A stretch of DNA of 64,000 bases from Hylemonella gracilis ATCC 19624 (GTDB lineage Bacteria > Pseudomonadota > Gammaproteobacteria > Burkholderiales > Burkholderiaceae_C). The position numbers and the translations under genes were made by a program. The DNA is taken from NCBI RefSeq assembly GCF_000211835.1, contig NZ_AEGR01000093.1, positions 1 through 64,000 on the forward strand, in the 5' to 3' direction. Below, in pieces: positions 1-64,000 of the stretch (position 1 is the stretch's first letter; every line of letters begins with the position of its first letter). A model generated the notes under the pieces. That model was not told the origin of the DNA. It worked only from the letters and a program-made list of their open reading frames with translations, and searched no databases.

Positions 1-1875
1 CAAAACCGCCACGCCTTGCGCGAGCGCAGCGCCCCGGTACTTCTCGGGCTGATCACTGACGATGACAAGCCGCGCCACGCCTTCGGACAGCAGGCTGTTC
101 ATGATCTGCAGCACGCTGTGTCCCTCGGGCCGTTCGCCGATCTGCTGCCCGCCCGTCATTGCCACCGCGTCGTTGTAGAGGATCTTGTAGGTGATGTTCA
201 CGCCCGCGGCGATGGCCTGGCGAATCGCAAGGATGCCGCTGTGGAAGTAGGTGCCATCGCCCAGGTTGGCGAAGACATGCGGCTCGGTCGTGAACGGCTG
301 CTGACCGACCCAGGGCACGCCCTCGCCGCCCATCTGCGTGAAGCCCAGCGTGGAACGGTCCATCCACAGTGCCATGTAGTGGCAGCCGATGCCCGCCATC
401 GCGCGCGACCCCTCGGGCACCCGGGTGCTGGTGTTGTGCGGGCAGCCGGCGCAGAACCAGGGCTGGCGCTCGGCGGCTTTTGAACCGCTCGTGCGCAGGT
501 CCAACGCGTGCATCGCGCGCTCCTTGGCGTCGAGCACGGCCAGGTGCGCGTCCATGCGCGCCGCGGTGTCGCTGCCCTCGCGCGCGAGGCCAAGTTTCTT
601 GAGGCGGCGGGCGATGGCGCGCGCGATCAGGGCTGGCGACAGGTCTGCGTTGGCGCGGAGCAGGGTATGCGACGTGGGGTTGGGCAGGGACCATTCCCCA
701 CCAAAATGGCCTCCCGCCGCATCGTCGCCTTCGTCGAACTTACCCAGCACATTGGGCCGCACGTCGGAGCGCCAGTTGTACAGCTCTTCCTTGAGCTGGT
801 ACTCGATGACCTGACGCTTTTCCTCGACCACCAGGATTTCTCGCAGGCCCTGGGCGAATTCGCGCGTGAGCTGCGCCTCCAGCGGCCAGACCACGCCCAC
901 CTTGTGCAGGCGGATGCCAAGACGCCGGCAGGTCGACTCGTCCAACCCCAGGTCCAGCAGGGCCTGGCGGGTGTCGTTGTAGGCCTTGCCGCTGGCGATG
1001 AGCCCGAACACATCGGCCGGCCCTTCGATCACGTTGCGGTTGAGGCGGTTGGCGCGCACATACGCCAGGGCCGCGTACCACTTGCAATCGTAGAGCCGTG
1101 CCTCCTGGTCCAGCGGCGCGTCGGGCCAGCGGATGTGCACGCCGCCCGGCGGCATCTGGAAGTCCTCGGGGATGAGGATGCGCACGCGCCCGGGGTCGAT
1201 CTGCACCGTGGCACTGGACTCGACGATCTCCTGGATGGTCTTCATGCCCGACCAGACGCCCGCGTAGCGGCTCAGCGCCCAGGCGTGGATGCCCAGGTCC
1301 AGGATCTCCTGCACATTGGCCGGGAAGAACACGGGCAGGCCGCAGGCCTTGAAGAGGTGGTCGCTCTGGTGCGCCGCCGTGCTGCTCTTGGCCACGTGGT
1401 CGTCACCCGCCACCGCGATCACGCCGCCCCAGGGCGTGGTGCCCGCCAAATTGGCGTGCTTGAAGACATCGGCACAGCGGTCCGCGCCTGGGCCCTTGCC
1501 ATACCAAAGACCGAACACGCCGTCGAAACGGTGGCTGCCCGGCGGAGCGAAGCCCAGCTGCTGCGTGCCCCAGACGGCCGTGGCGGCCAGCTCTTCGTTG
1601 ACGCCGGGCTGGAAAACGATGTGCTGCGCTTGCAGGTGCGGCTTGGCCTTCCACAACGCCTGGTCGTAAGTGCCCAGCGGGGAGCCGCGGTAGCCGCTGA
1701 TGAAGCCTGCGGTGTTGCGCCCCGCCGCCGCATCGCGCTGGCGCTGCAGCATGGGCAGGCGCACGAGGGCTTGAACGCCGCTCATGAAGGCCTGTCCCGA
1801 TGCGAGGGCGTATTTGTCGTCGAGGGTGACGGTGTCGAGCGCGCGGCGCACGTGCGCGGGCAGTGGAGCGTTCAT
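1..1875 (-). CDS. Indolepyruvate ferredoxin oxidoreductase, fused alpha/beta type (N-terminal part, runs off the window)
   Basis: The first 625 codons of a long gene that continues beyond base 1. Family members are about 1,150-1,200 residues and oxidatively decarboxylate aryl-pyruvates (from aromatic amino acid transamination) to aryl-acetyl-CoA with thiamine diphosphate, CoA and ferredoxin. The start MNAPLPAHVRRALD, the early segment GFISGYRGSPLGTYD (about residues 58-72) and the Cys-containing stretch starting CAGCPHNTSTRVPEG (about 474) are typical of the single-chain IorA-IorB fusion. A GDG thiamine-diphosphate loop lies near residue 537. The ATG at 1875 has a GGAG about 10 bases upstream. 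The following gene on the same strand direction, mltA, lies upstream across a 158-bp gap, so it is probably a separate transcript. The ferredoxin-linked C-terminal half cannot be seen. Confidence 0.9.
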   Translation of the reverse strand, partial: MNAPLPAHVRRALDTVTLDDKYALASGQAFMSGVQALVRLPMLQRQRDAAAGRNTAGFISGYRGSPLGTYDQALWKAKPHLQAQHIVFQPGVNEELAATAVWGTQQLGFAPPGSHRFDGVFGLWYGKGPGADRCADVFKHANLAGTTPWGGVIAVAGDDHVAKSSTAAHQSDHLFKACGLPVFFPANVQEILDLGIHAWALSRYAGVWSGMKTIQEIVESSATVQIDPGRVRILIPEDFQMPPGGVHIRWPDAPLDQEARLYDCKWYAALAYVRANRLNRNVIEGPADVFGLIASGKAYNDTRQALLDLGLDESTCRRLGIRLHKVGVVWPLEAQLTREFAQGLREILVVEEKRQVIEYQLKEELYNWRSDVRPNVLGKFDEGDDAAGGHFGGEWSLPNPTSHTLLRANADLSPALIARAIARRLKKLGLAREGSDTAARMDAHLAVLDAKERAMHALDLRTSGSKAAERQPWFCAGCPHNTSTRVPEGSRAMAGIGCHYMALWMDRSTLGFTQMGGEGVPWVGQQPFTTEPHVFANLGDGTYFHSGILAIRQAIAAGVNITYKILYNDAVAMTGGQQIGERPEGHSVLQIMNSLLSEGVARLVIVSDQPEKYRGAALAQGVAVL

Positions 1876-2033
1876 GACGCGGGTTCTCCGGTAGGGTGTG
1901 CGCGCCTTGGGGTGGCCAAGGTGCGGCAGACATGAACCGCCTTGTGGGCGGGCCGGAAACCACTATGTCTGAAGGCTGAGGCTTCATGCAGCCGGGTTTT
2001 CCCCGCCACACGCGCCCATTCAGAACCCTGCGT

Positions 2034-3218
2034 TCATCGGGGCCACAGCACCCACAGCCGCAACGGCTGCTTGATCCGCCCGGCCACGGCCGAAGCCTCG
2101 GGACCGGTGCCGACGAAGTAGTCGGCACGCACCGCGCCGGTGATGGCGCTGCCCGTGTCCTGCGCCAGCACCAGGCGCTGCAGGGGCAGGTAGCCGCTGC
2201 TGGCCAGCCAGACCGGCGCGCCGTAGGGGATGCTTTGCGGGTCCACCGCGATGGAACGCCCCGCCGTCAGCGGCACGCCCTGCGCACCCTTGGGGCCGAC
2301 GAAGGTGTCGGCCTCGGTCAGCAGCTGCTCCTGGAAGAAGACCACGCGCGGGTTGACCCAGAGCATCTCTTGCACGCGCGCGGGGTTGGCCGCCACCCAT
2401 TGGCGGATGCCCGCCCAGGACGCGTCCCTCACTTCGCCTTTTTGCAGCAGCCAGCTGCCCACGCTGCGGTAGGGCTGGTCGTTGGTGGCCGCGTAGGCGA
2501 CACGGACCATGCGCTCGCGACCGTCGGCTTCCGTGATGCGCAGGCGACCCGAACCCTGGATCTGCAGGTTGAGCACGGACACCGGGTCTTCGAGCCACGC
2601 GATCTCACGCCCGCGCAGGGCCGCTTGTGGCTCGGGCAGGGTATCGATCTCCTCGCGGCTGTACCAGGGCTTGCGCGAGCCCAGCGGCGCGGGCGGCCCG
2701 GGCACGCGGTAGAGCGGGTTCTTGAACCGGGCATCGGGCAGGCGCCGCGCGTCCGCCACGGGCTCGTAGTAGCCGGTGAGCATGCCCTGCGATTCGCCGT
2801 CGAGGTTTTCGATGCGGTAGGGCTGCAGACGTGCCAGCATCCAGGCACGGCGCTCCTCGTCGCTGGCAGGGGCCAGGCGTTTGACGTCCGCGCAGACGGC
2901 CGCCAGCGTGCCGGGGCGTTCACAGCTGCGCAGCCAGGAAGACCAGGCCTCGCCCAGGGGGTCAGCGCCAAAACCCGGCAGCTCCGCCCAGTCCACCGGA
3001 ATCCAACGGCTGCGCGGCTGCTGCAACATGCGGCCATTGGTCGGGTACTCGAGGGCTGGCGCACCCGTTTCCGTGCCCGGCTGGCCCGGGCCTTCGGCAG
3101 CGCGGGTGGCGTCGGGGCGGGACGCATCCTGCACCGGCGGCGGCGCGTGATAGACCGACAGGTCACCGCACGCGGCCAGCGCCATCACCAACATCGGCAC
3201 CAGCGCCCATCGGGTCAT
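2034..3218 (-). CDS. mltA: Membrane-bound lytic murein transglycosylase A (lipoprotein)
   Basis: Cleaves the MurNAc-GlcNAc bond of peptidoglycan with formation of 1,6-anhydro-MurNAc, acting from the inner face of the outer membrane. The 394-residue protein begins with a lipoprotein signal peptide ending in the lipobox LAAC (Cys about residue 17), which fixes the ATG at 3218 although the frame stays open further upstream. The MltA-domain motif LTGYYEP lies near residues 143-149, and the C-terminal 3D domain has AQDTGSAITG near 350, containing the conserved aspartate of the family; it ends in the usual LWVLWP-like tail. E. coli MltA is slightly shorter (365). It is the first of two transglycosylases in the window and its product, anhydro-MurNAc, is what amgK and murU in this window ultimately recycle. 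Confidence 0.93.
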   Translation of the reverse strand: MTRWALVPMLVMALAACGDLSVYHAPPPVQDASRPDATRAAEGPGQPGTETGAPALEYPTNGRMLQQPRSRWIPVDWAELPGFGADPLGEAWSSWLRSCERPGTLAAVCADVKRLAPASDEERRAWMLARLQPYRIENLDGESQGMLTGYYEPVADARRLPDARFKNPLYRVPGPPAPLGSRKPWYSREEIDTLPEPQAALRGREIAWLEDPVSVLNLQIQGSGRLRITEADGRERMVRVAYAATNDQPYRSVGSWLLQKGEVRDASWAGIRQWVAANPARVQEMLWVNPRVVFFQEQLLTEADTFVGPKGAQGVPLTAGRSIAVDPQSIPYGAPVWLASSGYLPLQRLVLAQDTGSAITGAVRADYFVGTGPEASAVAGRIKQPLRLWVLWPR

Positions 3219-3297
3219 TCCGGTGATGCACAACGGCGTTCCTACAATGCGTGGGCCGCCTTTTTCTTGTTTTTTAGTCCTGGTCGGGAATCGTTTC

Positions 3298-3453
3298 ATG
3301 TGGTTGATTTTGCTTGAAGCCCTGGGCGCCTTGTTGATCCTGCTGTTCATCATCTGGTGGACGATGTTCTCGGGCCGCAAGCGCGGTGAACTGGACGGGA
3401 GCACCCAAGAAGTGGACGAGTCCGACGCAGCGCGCCAACGACCACGGGACTGA
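3298..3453 (+). CDS. Small single-pass membrane protein of unknown function (51 aa)
   Basis: A 51-residue protein starting MWLILLEALGALLILLFII, i.e. an N-terminal hydrophobic helix of about 22 residues, followed by a basic turn (SGRKRGE) and a strongly acidic, polar tail ending ARQRPRD. It sits alone between the divergent mltA start and the convergent yhdP stop, with GGGAA about 8 bases before the ATG at 3298. A longer in-frame extension to base 3223 exists but has no signal logic and would overlap the mltA leader. The charge pattern suggests the tail faces the cytoplasm (positive-inside). I do not recognise the family and assign no function. Its compact gene structure and clean helix make it more likely real than chance. 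Confidence 0.6.
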   Translation: MWLILLEALGALLILLFIIWWTMFSGRKRGELDGSTQEVDESDAARQRPRD

Positions 3454-3502
3454 GCGGGTCCCTGGGCCATGGCCCAGGAGGACCGACCTGAGGGGGTGTT
3501 TC

Positions 3503-6500
3503 TCAGGGCGTGTCTGAGGTGGACGGATTCAGCTCTTCCTCGCTGGCGTTGTCTTGGGGGGCATCTTTGGATGGAATGGTCGTCCCGTCCTGCTTTTGCC
3601 GGTCCACCTTCTCCACCTGCGGCTCGACCCAGTTCCCGGTGACGTGGTACTCCTGGGTGGCCGCCGCGATGGCTGGCCGACGCAATATGGCTTGCGCGAG
3701 GAAGGTGGTCAGGCCCACGGCAGGGTTGATCCACGCCGCGATCAGCGACGCCGTGCCCGCGTTGATTTCAGGCACGATCACCACCCGCAGGTCTTGCGTC
3801 TCCTGCCGCAGGTCGGCCTGCCCACTCATCAGCACCGCGGCGACCACGCCCTTCATTTGCAGGTTGTTCGTTCGCGCGATGCCTTGGCGCAAGCGCACAT
3901 TGCCGCGCACGAAGTCGAAGGAGAAGCCATCAGAGAAGAAATCGCGGAAGTCGAGCATCAGGCGGCGCGGCAGGGATTGCAGGCTGAGCACCCCCAGCAA
4001 CCGCGCAGCGCCAGGTTCGACCTTGAGGAACTGGCCCCGCTCGATGCTGATCTTGAGGGAACCGTCGAGCGCGGCGAGGGACGGCGCCCACGGCACGCCG
4101 TCCCATGCGAGCTGGCCCTGCATGCGACCCGCCCCCCCCTCGATCAACCCCGGTTTGCCCAGGCGCGCGAGCAAACCCCCGCCGTCCTTGATGGCCAGCT
4201 GGAAGTCCACGGTGCTGCGCCGGGGCGCAGGCGACGTTGAACCCGGCGCCGAAGCCACGGCAGGCGCAGTGAGCGCGGCGGGCCATTGCCCTTGCGCCGT
4301 GAACTCACCTTCCGGCAGTGCGAGGCGCAGTCGGCGCAGTTGCCAGACCCAGGACGGCCCTGCTTGGGCGGCGACGTTCAACGCGGCCGGCGCGGGCACA
4401 TGGCCCGCCTCCACCTCCAACTGGCCCAAGGACTGATTGCCCAGGCGCAGTTGCTCGATCACGACGTCCAGCGCCGGCAAGTCCAAGGCGTCGAGCGTGG
4501 GAATGTCGCGGTTGTCCTCGGTGGCACGACCCGAGTCCACGGCCTTGGGCGGATCCGCCTCGGCCGACTTCGTCTTCAACAGCAGACGCGTCAAGCGCGC
4601 ATGCAGGAATCCCGCTGGGGGGGCCGGGGCCCCTCCTTGGGCCACGCCCAAGGGCATGCGGTAGCTCAGCTCACCGCTCGCTTCTTGAGACGCCAACTGC
4701 GCGCGCCAGGTCCCCCCGTCACGGGTGACATCGACTTCCAAGTCGTTCAGGCTTTGCCCACTCATCTGCACGCGGTCGCCGAGCACCCGCCATTGCGTGG
4801 GCAGATAGTCAAGCCAGCCCGGGTCCGCGGCGGTGGGCGCGGGCGCTGAGCTGGCGGCGCGGGGCGCCTGGGCCAGGCCCGCGCGCGCGTCCACGCCTTG
4901 ACGGGCGGCGTCCAGCCAAGCATTCACGTCCAGCGTGCCCAGACGCAGCACGGCGCGCACACCGGCATCGGGCAGCACCCACGCGTCTCGCGAGGGCTGC
5001 AGCGATTCCGGCCCCCCTAGATCCATGCGCAGCAAGCCCCGCAGCACGCGAGGCCGCTCCTGATCCGCGACGTTCACGCGTTCGTAGCGCAGCTGCAGCA
5101 GGCGGCCCACCTCCAGGCTGAGCCGGTCATGCCAGCCGCGCTGACCCGCGCTGGCGGTCACCAGACTGGCCTCCTCCTGGTCACGCGGCGAACGCCGCTC
5201 CAGTTGCAGCCGCACGGGCAGGGCCTGATCGGCCGATTTGCGCAAGGGAGCGGGCAGACTCAGGGCCAGGCCTCGCAGATCGCTGCGAAAGAAAAATTCT
5301 GGGGCGCCCTCGTTCAAGCCGAATTCGGCTTCGTAACGCGCGCCCCCCTCCATCTGCCGCGCCAAGGCGGCCAGCTTGCGCAAGGCCTCGCTGCCGCTGT
5401 CGTCCTGTCCGGCCTGGCGCAAGCCTTGGGCGGTGAATTGGCCCTGAACCCGCAAGCGCGGGCGCTGCGTTGACGAGGGTGGCATGGGCGTCGGCAACAG
5501 GGCCGACTTGAAGGTGGATTGCAGGGTCACGGCGCCCGGAACGGGGATGGTCCCGCCCTCGGCCTGGACATCGCCCCCCAACCATCGGGCTTGCACCGCG
5601 CTCAACGCGAAGCCTTGCTCGCTGAAGTGCACGAGCCCGCGCGCCTGACTCAGCGCGGGCCACCCTGGCCCGGGCCGCAACGTGTTCCCTGTCAAGAGCA
5701 CTTGTCCCTGGACGGTGCTGGCTTGGGGGGCAGCCAGTGGCAAGTCCAGCCGCAGGCGGACGGCGGCCTCACCCGTCGCGCGCGCGTGGCCCAATGCGCT
5801 GTGGCGCAGCACCTCCAAGGGCGAGGCCACCACCATGCGCTGCAGCATTTCGTCCAGCGAACCGGTGAAGTTCAGGTCGGTTTGCACGTGCATGTTCGAC
5901 CCCAGTTGCGGGATCTGGACTTGGCTTTGCGCGAGCTGCACACGGGGGGCGCCCGCGACGGCGGCGCTGAAGTTGCGCAATTGCAGACCGTCGCGCTCCA
6001 TCAGGAACTCGCCCTGCATATCCTGCAAGGCCGGCCAAGGCAGCTCGCCCTGGTTCTGCAAGGACGGCGGCAGGTAGACAAAGGTCGTGTCTTGAACCTG
6101 GGCTGTGACGCGGAACTCCCCCGCGCCCTGACGGAAAGGGAACTGATCCAGATCACCGATCAGCCGCACGCGCACCTGGCTGGCCCGGCCGCGGGGCAAG
6201 GCCTCGCGCAGGTAATTGCGGGCCTGCTCGGAGAGGGATAAGGGCAGGTAACGGTGCACTTTCGCCAGATCCAAGCGGCTGAAGCTGCCCTGCAGATCCA
6301 GATGGCCCAGGTGGCCTTGTCCTGTTGGGGAAGTCGAGCTGCCCTGGAGCGTGGACCGCGGCGCCTTCCATTCAGCCTGGAAATCGCCCTGGAGATCGGC
6401 GTTGGCGATCCTGGCGTTGTTGATCTGCAAGCTGTCGAGTTGACCCGCCTTCAGGCGCCAGCGCAGATCAGCGCTGAGCGGATCGAGCGCCAGACGCGCG

Positions 6501-8029
6501 GGCTCGAACATCCCGGGCAAGGCCAGAAAGCCTTGGCGCAACTGGACCTTGGCGCTGCCACCATCCTGATTCATCTCGAAATCGAAGGTGAGCCCGGCCA
6601 CGCCAGGCGGGGCCTCGACCGCCCCATCCAGGCCGGCCTGTCCCGCGACCTCCAGCCCCGACACGCGACCCTCGACCTCGTAGCGTTCGGGCATGCTGCC
6701 GGAGGGACCCTGCCAGTTCGCCTGCAAACGTTCGACGCGACCTCTGGGCACGTAGCGCGACAAGTTCTGCTGCGCTTGGGCGGTCAGCGGCAGGTGACGG
6801 GCCAGACCGGCCAGCACTCCCAGGTCAATGTCCTGCAAGCGCACGGCCGCCAGAGTCTGGCCAGGACGGTACTCGGCCAGGCTGACGCGAGCGTCACCGC
6901 TGGACCAGACCAGTCCGTCGCGGGTGTCAAAACGCAAGCCCTCGGTGGACACCTCGTAGCTGCCGTCCTGCAAGGACCCGCCCATACGGGTGCCCCAGCG
7001 GGCGCCAAAGCGTCCGGCCAGACGATTCACGTCCAGCGCGGGCAGATCGGGGCCGAGCTTGAGCAGCACCCCCCCCAGCGCCACGTCCGCCGTCACGGAG
7101 CTGATGTGCCCTTCCTCGACGTCCACCCAGGCGCGCAGCGCGGTGCTGCCGCCTTCCAAGTGGACCTGGGTCAGTGCGGTGGGCCAGGCGATGCGTTGCT
7201 TGAGAGCGTCCAGATCGACGCGCTCCAGTTCGGCGTACAGCTCGCCATCCCACAGCTGCCACTCACTCGGGCGGGCGAAGAACAGGGGCTCGCGCAACTG
7301 TCCGCGCAGGCTGACACGGCCACCCAGTTCGTCCGGGGCCTGGACATCCAGCCGCCATTCGTGCGTGCGCGCGCCATTGCGCAAGCGAAACTCCAGCCCC
7401 TGCAAGGCCACGGGGGGGACGGGGCGCGTCTCATCGATCCAACGCACGCTTCCGCCGGTGATGCGCCATTCGGTCTGCGACAGCACCCAGTCCGCCAGGC
7501 GGCCATCGCCCCCGGACTGCTGAGGGACCTCGATGCCAGCGATGTAGATGCGCCCATCGGCGGCGCGGCGCACCGTCAGGTCAGGCTGATCGATCACCAG
7601 CTGGTCGAACCCCAAGCGCAGCAGGGCATGCAAGGACAGCTGAACGTGCACGCGCGGCAAGCGCAGCACGGGTGCAGCGCTGACGTCGCCGCGGTCACCG
7701 CCGTCGGCGGTGGCGCCGGGCACGGGCGTTTCCGCCCCCTCGTACAGCATCACGTCCCGCAACTCGAAGGAGGGCAACAGCCGACCGTCGGTTTCGGCGC
7801 GGATGGACCCGATGCGCAAAGGCCGTCCGAGCATCTGGGTGGCCTGCAATTCCAGCATCGGACGCAGGCTGTCGATTCGGGGCACAATGAAGAAATTCAG
7901 CCCCGCCCAGACGGCGCAACCGAGCAGAACGAGCAGCAAGACCAGCCACCACACCACGCGCGTCAGCCAGACCCATGCCTGGAGCGAGAGAGTAGAGCGC
8001 AAATTCAGGCGATGCGGCAGGGCATTCAT
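3503..8029 (-). CDS. yhdP: YhdP-family AsmA-like inter-membrane protein (phospholipid transport)
   Basis: A 1,508-residue protein of the YhdP/TIGR02099 family: one N-terminal membrane anchor (about residues 17-40, LTRVVWWLVLLLVLLGC) followed by a very long beta-rich periplasmic part with DUF3971 and a C-terminal AsmA-like domain. In E. coli YhdP, together with TamB and YdbH, bridges inner and outer membrane and moves phospholipids outward. The N-terminal signature with repeated G-R-P-L-R-I-G elements (MLGRPLRIGSI) and the C-terminal INAGTASLIAAWINPAVGL are characteristic. The start MNALPHRL at 8029 is chosen because it puts the anchor at the usual distance; an upstream in-frame GTG or ATG would run into the glnE leader. 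Only 27 bases separate this start from the divergent glnE start, a typical betaproteobacterial arrangement. The C-terminal tail after about residue 1,480 is polar and low-complexity. Confidence 0.93.
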   Translation of the reverse strand: MNALPHRLNLRSTLSLQAWVWLTRVVWWLVLLLVLLGCAVWAGLNFFIVPRIDSLRPMLELQATQMLGRPLRIGSIRAETDGRLLPSFELRDVMLYEGAETPVPGATADGGDRGDVSAAPVLRLPRVHVQLSLHALLRLGFDQLVIDQPDLTVRRAADGRIYIAGIEVPQQSGGDGRLADWVLSQTEWRITGGSVRWIDETRPVPPVALQGLEFRLRNGARTHEWRLDVQAPDELGGRVSLRGQLREPLFFARPSEWQLWDGELYAELERVDLDALKQRIAWPTALTQVHLEGGSTALRAWVDVEEGHISSVTADVALGGVLLKLGPDLPALDVNRLAGRFGARWGTRMGGSLQDGSYEVSTEGLRFDTRDGLVWSSGDARVSLAEYRPGQTLAAVRLQDIDLGVLAGLARHLPLTAQAQQNLSRYVPRGRVERLQANWQGPSGSMPERYEVEGRVSGLEVAGQAGLDGAVEAPPGVAGLTFDFEMNQDGGSAKVQLRQGFLALPGMFEPARLALDPLSADLRWRLKAGQLDSLQINNARIANADLQGDFQAEWKAPRSTLQGSSTSPTGQGHLGHLDLQGSFSRLDLAKVHRYLPLSLSEQARNYLREALPRGRASQVRVRLIGDLDQFPFRQGAGEFRVTAQVQDTTFVYLPPSLQNQGELPWPALQDMQGEFLMERDGLQLRNFSAAVAGAPRVQLAQSQVQIPQLGSNMHVQTDLNFTGSLDEMLQRMVVASPLEVLRHSALGHARATGEAAVRLRLDLPLAAPQASTVQGQVLLTGNTLRPGPGWPALSQARGLVHFSEQGFALSAVQARWLGGDVQAEGGTIPVPGAVTLQSTFKSALLPTPMPPSSTQRPRLRVQGQFTAQGLRQAGQDDSGSEALRKLAALARQMEGGARYEAEFGLNEGAPEFFFRSDLRGLALSLPAPLRKSADQALPVRLQLERRSPRDQEEASLVTASAGQRGWHDRLSLEVGRLLQLRYERVNVADQERPRVLRGLLRMDLGGPESLQPSRDAWVLPDAGVRAVLRLGTLDVNAWLDAARQGVDARAGLAQAPRAASSAPAPTAADPGWLDYLPTQWRVLGDRVQMSGQSLNDLEVDVTRDGGTWRAQLASQEASGELSYRMPLGVAQGGAPAPPAGFLHARLTRLLLKTKSAEADPPKAVDSGRATEDNRDIPTLDALDLPALDVVIEQLRLGNQSLGQLEVEAGHVPAPAALNVAAQAGPSWVWQLRRLRLALPEGEFTAQGQWPAALTAPAVASAPGSTSPAPRRSTVDFQLAIKDGGGLLARLGKPGLIEGGAGRMQGQLAWDGVPWAPSLAALDGSLKISIERGQFLKVEPGAARLLGVLSLQSLPRRLMLDFRDFFSDGFSFDFVRGNVRLRQGIARTNNLQMKGVVAAVLMSGQADLRQETQDLRVVIVPEINAGTASLIAAWINPAVGLTTFLAQAILRRPAIAAATQEYHVTGNWVEPQVEKVDRQKQDGTTIPSKDAPQDNASEEELNPSTSDTP

Positions 8030-8056
8030 TGTGCAGATGGAAACTTCCCGAGAATT

Positions 8057-10954
8057 ATGACCCGCAACGTGGCCACGCCTTGCCAACCGGCCGATGCATG
8101 TGGCGTTTCAACGAGCGATGAAACGAACGTCACAGCGGACCATTCCCGTTATGTCCAGCGGGTGCGCCGCCGCTACGCGGACCTGCTGAATCTGCTCCCC
8201 CCTCTGGCGGCCACGCCGGGCGAGCGCGTCAGCGCCCCGGATTTCCAGGCGTTGAAGCAAACCTACGAACGCCTGCGCGAACCCGCGCGTGGCGGTCACG
8301 ACACCGGTGCCGCGCTGCGCATCCTGCGGCAGCTCGTGCTGGAGCGCATGGCCGTGTTGGATGTGGAGCACCAGGCACCCCTGCAGACGATCTGCCAGGG
8401 CATGACGACGCTGGCCGAATTCGCGCTCGAGACCGCCTGCGCCGAAGCCCTGACCACGCTGGACGCCACCCACGGCCCGGCCTGCAAGGCCGATGGGGCG
8501 CGCTGCAAGTTCTGGGTGCTGGGCATGGGCAAGCTGGGCGCCCGCGAGCTGAATGTCTCCAGCGACATCGATCTGATCTACGTTTACGAGGAAGACGGAG
8601 AAACGGCGGGGGACGCGCAGGGTCGGCACCGGATTTCCAACCACGAGTATTTCGCCAAGGCCGTGCGCGCGATGGGCGGCCTGCTGGCCGACGTGACGGA
8701 ACATGGATTCGTCTTCCGCGTCGACCTGGCGCTGCGGCCGAACGGAAACTCTGGCCCCACCGCCTGTTCGCTGGATGCGCTGGAGGCCTATTTCCACGCC
8801 CAGGGCCGCGAATGGGAGCGGCTGGCCTGGCTCAAGAGCCGCGTGGTCGCGCCGCGCGCGCGCATCGAGGACAGCTCGGGCAAACGGGATGACTCCGTCA
8901 TGGCGCTGCGCGCCCTGGTGACGCCCTTCGTGTTCCGGCGCTACCTGGACTACAACGTGTTCGAGGCCTTGCGCGTGCTGCACCGGCAGATCCGCGAACA
9001 CGCCAACAAGCGCAGCGCGGGCCGTCCCGAGCGCAGCAACGACGTCAAGCTCTCGCGCGGCGGCATCCGCGAAATCGAATTCATCGTGCAACTGCTGCAA
9101 GTGGTGCGCGGGGGCCAGTTTCCCGAGCTGCGCACCCGGCCCACGCTGACCGCCCTGCAGCGCCTGGCGGCGGCCGGCTTGATGCCGGCGGCGACAGCCG
9201 CCGCCCTGGCCGAGGCGTATGTCTTCCTGCGCAAGGTGGAACACCGCATCCAGTACTTGGACGACCAGCAAACCCACGTGCTGCCCACCCAGGACGCGGA
9301 CCTGCGCTGGATGGCGCGCAGCCTGGGTTACCTCGGCAGCCGCGGCTGCGGCTCCGACATCTGCGACTTCCTGACCCAGCTAGACGCGCACCGCGAAGTG
9401 GTGGCCCAGGAGTTCGACACCTTGCTGGGCAACAGCCCTCCCGGCCCCGACAAGGACTGCCGACGCTGCAGCCGGCCAGCCGACGCGGCACTCAGCTTCG
9501 AGACCCTGCGCGCGCATCTGCCCATCGACCTGCACGAGCGCTACGACCTCTGGCACGCGCAGCCCCGGGTGCAGGCCTTGAGCGAGACCGCTCAGGGGCG
9601 CCTGTTGCGCTTGTTGGAACGTAGCGCGCGCATGCTCAAGCTGGCGCCCCAGGCTGCCGAGGGCGCGATCCGGCCCGAACCCGCCGCCACGTTGGCCTTC
9701 ACCCGGCTGCTGGATTGGCTGGAGCCTCTGCTGCGCCGGGAAAGCTACCTGGCGCTGTTGCTGGAACGCCCCGCCGTGCACGAACGGCTGCTGCGCCTGC
9801 TCGGCGCGGCGCGCTGGCCGGCGCGTTACCTCCTCTTGCATCCCGGCGTGATCGACGAACTCGCGGGTCGGGAACTGCTGACCGCGCGTTTCGACCCCAT
9901 CGCCTTCGAGAACGAGCTGGAAACCCGACGCAAGGCGCTGCGCGACACCGGTGATGGCGATGAAGAAGCCCTCCTGAACCTGTTGCGGCGCGCCCACCAC
10001 GCCGAGGTATTCCGCACCCTGGCGCGGGACGTGGAAAAGCACCTCAGCGTGGAGGAAGTGGCCGACGACCTGAGCGCCCTGGCCGACGCCGTGCTGCGCG
10101 TCAGCACCCGCTGGTGCTGGGACGCCTTGCGCAAGAAGCACCGCACCGAGCCTGGCGACGGCCCCCAAATCGGGGTCATCGGCTATGGCAAGCTGGGTGG
10201 CAAGGAATTGGGGTATGGCAGCGATCTGGACATCGTGTTCGTCTACGAAGATGCCCATGACGACGCGCCCGAGGTCTACGCCCTGCTGGTGCGCAAACTC
10301 GTCAACTGGCTGACCGTGAAGACGGGCGAGGGTGATCTGTACGAAATCGACACGGCCCTGCGGCCCAACGGTAACTCGGGGCTGTTGATCACCAGCTTCG
10401 ACGCCTACGCCAACTACCAGCAACAGCGCGGCAGCAACACGGCCTGGACCTGGGAACACCAGGCCATGACCCGCGCCCGCTTCGTGCTGGGTGACGATGC
10501 CTTGCGTCAGCGCTTCGACGCGGTAAGGGACGCGGTGATCTGTGCACCCCGCGACCCCCAGGCCTTGCGCGAAGAAATTCTAGGCATGCGTGAACGTGTG
10601 CGTCAGGCCCATGCGGTGCCCGAAGGCCAGTTCGACGTGAAACAAAGCGCGGGCGGCATGATGGACGTGGAGTTCGCGGTTCAGTTTTTGGTGTTATCCC
10701 AGGCGGCACACCACCCCGAACTGCGCCGCAACAGCGGCAACATTGCCTTGCTGCGCGCCGCGGAAGCCTCGGGACTCTTGCCGACCCACGTGGGCGCGGC
10801 GGCAGCGGATGCTTACCGCGAGTTGCGCCGCATCCAGCACCAGGCCCGTCTGGACGAGGTCACCCCGCAAGTACCGCTGACCCAGGTGCAAGTCGAAAGG
10901 GCCGCAGTGCTGGCGCTGTGGGCGGCGGTGTTCGAAACGGACAAGCGACACTGA
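8057..10954 (+). CDS. glnE: Bifunctional glutamine synthetase adenylyltransferase/deadenylase
   Basis: Controls nitrogen assimilation by adding AMP to, and removing it from, glutamine synthetase in response to PII and glutamine. The 965-residue length fits the family (E. coli 946). Two nucleotidyltransferase cores are visible: GMGKLGARELNVSSDIDLI at about residues 155-173 (deadenylase half) and GYGKLGGKELGYGSDLDIV at about 708-726 (adenylylase half), each with the paired aspartates that hold metal. Between them lie the helical GlnD PII-uridylyltransferase-like segments. The ATG at 8057 matches the usual N-terminus; the reading frame is open for 1.8 kb upstream but that part is antisense to yhdP. 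It is transcribed divergently from yhdP across 27 bases and is followed by the convergent heptose adenylyltransferase gene. Confidence 0.96.
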   Translation: MTRNVATPCQPADACGVSTSDETNVTADHSRYVQRVRRRYADLLNLLPPLAATPGERVSAPDFQALKQTYERLREPARGGHDTGAALRILRQLVLERMAVLDVEHQAPLQTICQGMTTLAEFALETACAEALTTLDATHGPACKADGARCKFWVLGMGKLGARELNVSSDIDLIYVYEEDGETAGDAQGRHRISNHEYFAKAVRAMGGLLADVTEHGFVFRVDLALRPNGNSGPTACSLDALEAYFHAQGREWERLAWLKSRVVAPRARIEDSSGKRDDSVMALRALVTPFVFRRYLDYNVFEALRVLHRQIREHANKRSAGRPERSNDVKLSRGGIREIEFIVQLLQVVRGGQFPELRTRPTLTALQRLAAAGLMPAATAAALAEAYVFLRKVEHRIQYLDDQQTHVLPTQDADLRWMARSLGYLGSRGCGSDICDFLTQLDAHREVVAQEFDTLLGNSPPGPDKDCRRCSRPADAALSFETLRAHLPIDLHERYDLWHAQPRVQALSETAQGRLLRLLERSARMLKLAPQAAEGAIRPEPAATLAFTRLLDWLEPLLRRESYLALLLERPAVHERLLRLLGAARWPARYLLLHPGVIDELAGRELLTARFDPIAFENELETRRKALRDTGDGDEEALLNLLRRAHHAEVFRTLARDVEKHLSVEEVADDLSALADAVLRVSTRWCWDALRKKHRTEPGDGPQIGVIGYGKLGGKELGYGSDLDIVFVYEDAHDDAPEVYALLVRKLVNWLTVKTGEGDLYEIDTALRPNGNSGLLITSFDAYANYQQQRGSNTAWTWEHQAMTRARFVLGDDALRQRFDAVRDAVICAPRDPQALREEILGMRERVRQAHAVPEGQFDVKQSAGGMMDVEFAVQFLVLSQAAHHPELRRNSGNIALLRAAEASGLLPTHVGAAAADAYRELRRIQHQARLDEVTPQVPLTQVQVERAAVLALWAAVFETDKRH

Positions 10955-11024
10955 GTCATCAGGCTTGGGTGGGTGGTCGGCCCACCCATTGTCAGGACAT
11001 CTGCCGAGAGTGGTTGGCGCTGCG

Positions 11025-11528
11025 TCAACCCCGGATTTTTTTCACCAAGGCAGTGGTCGAGTACCCCTCGACGAAAGGCAGGGCCAGGGCACGCCCCCCC
11101 CAGCGCTCGACCAGGGCGGTCTCGGGCAGCTGGCTCATGTCGTAGTCGCCGCCCTTGACGAGGATGTCGGGCCGGACCTCGCCGATCAAAGACTGGGGCG
11201 TGTCCTCGTCGAACCAGGTCACCACATCGACCGCGCCCAAGGCGGCGATCAGGGCGGCGCGATCATGCTCAGGGTTGAGCGGGCGTTCCGGGCCCTTGCC
11301 CAAACGGCGCGCCGACGCGTCCGTGTTCAAGGCCACCAGCAAGCTGGCACCCAGCGCACGTGCCTGGCCCAAATAGATGGCATGGCCGACGTGCATCAGG
11401 TCAAAAACGCCGTTGGTGAACACCAGCGGGCGCGGTAAGCCAGCCAGACGGGCTTGCAGGGCGGCACGCGGGCAGAGTTTGTCCAGAAAGTCTGGTCCTG
11501 AGGCAGGGACGGGGGGCAGGAGCGACAT
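11025..11528 (-). CDS. rfaE2: D-glycero-beta-D-manno-heptose 1-phosphate adenylyltransferase (single-domain)
   Basis: Transfers AMP from ATP to heptose 1-phosphate to form ADP-heptose for the LPS inner core. The 167-residue protein is a lone cytidylyltransferase-like domain corresponding to the C-terminal half of E. coli HldE. FTNGVFDLMHVGH (about residues 34-47) contains the HxGH nucleotide-binding motif, and the C-terminal FVEGYSTTALVKKI holds the second conserved nucleotide-binding stretch (E-x-x-S-T-T). In Burkholderiales the kinase half is normally encoded elsewhere, and no kinase partner is in this window. The ATG at 11528 is chosen over an in-frame extension to 11858 because it gives the family length. 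The stop is 70 bases from the convergent glnE stop. Confidence 0.9.
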   Translation of the reverse strand: MSLLPPVPASGPDFLDKLCPRAALQARLAGLPRPLVFTNGVFDLMHVGHAIYLGQARALGASLLVALNTDASARRLGKGPERPLNPEHDRAALIAALGAVDVVTWFDEDTPQSLIGEVRPDILVKGGDYDMSQLPETALVERWGGRALALPFVEGYSTTALVKKIRG

Positions 11529-11754
11529 GATGGGCCGTTCGTTGAGACGTCGAAACAGGCCGTGTGATCTTAGTGGGGAAGGCAGGCACAATGGGGCCCC
11601 GGCCCGGCCAGCCGGGGTCTGGCATGTCCCGTGCATGTTCTGCTCAGGCGATCTGGGACTTGCCGAGCCCGCCGTCGGCCCACAGGCCCCGAGGTCGCTG
11701 GGAGGCAATTTCCAGCTTTGTGGCGCTCCTATAAGCCTGCATAATCGAGAATCT

Positions 11755-12981
11755 ATGGCAACTGGCAAACTCGTCCCCATCAGCATCGACTCCATACGCA
11801 TCGGGCATCCTCTGGCATTCCCCTTGATGGATTCCGAAGGTGCGGTGATCGCCAACAAGGGCTACTCGATTCCCGACCGCGCCACGATCCAGCGCCTGGT
11901 TGGGCGTGGCCTGTCTCTGTGCATCGACCAAGCGGACGCCGAAGCGCACAACCGCGCCTACCGTGCCATGCTCAACGACATGGTGCAACGGGACCGCTCC
12001 ATCGGCCGCATCGCCGATGCCCACGTCACCGACGCCAGTGCGGCCCTGGTGCGCGACGAAGACGACGTGCCCATTGGTCCGCCCGACTGGCTGGATTACC
12101 AATCGGAAGCCAACACGATCTTGCGTGATGGGGGAGGCCCCACCTTTCTGGGGCGTCTGACGCACCTGCACAAGCGTCTGCGCCAGCACGCCATACGCAA
12201 CCCGGACGCCGCGCTGCTCGCGCTCTTCCATCTGTCGACCAACGAAGTGCGCATGTACAGCGCCACCCACGCCATGCTGGTGAGCGTGATGTGCGGCTTG
12301 GCAGCGCGTGATGTGCTGGGTTGGCCGGAAGCCGATGAAATGACGGTCAGCCTGGCTGCGCTTTCCATGAACGTGGGCATGACGGAGTTGCAGGACAAGC
12401 TGACGCAACAACAAGGCCCTTTGACACCCGAGCAGCGCCTACTGGTCAACAACCATCCCCTGCGCTCGGTGGAGCTGCTGACCCAGGCCGGCGTTCGCGA
12501 CAAAACCTGGCTGGAAGCGGTGCGTAGCCACCACGCGGCGGCTTCGGGCAATCTGACGGACCGCAACAGCATGGGCGACCGCATGGCGCGCCTGATCCAG
12601 CGCGCTGACTCCTTCGGTGCACGTCGTTCGCCACGCGCCACGCGCACGCCGTCGTCCGCGGCGATGGCCATGAAGGCCACTTATTTCGATGAAAACCAAC
12701 AGGTTGACCAGGCCGGCGCGGCCCTGATCAAGGCCGTTGGCATCCACTCACCGGGTTCCTTCGTCAAGTTGGTGACCGACGAGATCGCGATCGTGGTCAA
12801 GCGTGGCGCCAACACCACCACGCCGAAGGTCGCGGTGCTGACCAACCGCGACGGCGTTGCCATCGTGGATCCGGTGCTGCGTGACACGGCCATGAGCGAT
12901 TACCGCATCGCCGCGGGCATCGAGTCGCGCGAGGTGAAGGTGAAGATCAACCTGCAGCGCATCCTGTCCATGACGGTCTGA
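11755..12981 (+). CDS. HD-GYP-like domain protein with a degenerate metal site
   Basis: A 408-residue soluble protein. The N-terminal ~100 residues resemble the leader region of RpfG/HD-GYP-type c-di-GMP phosphodiesterases (VPISIDSIRIGHPL). The C-terminal half aligns by eye to the HD-GYP core: a first His at 172 (ATHAML), then LSMNVGMTEL (203-212) where active enzymes have HDIGK, then a conserved NNHPLRS, then SHHAAASG where active enzymes have HHExxDGxGYP, and finally a VAD-like segment RADSFGARR. The catalytic His-Asp pair is therefore Met205-Asn206 and the GYP motif is missing, so I infer no phosphodiesterase activity; a signalling or ligand-binding role is possible. It is a single-gene unit ending at a strong bidirectional terminator. 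Start ATG 11755 lies just after AT-rich sequence containing ATAATCG. Confidence 0.75.
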   Translation: MATGKLVPISIDSIRIGHPLAFPLMDSEGAVIANKGYSIPDRATIQRLVGRGLSLCIDQADAEAHNRAYRAMLNDMVQRDRSIGRIADAHVTDASAALVRDEDDVPIGPPDWLDYQSEANTILRDGGGPTFLGRLTHLHKRLRQHAIRNPDAALLALFHLSTNEVRMYSATHAMLVSVMCGLAARDVLGWPEADEMTVSLAALSMNVGMTELQDKLTQQQGPLTPEQRLLVNNHPLRSVELLTQAGVRDKTWLEAVRSHHAAASGNLTDRNSMGDRMARLIQRADSFGARRSPRATRTPSSAAMAMKATYFDENQQVDQAGAALIKAVGIHSPGSFVKLVTDEIAIVVKRGANTTTPKVAVLTNRDGVAIVDPVLRDTAMSDYRIAAGIESREVKVKINLQRILSMTV

Positions 12982-13017
12982 TCTCGGACCACGCCCAGCC
13001 CCACCGCACGCAAAAAC

Positions 13018-13055
13018 AAACGCCGCCGACCTGTGCAGGTCTGCGGCGTTTTTTT
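13018..13055. terminator. Bidirectional rho-independent terminator
   Basis: The arms ACGCCGC (13020-13026) and GCGGCGT (13043-13049) pair, with an inner GACCT/AGGTC extension after one mismatch and a short loop. The hairpin is flanked by an A-rich run on the left and seven T on the right. It sits between the convergent HD-GYP-like gene and the glutathione transferase gene, so it can serve both. Confidence 0.9.
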
Positions 13056-13085
13056 AGTTGTGATGGAAGTGGTCGGCCGACAGCT

Positions 13086-13706
13086 TCAGCGCGGCACGGT
13101 GTCCGCGAAACTGGGCCGCTGCATGAGCTTGTCGTGCAGATGCACGAGGTTGGGATACTGCGTGCGCCAGGGGATTTGCGGGAAACGCAAGTCCATGTAG
13201 CCCAACGCACAGCCCACCGCGACGTCGGCCAGACCGAACTGCGCGCCCGCGCAGTAAGGTTGATGCCCCAGCCCCTTGCTCATGGCCGCCAGGGCCGCCG
13301 TGATCTTGCCGAGCTGCCGCTCAATCCAAGCCTGGCTGCGCTCGGCCTCGGTCCGGTGCGGCCAAGTGGCTTCCATGCGAGCCAGCAAACCCGCGTCCAT
13401 CACGCCATCGGCCAGTGCCTCCCAGGTGCGGACTTCCGCCCGCGCGCGTCCTGCGGGAGGTATCAAACGGCCCACGGGCGAGAGGGTGTCCACGTACTCC
13501 ACGATCACGCGGGAATCGAACAGCGCCTCCCCACCATCCAGGATCAGGCAAGGCACCTTGCCCAGGGGATTGGATTCAGGGGCCCGCGCCTCGGCGGACC
13601 ACACATCATCCAACACGAAGTCGTACTCCAGCTTTTTTTCGGCCAGCACAACGCGCACCTTGCGTACATAAGGGCTGGTGTAGGACCCGATCAGTTTCAA
13701 ACTCAT
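13086..13706 (-). CDS. Glutathione S-transferase family protein
   Basis: A 206-residue two-domain GST. The N-terminal thioredoxin-like half starts MSLKLIGSYTSPYVRKV, with the SPYVRKV segment in the place of the catalytic Ser/Cys loop; GKVPCLIL (cis-proline) and DSRVIVEYVD (glutathione-binding Ser) follow. The C-terminal all-helical half includes FGLADVAVGCALGY, the N-capping motif of GSTs. Similar proteins include YibF of E. coli. Substrate is unknown. The start at 13706 begins at the standard MSLKL; an open frame upstream to 13937 is antisense to the purB leader. It is divergent from purB with about 130 bases between the starts. Confidence 0.88.
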   Translation of the reverse strand: MSLKLIGSYTSPYVRKVRVVLAEKKLEYDFVLDDVWSAEARAPESNPLGKVPCLILDGGEALFDSRVIVEYVDTLSPVGRLIPPAGRARAEVRTWEALADGVMDAGLLARMEATWPHRTEAERSQAWIERQLGKITAALAAMSKGLGHQPYCAGAQFGLADVAVGCALGYMDLRFPQIPWRTQYPNLVHLHDKLMQRPSFADTVPR

Positions 13707-13760
13707 GCGGCCGATTCTAGCCAGGGGACCATGCCGGGGCTGGTGTGAGCCAATTTCTGA

Positions 13761-15215
<1,455 letters not shown>

Positions 15216-15353
15216 CCTGCTTCTTCTTGACCCACAGTCGCCACGGGCCGTCACACACCACGTCCCGAGTCCCGCCGGCTCTGGACGCACGCAGTGGCCT
15301 GGTCAGGCCAGATCCGCGAGTGCTTCCGCAAATCCTTCCCCAGACCTCCACTC

Positions 15354-15914
15354 ATGGCGCAGAAATCCACCATCTACAAGGCGAACCTGCAGATCGCCGA
15401 TATCGACCATGGTTACTACGCGGACCATGCACTCACGTTGGCGCGCCATCCCAGCGAGACCGATGAACGGATGATGGCGCGCCTGGTCGCGCTCGCGCTG
15501 CAAGCACATCGCCTGCAGACCGACTGCCAAGGCGATGGCACGCTGTCTTTCGGCGCGGGCCTGTCCGACCCGGATGAGCCGGACGTTTGGCTGAGGGACT
15601 ACACCGAACGGACGCGGGTTTGGGTCGAAGTCGGCCAGCCCGAGGACAAACCGCTCTCCAAGGCCTGCAGCCGAGCCGATGCGGTGCTGGTCTATGCCTA
15701 TGGCCATGCGGCTGAAGTCTGGTGGCGCGGCATCGAGAACAAACTCACACGCCTGGACAAGCTGCAGGTCTGGCGCATCCCGACCGCAGCCGCCCAGGAA
15801 CTGGCGGCCTTGGCCGAACGCAGCATGCAACTTCAAGCAACGCTGCAGGAGGGCATGCTGATGCTGGGCAACAGCGCGCGGCAAGTCGACGTGGAGCCTG
15901 AGCGCTGGAAATAG
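15354..15914 (+). CDS. yaeQ: YaeQ family protein
   Basis: A 186-residue protein that matches the YaeQ family along its length (E. coli 181). The diagnostic start AQKSTIYKANLQIADIDHGYY sets the ATG at 15354, and WVEVGQPEDKPLSKA and VLVYAYGHAAEVWW (near 85-130) are conserved. The fold is related to PD-(D/E)xK nucleases (the E-V-G-Q-P element would carry part of that site), but no activity has been established; E. coli YaeQ was once proposed to compensate for RfaH and the claim was later questioned. It lies downstream of purB in the same direction and ends convergent with the DUF3717/DUF1289 gene. Confidence 0.9.
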   Translation: MAQKSTIYKANLQIADIDHGYYADHALTLARHPSETDERMMARLVALALQAHRLQTDCQGDGTLSFGAGLSDPDEPDVWLRDYTERTRVWVEVGQPEDKPLSKACSRADAVLVYAYGHAAEVWWRGIENKLTRLDKLQVWRIPTAAAQELAALAERSMQLQATLQEGMLMLGNSARQVDVEPERWK

Positions 15915-15964
15915 CGACACCCGACGAACGCCGCGCTGCCGAGACGCGGTGTCAGGAACTGGCC

Positions 15965-16420
15965 TCAAGCCCCAGAGGCTGGGTCGGCATCATCGAACAG
16001 GCGCGCTTGGACCTGTTCGCCCCGCGCGCGTTCCGCATAGCGGTTGAAACGCCATGCTTCGCCCAATTGCGTGATGCGTCGCCAGGTTTCCCGTTTCTCC
16101 GCCGGACGCAGGTGCGTCCAGTGCTGCACCTCGTCGAAAGTACGGCCGCATCCTTTGCAAACGGAGTCCCCCTGGCTGGTGGAACAGATGGCGATGCAAG
16201 GGGTGTCGGGCGTGCTGTCATACCAAGCCAACCAAGCCTCCATCGCGGGCCCTGGCATGCTGAGCTCATCGGCTTCCTGCTCGTGAAAAAACACCATGAG
16301 GGCATACACCTCGGCCAAGGCGCGCAACGGCGGGGATAGAGTCACGCCATCGGACGCGGGTTCGCGTTCGCGCCAGTAATTGATGGCCGCTTCAATGTCG
16401 GTAATGTGGATGCCAGCCAT
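15965..16420 (-). CDS. DUF3717-DUF1289 protein with a four-cysteine motif
   Basis: A 151-residue protein built from two short domains of unknown function. Residues 1-50 match DUF3717 (IHITDIEAAINYWRER, then LAEVYALM), and residues 72-125 match DUF1289, with Cys75, Cys79, Cys88 and Cys91 in TPCIAIC and VCKGCGRTFDEVQHW followed by EKRETWRRI. The four cysteines look like a zinc-binding knuckle. The start at 16420 agrees with the usual DUF3717 N-terminus; another in-frame ATG at 16477 would add 19 residues of no evident domain. Neither start has a strong ribosome-binding site. Function is unknown. Confidence 0.78.
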   Translation of the reverse strand: MAGIHITDIEAAINYWREREPASDGVTLSPPLRALAEVYALMVFFHEQEADELSMPGPAMEAWLAWYDSTPDTPCIAICSTSQGDSVCKGCGRTFDEVQHWTHLRPAEKRETWRRITQLGEAWRFNRYAERARGEQVQARLFDDADPASGA

Positions 16421-16488
16421 GGGGCGTAGCTTGGTAAGAGGGAACGGAGCGCTAGAAAAGGCAGAGTTTTCCATCATACCGGGGCCGC

Positions 16489-16518
16489 TTGTGGGGCCGC
16501 ATCAATCCGTGGTCTAAT
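16489..16518 (+). promoter_or_regulatory. Probable sigma-70 promoter for the terC riboswitch transcript
   Basis: TTGTGG (16489-16494), an 18-base spacer and TCTAAT (16513-16518) place a start site near 16525, exactly where the riboswitch begins. The element partly overlaps the leader of the divergent DUF3717/DUF1289 gene. Consensus match is moderate. Confidence 0.5.
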
Positions 16519-16524
16519 GCGGCC

Positions 16525-16675
16525 ACGAAGGGGAGTAGCTCCCATCAGCCCTGGCACAGGGAGGCGTCAAAAATGACGTCGTCGCGGCTGATATCAACAA
16601 GTCGTCATTACGAAGCATGACTTCCGGCTTGTTGGGCACATTCTTCATGACTCCACGCCGAGCAAGACCTTCGAT
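16525..16675 (+). ncRNA. yybP-ykoY (Mn2+-sensing) riboswitch in the terC leader
   Basis: The hallmark AAGGGGAGTAGC (16528-16539) is followed by internal GTCGTC-containing loops and, at the 3' side, CGAGCAAGACCTT (16659-16671), whose AAGACCTT pairs with the 5' AAGG to close P1. This arrangement, directly upstream of a TerC/Alx-type membrane protein, matches the yybP-ykoY family, which binds Mn2+ and acts on alx in E. coli and on similar genes elsewhere. A further 130 bases before the terC start include a GGGCGGGTCC/GGAACCGCCC hairpin region that could be the expression platform. The assignment is by motif and context; a covariance-model search would confirm it. Confidence 0.88.
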
Positions 16676-16805
16676 TGGAACCTGAGTCAGGTTTCGTCGA
16701 AGCGTGCGCGTTCTCGGCACTATCCGGTCCACCGGGTAGGGCGGGTCCTTCCTCCATCGACGGAACCGCCCAGGTTGTAAATCGAACTACAACACGGAGT
16801 CCCTC

Positions 16806-17561
16806 ATGGAGTTTCTGTCATCACCTGCATTCTGGGTCGCACTGGGCCAGATCATCATCATTGACATCCTGCTCGGCGGCGACAACGCCGTCGTCATCGC
16901 GTTGGCCTGCCGTCGGCTGCCACCCGCCCAGCGCACCAAGGGCATCATCTGGGGCACGGCGGGTGCCATCATCCTGCGGGTCATCCTGATCGCCTTCGCG
17001 ATGACCTTGCTGAATTTGCCTTTCCTCAAGTTCGCCGGCGCTCTGTTGCTGGTCTGGATTGGCGTCAAGCTGCTGGCACCGGATGAGGAAGGCCATGGCG
17101 ACATCGCCGCCAGCGACAGGCTATTCGCCGCCATCAAGACCATCGTCGTCGCGGACTTGGTGATGAGCGTGGACAACGTGATCGCCATCGCGGGTGCGGC
17201 GCAGAACGCGGGGGACCACTCCTTGCTGCTGGTCGTCCTCGGCTTGTTGATCTCGATCCCGATCATCGTCTGGGGCAGCCAGCTCGTCATCAAGTTGATG
17301 GAGCGTTTCCCCGCCATCATCACGGCCGGCGGCATGCTGCTTGGCTGGATCGCGGGCGGCATGCTGGTGACCGACCCCGCCTTCGCCAACCCCGACAAAT
17401 GGCAATGGGTGTTCAAGCTGCCGCAGTCGGATGTCCTGAAATATGGCGCGAGCATCGCCGGCGCGCTGCTGGTGCTGGTGATCGGCAAGTACTTTGCTGC
17501 TCGCCGCGGCGGACAGGTTGCGCACACCGCGTCCGGCAAGCCAAGCAGCCACACCGCTTGA
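16806..17561 (+). CDS. TerC/Alx family integral membrane protein (riboswitch-controlled; probable Mn2+ efflux or metal handling)
   Basis: A 251-residue multi-pass membrane protein of the TerC family (about 7 helices). Two conserved acidic motifs in membrane segments are present: GGDNAVVIAL (Asp26, Asn27) and MSVDNVIAIA (Asp123, Asn124). Family members Alx and MntP-like proteins are linked to manganese export or supply of Mn2+ to exported proteins. The upstream yybP-ykoY RNA supports induction by Mn2+. ACACGGAG precedes the ATG at 16806. A second, shorter TerC homologue without such a leader lies at 23150-23830. The C-terminus is an extra periplasmic or cytoplasmic tail after a last hydrophobic segment (about 215-236). 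A small co-directional gene follows after 78 bases. Confidence 0.92.
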   Translation: MEFLSSPAFWVALGQIIIIDILLGGDNAVVIALACRRLPPAQRTKGIIWGTAGAIILRVILIAFAMTLLNLPFLKFAGALLLVWIGVKLLAPDEEGHGDIAASDRLFAAIKTIVVADLVMSVDNVIAIAGAAQNAGDHSLLLVVLGLLISIPIIVWGSQLVIKLMERFPAIITAGGMLLGWIAGGMLVTDPAFANPDKWQWVFKLPQSDVLKYGASIAGALLVLVIGKYFAARRGGQVAHTASGKPSSHTA

Positions 17562-17639
17562 CCACGCATGTCGTGAATCACGCGATCAAGAATCACCCAG
17601 GTAGTTTCCCCCGTCCCTCGTTAACACAAGGAGCAAATC

Positions 17640-18098
17640 ATGGACAACATCATTGCGTACGTGGACGATGCTGAATACGCGCTGCATCAGCTGGCGCCGA
17701 TGCTGAACGAAGCATCGGGCGCCCGCCAGCCGGCTCAGTGGATCCTGGTGGCGTGCCCGCCCCGCATGTCGCGCCACATCAACAAGTGGGTGAACCACAC
17801 AGCGCGTGAGAACTGGCGCAACAAATGGTCTGACAAGCTGTTCAAGCTCATCACCCCTCGACTGCATGTCCGCGGCGACAAGGTCATCACCTTGCTGTCC
17901 AGCGGGCCCCTGTTGGAGATGACGCAAGAACTGCAGCTGAAGTATGGAACCGCTCGCGTGCTGGATGCGCGCCGTCCCAAGTTCGGTCAGGATTTGCAGC
18001 CCGTCACGCCGGATCAGCCTCAGGGACAGGACTCGCGCTGGACTGTGCCCGGCGCAGTCGCTGGCATGGCGGCGTTCCTGGTACTGGCGAGCGAGTAA
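17640..18098 (+). CDS. Conserved hypothetical protein (152 aa) downstream of terC
   Basis: I do not recognise a characterised family. The 152-residue protein starts MDNIIAYVDDAEYAL with a strong ribosome-binding site (AAGGAG, 8 bases before the ATG). The middle has basic and aromatic residues (HINKWVNHTARENWRNKW) and a SGPLLEMTQELQLKYG segment, and the end holds one hydrophobic stretch, VPGAVAGMAAFLVLASE, that could be a C-terminal membrane anchor. The N-terminal half looks like an alpha/beta fold resembling universal-stress-type proteins (ILVACPPRMSRH), but this is only an impression. It follows terC by 78 bases without a visible terminator and may be cotranscribed, hence also under Mn2+ control. 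Confidence 0.75.
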   Translation: MDNIIAYVDDAEYALHQLAPMLNEASGARQPAQWILVACPPRMSRHINKWVNHTARENWRNKWSDKLFKLITPRLHVRGDKVITLLSSGPLLEMTQELQLKYGTARVLDARRPKFGQDLQPVTPDQPQGQDSRWTVPGAVAGMAAFLVLASE

Positions 18099-18116
18099 AG
18101 CCGGGCCAAGTTGCTC

Positions 18117-18171
18117 AGGCGGCGGCTTGGGGGCATGGGTTTGCGGAACCGTGCCTTCGGCCGCCTTTTTT
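18117..18171 (+). terminator. Probable rho-independent terminator
   Basis: AGGCGGC (18117-18123) pairs with GCCGCCT (18160-18166), enclosing GGCA/TGCC and GGTT/AACC inner pairings, and is followed by six T. It lies between the 152-aa gene and the convergent M48 protease gene. Confidence 0.65.
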
Positions 18172-18175
18172 CATT

Positions 18176-19753
18176 TCATCGCTCGCGCATCTGTTCGCGC
18201 AGCAGGGCGTCTACCTGCTTGCTGCGGGTCTCGATGATCGATGCCTCGATGTAGTCGTTCCCGGCCGTGCCGCGCTTGATCAGGTCCTGCGCAGCGGCAT
18301 ACCTGTCGCGTGCGGCGGCGTAGTCAAAACGCGAGGCATAGGCCTCGGCATCTGCACGAATCGCGCGCAGCGTTTGCCCTTGCGCCGTGGAAGCCGCCGA
18401 CAGCAGCTGCCACGCCTGGGCATCGCGCGGGCGTTCAGCCAGCCAGACTTGCAGGGTTTGCGCAGCACGCGCCGCACCGCTCTGTCCCGCCATCGTCAGC
18501 GCGCGCATGCGCAACAGGGTCTCAGCACGCGGTTTTTTATCCTTGGTTTCATCGACCCCAAGGTGATTTGACGCTGCAGTCGGCTGATCCAGCAGAGCCA
18601 TGGCGCGGCCCGCCTCTCCAGCAGACAGTGCCAGCTCCGCGCCCAGCAAACGCACTTGGTAAGCGCTCTGTGGCTGGGTGGAGGCGACGGCCTGCAAGCG
18701 TGCCCACATCTTTTGCGCTGTTTGTGGGTCGCGCAATTCTCCAGCGGCCCACGCGGCCGCATAGAGCAGTCCCGCGCGACGTGCAGAGGACTGGAGCGGC
18801 GTGGTGATGGTCCCCGAGAGCTCTGTCTCGGCTTGCGTCACCGCCGCGCGCAGCGAATCGACCGAGGTATCGGCCAGCACGCGCGCGCGCGCCGCCAGCA
18901 TGGCATGCGCGACCGCCGTATCGCCGTCTTTGGCCTGGGCAGCACCAGCCTGCAGCTGTTGCCGGGCCTGCATGTCGGCGATCCGTTCGGTCGTCAAGGG
19001 GTGGCTGCGCAGGTACGGAAAAGCACCCGTGTCGTTATGCCGATTCGCTTGCAGCAGTTTCTGGAACATGCTGGCGAAACCCTGACCGTTGAAACCCGCC
19101 TGGGTCATCACGCCATATCCGACGCGATCCGCCTCACGCTCCATGTCGCGCGAGAAATTCAACTGCCCCTGCACGCTGGCGGCTTGTCCGCCCACGATCA
19201 GGGCCCCAGCCGCATCCGGACTCGACGCCGCAGCCAGAATACCCAGGATCATCGCGGCGATCATCCAAGGAGCCTGCTGCCCTTGGCGGCTGATCATGCG
19301 TGCGATGTGACGCTGCGTGATGTGACTGAGTTCGTGCGCCAGTACCGAGGCCAGCTCATCGGCGTCGTCCACCGAAGCAATCAACCCCAGGTGGACGCCC
19401 ATGTAACCGCCTGGCAAGGCAAAAGCGTTGACGCTGCGATCGCGCCCCAGCATGATCGCCCAGGCGTACTGCGCGTCCATGTCAGGCGTCAGCTCCCCTC
19501 GAACGCGCGCGGCGGCCATGAGGCGCCACCAGAGGCCCTCCACGTAGTCGCCCAGAATCGCATCGTCGACGTAGGCGGTGCTGCGGTACAACTCACGGGC
19601 GATGCGGTCACCCAGCTGCCGTTCGGCGCCGGTGCTCATCTCCAAACCGTCGCCCAATGCAGGCAAGGCATTCGGGCTGCCTTGCGCCATCGCCGCGACG
19701 CTGAACACCAGCGTCACACACAGCAGTTTGCGCTTCAATCCGGCAAATCTCAT
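18176..19753 (-). CDS. M48 family periplasmic metalloprotease (BepA/YfgC-like)
   Basis: A 525-residue exported zinc protease resembling E. coli BepA, which degrades or rescues stalled outer-membrane proteins at the BAM and LPS-transport machinery. A signal peptide occupies residues 1-24 (LLCVTLVFSVAAMAQG). The HExxH motif is AHELSHITQ (His140, Glu141, His144) and the third ligand is Glu in DMEREADRVG. The C-terminal ~270 residues are alanine-rich helices typical of TPR repeats. A glycine-rich loop (AFALPGGYMGVHLGL, 110-124) precedes the active site as in the family. It starts at 19753 because the signal peptide begins there. It is divergent from moaC with 48 bases between starts. lptD and surA, whose products act in the same pathway, are also in this window but not linked. 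Confidence 0.9.
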   Translation of the reverse strand: MRFAGLKRKLLCVTLVFSVAAMAQGSPNALPALGDGLEMSTGAERQLGDRIARELYRSTAYVDDAILGDYVEGLWWRLMAAARVRGELTPDMDAQYAWAIMLGRDRSVNAFALPGGYMGVHLGLIASVDDADELASVLAHELSHITQRHIARMISRQGQQAPWMIAAMILGILAAASSPDAAGALIVGGQAASVQGQLNFSRDMEREADRVGYGVMTQAGFNGQGFASMFQKLLQANRHNDTGAFPYLRSHPLTTERIADMQARQQLQAGAAQAKDGDTAVAHAMLAARARVLADTSVDSLRAAVTQAETELSGTITTPLQSSARRAGLLYAAAWAAGELRDPQTAQKMWARLQAVASTQPQSAYQVRLLGAELALSAGEAGRAMALLDQPTAASNHLGVDETKDKKPRAETLLRMRALTMAGQSGAARAAQTLQVWLAERPRDAQAWQLLSAASTAQGQTLRAIRADAEAYASRFDYAAARDRYAAAQDLIKRGTAGNDYIEASIIETRSKQVDALLREQMRER

Positions 19754-19801
19754 GGCCCGTATGATGCGCGATCCACGTAACGTTTTGATAAAGCCCCTTC
19801 C

Positions 19802-20284
19802 ATGAATGGTTTGACGCATTTCGACGCCAGCGGACAGGCGCACATGGTGGATGTCGGTGACAAGCCCGCCACGCGGCGCCTGGCGGTGGCCACCGGCCGC
19901 ATCGACATGCAGGCCAGCACGCTGGCATTGATTGAAGCAGGCAACGCGAAAAAAGGCGACGTGCTGGGCGTGGCACGCATCGCTGGCATCATGGCCGCGA
20001 AGAAAACCAGTGACTTGATCCCCCTGTGTCATCCACTTGCGCTGACGCGGGTCGCGGTGGAGTTTGAGCTGATGCCAGCCAGTCCGATCTCCTCCGTGCG
20101 GTGCACGGTCAGCGCTGAAACCATCGGCCCCACGGGGGTGGAAATGGAGGCATTGACCGCAACCCAGATCACACTGCTCACGATTTATGACATGTGCAAG
20201 GCCGTGGACCGGGGGATGCAGATCCACGATGTGCGCCTACTGGAAAAGCACGGGGGAAAGTCCGGCAGCTACACGGCTCCCTGA
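19802..20284 (+). CDS. moaC: Cyclic pyranopterin monophosphate synthase
   Basis: Works after MoaA in molybdenum cofactor synthesis, rearranging 3',8-cyclo-GTP to cyclic pyranopterin monophosphate. The 160-residue length and active-site residues fit: Lys51 (AKKGDV), His77 (LCHPL), Asp130 and Lys133 ([12 protein letters not shown]). The start [11 protein letters not shown] is typical. No other moa gene is present nearby, so this is a standalone locus. It ends convergent with the pilin gene, 74 bases apart. Confidence 0.96.
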
Positions 20285-20358
20285 ACCCGGCGACATCAGC
20301 CACTAGCCCGCTTTATGGAAACCCAGAAAGGCGAGGGCGTGGACGGGTCGCCAAGCTC

Positions 20359-20838
20359 TCAGTTGTCGGTCAACTGAGGGGCGAGCGTTCCCACCTTCAG
20401 GCCAGTTTCGCGGCACGCACCGGGCAGGTATTTGGGGTCCACCGTGCCAGGGCCGCACTTCCAGCCCACGATCTTGCCATCGCTCACCTCGGGCACGAGC
20501 AAGACGGTCTTGTCTTCCACCGCGGCGGAGATATTGTGGACGGTGACCTGGACGGCGCCTTTTTCATCCGTCTGCACGCCGCGCACGTACTGGGTCGTGG
20601 AAGTCGCCGATTCGCAACCCCAGCCCCCCCCCGCAGGCAACGCGGTACCGGCCTTGGCCTGGTAGACCTCGCTCACGGCCGTGCGGCATTGCGACGCTGC
20701 CAGCACCGCTTCCGACATCTTGGCCCGCACCGCGTAGTCTTGATACCAGGGCAGGGCGATGGCGGCCAGGATACCGATGATCGCCACGACGATCATCAGT
20801 TCGATCAGGGTGAACCCCTTTTGGAGAGCGTGCTTCAT
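20359..20838 (-). CDS. pilA: Type IV major pilin-like protein
   Basis: A 159-residue type IVa prepilin. The short leader MKHALQKG is followed by [22 protein letters not shown]: cleavage after Gly8, Phe9 methylated and Glu13 as the mature Glu5. The long N-terminal helix is followed by a beta-rich head with four cysteines: one in SQCRTAV, one in WGCES, and the pair KCGPG...GAC that would close the C-terminal D-loop. A strong AAGGAG stands 6 bases before the ATG. No pil assembly genes are in the window; this is a solitary pilin locus next to moaC, as is common in Comamonadaceae. A 14-bp perfect palindrome (20976-20989) lies about 140 bases upstream. Confidence 0.93.
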
Positions 20839-20975
20839 GAATACTCCTTCTTGAGCAATGGTGATGTGTCTTGCAAAGCTTGGCGCCGCAGATCCGCGCC
20901 GCCATGAACGCGGCGAAGAATACCCCAAGACTTCGACGGGCAGCGCTGCGTTCAGCCCCGCATCGGCGCAGAGGC

Positions 20976-20989
20976 TTGACGCGCGTCAA
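20976..20989. repeat. 14-bp perfect palindrome upstream of pilA
   Basis: TTGACGCGCGTCAA is self-complementary over all 14 bases and lies in the 248-bp gap between pilA and the metallo-hydrolase gene. It could be a regulator-binding site; TTGACG could also act as a -35 element on either strand. No partner -10 element was convincing. Confidence 0.4.
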
Positions 20990-21086
20990 ACCAGACCGGG
21001 AATCGCCCCGGTCAGATTGATTTCAGGGATGTGGTTTTTTCGATGAGGCCTGGCGGGCGGCCTCGCGCCAGGTTGGGACGCCTGGC

Positions 21087-21932
21087 TTACAAATCGAACT
21101 CTTGGCCTGCTTGAAGGCCATGCAGTTCGTACAAGCGGCCGCCCTGGTCCTTGGCCCCAGGCGGCGTGGATTTCTGCGTGCTGTCCCGCTGCAGCCCGCC
21201 CAACTCCACGAGGATCTGGACTGTCTCCGTCGGCTTGGTGTGCGTGATGTAGATGGGGAAATCCTTGCCCGGAGCGATCTGAGCCAGCTCCTGCGCCAGA
21301 GTGTCGGGGGCGAGATGCTGGCTGATTTCCGCCAACTTGCTTTCCCGACGGCTGAAGGCTGTTTCAATCACCAGCATGCGCACATCGTCCAGCTGATTGA
21401 CCCGCTGCCAGAACGCGGGGTTGGGGCCCGTGTCACCGCTGAACACCCACGTGGCCGCCTGGCCATCCTTGCGCACGGCTGGATCGGCACTCACGGCGTA
21501 ACCGACAGCAGGCACGGTGTGCTGAGCCGGCAAAGCCTCGATGCGTCGGCCGCCGATCTCCACGACCTCGCCAGTTTCAATGGGCGCGAAACGCATGAAG
21601 GGCGCCGCCTCGCTGGGAATGCGGCTGAAGTCGGGCCAGATCAGGTTGTTGAAGATGTGCGCCCGCATCGCCTCGATGGTCTGCGGCAAGGCATGCACCA
21701 TGACCGGTTGCCGCCGGCGCGCGCCCATGGCGTCGAGCATCAGCGGCAAGGCCGTGATGTGGTCCAGGTGGGCATGGGTGATGAAGACATGGTCGATGCG
21801 CAGCATCTCGCCAACCGTGAGGTCGCCGACCCCGGTGCCAGCATCCACCAGAATGTCCGTGTCAATCAGGAAAGAAGTGGTGCGGCTACCTCGCGCGATC
21901 GCGCCAGAACAGCCCAAAACCCGCACCTTCAT
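21087..21932 (-). CDS. Metallo-beta-lactamase fold hydrolase, class II cyclic-nucleotide phosphodiesterase type
   Basis: A 281-residue protein with the metallo-beta-lactamase signature THAHLDH (His53, His55, Asp57, His58) and further histidines in PAQHTVPAVGY and ITHTKPTE, plus the SGDTGPN metal-bridging aspartate. The start MKVRVLGCSGAIARG and the overall layout fit the class II 3',5'-cyclic-nucleotide phosphodiesterases (yeast PDE1, Vibrio CpdP type). The substrate is not proven by sequence; cAMP hydrolysis is a reasonable prediction. Start 21932 begins at the conserved MKVRVLG; an upstream in-frame start at 21950 is not typical. Confidence 0.8.
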   Translation of the reverse strand: MKVRVLGCSGAIARGSRTTSFLIDTDILVDAGTGVGDLTVGEMLRIDHVFITHAHLDHITALPLMLDAMGARRRQPVMVHALPQTIEAMRAHIFNNLIWPDFSRIPSEAAPFMRFAPIETGEVVEIGGRRIEALPAQHTVPAVGYAVSADPAVRKDGQAATWVFSGDTGPNPAFWQRVNQLDDVRMLVIETAFSRRESKLAEISQHLAPDTLAQELAQIAPGKDFPIYITHTKPTETVQILVELGGLQRDSTQKSTPPGAKDQGGRLYELHGLQAGQEFDL

Positions 21933-22131
21933 GTTCGCTCCATCGAGCATCAGCCCGCTTTTGAATTGCCCGAAACAGAAACTTGTGGAGAAAAACCCAA
22001 GGCCGTTCGCTCATGATCATGCCCGAAGCCGCTTTTTTCTGCAACATCTCGAAACATGTTGTCAGCATAACCCGGCTTGAGCCGATCGGTGATGCGCCCG
22101 TCGCAGGTACAGCCCCGGGTTGAGAGAAAAA

Positions 22132-22911
22132 TCACAAGGTGGGCCGTTGCCCTTGCGCATGAACCAGCAGGACCGTGATGTTGTCGCGGCCACCCCGGTC
22201 ATTGGCCATGTCAACCAAGGCTTCGGCACGAAGCTCCAAGCTCAGTGGCAAACGCAACAGTTTGGCGATGTCCGTGTCACGCAACATGTCCGACAGGCCG
22301 TCAGAGCACATCAGGTAAATGTCTTCAGCCTCGACCGGATGTGTGTGCACTTCCAGCATGACGGCGGGATCGACGCCCAGGGCCCGGGTCACCAGGTTTC
22401 GGTGCACGGAGACCTCGGCTTGTTCCGCCGTGATGAGGCCCGCATCCAATTGTTCCTGCAACAGGGAATGGTCACGGGTGACACGAGTCAATTGGCCTTC
22501 CCGCAAACGGTAGCAGCGCGAATCCCCAATATGGCCTAGCACCAGGTCCCGGCCATGGAAGACGCCCACCACCAGCGTGGTGCCCATCCCCGCGTATTCA
22601 GAATGCTCACGCGCCGCCTGCAACACCGCGCTGTTGGCGTGCGCGACACTGCGCTCCAAGACACGGCGGATGTCGTCCAAGGTAACGGGGTTGCCCGCGT
22701 CATCGGCACGGAACCAGCCGCTCAGATCGCGCTGGATATTGGCGCAGGCCATGCTGCTGGCCACCTCCCCAGCGTTGTACCCGCCCATGCCGTCGGCCAG
22801 CACTGCCAGCCCCGCCGCATCGTCCAAGGCAAAGGCGTCCTCGTTATTGCCGCGCACTCGGCCCTGGTCGGTACGCGCGCAAAACCTGTAGCTCAAACTG
22901 CTTGCTGCCAT
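22132..22911 (-). CDS. PP2C-type serine/threonine protein phosphatase
   Basis: A 259-residue Stp1-like phosphatase. The metal-binding motifs are in order: RGNNEDAF (Glu24, Asp25), LADGMGGYNAGE (Asp40, Gly41), GHIGDSRCYRL, MCSDGLSD near 200 and GGRDNITVL near 242-250. Such enzymes reverse Hanks-type kinase phosphorylation, often in cell-division, stress or type VI secretion control. No kinase or FHA partner is in this window. The CATGG at 22909-22911 gives the ATG. The 238-bp gap upstream holds a hairpin (23096-23123) belonging to terC. Confidence 0.9.
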   Translation of the reverse strand: MAASSLSYRFCARTDQGRVRGNNEDAFALDDAAGLAVLADGMGGYNAGEVASSMACANIQRDLSGWFRADDAGNPVTLDDIRRVLERSVAHANSAVLQAAREHSEYAGMGTTLVVGVFHGRDLVLGHIGDSRCYRLREGQLTRVTRDHSLLQEQLDAGLITAEQAEVSVHRNLVTRALGVDPAVMLEVHTHPVEAEDIYLMCSDGLSDMLRDTDIAKLLRLPLSLELRAEALVDMANDRGGRDNITVLLVHAQGQRPTL

Positions 22912-23095
22912 GGCTCGTTATTTCTCCGCCACGCCAGACGCCTACCCATTTGTGAAGTGCCGCGGGACTCATTGCATCGCCCTTCAACGGGTCGATGTCG
23001 CCGACATTAGCAGAGCCCCGGGCGACCCGCAAGCCAGCTCACTTTTGTGCCGTGCAATTTGCATTTGCACACACCGATCTCGCGGCATTAGCGAC

Positions 23096-23123
23096 AAAGC
23101 CACGCCCGACGGGGCATGGCTTT
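23096..23123 (-). terminator. Inverted repeat after the second terC, possible terminator
   Basis: AAAGCCACGCCC and GGGCATGGCTTT form a 12-bp stem (one A-C mismatch) around GACG. On the minus strand the stem is followed by TTTGTC, only a weak U tract. It lies 27 bases after the terC stop. Confidence 0.5.
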
Positions 23124-23149
23124 GGATCAAGACTCGGTGAGTCAGGCAA

Positions 23150-23830
23150 TCAAGTTGCCGTATGGCCGCGTTTCTGCAAGCTTCTGCCCAGTAGCACGAC
23201 CAGAATCGCACCCAGTGCCGCCGCCGCGTAATGCAGCCAGGGCTGACCGGCGAGGATCGGTTTGAGGACGTTGTCATTCATGATGGTCTCGCCGCCCACC
23301 CATCCGATCAAGGCGGCACCGAGTGTCACGATGATGGGAAAGCGCTCCATCAGGTGAATCATCAGCGAGCTGCCGAACACCACCAGCGGAATGCTGATGG
23401 CGAGACCCAACACCAGCAGCACCAGGCTGCCCTGCGCCGCCGCCGCCACGGCGATCACGTTATCCAAGCTCATCACCAGGTCAGCGATGAGGATGGTGCG
23501 AACGGCGGCCATCAGGCCACCGACCTGCTTGCCCTCGCCCTCGTCTTCCTCGTCCTCGCTCAAGAGTTGGACACCGATCCAGAGCAGCAGCACGCCGCCC
23601 ACGATCTGCAGGAACGACAGCTCCAGCAGCTTGGCCGCCACGACGGTCAGCGCCACGCGCAGCACCACCGCCGCGCCGGAGCCGAACAGGATGGCCCGTT
23701 TCTGCTGGTGCGGTGGCAGGGAACGCGCGGCCAGGGCAATGACCACGGCGTTGTCGCCGGACAGAATGATGTTGATCCAGATGATCTTGAGCAGACCGAT
23801 CCAGAAGTTGGCATCCTGCAAGAATTCCAT
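23150..23830 (-). CDS. TerC family integral membrane protein (second copy)
   Basis: A 226-residue TerC homologue with the same two motifs at the same positions as the copy at 16806: LSGDNAVVIAL (Asp26, Asn27) and MSLDNVIAVA (Asp123, Asn124). It differs by a shorter C-terminus and an acidic cytoplasmic loop SEDEEDEGEGK (91-101). No yybP-ykoY element precedes it; instead it follows sucD by 134 bases, with a hairpin in the gap. Metal handling is inferred from the family. The AAGGAGTT about 7 bases before the ATG is a good ribosome-binding site. Confidence 0.9.
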   Translation of the reverse strand: MEFLQDANFWIGLLKIIWINIILSGDNAVVIALAARSLPPHQQKRAILFGSGAAVVLRVALTVVAAKLLELSFLQIVGGVLLLWIGVQLLSEDEEDEGEGKQVGGLMAAVRTILIADLVMSLDNVIAVAAAAQGSLVLLVLGLAISIPLVVFGSSLMIHLMERFPIIVTLGAALIGWVGGETIMNDNVLKPILAGQPWLHYAAAALGAILVVLLGRSLQKRGHTAT

Positions 23831-23874
23831 CGAAAAACTCCTTAGCTGTTATGGTTTCTAGTAGAAGGAATGAA

Positions 23875-23902
23875 GCCCGATGATCCATGCGGACCATCGG
23901 GC
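23875..23902. repeat. Inverted repeat between sucD and terC
   Basis: GCCCGATG and CATCGGGC form an 8-bp stem with an inner TCC/GGA around the loop. There is no T-run on the minus-strand side, so it may be a processing or partial termination site between sucD and terC rather than a standard terminator. Confidence 0.45.
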
Positions 23903-23964
23903 CAGGTATAGAGGAAAACGTCAGTTCTTGACCGCAGTCAAGAGGAAAAACGCTCGCCGCCGAC

Positions 23965-24858
23965 TCAGAGCATGGCCTTGAGCAGCTTGCCCATTTCCGA
24001 GGGGTTGCGCGTGACCTTGAAACCGCACTCTTCCATGATGGCCAGCTTGGCATCGGCCGTGTCGGCGCCGCCGGAGATCAGGGCGCCTGCGTGGCCCATG
24101 CGCTTTCCGGGAGGCGCCGTCACGCCAGCGATGAAGCCGACGATGGGCTTTTTCATGTTGGCCTTGCACCAGCGTGCGGCCTCGGCTTCGTCGGGGCCGC
24201 CGATCTCGCCAATCATGATGACGGCGTCGGTGTCCGGATCGTCGTTGAACGCCTTCATCACGTCGATGTGCTTCAAGCCGTTGATCGGGTCACCGCCGAT
24301 GCCCACGGCGCTGGATTGACCGATGCCGAGTTCCGACAGCTGCGCGACGGCTTCATAGGTCAGGGTGCCCGAGCGGGAAACGACACCCACGCGACCCTTC
24401 TTGTGGATGTGGCCCGGCATGATGCCGATCTTGATTTCATCGGGCGTGATCAAGCCGGGGCAGTTCGGGCCCAGCAGCAAGGTCTTCTTGCCGCCCTTGG
24501 CCTCTTTTTCTTTCATTTTGTTGCGCACGACCAGCATGTCGCGCACCGGAATGCCTTCGGTGATGCAGATGGCCAGATCCAGGTCGGCCTCGACGGCCTC
24601 CCAGATCGCATCAGCGGCGCCCGCCGGGGGCACGTAGATCACCGACACGGTGGCGCCGGTCTGCTTGGCGGCTTCCTTCACGGAGGCGTAGATCGGGATG
24701 TTGAAGATGGACTCACCGGCCTTCTTCGGGTTCACGCCAGCGACGAAGCAGTTCTTGCCGTTCGCGTATTCCTGGCACTTCTCGGTATGGAACTGACCGG
24801 TCTTGCCCGTGATGCCCTGGGTGATGACCTTGGTGTTCTTGTTGATGTAAATCGACAT
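23965..24858 (-). CDS. sucD: Succinate--CoA ligase [ADP-forming] subunit alpha
   Basis: Alpha subunit of the TCA-cycle enzyme that makes succinate and ATP (or GTP) from succinyl-CoA. The 297 residues start [21 protein letters not shown], the CoA-binding Rossmann part, and the phosphohistidine lies in [11 protein letters not shown] (near 250). The length matches the family (289 in E. coli). It lies 28 bases downstream of sucC, forming the operon sucC-sucD; terC follows after 134 bases. Confidence 0.97.
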
Positions 24859-24886
24859 GATGGATTCCTTCGCGTCTGGTCTGGGC

Positions 24887-26047
<1,161 letters not shown>

Positions 26048-26277
26048 GAGGGCTCTCTCAGGAAATGGTTTCTATCGGTTGCCGAAGCCGGTGGCCGGAC
26101 AGGGCGCACCGTCAACGTTGCGCAAGGCGCGGGCACGGCCAGCGGTTCGCGCTGGTTCAGACGCAGCGCCGAAATGTATCATGTTGCCTTGCACAAGGTC
26201 GGTGCGCCGTCACCCGGCCGCCCGCGTTGGCAGGCCAGGCCACCGCGGCCTGGGCTCGTCACTCCCATTCCGCCACC

Positions 26278-27219
26278 ATGACCCGAAAAAAAGTCTTCAT
26301 TGACGGCGAAGCCGGTACCACGGGCTTGCAAATTCGTGAGCGCCTGCAAGCCATGCCGCAGGTCGAGCTGCTGAGCATCGCCCCCCAGCACCGCAAGGAC
26401 CCCGCGGCCAAGCGCGACATCCTGACCACGGCTGACTTGGCCATCCTCTGCCTGCACGACGAAGCCGCCGTGGAAACGGTGGCCCTGGTCGATGCACTGG
26501 AGACTTCGGGCGAGTTAGGTGGAAAAACGGGACCGCGCATCATTGACGCTTCGACGGCGCACCGCGTGGCCCCCGGCTGGGTTTACGGCTTTCCCGAGCT
26601 GACCCGCGACCATGCGCGAGCGGTGGCCCAGGCACGACGGGTCGCCAATCCGGGTTGCTATCCCACAGGCGGGATCGCGCTGCTGCGCCCGCTGATCGAC
26701 GCGGGCCTGCTGCCGACGGACTACCCCATCGTGCTGTCGGGCTACTCGGGTTACTCGGGCGGTGGCCGCAGCATGATCGAAGCCTACGAAGTCACCAAGA
26801 CCGCTCCACCGTTGGAAGTCTATGGCCTGGGCCTCACGCACAAACATCTGCCCGAGTTCCAGCGCTACACCGGCCTGACGCGCCGGCCCATTTTCGTGCC
26901 CGCCGTGGCGAACTATTACGCGGGCATGATCGACCAGATCGGCTTGCAGTTCGATCTGATGAAGGGCGTGCGCAAGGCCGAGCAATTGGAAGAAGCACTG
27001 CGCGCCCACTACGCGGGCAGCGAATGGGTGCGTGTCATGCCGCCCCAGACGAGCGGCCGGCTCGAGCCCACCGCGCTCAACAACACGAACCAGATGGAAC
27101 TCAGCGTCTACGGCAACGACGTGCTGGGCCAAGCCGTGTTGGTGGCGCGCTTCGACAACCTGGGCAAGGGCGCCAGCGGGGCTGCCGTGCAGAACCTGAA
27201 GTTGATGCTAGGACTTTGA
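26278..27219 (+). CDS. argC: N-acetyl-gamma-glutamyl-phosphate reductase, type 2
   Basis: Third step of arginine synthesis: NADPH reduction of N-acetylglutamyl phosphate. The 313-residue length is that of the short type 2 enzymes. The start [21 protein letters not shown] gives the nucleotide-binding loop, and the catalytic cysteine is in NPGCYPTG (Cys127). The ATG at 26278 is preferred over an in-frame upstream extension to 26065, which lacks a domain. Its last 12 bases overlap the convergent recX gene. Confidence 0.95.
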
Positions 27220-27762
27220 GTTCCGGTCGTCCAAGCACTCACTTCCGAGCTCTCGATCCTCCGGCTCTAGCACCTGGATGCTGAGCACGCGACGCACGAC
27301 GTCTCCAGAAAACCCCCGCGACAGCAAAAATCGGCCTTGCCGTGCGCGGTCCTTGGCGTCCACGGGGATAGCGTCAAAACGACGCTGCCAGACTTGGCGA
27401 GCGCGCGCTTCCTCGCTGTCTTGCAAGCCTGCCAAGGTCTGGGTGATGAGCGCGCGGTCCAGCCCCTTGTCCTGCATCTCCTGCCTCAGGCGCGCTGCGC
27501 CATAGGCACTGGCACGGCGGTGCGCCAAGGATTCAGCGGCACGGCGTTCGTCCAGAAAACCCCGTGCTTGCAACTCGTCCAGCGCCTGGGCCAAGGTGCC
27601 GGGCTCTTCCTCGAAGCGCGCCAGCTTGCGTTCCAACTCTCGACGGGTGTGTTCACGCTGGCTCAACAACCGCAAAGCCCGGCCCTTCAGGCTGGGCTGA
27701 AAGGCCGGTTTGCGGCTGGGCTCTGGACTGTTGGACAGACCAGGCCTGTCGGAAGCCGACAT
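27208..27762 (-). CDS. recX: Regulatory protein RecX
   Basis: RecX binds RecA filaments and limits their extension. The 184-residue protein has the three-helix repeats of the family: [42 protein letters not shown] and the C-terminal [18 protein letters not shown]. The N-terminal ~25 residues are polar and proline-rich. The start at 27762 lies 10 bases from the recA stop, so recA-recX is one operon; the longer frame upstream is antisense-like sequence inside recA. The 3' end overlaps argC by 12 bases. Confidence 0.93.
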
Positions 27763-27772
27763 GGGCGGAGCT

Positions 27773-28843
27773 TCAGGCTTCTGCGTTGTCGCCACCGGCC
27801 GAGGCAAGGGGCGCACCCCCCTCACCGCGCAGCGGGATGCCCAGCGACTCACGCACCTTGTTCTCAATTTCCAAGGCCAGTTCTGGGTTCTCGCGCAGGA
27901 ACTCACGGGCGTTGTCGCGGCCTTGACCGATTTTTTCGCCGTTGTAGGCATACCAAGCGCCGGACTTGTCGATGATGTGGGCGGTCACCCCCATGTCAAT
28001 CACTTCGCCCTCGCGGCTGACGCCTTCCCCGAACAGGATGTCGAATTCGGCGCTCTTGAAAGGCGGACTGACCTTGTTCTTCACCACCTTGACCTTGGTT
28101 TCATTGCCGATGGCTTCCTCGCCCTTTTTGATGGTGCCCGTGCGGCGGATGTCCAGGCGCACCGAGGCGTAGAACTTCAGCGCGTTACCACCCGTGGTGG
28201 TTTCGGGGCTGCCGAACATCACGCCGATCTTCATGCGGATCTGGTTGATGAAAATGACCGTGGTGTTGGTCTTCTTGATCGTGGCGGTCAGCTTGCGCAG
28301 CGCCTGGCTCATGAGGCGGGCTTGCAGGCCAGGCAGGCTGTCGCCCATTTCACCTTCGATTTCAGCCTTGGGCGTGAGTGCGGCCACCGAGTCCACGACG
28401 ATCAGATCCACAGCGCCCGAACGCACGAGGCTGTCCACGATTTCCAGCGCCTGCTCGCCCGTGTCCGGCTGGCTGATCAGCAAATCCTGCAGATTCACGC
28501 CCAGCTTCTGCGCGTACTGCGTGTCCAGGGCATGCTCGGCATCGACGAAGGCGCAGGTGCCGTCCATCTTCTGCATCTCGGCGATGACCTGCAGCGTCAG
28601 CGTGGTTTTGCCCGACGATTCGGGGCCGTAAATCTCGATCACGCGACCACGCGGCAAACCGCCGACGCCCAGCGCGATGTCCAGCCCCAGGCTGCCGGTG
28701 GAGACGACCTGGATGTCCTCGATCTTCTCGCCCTCGCCCAAACGCATGATGGTGCCCTTGCCGAACTGCTTTTCGATCTGGGCCAGGGCGGCCTGCAGGG
28801 CTTTGGCTTTTTCGCTGTTGGCGTTCTTGACGGCGGTGTCCAT
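27773..28843 (-). CDS. recA: Recombinase RecA
   Basis: ATP-dependent strand exchange protein and coprotease for LexA. The 356-residue sequence has Walker [10 protein letters not shown] (73-81), the Walker B-region [10 protein letters not shown], the L2 segment [12 protein letters not shown] and a C-terminal acidic/glycine tail. Length and order are standard. TTGCCGAT-like promoter elements are unclear, but an SOS-type box stands 50-65 bases upstream of the start (28893-28908). recX follows. Confidence 0.98.
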
Positions 28844-28892
28844 GGTGTTTCCTTGGTCGGGTTGAAGAGGAGCGCCTGATCTTTCTCACAGG

Positions 28893-28908
28893 CTGGATAC
28901 TTGAACAG
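28893..28908 (-). promoter_or_regulatory. Probable LexA (SOS) box upstream of recA
   Basis: On the minus strand CTGTTCAAGTATCCAG matches the CTGT-N8-ACAG consensus with a single mismatch (C for A in the right arm). It lies 50-65 bases upstream of the recA start, the usual place. Confidence 0.65.
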
Positions 28909-28973
28909 CACTTTATCAGCGCGATACCTTCCCGTAAAGCCAATTTTTAGTCATTTTGGCTTACTATTTGGTC

Positions 28974-29471
28974 ATGGCCTCAGACAACACTCGCCCCCAG
29001 GCATCGCGGATCGACGACGGGTGGCGCCAGACCCACCTGGGCCGGCTCCTGGGCCATGCCATGCGCCGTTTCGACAGCCGCGTGCAAGCGCTGATGGCGC
29101 ATGACGCCGAGGTGCCGCTGGCCTTGTCCCATCTGGCAGCACGCGGGCAGATCAGCGCCGCGCACATCCACATCACGCGGCACCTGGCTGTGACGGGCTC
29201 CCGGCTGCAAGATCTGGCCGACGCCGCTGGCATGAGCAAACAGGCCATGGGCAAACTGGTGGATCAATGCGTGGCCTGGGGTCTGGTGACGCGCGAGGCC
29301 GATCCGCATGACGGCCGCGCCAAGCAGGTGCGCTTCACGACCGCAGGTCTGGCGTGGCTGGGCGGCTTCCAGCGGGCCGTGCGCCAGGCCGAGGCCGAGC
29401 TGCGGCAAGCCGTGGGCGAGGACGTGGCCACCGTGATCGCCCTGGGCCTGGAAGCCTACGCAGGCAGCTGA
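28974..29471 (+). CDS. MarR family transcriptional regulator
   Basis: A 165-residue winged-helix regulator. The recognition region LQDLADAAGMSKQAMGKLVDQC (about 81-102) and the wing VTREADPHDGRAKQVRFTTAG (about 107-127), with the family D-x-R-A motif, are clear. Flanking helices form the dimer. The ATG at 28974 is preferred; an in-frame TTG at 28956 would add six residues. It is divergent from recA across 130 bases and stands alone, so its target is not evident; a direct neighbour is the two-component system after 142 bases. Confidence 0.88.
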   Translation: MASDNTRPQASRIDDGWRQTHLGRLLGHAMRRFDSRVQALMAHDAEVPLALSHLAARGQISAAHIHITRHLAVTGSRLQDLADAAGMSKQAMGKLVDQCVAWGLVTREADPHDGRAKQVRFTTAGLAWLGGFQRAVRQAEAELRQAVGEDVATVIALGLEAYAGS

Positions 29472-29613
29472 GCCGCGCGACGGCGCCCTTGGGTGCGGCG
29501 CAGTCTGCTGGCACTGGATCGGCAAGGGGCGCCGCCAAGCAACCCGCCTAGAATCGCTCCAGACATGACGCAGCCCGCCCCCGTAAGGCGGTGAACTGCA
29601 CGGAGACACACGC

Positions 29614-30333
29614 ATGCGAATTCTGATTGCGGAAGACGATCAGGTCCTGGCCGACGGCCTGCTGCGCACCTTGCGCGGCTCGGGCGCCGCGGTCAACCAC
29701 GTGGCCAATGGCGCCGAAGCCGACGCGGCCTTGATGACCCAGCCCTCCCAGTTCGACCTGCTGATCCTGGACCTGGGCCTGCCCAAGCTGCATGGCCTGG
29801 AGGTGCTGCAACGCTTGCGCGCCCGCGGTGCCAGTCTTCCCGTGCTCATCCTCACCGCTGCAGACAGCGTCGAAGACCGCGTCCAAGGCCTGGACTACGG
29901 TGCCGACGACTACATGGCCAAGCCCTTCAGCCTGCAGGAACTGGAGGCGCGTGTGCGCGCCCTGACACGCCGAGGCCTGGGCGCAGCCAGCGGCCTCATC
30001 CGTCATGGCCCCCTGGTGTACGGCCAGGCCGGACACGTGGCGACCATCGATGGCCGCTTGGTGGAGCTGTCCGCGCGCGAATTGGGTCTGTTGGAAGTGC
30101 TGCTGCAGCGCTGCGGCCGTCTGGTCAGCAAGGACCAGCTGGTCGATCGCCTCTGTGAATGGGGTGAGGAGGTGAGCAACAACGCGATCGAGGTCTACAT
30201 CCACCGCCTGCGCAAGAAGATCGAAGGGGGCCCCATCCGCATTGCCACCGTGCGCGGCCTGGGCTACTGCCTGGAACGGATACAGCCGGAGGCTGCGGTC
30301 GGGGTGGATTCCGATTCCCCATCCCTGGCCTGA
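29614..30333 (+). CDS. OmpR-family response regulator (TctD-like)
   Basis: A 239-residue regulator: receiver with acidic Asp8-Asp9, phosphorylated Asp53 (LILDLGLP) and Lys103 (AKPFS), then a winged-helix DNA-binding domain (VELSARELGLLEVLL ... VYIHRLRKKI ... TVRGLGYCLE). It precedes the sensor kinase gene by 31 bases. TctD/TctE-type pairs control uptake of tricarboxylates in many proteobacteria, but no tctCBA genes are nearby, so the signal is unknown. Confidence 0.92.
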   Translation: MRILIAEDDQVLADGLLRTLRGSGAAVNHVANGAEADAALMTQPSQFDLLILDLGLPKLHGLEVLQRLRARGASLPVLILTAADSVEDRVQGLDYGADDYMAKPFSLQELEARVRALTRRGLGAASGLIRHGPLVYGQAGHVATIDGRLVELSARELGLLEVLLQRCGRLVSKDQLVDRLCEWGEEVSNNAIEVYIHRLRKKIEGGPIRIATVRGLGYCLERIQPEAAVGVDSDSPSLA

Positions 30334-30364
30334 GGCTCGGCCCGACTCCCCACAGTTCAGTTCC

Positions 30365-31885
30365 ATGCCTTTCGGCAGAAAGCTCTTTCACCGGGAACAA
30401 CGCTCGCTGTTCGGGGAAATCCTCGATTGGATGCTGACGCCACTGCTGATCCTCTGGCCAGTCAGCCTCATTCTCACCTGGCTGGTGGCCCAGAACATCG
30501 CGGGGCGGCCCTTTGACCATGCCTTGGAGCTTCAAGTCCGGGCGCTCGCGCACCACCTGAGCCTCCAGAACCCCAGCCCCCGGGGCCAGACCCGCTTCGA
30601 TCCGCCGATGCCCGCGCGCACCCTCTTGCACGCGGATGCCACCGACACCCTGCATTTCCAGGTCTTGGGCGCTCAGGGTGAATTCCTTTCAGGCGATCCT
30701 GATTTCCCGTCACCCCCTGCCCTTGAAAACCAGGAGGGCATTGCCCGCCCTGGCCTGGAGCCGGGCGTCGTGCAGTTGCGCAACGATGAGTTCGAAGGCA
30801 CGCCCGTGCGCATCGCCTACCTGTGGATCGCGCTCGCACCCCTGCCCTACACCGATGGCGCGCCCGCCGCGGGGTCACTGCTGGCGCTGGTCCAGGTCGC
30901 CGAGACCCTGGACAAGCGCTCCCAGTTGGCGGCGGAAATCATCAAGAGCGTGATGCTGCCGCAGTTTGCGATCCTGCCCTTGGCGGTGCTGCTGGTCTGG
31001 CTGGCGCTGGCGCAGGCGATCCGGCCCCTGGATCATCTGGCCAGCCACATCCGCGCACGGGCACCCGAGGATCTGAGCCCGCTGGAGACACGGTCCGTGC
31101 CCCTGGAAGTGGCGCCCCTGGTGACCTCGATGAACGACTTGCTGACGCGGCTCAAGGAGTCAGTGACCGCCCAGAAGCGTTTTCTGGCCGATGCCGCGCA
31201 CCAGCTCAAGACCCCGCTGGCGGGCTTGCGCATGCAAGCGGATCTGGCGCAGCGCCATGACGCCAGCCCGCAGAACCTTCGACAGTCTCTGCAGCAGATC
31301 GTTCGTGCCAGCACCAACGCGACCCACACCGTCAACCAGTTGCTGGCCCTGGCCCGGGCCGAAGGCAGCGGCGCGGCGCTCGCCCATCAGCGGTGCGACC
31401 TGGCGCAAATCACCATGGAGGCCATGCGAGAAGTGGTGCCCCTGGCCTTGGAAAAGCATCTGGACTTCGGCTACGACGGTCTCGCCCCGGGAGCGCCTGG
31501 CGCGCAACTCGACGGCAACCCCACCTTGCTGAAGGAACTGGTGCGCAATCTGCTGGACAACGCGATCAAGTACACGCCCAGCAGTCCGCAACAACCCGGC
31601 ATCATCACCGCCCGCGTGCTGTTCGCCGCCCCTGGCCAGATGCTGCTGCAAGTCGAAGACTCCGGGCAGGGCGTGCCCGAAGCAGAACGGGGGCTGATCT
31701 TCCAGCCCTTCTACCGCGCCTTGGGCACGCAGGCGGATGGGTCGGGACTGGGCTTGTCCATCGCTCAGGAAATCGCCCGTCAGCACCAGGCACGCATTGA
31801 GGTCGAAGACCTGAATCCCGGCCAGCCGCAACCGGGGACACGGTTCACGGTGCGCTTTGCGGTGGGCAAGACCTCGGCGTCCTGA
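30365..31885 (+). CDS. Sensor histidine kinase (TctE-like)
   Basis: A 506-residue membrane kinase. Two membrane segments (about 25-42 and 199-218) bracket a 155-residue periplasmic part of the 2CSK_N type. After a HAMP-like linker come the H-box DAAHQLKTPLAGL (His279), the N-box NLLDNAIKYTP, and the G boxes VEDSGQGV and GSGLGLSIA. The start at 30365 follows the regulator stop by 31 bases. An open frame upstream overlaps the regulator and is not used. The gene ends 23 bases from the convergent SPOR gene. Confidence 0.92.
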   Translation: MPFGRKLFHREQRSLFGEILDWMLTPLLILWPVSLILTWLVAQNIAGRPFDHALELQVRALAHHLSLQNPSPRGQTRFDPPMPARTLLHADATDTLHFQVLGAQGEFLSGDPDFPSPPALENQEGIARPGLEPGVVQLRNDEFEGTPVRIAYLWIALAPLPYTDGAPAAGSLLALVQVAETLDKRSQLAAEIIKSVMLPQFAILPLAVLLVWLALAQAIRPLDHLASHIRARAPEDLSPLETRSVPLEVAPLVTSMNDLLTRLKESVTAQKRFLADAAHQLKTPLAGLRMQADLAQRHDASPQNLRQSLQQIVRASTNATHTVNQLLALARAEGSGAALAHQRCDLAQITMEAMREVVPLALEKHLDFGYDGLAPGAPGAQLDGNPTLLKELVRNLLDNAIKYTPSSPQQPGIITARVLFAAPGQMLLQVEDSGQGVPEAERGLIFQPFYRALGTQADGSGLGLSIAQEIARQHQARIEVEDLNPGQPQPGTRFTVRFAVGKTSAS

Positions 31886-31908
31886 ACGGACCTCGCACAG
31901 CCACCGGT

Positions 31909-32637
31909 TCAGGGTGGGCAGGTCGTCGGCGCCTTGCCGTTGAGGGTGGGCAGAGATTGCAAGGCAGCTTGGCCCGCGGCTGCGTGGGACGCATCCGGCG
32001 CCTGCACGCGAACCCAAGCCTGACGGCGTTCGGGCCATTCCTGCACGACACGCGCGGTGCGCACGCCACGCTTTTGCATCGCTTCGAGTTCGTCCTGGGC
32101 CTTGGCCTGCGTCTCGAAGCGCGCCAACGACAACCCGGGCTGCAGCTCGGGGTTGTCCAAGGTCTGCAAGCCTCGGCGGGTGCGCGGCGAGAGCTGGGCA
32201 CGCTTGCGATCCAGCTCCGCCGTGTTGGCATAACGTCCCATGTAGATGATCCAACGCGCGGGGGCCGTGACGCGCACATCCAAGGTCCAACTCCCCGCAG
32301 AGAGCGACTGGCCGAGTTGGCGGCGCACCGCCTCCAACTGCGCGGCCTGGGTCACGTCCCACGGACCCGCCTGCCAGCACTGCGCGGTCGCGCGGGCCGA
32401 GGCTTCTTCGGCGACTTCGGGCGCCTGAGCGGCAGGAGCAGCGACTTGCGGCACGGGGGCGGGCGGGAGGGCCGGGGCGGACAGTATCCGTAAGGCCTCC
32501 GGTCGGACCTGCTGCGCGAGGCGCTCAGGTTCATGCTGTTCCGCCGGCGCCCAACCATAGGCGCGCAACAAGCCTTGCGACCAGGCGAAATAGCCAGCGT
32601 TCAGCAGTATCAGCAACAGGGCGACGACGCGCAGCAT
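31909..32637 (-). CDS. SPOR domain-containing membrane protein
   Basis: A 242-residue protein: an N-terminal membrane helix (MLRVVALLLILLNAGYFAW, residues 1-19), a proline/alanine-rich linker (about 50-85), a cysteine in QCWQAGPW, then a SPOR-like region with WIIYMGRY and SLARFETQAKAQDEL. SPOR domains bind denuded peptidoglycan at division sites. The start at 32637 places the helix at the N-terminus. It lies 51 bases after birA and probably belongs to that transcript, as often in Burkholderiales. Confidence 0.75.
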   Translation of the reverse strand: MLRVVALLLILLNAGYFAWSQGLLRAYGWAPAEQHEPERLAQQVRPEALRILSAPALPPAPVPQVAAPAAQAPEVAEEASARATAQCWQAGPWDVTQAAQLEAVRRQLGQSLSAGSWTLDVRVTAPARWIIYMGRYANTAELDRKRAQLSPRTRRGLQTLDNPELQPGLSLARFETQAKAQDELEAMQKRGVRTARVVQEWPERRQAWVRVQAPDASHAAAGQAALQSLPTLNGKAPTTCPP

Positions 32638-32688
32638 GCAAGCAAAGAAGGAAGAATACGACCGCAACCGCGGACCAGACGGCAGGAC

Positions 32689-33453
32689 TCAGTCCGCCAT
32701 GGGCCGCACGCTGACTTCGGCGGAGTCGATGGTTTTCAGGCCCGTCGAAGTATGCACCAGCAAGGCGCCGCGTTCGTCGACGCCCCGGGCCATGCCCTCC
32801 GTGCCATCACTCAGCCGTACGGCGCGGCCTGCAAAGGCGTCGCGGGCCAGCCAGGATGCGCGCACGGGCGCGAAACCCAGAGCCTGGAATCGCAGCACAG
32901 ATTGGACTAGCGGCAGGGCCAGGCGCGATAGCACGGTGGGGGCGTCCCACTCGGGGTCTATTTCGCGCGCCCAAGCCGGAGGGGTGCGCATGTCCGACGC
33001 GCCTTGGCACACGCGCTCGCTGATGTTCAGCCCCACGCCGATCACGGCGTAACGCAAGTCCAGCGCTTCGATGAGCACCCCCGCGAGCTTGCGGTCCTGC
33101 CACCACAGATCATTGGGCCACTTGAGCCGCACCTCGGGATGCAGCGCCTCGGCCAGGGACAGCCCAACGGCCAATGACAGGCCTGACCAGTCCGTGCGAT
33201 CCAAAGGCAGCCCCAAAGAGAACATCAGCAGATCGCCAGGCTGCACACCACTGTTCCAGGGCCGACCGAGCCGGCCCCGACCTGCGGTTTGGTGTTCGGC
33301 GACCAGCAGCACGGGCTCGCGCTGGCCGTCGCGAGCACGGCGCATCAGCTCGCTGTTGCTGGAGTCGACTTGCGGCAACACCTCAACCGTGAAACCGGGC
33401 AGCAGGGGAACCACCGCTTCCCAGATCGCCTCGGCGGGCCAGCGCAGCGGCAT
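32689..33453 (-). CDS. birA: Biotin--[acetyl-CoA-carboxylase] ligase
   Basis: Attaches biotin to the carboxyl carrier protein. The 254-residue enzyme has the biotinyl-AMP loop GRGRLGR (58-64, inside AGRGRLGRPW) and KWPNDLWW near 126-133. It lacks the N-terminal winged helix, so it is not a repressor (class I). The start at 33453 follows the SET gene stop by 47 bases. It is followed by the SPOR gene. Confidence 0.92.
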   Translation of the reverse strand: MPLRWPAEAIWEAVVPLLPGFTVEVLPQVDSSNSELMRRARDGQREPVLLVAEHQTAGRGRLGRPWNSGVQPGDLLMFSLGLPLDRTDWSGLSLAVGLSLAEALHPEVRLKWPNDLWWQDRKLAGVLIEALDLRYAVIGVGLNISERVCQGASDMRTPPAWAREIDPEWDAPTVLSRLALPLVQSVLRFQALGFAPVRASWLARDAFAGRAVRLSDGTEGMARGVDERGALLVHTSTGLKTIDSAEVSVRPMAD

Positions 33454-33500
33454 GGAGATCGCCCCGTTTTCCAAGCTGTCCGGAAGCGACAAGGCGCACC

Positions 33501-33980
33501 TCAGCGCTTGGGCGCCAGCAGAGTGCCTCGGCAGTTCTTGCTGCCGCACCAGCAGGGGTATTCGGCCTTGAGTTTCTTGGTGTAAGGCTCGTCGATGATC
33601 AGACCGTAGTCGTAGTTGAGTTCCTCGCCGGTCTTGATCTTGCGCAGCGCCTTGATGAAGACACGACCTTCGTCGGTTTCGTCCGCTTCGCAGTTCGGAT
33701 TGCAGGAGTGGTTGATCCAGCGCGAGGCATTGCCCCCCACCTTGGCGTCGATCACATGGTCTTCGTCGACGTGAAAGTAGAAGGTGTGATTGGGGTCCTT
33801 GGGATCGTGCGGATGACGGCGCAGCGCTTCCTTCCAGTTGATGATTTCACCCACATACTCAATGATGACTTCACCCCGGGCGATGTCCTGCAGGGCGAAC
33901 ACGCCCTTGCCGTGGACGCCGGAGCGCCGGACCTGGATACGGCGGCCGGAAGATGAGGAATCGGCGGGGAGTTTGGACAC
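33501..33980 (-). CDS. SET domain protein lysine methyltransferase
   Basis: A 159-residue protein that is almost entirely a SET domain. Visible motifs: GVHGKGVFAL (21-30), the SAM and substrate segment RWINHSCNPNCE (87-98) with the pseudoknot NHSC, NYDYG (122-126) with the catalytic tyrosine, and a compact post-SET CWCGSKNCRG (143-152) whose three cysteines, with Cys97 of the core, would hold one zinc. SAM-dependent protein lysine methylation is predicted; no target is known. The start is GTG at 33980 without a clear ribosome-binding site, and the frame stays open upstream. It is divergent from topB across 101 bases and followed by birA. Confidence 0.9.
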   Translation of the reverse strand: MSKLPADSSSSGRRIQVRRSGVHGKGVFALQDIARGEVIIEYVGEIINWKEALRRHPHDPKDPNHTFYFHVDEDHVIDAKVGGNASRWINHSCNPNCEADETDEGRVFIKALRKIKTGEELNYDYGLIIDEPYTKKLKAEYPCWCGSKNCRGTLLAPKR

Positions 33981-34013
33981 GGCGGATTTTTTTGGTAAGG
34001 TGAACTCGTATGG

Positions 34014-34064
34014 GCGCGCGCGGGCGCGCCTGCGTAGGCGTGCGCACGCGTGTGTGGGCGCGCG
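34014..34064. other. GC-rich alternating purine-pyrimidine (Z-DNA-prone) tract
   Basis: Between the SET and topB starts lies a tract dominated by GC and GT alternation. Bases 34039-34056 alternate purine and pyrimidine without interruption (18 bases), and 34014-34022 for 9. Such DNA readily forms left-handed helix under negative supercoiling, so it could tune the flanking promoters. Confidence 0.6.
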
Positions 34065-34081
34065 AGACAGGGATTGTATTC

Positions 34082-36988
34082 ATGAAGACTTTGGTCATCG
34101 CAGAGAAACCATCGGTCGCGCAAGACATCGTGCGCGCCCTCACTCCAACCTCGGGCAAGTTCGAGAAGCACGACGAGCATTTCGAGAACGAGCAGTACGT
34201 GGTCACAAGCGCCGTGGGCCACCTGGTCGAGATCCAGGCGCCTGAGCAATACGACGTGAAGCGGGGCAAGTGGAGCTTCGCCCACCTGCCCGTGATTCCG
34301 CCGCATTTCGAGCTCAAGCCGGTCGACAAGACCAAGACCCGCCTGAACGCCGTGGTCAAGCTGGCCAAGCGCAAGGACGTGGACAAGCTGATCAACGCTT
34401 GTGACGCGGGCCGCGAGGGCGAACTGATCTTTCGCCTGATCGAACAATATGCCGGCGGCGCCAAGCCGCTGGGCAAGCCCGTCTCGCGCCTGTGGCTGCA
34501 AAGCATGACACCCCAGGCCATCCGCGATGGCTTTGAGCAGTTGCGCAGCGACAAGCAGATGCTGCCCCTGGCCGACGCCGCGCGCAGTCGAAGCGAGGCC
34601 GACTGGCTGGTCGGCATCAATGGCACGCGCGCCATGACGGCCTTCAACTCGCGCGATGGGGGCTTCTTCCTCACCACCGTGGGCCGCGTGCAGACCCCCA
34701 CGCTGGCCGTGGTGGTGGAGCGCGAGGAGCAAATCCGCAAATTCATCAGCCGCGACTACTGGGAAATCCACGCCACGTTCGGGGCGCAGGCTGGCGAGTA
34801 CGCCGGCAAATGGTTCGACCCGAAATGGAAGAAGAACGAGGAAGACCCCGAGAAGAAGGCTGATCGCCTCTGGAACGAGCGCGACGCACGCGCAATCGCC
34901 GATGCCGTGCGCGGCCAGCCGGCCACCGTCACCGAGGAGAGCAAGCCCAGCACGCAGGCCTCGCCCACGCTGTTCGACCTGACCAGTCTGCAGCGCGAGG
35001 CCAATGGCAAATTCGGCTTCTCCGCCAAGACAACCTTGTCCATCGCGCAGAGCCTGTACGAGCGCCACAAGGCCTTGACCTACCCGCGGACTGACTCGCG
35101 CCACCTGCCAGAAGACTATCTCGCCGTGGCCAAGCAGACCTTCGAGATGTTGGCGGACTCGCACCTCAAGCACTTGGCACCGCATGCCGCGACGGCGCTG
35201 AAGAACGGCTACGTTAAACCCAGCAAACGCATCTTCGACAACGCCAAGGTCAGCGATCACTTCGCCATCATCCCGACGCTGCAGGCACCCAGCGGCTTGA
35301 GCGAAGCCGAACAGAAGCTCTACGACCTGGTGGCACGGCGTTTCATGGCGGTGTTCTTCCCTAGCGCGGAATACATGGTCACCACCCGCATCACGACCGC
35401 CGCCAGCCATCAATTCAAGAGCGAAGGCAAGGTACTGGTCAGGCCGGGCTGGCTGGCCATCTATGGCAAGGAAGCCGAGGACGAAACCGACGACAAGGAC
35501 AAGGACAACAGCAAGATCCTCGTCCCCGTGCAGGCCAACGAGAAGGTCAAGACCCAGGCCGCCGATGCCAAGGGCCTGAAGACCCGACCGCCGGCACGCT
35601 ACAGCGAAGCCACCCTGTTGAGCGCGATGGAAGGCGCCGGCAAGATGGTGGAGGAGGACGAGTTGCGCGAGGCCATGAGCGAGAAGGGCCTGGGCACGCC
35701 CGCCACGCGAGCCGCCATCATCGAAGGCTTGCTCAACGAAAAGTACATGCTGCGCGAGGGCCGCGAACTGATCCCGACCGCCAAGGCCTTCCAGCTGATG
35801 ACCCTGCTGCGCGGCCTGGGCGTGGAGGAGCTCTCCAAACCCGCGCTGACGGGAGAGTGGGAATACAAGTTGTCGCAGATGGAGCGCGGCCAGCTCACGC
35901 GCGAGGCCTTCATGCGCGAGATCGCGGCCATGACGGAACACATCGTCAAGAAGGCCAAGGAATACGACCGCGACACCGTGCCCGGCGACTACGCCACGCT
36001 GGCCACGCCGTGTCCAAACTGCGGCGGCGTGGTCAAGGAAAACTACCGCCGCTACGCCTGCGTGGGCAAGAAGGGCACGGGCGAGGACGCCTGCGGCTTC
36101 TCTTTCACCAAGATGCCCGCGGGCCGCGCCTTTGAACTGCCCGAGGTCGAGCAGTTCCTGCGCGACAAGCGCATTGGCCCGTTGGAAGGCTTCCGCTCCA
36201 AGGCGGGCTGGCCCTTCACCGCCGAGATCGCGCTGGCCTACAGCGAGGAAGAAAAGAACTGGAAGCTGGAATTCGACTTTGGCAACGAGGACGAGTCCGA
36301 GACGGGCGAACTGGTGGACTTCTCAGGCAAGTCATCCCTGGGCGCCTGCCCCAAGTGCGGCGGCGCGATCTACGAGCACGGCAAGAACTACGTCTGCGAA
36401 AAATCCGTGCCCACGCAGACCCAAGCCACGCCGAGCTGCGACTTCAAGAGCGGCCAGATCATCCTGCAGCAGCCCATCGAACGCGAGCAGATGATGAAAC
36501 TGCTCGCCACGGGCAAGACCGATCTGCTGGACAAATTCGTCTCCATGCGCACGCGCCGCCCCTTCAAGGCCTACCTGGCCTGGAACGCGGAAGAAGGCAA
36601 GGTGAGCTTCGAGTTCGAACCGTCGAAGTTCCCGCGCAAGGCAGGGGCCGCTGCGGGTGCGCGCGCGGGCGCCGCCGCCAAGACTGCTGCGGGCAAGACG
36701 GCGGCAAAGAAAGCGCCCGCCAAGAAAGCCGCGGCCAAGACTAAAACGGCCCGGAAGCCTGCCGCAGGTCTGACACCCAGCGCGGAACTCGCGGCGGTGA
36801 TCGGCAGCGAGCCCGTGGCTCGCACGGAAGTCATCAAGAAGATCTGGGACTACATCAAGGCCCAGGGTCTGCAGGACCCCAAGGACAAGCGCAGCGTGCT
36901 GGCGGATGCCAAGCTCCAACCCGTCTTCGGCAAGGACCGGGTGACGATGTTCGAGATCACCGGCCTGGTGGGCAAGCACCTCAGCTGA
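34082..36988 (+). CDS. topB: DNA topoisomerase III with lysine/alanine-rich linker and C-terminal SWIB domain
   Basis: Type IA topoisomerase of 968 residues; E. coli TopB is 653. The TOPRIM part begins MKTLVIAEKPSVAQDI and carries DAGREGELIF (about 109-118). The catalytic tyrosine is in TYPRTDSRHLPED (about 333-345). Two C-terminal cysteine clusters follow: CPNCGGVV...CGF near 643-675 and CPKCGGAI...CDF near 755-785. Residues about 852-896 are a basic linker rich in AAK/KKA repeats (GKTAAKKAPAKKAAAKTK), like histone H1 tails. The last ~72 residues (TPSAELAAVIG to VGKHLS) match the SWIB/MDM2 fold with WDYIKAQGLQDPKDKR. The ATG at 34082 is chosen by the diagnostic start. Confidence 0.95.
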   Translation: MKTLVIAEKPSVAQDIVRALTPTSGKFEKHDEHFENEQYVVTSAVGHLVEIQAPEQYDVKRGKWSFAHLPVIPPHFELKPVDKTKTRLNAVVKLAKRKDVDKLINACDAGREGELIFRLIEQYAGGAKPLGKPVSRLWLQSMTPQAIRDGFEQLRSDKQMLPLADAARSRSEADWLVGINGTRAMTAFNSRDGGFFLTTVGRVQTPTLAVVVEREEQIRKFISRDYWEIHATFGAQAGEYAGKWFDPKWKKNEEDPEKKADRLWNERDARAIADAVRGQPATVTEESKPSTQASPTLFDLTSLQREANGKFGFSAKTTLSIAQSLYERHKALTYPRTDSRHLPEDYLAVAKQTFEMLADSHLKHLAPHAATALKNGYVKPSKRIFDNAKVSDHFAIIPTLQAPSGLSEAEQKLYDLVARRFMAVFFPSAEYMVTTRITTAASHQFKSEGKVLVRPGWLAIYGKEAEDETDDKDKDNSKILVPVQANEKVKTQAADAKGLKTRPPARYSEATLLSAMEGAGKMVEEDELREAMSEKGLGTPATRAAIIEGLLNEKYMLREGRELIPTAKAFQLMTLLRGLGVEELSKPALTGEWEYKLSQMERGQLTREAFMREIAAMTEHIVKKAKEYDRDTVPGDYATLATPCPNCGGVVKENYRRYACVGKKGTGEDACGFSFTKMPAGRAFELPEVEQFLRDKRIGPLEGFRSKAGWPFTAEIALAYSEEEKNWKLEFDFGNEDESETGELVDFSGKSSLGACPKCGGAIYEHGKNYVCEKSVPTQTQATPSCDFKSGQIILQQPIEREQMMKLLATGKTDLLDKFVSMRTRRPFKAYLAWNAEEGKVSFEFEPSKFPRKAGAAAGARAGAAAKTAAGKTAAKKAPAKKAAAKTKTARKPAAGLTPSAELAAVIGSEPVARTEVIKKIWDYIKAQGLQDPKDKRSVLADAKLQPVFGKDRVTMFEITGLVGKHLS

Positions 36989-37006
36989 GGGGCCCGCACG
37001 CGTGGG

Positions 37007-37525
37007 TCAGCCCTTGAGCAGGGCGCGCACCCTCGCGTAGTTGCGCTGCACTTTGGCGATGTAGCTGGCACGCTTGGCAGGGTTGATGGCGTTGTAGGCG
37101 CCCACGGCCTTCCAGAGCGTGCCGTGCTGGCGGATTTTGTTGGACAGAATCCAGGCCCCGACGTAGATGTTGGTGCAGGCGCCCTTGAGCTTCTCGCGGT
37201 GGATGCCCATCTCGGCCAACTGGGGCAGCCAGCGGGTGTTGATCTGCATCAGGCCGACGTCGTGCGTGCCATCTGGATTGGTTGGGCCGACCGCGTTCGG
37301 GTCGAACGCGGACTCGGTCTTGGCGATGGCGATCAGCATGTGCTTGTCCACGCCAAACCGCTCGGCCGCCGCCGTGAAGCACGGGTCGAATGGCGACCAC
37401 GCGTGACTGGCTGGAAAAGCCGACGGCGTGGGCGCTGCCTTCAGCTGGACAGCCTGCTGCGCGCCAGCCGCGCCAGCCGCGCCGGCGAGCGTGGTGGACA
37501 GCAACAGGGACGCCCAGCCTCTCAT
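37007..37525 (-). CDS. Lytic transglycosylase domain-containing protein, exported (SLT/IagB-like)
   Basis: A 172-residue small muramidase-like protein. A signal peptide occupies residues 1-22 (ASLLLSTTLAGAAGAAGAQQ). After it the SLT domain shows the motif KTESAFDPNAVG with the catalytic Glu, VGLMQINTRWL and VGAYNAINPAKR. Cysteines in PFDPCF and GACTN may bond. Such compact proteins open the wall locally for secretion or pilus assembly. It follows gap by 13 bases and so probably ends the tkt-gap transcript, an unusual partner for glycolytic genes. Confidence 0.87.
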   Translation of the reverse strand: MRGWASLLLSTTLAGAAGAAGAQQAVQLKAAPTPSAFPASHAWSPFDPCFTAAAERFGVDKHMLIAIAKTESAFDPNAVGPTNPDGTHDVGLMQINTRWLPQLAEMGIHREKLKGACTNIYVGAWILSNKIRQHGTLWKAVGAYNAINPAKRASYIAKVQRNYARVRALLKG

Positions 37526-37538
37526 GGTCACACTCCGC

Positions 37539-40606
<3,068 letters not shown>

Positions 40607-40739
40607 GAGGGAGCGACTCCGGAGAAATCAGCGCGTTGGTGGGGGCGGGGAAACCCGGCATTTTACCGGGCGTCCCGTCGCCAGGCCCGAAGGGTCCGGC
40701 ACGGGGCCATGTCGGGCCACGCGTGCCAGAATGAAGTGC

Positions 40740-41543
40740 ATGCCAGACTCTTCTTTTACCGCGCAGGCCTTGATCCTGGCCGCCGGCCGTGGCGAACGCA
40801 TGCGCCCCTTGACCGACACCACACCCAAACCCTTGCTTCAGGTCCGGGGACGACCTTTGCTGCAGTGGCATGTGGATGCCTTGGCCGACGGCGGGTTCAC
40901 GGATTTGCTGGTCAACACGGCCTGGCTGGGCGAGCAAATTCCCGCCCATTTCGGCGCCACGCCAAGCGCCATCAGCGGCCAGCCGCTGCGCATCGCCTAT
41001 TCCGAGGAAGGCCGGGATTTCGGTGCGGCGCTGGAAACGGCCGGCGGCATCGTGCGCGCCTTGCCGCACCTGTCCGAGGTCTTCTGGGTCGTGGCCGGTG
41101 ACGTGTACACGCCCGGCTTCATGTTCAGTGCTGACGCCCTGCGGCGGTTTGCCGAGAGCGACAAACTGGCGCATCTCTGGCTGGTGCCCAATCCACTCCA
41201 CAACCCCTCGGGGGACTTCGGGCTGAGCCCGGAGGGTCTGGCCTTGAACCTCCCCCCTTCATTCCGCGAAGCCCAGCGCACTTACACCTACAGCACCATC
41301 GGTCTGTACCGGCGCGCCTTCTTCAGCGCGCCCTTCGTCCAGTCCGTGTGCGCCATCCCAGCGGGCAACCCGAGGGGCGTCAAAGCCCCACTGGCGCCGA
41401 TGCTGCGCGCGGCGATGGACAATGCCGCCGTGAGCGCCGAGCTTTACACGGGGCCTTGGACCGATGTCGGCACGCCCGAGCGCTTGCGCGAGCTCAACGC
41501 CACATCCCCCGAGGCCCACACCATCGAGACGCCATCGCCATGA
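40740..41543 (+). CDS. murU: N-acetylmuramate alpha-1-phosphate uridylyltransferase
   Basis: Converts MurNAc-1-phosphate (made by AmgK) to UDP-MurNAc in the cell-wall recycling route that bypasses fosfomycin-sensitive MurA. The 267-residue nucleotidyltransferase starts with LILAAGRGERMRPLTDTTPKP (11-31), the activated-nucleotide loop, and has VVAGDVYTPGF for metal binding and GPWTDVGTPERL near the end. Its partner amgK lies about 10 kb away at 51832. The stop overlaps pepP by the shared ATGA, so murU-pepP is an operon. Confidence 0.85.
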   Translation: MPDSSFTAQALILAAGRGERMRPLTDTTPKPLLQVRGRPLLQWHVDALADGGFTDLLVNTAWLGEQIPAHFGATPSAISGQPLRIAYSEEGRDFGAALETAGGIVRALPHLSEVFWVVAGDVYTPGFMFSADALRRFAESDKLAHLWLVPNPLHNPSGDFGLSPEGLALNLPPSFREAQRTYTYSTIGLYRRAFFSAPFVQSVCAIPAGNPRGVKAPLAPMLRAAMDNAAVSAELYTGPWTDVGTPERLRELNATSPEAHTIETPSP

Positions 41544-42976
41544 ACGCCCCGCTGAAGAACCCCGCCTGGTTGACGCCAGCCCCCACCGTGCTGTACGCAC
41601 AACGCCGCGCGCGGCTGGCGGCTCTGATGACGCAACGGGGAGGCCCGGACGCCATCGCCATCATCCCCACGGCACCCGAGCGCATGCGCAACCGCGACAG
41701 CGACTACCTGTTCCGCTTCGACAGTTACTTCCACTACCTGAGCGGTTTCGCGGAGCCAAATGCCTGGCTGCTGATCGATAGCACTGGCCGCACCACGCTG
41801 TTCTGCCAACCCAAGGATCTGGAGCGTGAAATCTGGGACGGCATCCGCCTCGGTCCGCAGGCGGCCCCGCAGGCGCTGGGCGTGGACGCGGCCTATTCGG
41901 TGGCCGAGCTGGAGCAGCGACTGCCCAAGCTGCTTGAGAACCAGTCCACGGTCTGGTACCCCTTCGCCACGCACGCCGGGCTGGAGGCCCGGGTCGACGG
42001 TTGGCTCAAGGCCGTGCGCGCCCGTGTTCGCTACGGCGCGCTTTGCCCTGAGGCCCAGCGTGACCTTTGCGCGCTGCTCGATGAGATGCGCCTCGTCAAA
42101 GACGACTACGAGCAGGACGTGATGCGCCGCGCCTCGGCCATCAGCGCCCGCGCCCACATCCGCGCCATGCAACTCTCCGCCCGCATGCTGCGCGAGGGTC
42201 GGGACGTGCGCGAGTACCACCTGGACGCCGAGCTGCTGCACGAATTCCGCCTCGGCGGCTCGCAGTACCCCGCCTATGGCTCGATCGTTGCGGCCGGCGC
42301 CAATGCCTGCGTGCTGCACTACCGCGCCGATGCCGCGCCGGTGCGCGATGGCGATCTCGTGCTGATCGACGCCGGCTGTGAGTTGGACGGCTATGCGAGC
42401 GACATCACGCGCACTTTTCCGGCCAATGGCAGATTCAGTGGGCCGCAGCGCGCGCTCTACGACCTGGTGCTGGCGTCCCAGGATGCCGCCGTGGCGGCGA
42501 CCCGCGCAGGCGCGCGCTTCAACGACCCGCACGAGGCCGTGGTGCGTGTGCTGTCACAAGGCCTGCTGGACCTGGGGTTGCTGGACAAGAACAAGACCGG
42601 ATCCGTGGACGACGTCATCGCCAACCGTGCCTACTTCCGCTTCTACATGCACCGCACCAGCCACTGGCTGGGCATGGACGTGCACGACTGCGGCAGCTAT
42701 GTGGAGCCTTCCGAGCTCGGCCGGACCAGCGAACGCAAGGACGCCCTGTCCGGCGAGACCATCAAGGACCGGCCCAGCCGCATCCTGCGACCCGGCATGT
42801 GCCTGACCCTCGAGCCAGGCCTGTACGTGCGCCCGGCCGAGGACGTGCCGGAATCGTTCTGGAACCTCGGCATCCGCATCGAGGACGACGCCTTCGTCAC
42901 CGACAGCGGCTGCGAGCTGATCACCCGGGGCGTGCCGGTCCGGGCCGACGAGATCGAGGCTCTGATGCGGGCCTGA
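41540..42976 (+). CDS. pepP: Xaa-Pro aminopeptidase (aminopeptidase P)
   Basis: Removes N-terminal residues next to proline. The 478-residue protein has the aminopeptidase P N-terminal domain (RDSDYLFRFDSYFHYLSGF) and the M24 pita-bread fold with ligands in IDAGCELDGYASDITRTFP (two Asp), HRTSHWLGMDVHD (His), LEPGLYV (Glu) and GIRIEDDAF (Glu). The start overlaps the murU stop by four bases. The gene ends just before a strong hairpin at 42979-42997. Confidence 0.95.
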   Translation: MNAPLKNPAWLTPAPTVLYAQRRARLAALMTQRGGPDAIAIIPTAPERMRNRDSDYLFRFDSYFHYLSGFAEPNAWLLIDSTGRTTLFCQPKDLEREIWDGIRLGPQAAPQALGVDAAYSVAELEQRLPKLLENQSTVWYPFATHAGLEARVDGWLKAVRARVRYGALCPEAQRDLCALLDEMRLVKDDYEQDVMRRASAISARAHIRAMQLSARMLREGRDVREYHLDAELLHEFRLGGSQYPAYGSIVAAGANACVLHYRADAAPVRDGDLVLIDAGCELDGYASDITRTFPANGRFSGPQRALYDLVLASQDAAVAATRAGARFNDPHEAVVRVLSQGLLDLGLLDKNKTGSVDDVIANRAYFRFYMHRTSHWLGMDVHDCGSYVEPSELGRTSERKDALSGETIKDRPSRILRPGMCLTLEPGLYVRPAEDVPESFWNLGIRIEDDAFVTDSGCELITRGVPVRADEIEALMRA

Positions 42977-42978
42977 AG

Positions 42979-42997
42979 GGGCCCGCTCCGCGGGCCC
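42979..42997 (+). repeat. Strong hairpin after pepP, possible terminator
   Basis: GGGCCCGC and GCGGGCCC form an 8-bp perfect stem around TCC, two bases after the pepP stop. No T-run follows, so it may stabilise the transcript end or assist rho-dependent termination. Confidence 0.5.
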
Positions 42998-43098
42998 AGG
43001 CCTCTGCGATCCTGGGTTCGTTCAGTGCACTGAGCGGCGACGTCGTGCGCGCACGCTATGTTGCGATTAGGCAAAAGCAATCCATCTGACACATTGGC

Positions 43099-43126
43099 TT
43101 GACTATCATTGGCGCAAATTGATAGT
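43099..43126 (+). promoter_or_regulatory. Promoter with overlapping palindromic operator upstream of the DUF2061 gene
   Basis: TTGACT (43099-43104), a 16-base spacer and GATAGT (43121-43126) form a plausible sigma-70 promoter. The perfect inverted repeat ACTATCA (43102-43108) and TGATAGT (43120-43126), separated by 11 bases, covers the core promoter, which is where a repressor would bind. Confidence 0.5.
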
Positions 43127-43146
43127 TGAAATTCATGAGGTGTGCC

Positions 43147-43389
43147 ATGACTCGCTTTGCCCGCGCCAATTTGCCCGTGCTGAAGAAGACCGCCAGTTAC
43201 TACGTGATGCACATCGTCGTGGCCGCGGCGGTGGCTTACGCCGTGACAGGCAATCTGCTCATGGCCTTCACCTTGAGTCTGCTGGAGCCCACGGTTCAGG
43301 CCGTGGCCTTCTTTTTCCACGAAAAAGTCTGGGAACGCCGATCTGCTCGCCAGCGCATGGCCGAGGTGTCGGCCACGCCCGCATCCTGA
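43147..43389 (+). CDS. DUF2061 domain membrane protein
   Basis: An 80-residue protein: a basic N-terminus with LKKTASYYVMHIVVAAAVAYAV, then GNLLMAFTLSLLEPTVQAVAFFFHEKVWER, matching the short DUF2061 family (two membrane segments, conserved E-x-x-x-x-x-x-x-F-F-x-H-E-K-x-W). Function is unknown. GAGGTG lies 6 bases before the ATG at 43147; an earlier in-frame start at 43126 would fall inside the operator-like repeat. It stands alone with its own promoter. Confidence 0.82.
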   Translation: MTRFARANLPVLKKTASYYVMHIVVAAAVAYAVTGNLLMAFTLSLLEPTVQAVAFFFHEKVWERRSARQRMAEVSATPAS

Positions 43390-43546
43390 ATCCGTGCGAT
43401 TCGTGGGGCCGTCAAAACAGGCTGGCGCACCACAGTCAAGACTCCCAGCGGGTGCTGAGGCATTCAAACCACACGCGCCAAGTCCGCGCCGTGGTGGGGC
43501 ATACAATCCAACTCCCCCAAAAAGAGCAAGCCTCTTTTGCCCGGGC

Positions 43547-43577
43547 ACCGGTAGTGCATAGGGATGCACCTCCCGGT
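43547..43577 (+). other. Leader hairpin upstream of maeB
   Basis: ACCGG, GTGCAT, ATGCAC and CCGGT (43547-43577) fold into an 11-bp interrupted stem around AGGG, 44 bases before the maeB start. A second stem, AAAGAG/CTCTTT followed by T, lies just upstream at 43520-43538. The leader looks structured; no known riboswitch class is recognised. Confidence 0.4.
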
Positions 43578-43620
43578 CGCTTCATCCACGGGCAATTGAT
43601 TTGCTGCAGGAGATTCTTTG

Positions 43621-45927
<2,307 letters not shown>

Positions 45928-46009
45928 TCGCTCACACCTGGGCGCCAAACAAGGAGGAGGTGGCTGAGGGCTTCCTTCTCCGCCTGCTGGTCAGCGCCTA
46001 TTCCCCTTC

Positions 46010-46046
46010 GGGCCTGCCTAATGTTTAGGCAGGCCCTTGCTTTTTT
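46010..46046 (+). terminator. Strong rho-independent terminator after maeB
   Basis: A perfect 12-bp stem, GGGCCTGCCTAA and TTAGGCAGGCCC, around TGT, then TTGCTTTTTT. It lies 83 bases after the maeB stop. Confidence 0.95.
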
Positions 46047-46117
46047 CGCTCAGATCAGCGACACTTTCGGGCTTGGAATCTTCCGGGTGAGCCCGGTCGT
46101 CATAACAGCTTAGTCTT

Positions 46118-46525
46118 ATGTTGCGCGGCCTCGTCAGCAAGTTGGTGCTTACTGGCTTGTTGTCTTGGCTGGTTTGCCTGCCCCTCGGTGCCGAGGCTCC
46201 ACCCCCTCGTCCGGCGAGCTCCGCCAAGGCTGCTTCAGCCCTCGTTTCGTTGGCTGATTTGCCGCCACAAGGCGTTGAAACCTATCGCCTTATTCTCAAA
46301 GGCGGGCCGTTTCCGTTCGAGAAAGATGGCACGGTGTTTGGCAATCGAGAGCGTTTGCTCCCGCTCCATCCGCGCGGCTACTGCCGCGAATACACCGTTC
46401 CCACGCCGGGCCTGTCCCATCGTGGCAAACGGCGCATTGTCTGCGGTGGCACCGTCCGTCTCGCACCAGACGCCTGTTATTACACCGCCGACCACTACGC
46501 CAGTTTCCGCCGGATCGCGCCGTAA
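46118..46525 (+). CDS. Secreted guanyl-specific ribonuclease (barnase/RNase Sa-like)
   Basis: A 135-residue exported RNase of the N1/T1/barnase family. Signal peptide 1-~26 (LVLTGLLSWLVCLPLGAEA). The core motif is ILKGGPFPFEKDGTVFGNRE, then REYTVPTPG with Glu91, HRGKRRIVCGG with Arg105/Arg106 and DHYASFRRI with His126: the Glu-Arg-His triad of the family. Two cysteine pairs may form bonds. The next gene, 30 bases on, encodes a barstar-like inhibitor, supporting the assignment. It is preceded by the maeB terminator, so it starts its own transcript. Confidence 0.88.
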   Translation: MLRGLVSKLVLTGLLSWLVCLPLGAEAPPPRPASSAKAASALVSLADLPPQGVETYRLILKGGPFPFEKDGTVFGNRERLLPLHPRGYCREYTVPTPGLSHRGKRRIVCGGTVRLAPDACYYTADHYASFRRIAP

Positions 46526-46555
46526 ATCGTTTTTCAACAAGAAAGTGAAGCGGAG

Positions 46556-46957
46556 ATGGATACGCCACTTCGTACCGTTAGAACCAACATCGTCCAGTCG
46601 ATCCGCGCCTTCCGGGTGCCGGATTTGCAAGAGGCGGCCCAGGCCCTCGGGCACCATTTCCTCTACGCCAACTTGGCTCAAGCGCAATCCAAGCAGGATG
46701 TGCTGGACCTGATTGCCCAGCAGTTCATCCTGCCCACCCATGTGGGTAAGAACTTCGACGCGCTCTATGACGTGCTGACGGATCCGCTGCACAAGTCCGG
46801 CCCGCAGCCCGGCTTCATCGCCGTGCTGGAGCACATTCCCGCCAACGCCAAGTTCGACAAGGAAGCTCGCGAACAGCTTCTGGACATCTTCCGTGACGCT
46901 GCCGACTACTGGGGCGACCGAAAGGTGCCGTTCCGGTGTTTCTATTCTTTTCTGTAG
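46556..46957 (+). CDS. Barstar family RNase inhibitor (3' end possibly frameshifted)
   Basis: A 133-residue cytosolic inhibitor that pairs with the RNase upstream. The barstar motif is visible as VLDLIAQQFILPTHVGKNFDALYDVLTD, in which the helix with Asp and the FDALYDVL stretch would plug the RNase active site, and it ends DYWGDRKVPFRCFYSFL. Right after the stop the reading frame one base over keeps a strongly coding, GC-ending codon pattern to 47160. One extra T in the TTTT run at 46948-46951 would join the two into a protein ending CFYSFSVARSA... and a further ~67 residues, so the gene may be frameshifted or the sequence may carry an indel. Confidence 0.85.
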   Translation: MDTPLRTVRTNIVQSIRAFRVPDLQEAAQALGHHFLYANLAQAQSKQDVLDLIAQQFILPTHVGKNFDALYDVLTDPLHKSGPQPGFIAVLEHIPANAKFDKEAREQLLDIFRDAADYWGDRKVPFRCFYSFL

Positions 46958-47160
46958 CCCGTTCTGCGCAAAGCAACAGCCAAGCGGAACGGGCGAACGA
47001 GGCTGAAAACGGCGGCGAGCAAGCACAGCTCATGGCCACCGAGACCGTGGACGATGACAGCGGCGAGAAGATGCCCACCGACAAGCTGGTGGACGTTTCG
47101 CCCCTGGCGCTGCGCATGAGCAGCCCTTTCAACGCGAGCTACTGGCAGGCCGCGGCCTGA
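46952..47160 (+). other. Out-of-frame coding stretch after barstar (likely displaced C-terminus)
   Basis: In the frame of position 46936 the sequence reads on as ARSAQSNSQAERANEAENGG and later EKMPTDKLVDVSPLALRMSS, with nearly all third positions G or C, although no gene lies on the opposite strand until 47138. The only separate in-frame ATG, at 47032, lacks a ribosome-binding site. The simplest reading is a C-terminal extension of barstar cut off by a one-base deletion. The last 22 bases overlap the convergent rsmA gene. Confidence 0.4.
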
Positions 47161-47903
47161 GCCAAGGCCAGGTACTCGGACACGGGGACTTCCTCCGCAC
47201 GGCGTTGCAGATCGAACGGGTCTGCAACGCCTTTTTCTTCCAGCCAACGCCCCAGGGTGTGTCGCAGCAATTTGCGCCGTTGGCTGAAAGCGACCTGCAC
47301 CATTTCTTCCAGCAGTCTCGCATTCAGCGCCACGGGGGCAGAACGCGGCACCATGCGGACGACGGCACTGTCGACCCGCGGCGGAGGATCGAAGCTCTCT
47401 GGCGGGACGAACAGCACATCCTCCATCTCATAGCGCCATTGCAGCATGACGCTGAGCCGGCTGTAGTCGGCCGTGGAGGGCTGCGCCACCATGCGGTCCA
47501 CCACTTCCTTCTGCAACATGAAATGCTGATCTTCCACCGCTTCGACATGCTCGAGCAGATGGAACAGGATCGGCGTCGAGATGTTGTAGGGCAGGTTTCC
47601 CACCACGCGCAGCTTTTGTCGGGCCAGCGCAGCGAGCGCTGAGAAATCCACTTTGAGCACGTCGGACTCGATGACCTCAAGCTGAGGGTGCTTGCGCAAG
47701 CGCGCGGCGAGATCACGGTCCAGCTCGATGACGGTCATGCGACCCAAGCGCTCGACCAAGGGCTGTGTCATGGCGGCCAAGCCCGGCCCGATCTCGACCA
47801 CGCACTGCCCGGGTTGAGGCCCGATGGCGCGCACGATGGCGTCGATGATGCCGTCGTCAGCGAGGAAGTGCTGGCCGAAGCGTTTGCGCGGTATGTGTTT
47901 CAT
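47139..47903 (-). CDS. rsmA: 16S rRNA (adenine1518/1519-N6) dimethyltransferase
   Basis: Dimethylates two adjacent adenosines near the 3' end of 16S rRNA. The 254-residue protein begins [17 protein letters not shown], has the SAM motif [15 protein letters not shown] (36-50) and the catalytic NLPYNIST (near 102-109). The start at 47903 is the conserved KHIPRKR; a longer frame upstream is antisense to part of surA. It ends the lptD-surA-rsmA operon, 40 bases after surA, and overlaps the out-of-frame tail of barstar by 22 bases. Confidence 0.95.
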
Positions 47904-47943
47904 CCCCGCACATCCACCGTCACGCGCTGCCAGCCAAGCTTGT

Positions 47944-49287
47944 TCATTGCGGCGCCTCGCGCAATTCCACGTAGGCACGGGCGCGGGTGTCACGAATCCA
48001 GTTGTCATACGCCTCGGCCATCTTGCGCTCACGCAGCATGTTGCGAACAAGTTCACGCTGCTCGCGTTCATTCAAGGTGGCTTGCCGCCGCTCCAGCAGT
48101 TGGATCAGGTGCACGCCAAAACGCGATATCAGGGGTTCACTGATCTGCCCCGGGGCAAGCTGGTTCATCACGTTTTCGAATTCAGGTACGAACATGCCAG
48201 GACTGGCCCAACCCAGATCTCCGCCCTGCGCCGCACTGCCGTCCTGGGAGTTCTGCCGCGCCAGGGTGGCAAAGTCCGTGTCGCCCGACTGGATGCGGCG
48301 GCGAAAATCATTCAGCTTGTCACGCGCCTGGGCCTCACTCAGCTGCGCGCTGGGAATCAGCAGAATGTGCCGGGCCCGGCTTTGAGTCACCGTCTGGGGC
48401 GCTGGCGCGGGTTGACGGCGCTCGATCAGCTTCAGCACATGGAAGCCCGCGCCAGAGCGCACGGGTTCACTGATCTCGCCAACCGCGAGCGTGCGCACGG
48501 CATTCGTGAAGAGGGCCGGATACCGATCACCAGCGCGTAAACCGAGCTGGCCGCCGTTGGCACGGTCAGCAGCATCTGAAAGCTCCCGCGCCAAGGCAGC
48601 GAAATCGGCACCTTTTTCTCGAGCGCGCCGCGCGATCTGCTCGGCTTTGCGCTGTGACTCAAGCTGGAAGGTTGCACTGGCGTCCTCCGGCACAGCCACG
48701 AGGATGTGCGCGATATGGATGAGCTGGCTGGCTGGATTGCTGTTGCGCTGCTGCTGTTCGCTCAGGTATTGCTCCACATCGGCATCGCTGACCTTTACTC
48801 GGGCATCAACCTCGCGCTCTCTCAGCCGAGTCAAAAGAAGTTGTTCCTTCAGCCGGGCGCGCAGCGCTTGAGTTGTCATCCCATCTTGCTGCTGCACCTG
48901 TTCACGCAACTGGGTCACCGTCAACTGATTCTGGCGGGCGACGTTCTGCTCGGCTTGATCCACGGAAGGTTCATCGATCTTCAACCCCATCTCGCGCGCG
49001 AGCTGGAGTTGAGCCCGTTCATTGATGAGTTGGTCCAAGACTTGGCGCCGCAATGCTTGACCTTCTGGTGCGGGCCTGCGCTGAGCGGCAAGCTGCCGTA
49101 ACGCGCGGGCCACTTCTGCGTTCACCTGCGCGTTGGTGATCGGTTCCGAGTTGACCACGGCCACGATGTAGTCGGCGGATCGCACACTGGGGGGGGGCGC
49201 GGGCGTGCCTTGCGCCTGCGCGGCTCCGAGCACGGCAAGGAGCATGGCCGTGCACAGAACGCGGCCCAGAACGGAGGGGTGGATCAT
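47944..49287 (-). CDS. surA: Periplasmic chaperone/peptidyl-prolyl isomerase SurA
   Basis: Delivers outer-membrane proteins to the BAM complex. The 447-residue protein has a signal peptide ([27 protein letters not shown]), the SurA N-terminal domain ([16 protein letters not shown]), and two parvulin domains: the first around 185-290 ([12 protein letters not shown] ... [13 protein letters not shown]) and the second around 300-405 ([10 protein letters not shown] ... [17 protein letters not shown]). The start ATG at 49287 is chosen by the signal peptide. It follows lptD by 10 bases. Confidence 0.96.
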
Positions 49288-49297
49288 GGTTGTCGAA

Positions 49298-51688
49298 TCA
49301 CTCGTAATTGCTGAACCGGCTCGGGGAGGTGGTTTGCTCACGCAACAGCTGATAGCGCGGTATGTTTTTCTGCAAGGTTTGCAAGGGGTCGACACCCACG
49401 CGGCCGAAGCCGACCAGTTCCAGTTGGAACATGATGCGCTGGTTCGCGGTCGTCAGACCCGTCTGCAAGCGCTCGAATACAAACCGCCCCAACCAGCAAC
49501 CGGCGTCATATTCAAAGCCCATGGTCGTATCGACCAGCTTGTGGTCCGTCTGACTGTAATTGAGTCGACCGACGCTGTACCAGCGCCCAGCGCCCTGACC
49601 GCGCCCGGGCCCGAGGTCCTCGCCCCAGTCACGCCACAAGTCGTTGATGGGCCACTGCCAACCGAGATTGATCAACTCGCTGTCTTCACTGGTTTCACTC
49701 TGGGCTCGCTGAAATCGGTAGGCCAGATTCACCACTCGGTAGGGGCTGGGGTTGTAGCGCATGCTGAAAGTGCTGCGCTCCGACTCGCCCAGACGGTCAT
49801 TCCACTGAACAGCCGAGTCGACATGCCAACGCGGGTCAATGTTCAACTCTGCTCCCAGCAAGAGGTCACTCAGCCCCTCTGGAGAGGCCGTGCCTCCAGG
49901 CAGGGTGACGCGTTGGTCTTCGAAGCGCAAGCGTTGGGCCACCCCCAAGTGCAAGATTTCCGCTCCGCGTTCGGCATCAAAAAGACGTGTCGAAACACCC
50001 ACGGTCAGCAGATTGTTGTCGGCAATGCGGTCATTGCCCATGAAGGTGTTTTCGCTGTAGATGCTGGTGAGGCTGAAGTCTTGGGCAGCCGAGTCATAAT
50101 TGGGCAGATAACCCTGCTCTACAAACGGGGTTCGCGTGTAAAAGAGACGAGGCTCCAAGGTCTGACGGTAAGCAGAACCAAAGTAGCTGGCCTCGCGCTC
50201 AAACACCAAGCCAGCGTCCAGACTGTACGTGGGCACAGTCCGGGTGGCGCTGCTTGCGTCTGCACTCAATCCATTCAGTGAGCCTGAGTAACTACTCAGA
50301 TCAAGTGCCTGCTCGAACTGGTAGCTTGTCGCATGGATGGAGGCCTTGGGAATCACAAAACCGGCGGCGCCACGAATTGGATAGCTCAGAGCGCCACGCC
50401 AGACGGTTCTATCGGCGTTCACGCGGTTCGCCGTACTTTGACTCGTCAACGCCAGTTCATCGACGGTGAACTGCGTGTAGTCGCCGTCCAGACTGAAGTC
50501 AAACCCGCCGAAATTCGGCTCTGCATAACGGGCGGTCAATTGCTGCCGGTCATACGGCGGCACGATGGGAGCATCTGACACCTGCAAGGTCTGGTAGCGC
50601 AGAACACGCGCGGTGGCCGAGTATGGCCCTTGCCCCCAGTTCACGCTGACATCGGCCGGCAAAAGACGCTGGGTCAAGGAATTGCTGGCCCGTGGAAAGT
50701 CTCGCCAGTAGTTGTCGTCACTCACGCGCGAGATGTTCAGGTTCAGGCCCAGAGAACCATAGGCACCTGAAACACCCGCCCTGTGCTGAAAGTAGTAGCC
50801 TTCACGATCCATGTCTCGCAGCTTGTCGTCTGGCATGTAGTCGACGCGCAGAAGCCCGCTGTAGCCTGGCTCCAAATAGCGGAATTCGCCACCATAGTTG
50901 ACGCCTCGCTCACTCATCCAAGTCGGGTACAAAGTCGCATCTCGGTTGGGTGCGATGTTCAGGTAATAGGGCACCGTGATCTCGGTCCCGCTGACGTTGT
51001 CCGCTCCATAGACTGGGGAAAGCATCCCCGAGCGACGCTCACCGCTCAGCGGAAAGGTCATGGCGGGCAAGCCCAGCACAGGGACATTCTGGAAGCGCAC
51101 GGTCGTGTCCTCGGCCTCGGCCACCCCTTCCTCGCTGTCCAGGTGCAGCGTGGTGGCACGCAAGAACCAGGCGGGTACCCAGTCTGGCCCTCCCTCCCGG
51201 CGGCAGGTGGTGAACGTGGCGTTTTGCACCACGGAGCGGGTATCGTCCAGAAAATCAATGCGCTCCGCGTCGCCATGGGCATCGGCGGACAGCAGGTAAA
51301 AGCGTGCATTCGTGAACGAACCCTCGAAAGCGTCGACGCGCAGATCCAAGGTGTCGCCCTCGAAGACATTCCCGGATTGGTTGACCCGAACCGAACCGCG
51401 CGCATGCGCAGTGTCGGTGGCTTGGTCATATTCCAGTTTCTGCGCGCGCAACACCAGGTCGGCTCGCCGAAACTCGACGTCGTCCTCGGCCAAAAGACCG
51501 ATGCCTATTTCCGACTCCATGCGCTGCCCCTCGACGAACGATGGCGCGGCCGCCCTTTGCTGCGCCGTCAGACGGTCTTGCAGCAAGGGGCTGACCTTCA
51601 ATTTCAATTCGGCATCGGCTGCACCGCCCATCAGCAAGCAGAGCAGGGCGAGCAAGTAGCGCGTGATGGGAAGGTCTGAGCGAAACAA
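49298..51688 (-). CDS. lptD: LPS-assembly protein LptD
   Basis: Outer-membrane beta-barrel that inserts LPS. With the TTG start at 51688 it has 796 residues (E. coli 784) and a good signal peptide (FRSDLPITRYLLALLCLLMGGAADA). The N-terminal LptA-like jellyroll (GSVRVNQSGNVFEGDTLDLRV; about 80-200) and barrel strands ending in aromatic residues follow. A C-terminal short segment (SPSRFSNYE) closes the barrel. Cysteines in TTCRREGG and YDAGCW could form the inter-domain bond. A longer in-frame start, GTG 51775, would give an implausibly long n-region, and neither has a clear ribosome-binding site, so the start is uncertain. First gene of lptD-surA-rsmA; divergent from amgK. Confidence 0.92.
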   Translation of the reverse strand: MFRSDLPITRYLLALLCLLMGGAADAELKLKVSPLLQDRLTAQQRAAAPSFVEGQRMESEIGIGLLAEDDVEFRRADLVLRAQKLEYDQATDTAHARGSVRVNQSGNVFEGDTLDLRVDAFEGSFTNARFYLLSADAHGDAERIDFLDDTRSVVQNATFTTCRREGGPDWVPAWFLRATTLHLDSEEGVAEAEDTTVRFQNVPVLGLPAMTFPLSGERRSGMLSPVYGADNVSGTEITVPYYLNIAPNRDATLYPTWMSERGVNYGGEFRYLEPGYSGLLRVDYMPDDKLRDMDREGYYFQHRAGVSGAYGSLGLNLNISRVSDDNYWRDFPRASNSLTQRLLPADVSVNWGQGPYSATARVLRYQTLQVSDAPIVPPYDRQQLTARYAEPNFGGFDFSLDGDYTQFTVDELALTSQSTANRVNADRTVWRGALSYPIRGAAGFVIPKASIHATSYQFEQALDLSSYSGSLNGLSADASSATRTVPTYSLDAGLVFEREASYFGSAYRQTLEPRLFYTRTPFVEQGYLPNYDSAAQDFSLTSIYSENTFMGNDRIADNNLLTVGVSTRLFDAERGAEILHLGVAQRLRFEDQRVTLPGGTASPEGLSDLLLGAELNIDPRWHVDSAVQWNDRLGESERSTFSMRYNPSPYRVVNLAYRFQRAQSETSEDSELINLGWQWPINDLWRDWGEDLGPGRGQGAGRWYSVGRLNYSQTDHKLVDTTMGFEYDAGCWLGRFVFERLQTGLTTANQRIMFQLELVGFGRVGVDPLQTLQKNIPRYQLLREQTTSPSRFSNYE

Positions 51689-51831
51689 GACGGAAGGATC
51701 CGAGGCAATATCGAAAAATGCCTGCAAGCACTTGCAAGCATGACCACAGGCTGGGCGACCAAGCCGTTTTTGCACGCAAAGGTGGGGCCCGCGGTCCGCC
51801 TGTTTGTAGAATGAACCGGCCTGAATTATCC

Positions 51832-52956
51832 ATGAGCTCTCCCGCTTTGCGTCCTACCCCCATTCCCCCCGCAAATTCCGATATTGAGTGGGCCGATCCT
51901 GGTCGCGCAGCGGCTTTTACAAGCTGGTTGAACAGCTTGGCCAGCCCTCAGCGACTGCAGGTTGCGAGCTTGCGCATGGCGTCGGCCGACGCCAGCTTCC
52001 GCCGCTACTTCCGTGTTGACACCACGGACCAGGCCAGCCGCATCATCATGGACGCGCCACCCGACAAGGAGAACTGCGCGCCTTTTGTCCAGATTGCCGC
52101 ACTGATGTCGGAGGCCGGGCTGCTCGCACCCCGCGTCTTGGACTGGGATGAAGCCCAAGGATTCATGCTGCTGACCGACCTGGGCGCGCGCACCATGATG
52201 CAGGTGATCCAACCTGATCAAGCCCAGGCCAATTTGCCCCTCTATCGCAAAGCCGTCGACGCTTTGGTGCGCTGGCAGCAGGCTTCGCGACCCGGCGTGC
52301 TGCCCGCTTACGACGCGGCCTTGCTGCGGCGCGAACTGGAACTATTCCCAGACTGGTATCTGGCCCGACATCGTGGCATCACGGTGGAGGGCAAATTGCG
52401 CAAAACCCTGGATGAGATGTTCAGCTTGATCATCGAGCGCAACCTGGCCAGCCCCTCGGTCTACGTGCATCGCGACTTCATGCCGCGCAACCTGATGATC
52501 CCCGGGCATCCGGACCAGCCTGCTTCAGAGCAGCCGCCAGAGGAGCGTCTCGGGGTGTTGGATTTCCAGGATGCTGTCTATGGCCCCATCACGTACGACA
52601 TCGCCAGTCTCATGCGCGATGCTTTTCTCAGCTGGGATGAGGATTTCGTGATCGACATCACGGTCCGGTACTGGCAAGCAGCGCGTCAGGCCGGCTTGCC
52701 CGTGCACGAAGACTTCGGGGAGTTCTTCCGCGCCGTGGAGTGGATGGGACTGCAACGCCATTTGAAGATCGCGGGCATCTTTGCGCGACTGACTTTGCGC
52801 GATGGCAAGCCCAAGTACCTTGCCGATGCGCCACGCTTCATCGCCTACATCCGCGCCACGTGTGCACGTTATTCGGAACTCAAACCCTTGTTGCGCCTGG
52901 TGGACGAGGTTGAAGGCATCAGCGAGGCCAGCGGCTACGCTTTCGGCCGCGTCTGA
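51832..52956 (+). CDS. amgK: N-acetylmuramate/N-acetylglucosamine anomeric kinase
   Basis: Phosphorylates free MurNAc at the anomeric position for recycling. The 374-residue protein belongs to the aminoglycoside phosphotransferase fold: ASADASFRRYFRV, catalytic VYVHRDFMPRNLMI and metal-binding LDFQDAVYGP. Its position divergent from lptD is the usual one for amgK. MurU, normally the next gene in Pseudomonas, lies instead at 40740. rsmE follows in the same direction 46 bases on. ATG 51832 is preferred over 51811; neither has a clear ribosome-binding site. Confidence 0.85.
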   Translation: MSSPALRPTPIPPANSDIEWADPGRAAAFTSWLNSLASPQRLQVASLRMASADASFRRYFRVDTTDQASRIIMDAPPDKENCAPFVQIAALMSEAGLLAPRVLDWDEAQGFMLLTDLGARTMMQVIQPDQAQANLPLYRKAVDALVRWQQASRPGVLPAYDAALLRRELELFPDWYLARHRGITVEGKLRKTLDEMFSLIIERNLASPSVYVHRDFMPRNLMIPGHPDQPASEQPPEERLGVLDFQDAVYGPITYDIASLMRDAFLSWDEDFVIDITVRYWQAARQAGLPVHEDFGEFFRAVEWMGLQRHLKIAGIFARLTLRDGKPKYLADAPRFIAYIRATCARYSELKPLLRLVDEVEGISEASGYAFGRV

Positions 52957-53002
52957 TCCCACTCATCCAGGGCTAACCCGCGTTTTTGCGCAATCTTTCC
53001 GG

Positions 53003-53749
53003 ATGCCACGCTTTCACTGCCCCGAAGAGCCGTCGTCGGTGCTGCGCGCCGGTGGCGAGGTCGAACTCCCACCGGAAACCGCGCGCCATGTGCAGGTGCT
53101 GCGCCTGCAACCCGGCGATACCCTCACGCTGTTCAACGGCCGAAGCGGCGAGTGGACCGCAACCGTTTTGCGCATGGGGCGGGCCAGCGTCACCGTCCGT
53201 GTGGACCACCACCACGCCGTCGAGCGCGAAGCGCCACTGGACGTCCATCTGGCGGTTGGCATGCCCGCGAACGAACGCATGGACTGGCTGGTGGAAAAAG
53301 CCGTGGAACTCGGGGTGGCCAGCATCCAGCCCCTCCAAACCGAACGCAGCGTGCTGCGGCTCAGCGGTGAGCGTGCCCTGAAGAAGCAGTTGCACTGGCA
53401 AGGCATCGCCATCGCGGCTTGTGAGCAATGCGGCCGCAATCGCCTGCCGCCCGTGCACGCCGTGCGGCCCTTGCAGGATGTTGCGGCTTGGAGTCCACCC
53501 GAAGTTCAGCGGCGTTTTGTACTGTCCCTGGACGACGACTGCGTGCCCATCAGCCAGGTTCTCGCGTCCAGGGGCAGCACCGGCTCGGTGCTGTTGCTGT
53601 CCGGCCCCGAGGGCGGCCTCAGTCCGACCGAGGAACAGGCCGCGCGCGCAGCAGGCTTTCAGCCCGTCAGTCTAGGGCAACGCACGCTGCGCGCGGAGAC
53701 CGCACCGCTGGCGGCCCTGGCGGTGTTGACGCTTCAAGGACTTAGCTGA
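53003..53749 (+). CDS. rsmE: 16S rRNA (uracil1498-N3)-methyltransferase
   Basis: Methylates U1498 of 16S rRNA. The 248-residue SPOUT protein has an N-terminal PUA-like part (MPRFHCPEEP, HVQVLRLQPGDTLTLFNG) and the knot with LLSGPEGGLSPTEE and LGQRTLRAETAPLAAL at the C-terminus. The start matches the family. It overlaps the convergent hydrolase gene by 8 bases. Confidence 0.94.
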   Translation: MPRFHCPEEPSSVLRAGGEVELPPETARHVQVLRLQPGDTLTLFNGRSGEWTATVLRMGRASVTVRVDHHHAVEREAPLDVHLAVGMPANERMDWLVEKAVELGVASIQPLQTERSVLRLSGERALKKQLHWQGIAIAACEQCGRNRLPPVHAVRPLQDVAAWSPPEVQRRFVLSLDDDCVPISQVLASRGSTGSVLLLSGPEGGLSPTEEQAARAAGFQPVSLGQRTLRAETAPLAALAVLTLQGLS

Positions 53750-54596
53750 ATCGCTGATCCAGCCATTGCGCCAGCTGCCGGTAGACCGACTCGCGGTGCA
53801 GCTCGTTGAAGATCTCGTGGTAGTGCTGGGCGTAGCAGTGTGACTCGACCAGCTTGGGCTCGCCCTGCGGGGCCGCGCGCGCGAACGCCGCACTACCCGC
53901 CGGATTGACCAGCTTGTCTTGTCCGGCGTACAGCAGCAGGGTCGGGGTGTGCCAATGTCGTGCCGCCTTGACGACCCGAGGACCGGCATCCGCGATGTAG
54001 CGCGCCAGCCGAGCGGAAATGCGGTCATGCACCAGAGGGTCATGCTGGTACGCCTTGATCACCTCAGGATCGTGCGACAGCCAATTCGCGTCCAGTCCAT
54101 TGCGCACGCGCAGATGCGGCGCGATTGCGGGAAGGAAAGCCAGCACAAGGCGTCGTCCAAGGCTCAATCCGGCGTCCAGCGCAGGCGAGGACAGAACCAG
54201 GCCGTCAATGCGCACGCGGTTCAAAGCCACGGCGTGGGCCGCCACCAGACCTCCCATGCTGTGGCCCAGCAGTATCAGAGGCAAGCCCTGACCCACGGTA
54301 CGGCGCGTGAAATTCACGATGTGGGCCAAGTCATCCACAAGACGCCGACGCGAAGGCAGTCCACCCCGCACGCCGCTGGAATGGCCGTGCCCGAAGTGAT
54401 CGTAGGCCCGCACGATGAAGTTCTGCACATGCAGCCGCCGGGCCATTTCCTCGTACCGCCCGCTGTGCTCGCCCAGGCCGTGAACCATCAGCACCACGCC
54501 TCGAGGACGTGCTCCCGGATCAAGAGGCCAGTCGCGAATGGCCAGCTTCTGGTGATCAGCCGTCGTGTACGTGCTTTGATCCATGGTATTGGTCAT
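53742..54596 (-). CDS. Alpha/beta hydrolase, monoacylglycerol lipase/lysophospholipase type
   Basis: A 284-residue cytosolic hydrolase of the Hydrolase_4 group. The oxyanion segment VLMVHGLGEHSGRY (35-48) and DHFGHGHSSGVRG (66-78) are typical of monoglyceride lipases. The nucleophile is in LGHSMGGLVAA (Ser113), the acid in LLYAGQDKLVNP and the base in HYHEIFNE. The start ATG shares ATGA with the stop of the M20 peptidase gene, so the two are translationally coupled. Lipid substrate is inferred. Confidence 0.85.
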   Translation of the reverse strand: MTNTMDQSTYTTADHQKLAIRDWPLDPGARPRGVVLMVHGLGEHSGRYEEMARRLHVQNFIVRAYDHFGHGHSSGVRGGLPSRRRLVDDLAHIVNFTRRTVGQGLPLILLGHSMGGLVAAHAVALNRVRIDGLVLSSPALDAGLSLGRRLVLAFLPAIAPHLRVRNGLDANWLSHDPEVIKAYQHDPLVHDRISARLARYIADAGPRVVKAARHWHTPTLLLYAGQDKLVNPAGSAAFARAAPQGEPKLVESHCYAQHYHEIFNELHRESVYRQLAQWLDQRFS

Positions 54597-56110
54597 GGCA
54601 TGTGTGCGATCACTTGGGCGACCGCCGCGGTCAACCGCTGCGCATAAGGCACGTGAAGGAACTCATTCGGCCCGTGGGCATTGCTTTTGGGACCGAGCAC
54701 GCCACACACCATCATTTGGGCCTGGGGAAACCCACGCGACAACATGTTCATCAACGGTATCGTCCCGCCCTGACCAATGAAACCGCACGGTGCCCCATAG
54801 AAGTTGCGCGAGGCCGCATCCAGCGCCTGGCCGAACCACGGCGCGGTTTCTGGCGCGTTCCAGCCCGTGGCCGAGCCCGTGCCCTCAAAGGTCACACGGG
54901 CCTGGTAGGGGGCGTTGTCCTCCAGCAGGGCCTTGACCTCCTGCACGGCCGCCGCCGCGTCCACCAGTGGCGGCAGGCGCAAAGACAGCTTGAACGCGGT
55001 GGAGGGCCTCAGCACATTGCCCGCGTTTTGCAGGTCTGGTAATCCTTCGGCGCCCGTGACACTCAAAGTGGGCATCCAGGTGCGGTTGAGCAGCGCCTGC
55101 ACGGGATCGGTGGTCATGGGCAGCGAGAAACGGGTGTCGCCCTCGCAGTCGTAGTGCACCCACGGAAAACGCTTGTAGAGGTCCTCACCCAGGATGGCCG
55201 CCGTGGCGCGGGCCTGGGCCAGCCGCTCGGCCGGCACCTCGCAATGCAGGCGGGCCGGCAGCAGGCGGCCAGTGGCGCTGTCTTCTAGCCGGTCCAGCAC
55301 ATGGCGCAGGATGCGAAAGCTCGACGGCACCACCCCGCTGGCGTCGCCCGAATGCACACCCTCGGTGAGGATCTCCACCTTGAGCGTGCCGCTGGCCATG
55401 CCGCGCAGGCTGGTCGTCAGCCAGAGTTGCTCATAATTGCCAGCGCCGCTGTCCAGGCAGACCACCAGTCCCACGTCGCCCAGTCGGTCTTTGCCCATGC
55501 CTCCCGAGCCACGGAGCGCATCCACGTACGGCAAGAGATCAAAAGAACCGCTTTCCTCGCAGGTTTCGATCAACCCAACGATGCGCGGGTGCGACAGCTT
55601 TTGGTTCTTGAGCGAGGCGATGGCCGCGATGCTGGCGTAGACAGCGTAGCCGTCGTCTGCGCCGCCACGGCCATACAACTTGCCGTCCTCGTACTTGGGC
55701 GTCCAGGGGCCAAGGTCATTGCGCCAGCCATTGAATTCGGGCTGCTTGTCCAGGTGTCCGTACATCAGCACCGTGCGCTGCGACCGCTCCTGGCTTTGAA
55801 GCGTTTCTTGTCCTCCACCACTGGCGGGCACCTCGAAGAACAGCACAGGGGTGCGGCCCTCAAGCCGCAGAATCTCCAATTTCAGACCCTGGATCTTCTG
55901 CGCTTCCACCCACGCGGCCGCGTTGCTCACCACGGCGTCAATGTGGCCATGTTCGGCCCATCGTGGGTCGAACATGGGGGACTTCGCCGGAATAGCGATG
56001 TAGTCCCGCAGTTGCGGCAGGATTTCACGGTCCCAAACTTGGTGGATGTCTTGGAGTGCCTGGGCTGGAATGAAAGCGTTGCGTTCGGTGGCGGAGAGTG
56101 GGGCGTTCAT
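54593..56110 (-). CDS. M20 family metallopeptidase
   Basis: A 505-residue zinc exopeptidase of the M20 (carnosinase/succinyl-diaminopimelate desuccinylase-like) type. Ligands in order: LMYGHLDKQPE (His), YGRGGADDGYA (Asp), LIETCEESGS (two Glu), VVCLDSGAG (Asp) and SNAHGPNE (His) near the end, with a dimerisation insert in the middle. The start at 56110 has GGGAG 9 bases upstream; another in-frame ATG at 56152 is possible. Dipeptide-type substrates are likely, specificity unknown. It precedes the lipase-like gene with a 4-base overlap. Confidence 0.87.
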   Translation of the reverse strand: MNAPLSATERNAFIPAQALQDIHQVWDREILPQLRDYIAIPAKSPMFDPRWAEHGHIDAVVSNAAAWVEAQKIQGLKLEILRLEGRTPVLFFEVPASGGGQETLQSQERSQRTVLMYGHLDKQPEFNGWRNDLGPWTPKYEDGKLYGRGGADDGYAVYASIAAIASLKNQKLSHPRIVGLIETCEESGSFDLLPYVDALRGSGGMGKDRLGDVGLVVCLDSGAGNYEQLWLTTSLRGMASGTLKVEILTEGVHSGDASGVVPSSFRILRHVLDRLEDSATGRLLPARLHCEVPAERLAQARATAAILGEDLYKRFPWVHYDCEGDTRFSLPMTTDPVQALLNRTWMPTLSVTGAEGLPDLQNAGNVLRPSTAFKLSLRLPPLVDAAAAVQEVKALLEDNAPYQARVTFEGTGSATGWNAPETAPWFGQALDAASRNFYGAPCGFIGQGGTIPLMNMLSRGFPQAQMMVCGVLGPKSNAHGPNEFLHVPYAQRLTAAVAQVIAHMP

Positions 56111-56224
56111 GGCGGCAGGCTCCCGAAATGCTTCTGGATGAGACACCGCCATCCTACGCCGCTGCGCAAGGCGATGGAAGACACTCGGTCATGCGATGGA
56201 GGCGGCGCCGGCCAGGCTTCCAGT

Positions 56225-56866
56225 TCAGCCTGCGTCTGGCTGCGCCGAGGGCGCGGCGTGGCGGAAGGCCTGCAGCTGTGCACAGGCAGCGTCGACCGCG
56301 CTGATCAACGGCCAGCGTGTCAGGTCCACCTTGAAGCGGCGTGCACTTTCGACCTGCGGTATGAGGTACACATCCGCCAGTCCAGGCGTGTTGCCGTGAC
56401 AAAAATCCCCACGCTGCCGGTCGGCGGCCAACAGCGTTTCGATGGCGTCAAACCCGGCGCTGATCCAGGTTCCACACCAGGCATTGACGGTGTCGGAGTC
56501 GGCTGAGAAGTTCTTCCGCAGATACTCCAGGATGCGGCGGTTATTGATCGGATGAATGTCGCAGGCCACGATGGACGCCAGGGCCCGCACGTGCGCACGT
56601 GCGTCCGGGTCGCGCGGCAACAGGGCTGGGTTGGGGTGGCGCTCCTCCAGCCATTCGATGATGGCGGGCGACTGGATGAGCACCGTTCCATCCCTCAACG
56701 CCAGGGCAGGCACCAGCTGCTGCGGATTGATGGCCTTGAAGTCAGCCTGTAGATGCTCCTCCTTGCGCAAGTCCAGGGCCACATACTCGGTGTCCAAGCC
56801 CTTGAGGTGCAGCGCGATGCGCAGACGGTGCGAGGTGCCACTGCGGAAAAAGTTGTACAGCTTCAT
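56225..56866 (-). CDS. maiA: Maleylacetoacetate isomerase
   Basis: Zeta-class GST that isomerises maleylacetoacetate to fumarylacetoacetate in tyrosine breakdown. The 213-residue sequence starts KLYNFFRSGTSHRLRIALHLKG, the glutathione site with serines as in SSCSxRxR, and has the cis-proline QQLVPAL and the tail GLADVYLIPQVESARRFKVD. Tyrosine-pathway partners are not nearby. The 141-bp gap to metW holds no recognised gene. Confidence 0.85.
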   Translation of the reverse strand: MKLYNFFRSGTSHRLRIALHLKGLDTEYVALDLRKEEHLQADFKAINPQQLVPALALRDGTVLIQSPAIIEWLEERHPNPALLPRDPDARAHVRALASIVACDIHPINNRRILEYLRKNFSADSDTVNAWCGTWISAGFDAIETLLAADRQRGDFCHGNTPGLADVYLIPQVESARRFKVDLTRWPLISAVDAACAQLQAFRHAAPSAQPDAG

Positions 56867-57007
56867 GGGTGCAAGCGCCTTTCACTACTCTTTTCGATCT
56901 GCGCATTGTCGCCAGTCCGCTGATGCAGACAAGATTCCCTCATGGAGACTGAAAACGCAACAACGCGCTGATGTACGCGCCCAGCGCAAGTTCACGAATG
57001 AAATGGT

Positions 57008-57589
57008 TTAGCGCGAGAACTTGAGTACTGCCGTGCTGGCGCGCAAGTTCGGCCAGCGGCGCACCACTTTGCCCAGGTGCAGGCCGAAGCTGTCCTGAAT
57101 GTGTAGTCCATTGCGATGCGCCAGGACCTCCAGGTCGGTCAATGTGCCGACACGGATATTCGGTGTGTCGTACCACTGGTAAGGCAGGCGGCGGGTCACT
57201 GGCATGCGTCCAGCCAATACGCTCAGACGGTTCGGCCAGTGGGCAAAATTGGGGAATGCCACGATGCCGGTGCGCCCGACGCGTGCCGTCTCCTGCAAAA
57301 CGGTCTCGGCATTGCGCAGATGCTGCAGGGTGTCGATCTGCAACACCACGTCGAAGCTCCGGTCCCCAAACATCGACAGGCCCTGGTCCAGGTTCAACTG
57401 GATGACGTTGACGCCACGTTGGACGCAAGCCTGCACGTTGGCATCGTCCAACTCCACGCCGTAACCCGTGCAGCCTCGCTCCGCTTGCAAATGGGCGAGC
57501 AGGGCGCCATCTCCACATCCCAGATCCAGCACCCTGGATCCATGGGGTACCAAGCTGGCTATTGCTTCCAGCATGCGCGTGTCGCTCAT
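57008..57589 (-). CDS. metW: Methionine biosynthesis protein MetW
   Basis: A 193-residue SAM-dependent methyltransferase-like protein that activates MetX. The SAM loop is [18 protein letters not shown] (18-35) and the [15 protein letters not shown] element follows. The end, [18 protein letters not shown], is typical. The start shares ATGA with the metX stop, giving the operon metX-metW under the SAM-II RNA. Confidence 0.93.
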
Positions 57590-58731
57590 GTCCGCGGCTC
57601 CCGCGCCATGTTGTTGAAGTAGGACCGCACGACCCCCAGGTAACGCGGATCGTCCAGCAAAAAGGCATCGTGGCCGTGGGGTGCGTCGATTTCGGCGTAA
57701 CTCACATCGCGCCGGTTGTCGAGCAATCCCTTGACAATCTCCCGACTGCGCTCGGGCGAAAAGCGCCAGTCGGTTGAGAAGCTGACCAACAGGAATTTGC
57801 AGCGTGCGGTGGCCAGGGCCGCGGTCAGGTCACCTCCATGCTGGCGCGCTGGGTCGAAATAGTCCAATGCCCTCGTGATCAGGAGGTAGGTATTGGCGTC
57901 AAAGTAGTCGCTGAATTTGTCGCCCTGGTAACGCAAATAGCTTTCGATCTGAAATTCGATGTCCTGGGTGCTGTACTGGTAGCCCGACCTGACCGCGCCA
58001 TCCACCGCACCGCGCAGCTCTCGGCCAAACTTTTCGTTCATCACATCGTCACTCAGGTAGGTGATGTGGCCAATCATGCGGGCGATCCGCAAACCCCGCT
58101 TGGGTATCACGCCATGTTCATAGAAATGACCGCCATGGAAGTCCGGATCCGTCACGATGGCCCGGCGCGCCACTTCGTTGAAGGCGATGTTCTCGGCGTT
58201 CAGATTGGGCGCGCTCGCGATCACCACGGCATACCGCATGCGCTCTGGATACTGCAAAGTCCAGCTCAACGCCTGCATGCCACCTAGGCTGCCACCCATG
58301 ACCGCGGCCAGTTGGCCAATGCCCAACTTGTCGAGGAGACGGGCTTGTGCATTCACCCAGTCTTCGACCGTCACGACCGGAAAGTCCGCGCCGTAAACCT
58401 TGCCCGTGTCGGGATTCACGTGCATGGGCCCAGTGGAGCCGAAGCAGGATCCGAGATTGTTGACTCCGATCACATAGAACTTGTCGGTGTCAACGGGCTT
58501 GCCAGGGCCAATCATGTTGTCCCACCATCCCTCCGTCCCGGGCTGACCCGCGTAAACGCCAGCAACGTGGTGGGACGCATTGAGCGCATGGCAAATCAAG
58601 ACCGCATTGGATCTGTCGGCGTTGAGCCTGCCATAGGTTTCATAGGTGAGGCTATAGCCACGGATGCTGGCACCACTCTGAGTTGTCAGAGGGGCTTCGA
58701 AATACATGGTCTGGGGCTGGGCGATCAGCAT
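57586..58731 (-). CDS. metX: Homoserine O-acyltransferase
   Basis: Acylates homoserine (acetyl or succinyl) in methionine synthesis. The 381-residue alpha/beta hydrolase has [14 protein letters not shown], the nucleophile in [14 protein letters not shown], the acid in [10 protein letters not shown] and the base in [12 protein letters not shown]. Many betaproteobacterial MetX proteins use succinyl-CoA; the sequence alone does not decide. The start [11 protein letters not shown] at 58731 follows the family; a second ATG at 58740 lies next to the leader terminator. Neither has a classical ribosome-binding site. Confidence 0.94.
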
Positions 58732-58740
58732 CGAAAGCAT

Positions 58741-58783
58741 CGGAAAACAAAAAACCCGGCGCAGCATTCAGCCTGGCCGGGTT
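58741..58783 (-). terminator. Leader terminator (attenuator) between riboswitch and metX
   Basis: On the minus strand AACCCGGC (58783-58776) pairs with GCCGGGTT (58760-58753) and is followed by TTTTGTTTT. It lies between the SAM-II element and the metX start, so termination here would switch the operon off. Confidence 0.75.
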
Positions 58784-58798
58784 CCTGCGCGCAGAAAG

Positions 58799-58876
58799 CC
58801 CCTTCTTTAGCTGAACTTTGGAATCTGCAACTTAAGGTGCAGCTCCAGCGCCCGCAATCGGGATCAAATCGGCGCT
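58799..58876 (-). ncRNA. SAM-II (metA-type) riboswitch in the metX leader
   Basis: Reading the minus strand: P1 arms AGCGCC (58876-58871) and GGCGCT (58852-58847) enclose a loop with GATTTGATCCCGATTGCG. Further downstream the A-rich element AGCTAAAG (58812-58805) is followed by AAGGGG (to 58799), whose G run can pair with the CCC of the loop as the second pseudoknot helix. These are the sequence features of SAM-II. The spacer between the helices carries an extra hairpin, CTGCACC TTAA GTTGCAG (58842-58825). A -10-like TATACT starts 12 bases upstream. Confidence 0.82.
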
Positions 58877-58882
58877 AGGTCA

Positions 58883-58888
58883 AGTATA
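58883..58888 (-). promoter_or_regulatory. Probable -10 element for metX-metW
   Basis: TATACT on the minus strand lies 7 bases upstream of the first riboswitch base, so the transcript would begin with the aptamer. A clear -35 element is not seen; the closest is a GTTTGA at 16 bases. Confidence 0.45.
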
Positions 58889-59112
58889 TGCAACTTTGTG
58901 GCACTCAAACCTGCAGTCAAACGGACCAAGAAGTGGAGTGGGCGGGGGGCACGCATTGGCAGTTGGCCAGCAGCCGGAAAAGCCGTGCGAGTTGGTATAC
59001 GGACCGCATCTGTCGCGGTCAGGAATACGTGCTTTTTGCGTGCCGACGTCGTTTCTTTACCATGGAAACACAAACTTTTAACGCTTTATGGTTTCTCCTA
59101 GGCCTGGTTTTC
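58889..59112. other. Intergenic stretch with no recognised gene
   Basis: Part of a ~400-bp gap between the metX leader and the RRM gene. Short open frames here have no homology I recognise and no ribosome-binding site. I see no tRNA, repeat or other element. Confidence 0.5.
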
Positions 59113-59141
59113 TTGCCGCGCTGGTGATTCCAAGTTAATAA
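59113..59141 (+). promoter_or_regulatory. Sigma-70 promoter for the RRM gene
   Basis: TTGCCG (59113-59118), a 17-base spacer and TAATAA (59136-59141). A start near 59148 gives a leader of about 133 bases before the ATG at 59281, long for this genome and like cold-shock genes. Confidence 0.65.
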
Positions 59142-59280
59142 TAAGAAAGTGTGGGTGAGGGAGGTTTACCTAAGCAGCTCAACACAGGATTGCGGTAGTC
59201 TGCCGAATTCGCATCGACTCACGAATTGCTTGCGTTTCAGGGACCCCATCGCTTGTCATCGGTTTTTGAGGAGTCCCTAG

Positions 59281-59676
59281 ATGGGCAACAAACTTTACGT
59301 GGGCAATTTGGCCTATTCGATTCGTGATAACGATCTTGAACAGGCCTTTGGCCAGTTCGGTGCGGTCACCAGTGCCAAAGTCATGATGGAACGTGACACC
59401 GGACGTTCCAAAGGCTTCGGCTTTGTCGAAATGGGCAGCGATGCCGAAGCTCAGGCCGCCATCAATGGCCTGAATGGTCAACCCCTGAGCGGTCGCAACG
59501 TGGTCGTGAATGAGGCTCGTCCGATGGAGCCGCGCCCTCCGCGTAGCGGTGGCTTCGGCGGTCCGCGCCGTGAAGGCGGCGGTGGTGGCTACGGCGGTGA
59601 CGGTGGGGGCGACGGTGGCTTTCGCAGCCACCTATGGCAACCCGCGTGGCGGCAACGGCGGCGGCGGGCGTCGTAG
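59281..59676 (+). CDS. RRM RNA-binding protein with glycine-rich tail (C-terminus apparently frameshifted)
   Basis: A 131-residue protein with one RNA recognition motif: RNP2 is LYVGNL (5-10) and RNP1 KGFGFVEM (44-51), followed by a Gly-rich tail (GGGGGYGGDGGG). Such small proteins, related to plant and cyanobacterial glycine-rich proteins, act as RNA chaperones often raised by cold. The last ~18 residues (FRSHLWQPAWRQRRRRAS) are basic and unlike the family. In the next frame the sequence reads YGNPRGGNGGGGRRSY and stops at 59683, the expected Gly-rich end. Removing the A at 59630 restores FRSPYGNPRGG. The ATG follows GAGGAG. Confidence 0.88.
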   Translation: MGNKLYVGNLAYSIRDNDLEQAFGQFGAVTSAKVMMERDTGRSKGFGFVEMGSDAEAQAAINGLNGQPLSGRNVVVNEARPMEPRPPRSGGFGGPRREGGGGGYGGDGGGDGGFRSHLWQPAWRQRRRRAS

Positions 59677-59683
59677 CTACTGA
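59631..59683 (+). other. Displaced glycine-rich C-terminus of the RRM protein
   Basis: In the frame +1 to the gene, codons from 59633 read YGNPRGGNGGGGRRSY then TGA at 59681-59683. This is the typical end of the family and suggests a one-base insertion just upstream. Confidence 0.6.
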
Positions 59684-59753
59684 GCACTGCGGGTAGATCT
59701 TGGTCCGGCCTTGCTGAGCCGAATCAAGATGTCTGCTCTTTGCGATTGTTCTC

Positions 59754-59788
59754 AAAAAGGCCCTTGGGTTTTCCCGTGGGCCTTTTTG
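59754..59788. terminator. Bidirectional rho-independent terminator
   Basis: AAAAAGGCCC and GGGCCTTTTT pair with an inner GGG/CCC, giving A and T runs on both sides. It lies between the RRM gene and the convergent lptC gene. Confidence 0.92.
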
Positions 59789-59792
59789 TCAT

Positions 59793-60482
59793 TCATTGAA
59801 GCGGCCGTTGGATGGACTCCGCAGAGGACGACGGCAGGACCTGAATGTCAGATACTGCCCCGCGAGGCAGCAAGATGCCGCGTACACGGCCACGAAGTTC
59901 GATCACCTGATCGTAATTAGTGAAATTCAAGCTCTGTGCCTCGATGCGGCTCTCGCCATGCATCAGCACCACCGGTACGTTGGAGAGCACACGCTCCTCT
60001 TCCAGGAAAGCGTGCAGGTACTCACTTTTAAAGCTCACGCTGGGCAAGGCACGACCTTGTTTATCGACCACGGCAGGTCTCAAGACGTGCGCTTTGCCGA
60101 TCAGCTCCACTTCGGTTGCCTTTGAGGTGGTGATCGCGCGCGTGGCAGTTGCTACGGTGAAATAACCGCGCTCGATGTTGTAGCTGCGCATCTGAACACT
60201 GCTGATTTCAAGCATGTCGTTGTAGGGGTAGTGCCAACCTTGATCCCCATAAATCTCGCTTTTCAGACGGCCTTCCTGGTCAAAGGTCTTGACGGAAAAG
60301 CGCTTCATTTCATAGTCGGGATCGCGTCGGACTTCTTTCTCGACGCGCGGGCTGGAGAACAAGGAGGAGCTGCGCATCAGCCAGTAGGTGCCCAAGGCAA
60401 GCAAAAGCATGAGCAGCATGGGCAGGTAAATCGTGATGCGGTCCCAGCCCTGGCGCAACAAGCGGCCCACTCCCTTTTGCAT
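59793..60482 (-). CDS. lptC: LPS export ABC transporter periplasmic protein LptC
   Basis: Bitopic protein that accepts LPS from LptB2FG and passes it to LptA. The 229-residue protein has one membrane helix (about 19-38, ITIYLPMLLMLLLALGTYWL) and a periplasmic jellyroll (GQEGRLKSEIYGDQ-like region, TEVELIGKAHVLRP, EEERVLSNVPVVLMHGESRIEA). The start at 60482 overlaps the kdsC stop by one base. It is the last gene of kdsD-kdsC-lptC; the usual next genes lptA and lptB are absent here. Confidence 0.87.
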   Translation of the reverse strand: MQKGVGRLLRQGWDRITIYLPMLLMLLLALGTYWLMRSSSLFSSPRVEKEVRRDPDYEMKRFSVKTFDQEGRLKSEIYGDQGWHYPYNDMLEISSVQMRSYNIERGYFTVATATRAITTSKATEVELIGKAHVLRPAVVDKQGRALPSVSFKSEYLHAFLEEERVLSNVPVVLMHGESRIEAQSLNFTNYDQVIELRGRVRGILLPRGAVSDIQVLPSSSAESIQRPLQ

Positions 60483-61042
60483 CACTGCACGGCCTCTTCC
60501 AACAACTGCCCGTACTTGCCACTGCCGATCAGAAGCAGGTCGCAAAACTCACGCGCCGCACCGGCACCACCGGCAGCCCGAGTGACATGGTGTGCGCACG
60601 CCAGAACTTCGGCATGCGCATTGCCCGGAGCGCAAGCAAGTGCGCTGCGAGCCAGCACGGGCAGGTCGGGCCAATCGTCGCCTATGGCTGCAGCTTGGCT
60701 CCAGTTCAAACCCAGGGTGTGCAAGGTGTGTTCCGCCGCTGGCCGCTTGTCTTCCGTGCCGTAATGCACATGGGTGATTCCTAGGGCTTTGAGTCGGACA
60801 CGCAAGGCCGGACTGTCGCGCCCGGTGATGACGGCGGGCGTGATGCCGGCACGCTGCAACAGCTTCATCCCGTGACCATCAAGGGTGTGGAACCGCTTGA
60901 GCGATTCACCCGATTCGCCGAAATACAGCCCCCCGTCCGTGAGCACGCCATCAACGTCAAAAAATGCCACCTTGATATTCTGCGCTTGCAACAACAGCTC
61001 TGGCGGAAAGGACAGGGTCGCACGCACTGCTCGTTGGCTCAT
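60482..61042 (-). CDS. kdsC: 3-deoxy-D-manno-octulosonate 8-phosphate phosphatase
   Basis: HAD phosphatase that releases Kdo from Kdo-8-phosphate. The 186-residue protein has the nucleophile loop FFDVDGVLTDG (Asp29, Asp31), VITGRDSPALRVR and AAIGDDWPDLPVL. Length is standard (E. coli 188). Start ATG shares ATGA with the kdsD stop. Confidence 0.94.
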   Translation of the reverse strand: MSQRAVRATLSFPPELLLQAQNIKVAFFDVDGVLTDGGLYFGESGESLKRFHTLDGHGMKLLQRAGITPAVITGRDSPALRVRLKALGITHVHYGTEDKRPAAEHTLHTLGLNWSQAAAIGDDWPDLPVLARSALACAPGNAHAEVLACAHHVTRAAGGAGAAREFCDLLLIGSGKYGQLLEEAVQ

Positions 61043-62025
61043 ATGACTTTCGCCCGCATCAAATCGTTGGCATTGAGGGCACCACAAAGTCTGCCTGCTT
61101 CGTCCACAACAAACACACTCGTGATTTTTTGCTGCTCCATCAGCTTGGCGGCTTCGACTGCCAGGGCCTCGCGTGAAATGGTGCGCGGATTGGCATGCAT
61201 CACGTCGCGAATCTTCGCGTGCCGGATTTCCCCGCCTTTTTCGATGAGGCGACGCAAATCTCCGTCCGTGAAGACTCCCACCGGGCGGTTATCTTGATCC
61301 ACGATGGCGCCAGCGCCCAACCCCTTGACGCTGATTTCTCGCATCAATGTCATCAGGTCGGCATCCAGCGGCACCTTGGGCACCACGTCTTCACTGCGCA
61401 TGATGTCGCTGACCATCGTCAACAGTTTGCGTCCCAGCGCACCACCGGGGTGGGAACGCGCAAAGTCTTCTGCCTTGAACCCGCGCGCATCCAGCAAGGC
61501 CATTGCGAGCGCATCCCCCATGGCCAACTGAGCGGTTGTGCTGGCCGTAGGTGCCAAGTTGTGCGGGCAGGCTTCTTTCTCGACCGAGGTGTCCAGCAGG
61601 TGATCCGCGTGTCGAGCCAAGCTGGAAGTTGCCCGTCCCGTCATGGCGATCAAGGGCACACCCATGCGCTTGATCAAGGGCAAGAGCACCGTGAGCTCTT
61701 CGCTTTCACCGCTGTTGCTTATCCCAAGCACCACGTCTTTCAAGGTGATCATGCCCAGATCGCCGTGGCTGGCCTCCGCTGGATGAACGAACATGGCAGG
61801 GGTTCCCGTGGACGCCAACGTGGCGGCGATCTTACGACCGACATGGCCGCTCTTGCCCATGCCCATGACCACGACACGGCCGCTGCTGACAAGTACGCAT
61901 TGCACGGCGGCTGTGAAACGCGCATCCAAGCGCGTCGCCAACGCAGCAACCGCTTGGGCCTCTATGTCCAGCGCTTCCCGGGCGATGGTCAACGTTCGTG
62001 AGGAATCGAATGTTTTGGAGTTCAT
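61039..62025 (-). CDS. kdsD: D-arabinose 5-phosphate isomerase
   Basis: Makes arabinose 5-phosphate for Kdo synthesis. The 328-residue protein has a SIS domain ([42 protein letters not shown], shown here only by its ends MGMGKSGH and [11 protein letters not shown], about 48-88) and two CBS domains at about 205-328 ([29 protein letters not shown]). The start [12 protein letters not shown] at 62025 is preferred over an open frame that runs into apt. It is divergent from apt with 71 bases between. Confidence 0.93.
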
Positions 62026-62096
62026 CCCTGGATTATCCGGCACCGTCGGCCAGATCGCCATCGCAAGTCCCGCCAGCATGCACCGATAATCCCGCC

Positions 62097-62642
62097 ATGG
62101 ACTCCTCCGCCTACCTCCGCTCCCACATCCGCACCGTGCCCGATTGGCCCGCACCCGGCGTGCAGTTTCGGGACATCACGCCGCTTTTGCAGGATCCGAA
62201 GGTATTTCGCGTTCTCATCGACACATTCGTCCACCGCTACATGGACAAGCATCTCCGTCCAGACGTGGTGGCTGGACTGGATGCGCGTGGTTTCATCATC
62301 GGTTCCGTGCTGGCCTATGAGTTGGGCGTGGGCTTCGTGCCGATCCGCAAGAAAGGCAAGCTGCCCTTCACCACGGTTGAAGAAACCTACGAGCTGGAAT
62401 ACGGTAGCGCGACCGTCGAATTGCACACGGACGCCGTGCGCCCAGGCGACCGTGTGTTGCTGGTCGACGACCTGATCGCCACGGGAGGCACCATGATGGC
62501 AGGCAAGCGTTTGCTTGAAAAACTAGGTGCGCAGGTGATGGAAGGCGCTGCCATCGTGGACCTGCCTGAGCTTCAGGGGTCACGTCGGCTGCGCGAAGGC
62601 GGGCTTGCCTTATTCACCTTGGTGGATTTCTCGGGGCACTGA
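62097..62642 (+). CDS. apt: Adenine phosphoribosyltransferase
   Basis: Salvages adenine to AMP using PRPP. The 181-residue protein has the PRPP loop [15 protein letters not shown] (about 121-135), the [12 protein letters not shown] stretch and [11 protein letters not shown]. The start [12 protein letters not shown] is typical. It is convergent with mnmE, 47 bases apart. Confidence 0.95.
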
Positions 62643-62689
62643 TCGCGCGCCGTTGTCGCGCATCCCCGGGTCGAAGCGACGGCCTGGGT

Positions 62690-64000
62690 TCATTTGCCGA
62701 TGCAGAAGCGGGAGAAGATCACCCCGAGCAGATCATCGCTGGTGAATTCTCCAGTGATCTCGTTGAGCGCATTCTGCGCCAAGCGCAACTCCTCTGCCAG
62801 AAGATCGAGGGCCAAGGCCTTCTCATCCAGATGGCACTCGGCAGCTTGCAGATGCCGGCTCACGCTGCGCAAAGCCTGTACATGCCGCTCCCGCGCCAGG
62901 AACAGGCCTTCGGGCGCACTTTGCCAGCCCACCGTGCGCAACAAGGCTTGTCGCAGCAAGTCCAATCCCGCGCCAGTCTTGGCGGAAAGGGAAATACCCG
63001 GCCTGTTCACGGCTTCTGGAGCCTGGTCGTGCTTGTTCCAAATGTGGATGACGGGCACATCTGAAGGCAGGCGCTGAGCCAGGGCTTCGTCCGACGCCAA
63101 GTAGTCCGCCTGTATTTGGCGCGTCAAGTCATGCAGGAAAAGGACGGCATCCGCAGACGCAATCTGCGCCCAGGCACGTTCGATGCCGATGCGTTCCACC
63201 TCGTCTTGGCTCTCCCTCAACCCTGCCGTGTCCACCACATGCAGGGGCACGCCCTCAATCTGGATGGTTTGCTGAACCACGTCACGTGTGGTTCCGGCAA
63301 TGGGCGTGACGATCGCCAGTTCGGCGCCAGCCAGGGCATTGAGCAGCGAGCTCTTGCCAGCATTCGGCTGTCCCGCGATCACGACTTTGATGCCCTCACG
63401 CAGCAGACTGCCTTGCTGCGCCTGCCGCAAAATGACCTGCAATTGCACCTGCAGTCGTGAGAGCTGTCCTTGCGCGTCGGCCTGGCGCAGAAAGTCGATG
63501 TCCTCCTCGGGAAAATCCAGCGTCGCCTCGACGAGCATGCGCAGATGCACCAGGGCTTCGCGCAACTGAGCGATCTCGCGCGAGAAAGCACCTTCCAAGG
63601 AACGGCCCGCGCTGCGGGCAGCGGCCTCGGTGCTGGCGTCGATGAGGTCCGCAACCGCCTCGGCCTGGGCCAAGTCCAGTTTGCCGTTGAGGAACGCCCG
63701 CTGTGTGAATTCGCCGGGCAGGGCGATCCGCGAACCAGGCAAAGCCTCCAGGCACCGCGCCAACAGCAGTTGCAGGACCACCGGGCCACCATGCACCTGC
63801 AACTCAAGCACCTCCTCGCCCGTGTAGGAGTGGGGTGCGGGAAAGTGGATCGCCAAGCCATGGTCGATGGCCTCACCTCGGGCATCGCGCAAGGGCAGAT
63901 AGGTCGCATGGCGCGGCATCAAAGCCTTGCCGCAAACTGCGTGAACGAGCGTGGTCAGATCGCGTCCGCTCGCTCGCACGATGCCCACCGCACCACGCCC
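62690..64000 (-). CDS. mnmE: tRNA uridine-5-carboxymethylaminomethyl GTPase MnmE (5' end outside the window)
   Basis: GTPase that with MnmG modifies the wobble uridine of several tRNAs. The 436 visible residues begin [12 protein letters not shown], so roughly 15-20 N-terminal residues lie beyond base 64000. The tetrahydrofolate-binding part ([15 protein letters not shown]) is followed by the G domain with [25 protein letters not shown] and NKHD, and the C-terminus FCIGK carries the conserved cysteine. The GTG at 63988 is not the true start. Confidence 0.96.

Follow-up and report, generated by a model that had tools for sequence, protein, structure and literature searches.

An alternating purine-pyrimidine tract conserved between divergent SET-domain and topoisomerase III genes: a putative supercoiling-sensitive control region in the family of Hylemonella gracilis

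Within the window, the 64,000-nucleotide stretch of Hylemonella gracilis ATCC 19624 DNA analysed here, a gene for a SET-domain protein and topB diverge from a short intergenic gap (Table 1), confirming the 159-residue SET frame and the spacing of 101 bases given by a first-pass annotation. The topB start was set at the ATG at 34082 by homology, the longest ORF beginning at 34010. SET is followed after 47 b by birA, which is read in the same direction; the two genes likely form one operon, and a co-oriented gene for a SPOR-domain protein comes next.

Table 1. Features of the SET-topB locus, in positions of the window
Feature	Position	Strand	Basis
SPOR-domain protein gene, next after birA	31909..32667	-	PF05036, E 2.4e-5
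birA, biotin protein ligase	32689..33453	-	TIGR00121 and BPL domains
SET gene, predicted protein-lysine methyltransferase, 159 aa, GTG start	33501..33980	-	PF00856, MLL-type SET matches
SET-topB gap, 101 b	33981..34081	.	ORF positions
Candidate extended -10 of topB, TGGTAAGGT	33993..34001	+	TGnTAnnnT conservation; inferred
Alternating purine-pyrimidine (Z-DNA-prone) tract, 51 b, few interruptions	34014..34064	.	
Candidate -10 of SET-birA, TACAAT on the - strand	34073..34078	-	ATTGTA conservation; inferred
topB, DNA topoisomerase III with SWIB tail, 968 aa	34082..36988	+	PRK14724, PF01131, Toprim
Lys/Ala-rich TopB linker, histone H1-like composition	36623..36772	+	sequence
SWIB domain of TopB	36773..36982	+	PF02201

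The SET protein is a predicted SET methyltransferase, matching PF00856 over residues 24-126 (E 1.6e-26, 93 bits against a cut-off of 22.4) and carrying both motifs; among proteins of solved structure, the SET domains of KMT2A/MLL match it best in sequence (E 9.7e-29). Across 22 aligned SET proteins the catalytic and zinc residues are conserved: positions of the NHxCxPN and ELxYDY motifs are invariant or at least 90% conserved, both cysteines of NHxCxPxC are invariant, and so are all three of C-x-C-x4-C, bearing out the compact post-SET cysteine motif noted earlier. One SET gene, and no second, was found in the window's genome. To judge from model matches, TopB is a topoisomerase III with a SWIB tail: the NCBIfam equivalog PRK14724 spans residues 1-968 (1912 bits, cut-off 1088), and the SWIB domain already reported at its end is recovered as PF02201 at residues 898-967 (E 1.7e-26); the model of the chlamydial-type topoisomerase I/SWI fusion, PRK06319, scores 206 bits, under its cut-off of 868. 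TopB is not known to act as the principal relaxing topoisomerase.

The view that SET and SWIB are mainly chlamydial among bacteria needs correcting, SET being present in 141 of 150 host-family genomes and SWIB in 148 of 150. Conservation of the gene pair is borne out within the host family, where SET and topB are divergent and adjacent in 124 of the 128 genomes with listed places for both; the scattering without preference that was to count against a link is thus not seen there, whereas outside the family most of the arrangements judged differ. In 80/80 host-family loci birA follows SET in the same orientation, these regions having been selected for adjacency, and a SPOR-domain match accompanies the block in 51 of 65 host-family loci of at least 15 kb. 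Five of the nine genomes lacking a SET match were inspected (G206, G238, G242 and G251 were left out); by eye, the SET start of one (G284) is interrupted by a contig end, hence four are counted as SET-less, and in all four birA and topB stay divergent. SET distances correlate with those of topB (Mantel rho 0.59) and birA (0.62), with 0 of 200 permutations as high, and the mean distance of SET is 0.31 against 0.475 for birA. As to strict monophyly of the host-family SET proteins, three changes of family label are needed on the SET tree, at least two of them forced and mostly via long branches, these counts being inexact, as one host-family row (L197 of G287) was labelled as outside. SET has the look of a housekeeping enzyme passed on by vertical descent.

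The gap, whose length has a median of 127.5 b across 160 loci, that of the window among them, holds an alternating tract composed of mixed CG, TG and CA rather than simple repeats. Of the 61 segments of the 64-kb window that pass the threshold of an ad hoc score, this tract scores highest, and by the same score the gap tract ranks first in 67 of 77 host-family loci, window included, and in 52 of 57 loci of at least 10 kb among the named loci (the best 80 of 570 relatives). Independently of the score, the longest perfect alternating run lies in the gap in 63 of the 77 host-family loci, with three more tied, and in 53 of the 57 named loci. The longest perfect run has a median length of 23 b over 160 loci, against 7 b in shuffles, and 145 of these loci have one of 14 b or more, against 2 after shuffling (one mononucleotide shuffle per locus). 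Motif and tract counts were taken on gap strings offset by one base, with an effect expected to be small; the run-length comparison was redone with the right strings. Among 20 whole genomes of the author's choosing, a perfect (RY)12 run occurs somewhere in 14, and a perfect 24-b run lies inside the SET-topB gap in 10, being the sole run listed in 8 of these; the other 10, the window's own genome included, have no perfect 24-b run in the gap. The tract scores below 30 in 6 of 160 loci and is weak or absent in G175 and G287; by eye, it is retained beside topB in three of the four SET-less genomes inspected.

Substitutions in the tract over 67 pairs comprise 152 transitions and 29 transversions, against 226 and 361 in the flanks, and its indels are of even length in 50 cases and odd in 8, with multiples of three making up 11 of the 58, an indel pattern on which a coding tract was rejected. 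In-register alignment of an alternating tract favours transitions, and dinucleotide slippage alone could yield even indels. In 82 of 154 loci no stop codon closes the topB frame when it is followed back across the tract; alternating DNA carries few stop codons in any frame. Long, alternating, evolutionarily kept and situated at a putative promoter region, the tract may be classed as a Z-DNA-prone element.

Two conserved -10-like motifs flank the tract and point toward each other across it: TGnTAnnnT on its left in 117 of 154 loci, against 8 in the shuffled control, and ATTGTA on its right in 138 of 154, against 1, the two occurring together in only 107 of 154. A consensus scan of the window's gap passes no sigma-70-like site, and no good -35 was seen by eye for the SET-birA candidate. 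The shared divergent promoter region proposed earlier is better taken as two candidate promoters face to face over the alternating tract. We tentatively favour, at a confidence a little short of even, a reading of the gap as a conserved bidirectional control region with a supercoiling-sensitive tract between facing promoters. The topB promoter would adjoin the SET start and the SET-birA promoter the topB start, so that both would transcribe the tract within their first bases; in the cell, the tract would go over to Z-DNA (or a cruciform) under negative supercoiling and, once flipped, would take up twist and impede RNA polymerase, whereby local twist would set the output of topB and of SET-birA, and DNA tension may control the genes that manage DNA tension. 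SET would be an old, vertically inherited enzyme working inside the bacterium, its substrate probably the lysine-rich tails of DNA-binding proteins, TopB or others. The fuller proposal, a family-wide natural Z-DNA switch in which supercoiling gates both topB and the SET operon and a loop joins topology with protein methylation, is more doubtful. If it held, DNA twist would directly gate a topoisomerase together with an enzyme tuning DNA-binding proteins.

The tract might instead act as RNA, the topB and SET leaders overlapping head to head as complementary strands, with GC hairpins protecting the messages or antisense pairing coupling the genes. Gap folds are indeed stabler than dinucleotide shuffles over 154 loci (mean z -1.3 in the topB sense and -1.13 in the SET sense; control, up to 60 loci, 0.14), but with shuffles preserving purine or pyrimidine at each position the excess shrinks to -0.5 and -0.27 over 112 loci (control 0.05), indicating that most of the folding stems from the alternation itself. 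Together with the lack of any Rfam match at 33850-34200 up to E 5, this weakens structured RNA as the main constraint, and we regard the RNA reading as rather improbable.

Methylation of TopB or of nucleoid proteins by SET, as a reason for its being kept beside topB, is somewhat less probable still. The conserved pairing agrees with it, as do five genomes, from two other families, in which SET comes at most about 50 b after gyrB (in three of these genomes it also adjoins topB), and a content of at least 20% Lys+Arg and at least 20% Ala in the tails or linkers of 78 of 80 host-family TopBs; in the passages cited, a chlamydial SET protein is reported to act on Hc1/Hc2 (PMC7819608). However, birA is linked to SET just as tightly, the birA-topB block persists without SET, and SET outside the host family mostly adjoins metabolic or other unrelated genes, among loci with named neighbours. 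SWIB, sought by blastp with that of the window as query, is on TopB in 40 of the 80 paired host-family loci and absent from the other 40, and was rejected as the reason for the pairing. Given the equal linkage of birA and the TopBs without SWIB, pairing alone does not show TopB methylation, and the functional link suggested earlier is supported in part, by the pairing and the gyrB loci, but not by birA or SWIB. Lys/Ala-rich tails are seen also in several SET-less and out-of-family genomes, and a comparison with SET-less genomes for dependence of the tail on SET led nowhere. The TopB tail of one SET-less genome, G173, is Arg/Ala-rich.

Stable birA-SET-topB synteny without functional coupling, the tract being a microsatellite drifting by slippage, would account for the mutually correlated distances of the three genes and for the even-length indels, but genes beyond the block are less frequent (gap and tkt in 32/65, recA in 23/65 host-family loci of at least 15 kb), and the mixed composition of the tract, its fixed place between conserved motifs and its holding the sole listed perfect run in 8 of the 20 genomes make this explanation quite unlikely. 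That SET is a secreted, host-directed effector is very improbable: NCBIfam yields a single match for it, to the Legionella AnkI/LegAS4 family (E 6.7e-13), and Burkholderia BtSET is described as a type III effector in the passages cited (PMC3980110, PMC7819608), but this model, NF043024, scores 48 bits where its cut-off is 550, over residues 22-126 only, SET is near-universal in the host family beside birA and topB, its mean distance is below that of birA, and, judged from titles, most of its nearest named relatives come from environmental isolates and bins.

To our knowledge, a natural and conserved regulatory role for Z-DNA in bacteria is an open question, which a tract in one place before topB across a family, and in several genomes the sole listed perfect run, would make directly testable. 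Peck and Wang reportedly found in 1985 that alternating CG sequence blocks transcription on supercoiled DNA; there too an alternating sequence lies downstream of a promoter and stops polymerase once flipped, as is only proposed here, but it was an engineered insert, whereas the present tract is natural and family-wide. Supercoiling-autoregulated topoisomerase promoters are known, and in the part of the literature cited (PMC4770202) mycobacterial topI likewise has a control region that may read supercoiling, through a suboptimal -35/-10 spacer rather than an alternating tract between facing -10 motifs, and before topI rather than topB.

For the proteins, Chlamydia trachomatis TopA is likewise a type IA topoisomerase with a C-terminal SWIB after an apparently unstructured stretch, according to the cited portion of PMC12445093, although its SWIB sits on TopA and that of these Burkholderiales on TopB; the same portion describes SWIB as rare among prokaryotes other than Chlamydia, in contrast to its frequency in the host family and on half of the paired TopBs. 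LegAS4/RomA, BtSET, NUE and other bacterial SET proteins share the SET domain and catalytic motifs, as far as the cited passages describe them (PMC3980110); the present protein differs in its 159 aa, with the LegAS4 model matched over the SET part only, and in its birA-topB context across the whole family, where the conserved presence of a chromatin-type SET suggests an older, intrabacterial role.

The SET gene and the divergent topB with a SWIB-tailed product reported by the first-pass annotation are both present in the window as described (table below). TopB is matched over its full length by the SWIB-tailed topoisomerase III family, and the SET protein scores 93 bits against PF00856, its nearest named relative being from Hylemonella gracilis (95% identity); the best 80 of 570 confirmed SET relatives were retained as the named loci, and their titles place them in Comamonadaceae, in Burkholderiales or more broadly in the proteobacteria, one bin being labelled Brevundimonas.

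Features of the SET-topB locus, in window coordinates
Feature	Position	Strand	Remark
SET gene	33501-33980	-	
SET-topB intergenic region	33981-34081		101 bases
TGnTAnnnT, candidate extended -10 of topB	33993-34001		left of the tract
Longest topB ORF, upstream part	34010-34081	+	in frame through the tract to ATG 34010
Alternating purine-pyrimidine tract	34014-34064		
ATTGTA, read as TACAAT, candidate -10 of SET-birA	34073-34078		right of the tract
topB	34082-36988	+	

Among 150 genomes of the family Burkholderiaceae_C (141 genera) searched for SET, SWIB and topB, matches were found in 141, 148 and 144, respectively, and the divergent pair holds across the family, the genes lying within 1500 bases of each other in 124 of the 128 genomes with both places listed (uncounted are 12 SET-bearing genomes with no listed topB place and G192, with no listed SET place). 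Four exceptions were identified: in G193, a SWIB domain on a 1025-residue frame adjoins SET; in G214, SET and topB each lie at the edge of a separate contig; in G287, they occupy separate contigs with differing neighbours; and in G166, pieces of SET occur at two sites, one with topB and the other with the biotin protein ligase gene birA, reflecting a rearrangement, a duplication or an assembly break. The G166 sites (L195, L196) are 2.1 Mb apart and encode residues 6-101 on the topB side and 33-159 on the birA side, the latter beside masked bases. Across 150 genomes of the order Burkholderiales, SET and topB were both listed in 34, including four of the family, all divergent; the 30 others comprise four with adjacent, convergent genes (all family f6), four with the genes 5 to 18 kb apart, two (G031, G076) at about 13 kb by arithmetic across the join of the circular map, four (G007, G038, G056, G119) separated by at least 88 kb, and 16 with the genes on different contigs, where arrangement is not judgeable. 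Among 200 genomes of the phylum, SET was found in 28 and SWIB in 15.

In 80 family regions picked among adjacent-pair loci (79 drawn evenly, plus that of G049), birA lies downstream of SET on the same strand in every case; between-genome divergence is lower for SET than for birA. Of these regions, 65 span 15 kb or more: all 65 have a birA match, 51 match the SPOR-domain gene beyond it, gap and tkt each occur in 32 and recA in 23, and none matches the lytic transglycosylase gene that adjoins topB in the window. The first-pass annotation had taken the shared promoter region to suggest a functional link, for example methylation of the topoisomerase or of nucleoid proteins; since birA is equally fixed, birA and topB remain divergent in four inspected SET-less genomes, and SET, topB and birA distances correlate as vertical inheritance predicts, such a region is by itself no argument for SET acting on TopB.

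The intergenic region has a median length of 127.5 bases over 160 loci (the window, 80 family and 79 named loci; a further named locus, L245, in which SET is close to the end of a contig, has no topB match), and in most it holds a tract of alternating purine-pyrimidine DNA. By an ad hoc score applied to all 160 loci, the window's 64 kb yield 61 segments, of which this tract scores highest; among loci of 10 kb or more, the intergenic tract takes first place in 67 of 77 from the family, counting the window, and in 52 of 57 named ones. Independently of the score, the longest perfect run sits in this region in 63 of the 77 family (three ties) and 53 of the 57 named loci. Over the 160 loci, perfect runs in the region have a median length of 23 bases, which falls to 7 when each locus is mononucleotide-shuffled once. 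Perfect 24-base runs, (RY)12, were sought in 20 whole genomes chosen by hand: 14 contain them, ten in this intergenic region (eight with no other run listed) and four elsewhere only (G000, the window's genome, G228, G269 and G280), and six lack them. The window's own tract is interrupted; the sole listed (RY)12 run of its genome (G000:C65:19544-19569) is nearly palindromic.

RNA folds of the tract exceed dinucleotide shuffles in stability, and exceed only slightly those shuffles that preserve purine/pyrimidine order; the constraint is on alternation more than on pairing, in better agreement with a Z-DNA-type structure than with a hairpin. Across 67 nearest-neighbour pairs, tract substitutions comprise 152 transitions versus 29 transversions, compared with 226 and 361 in the flanks, an excess that largely restates that alternation is kept, as in-register alignment of alternating DNA favours transitions; tract indels are even in 50 cases and odd in 8. 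Among 154 relatives, 82 keep the topB frame open through the tract, where indels do not come in threes.

Flanking motifs were counted in the 154 loci with a tract score of at least 30 (six dropped): TGnTAnnnT occurs to the left in 117 (8 after shuffling), ATTGTA to the right in 138 (1 after shuffling), and both in 107. The left motif may represent an extended -10 element for topB and the right a -10 element for SET-birA, such that the two candidate promoters would face each other and the tract would be the first transcribed DNA of both; as a consensus scan found no sigma-70 promoter, we infer rather than assign these elements. By eye, in the portion of the sequences inspected, tract and both motif kinds persist upstream of topB in SET-less G173, G187 and G222, SET-less G175 keeps ATTGTAG with the tract gone, and topB of G287 and of six loci outside the family (f4, f6, f8, f10) stands without a tract. 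A supercoiling-autoregulated topoisomerase promoter has been described, its design differing from that of the locus here (PMC4770202). Among the matches listed, no title for topB with SET domain, or for Z-DNA with topoisomerase and promoter, describes such a locus; nor does any title on alternating CG blocks, and no paper joining ‘SET domain’, ‘topoisomerase III’ and ‘Burkholderia’ was found, most subscription papers lying outside these searches.

In two other families, SET lies within about 50 bases behind gyrB (G005, G100 and G140 of f6; G031 and G076 of f32), a second hint, and one that does point to DNA topology. The G119 locus (f32) lacks this arrangement, gyrB is absent from all 80 family regions, and in G055, with SET near a contig end, adjacency is not judgeable. 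In the remaining outside loci with named neighbours, metabolic or other unrelated genes adjoin SET, several neighbouring frames having no family match and possibly not being genes. Loci with SET directly behind gyrB are L204, L205, L008, L022 and L026 (f6) and L210, L019 and L029 (f32); the f6 order is gyrB-SET-topB, with topB convergent.

SWIB is carried by TopB in 40 of 80 family loci and in 58 of 61 complete TopBs of the named loci; on frames of about 970 residues or longer, it occurs only in this family among the matches listed for 200 phylum genomes. The tail or linker contains at least 20% Lys+Arg and at least 20% Ala in 78 of 80 family TopBs, the other two falling just under. PMC12445093 describes SWIB as rare in prokaryotes outside Chlamydia, and a term search of PMC9369019, on the C-terminal domains of such topoisomerases, returned no word beginning SWI. 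Short-frame SWIB is common in the order, and a second SWIB of the window's genome (C75:16779-16994, L002) has its own short frame. BtSET is described as a type III effector (PMC3980110, PMC7819608). SET proteins of some other families bear a Lys/Ala-rich (histone H1-like) extension at one end (L213, L208, L209, L214), and such an extension is also found in the upstream DNA of L005, L006 and L009.
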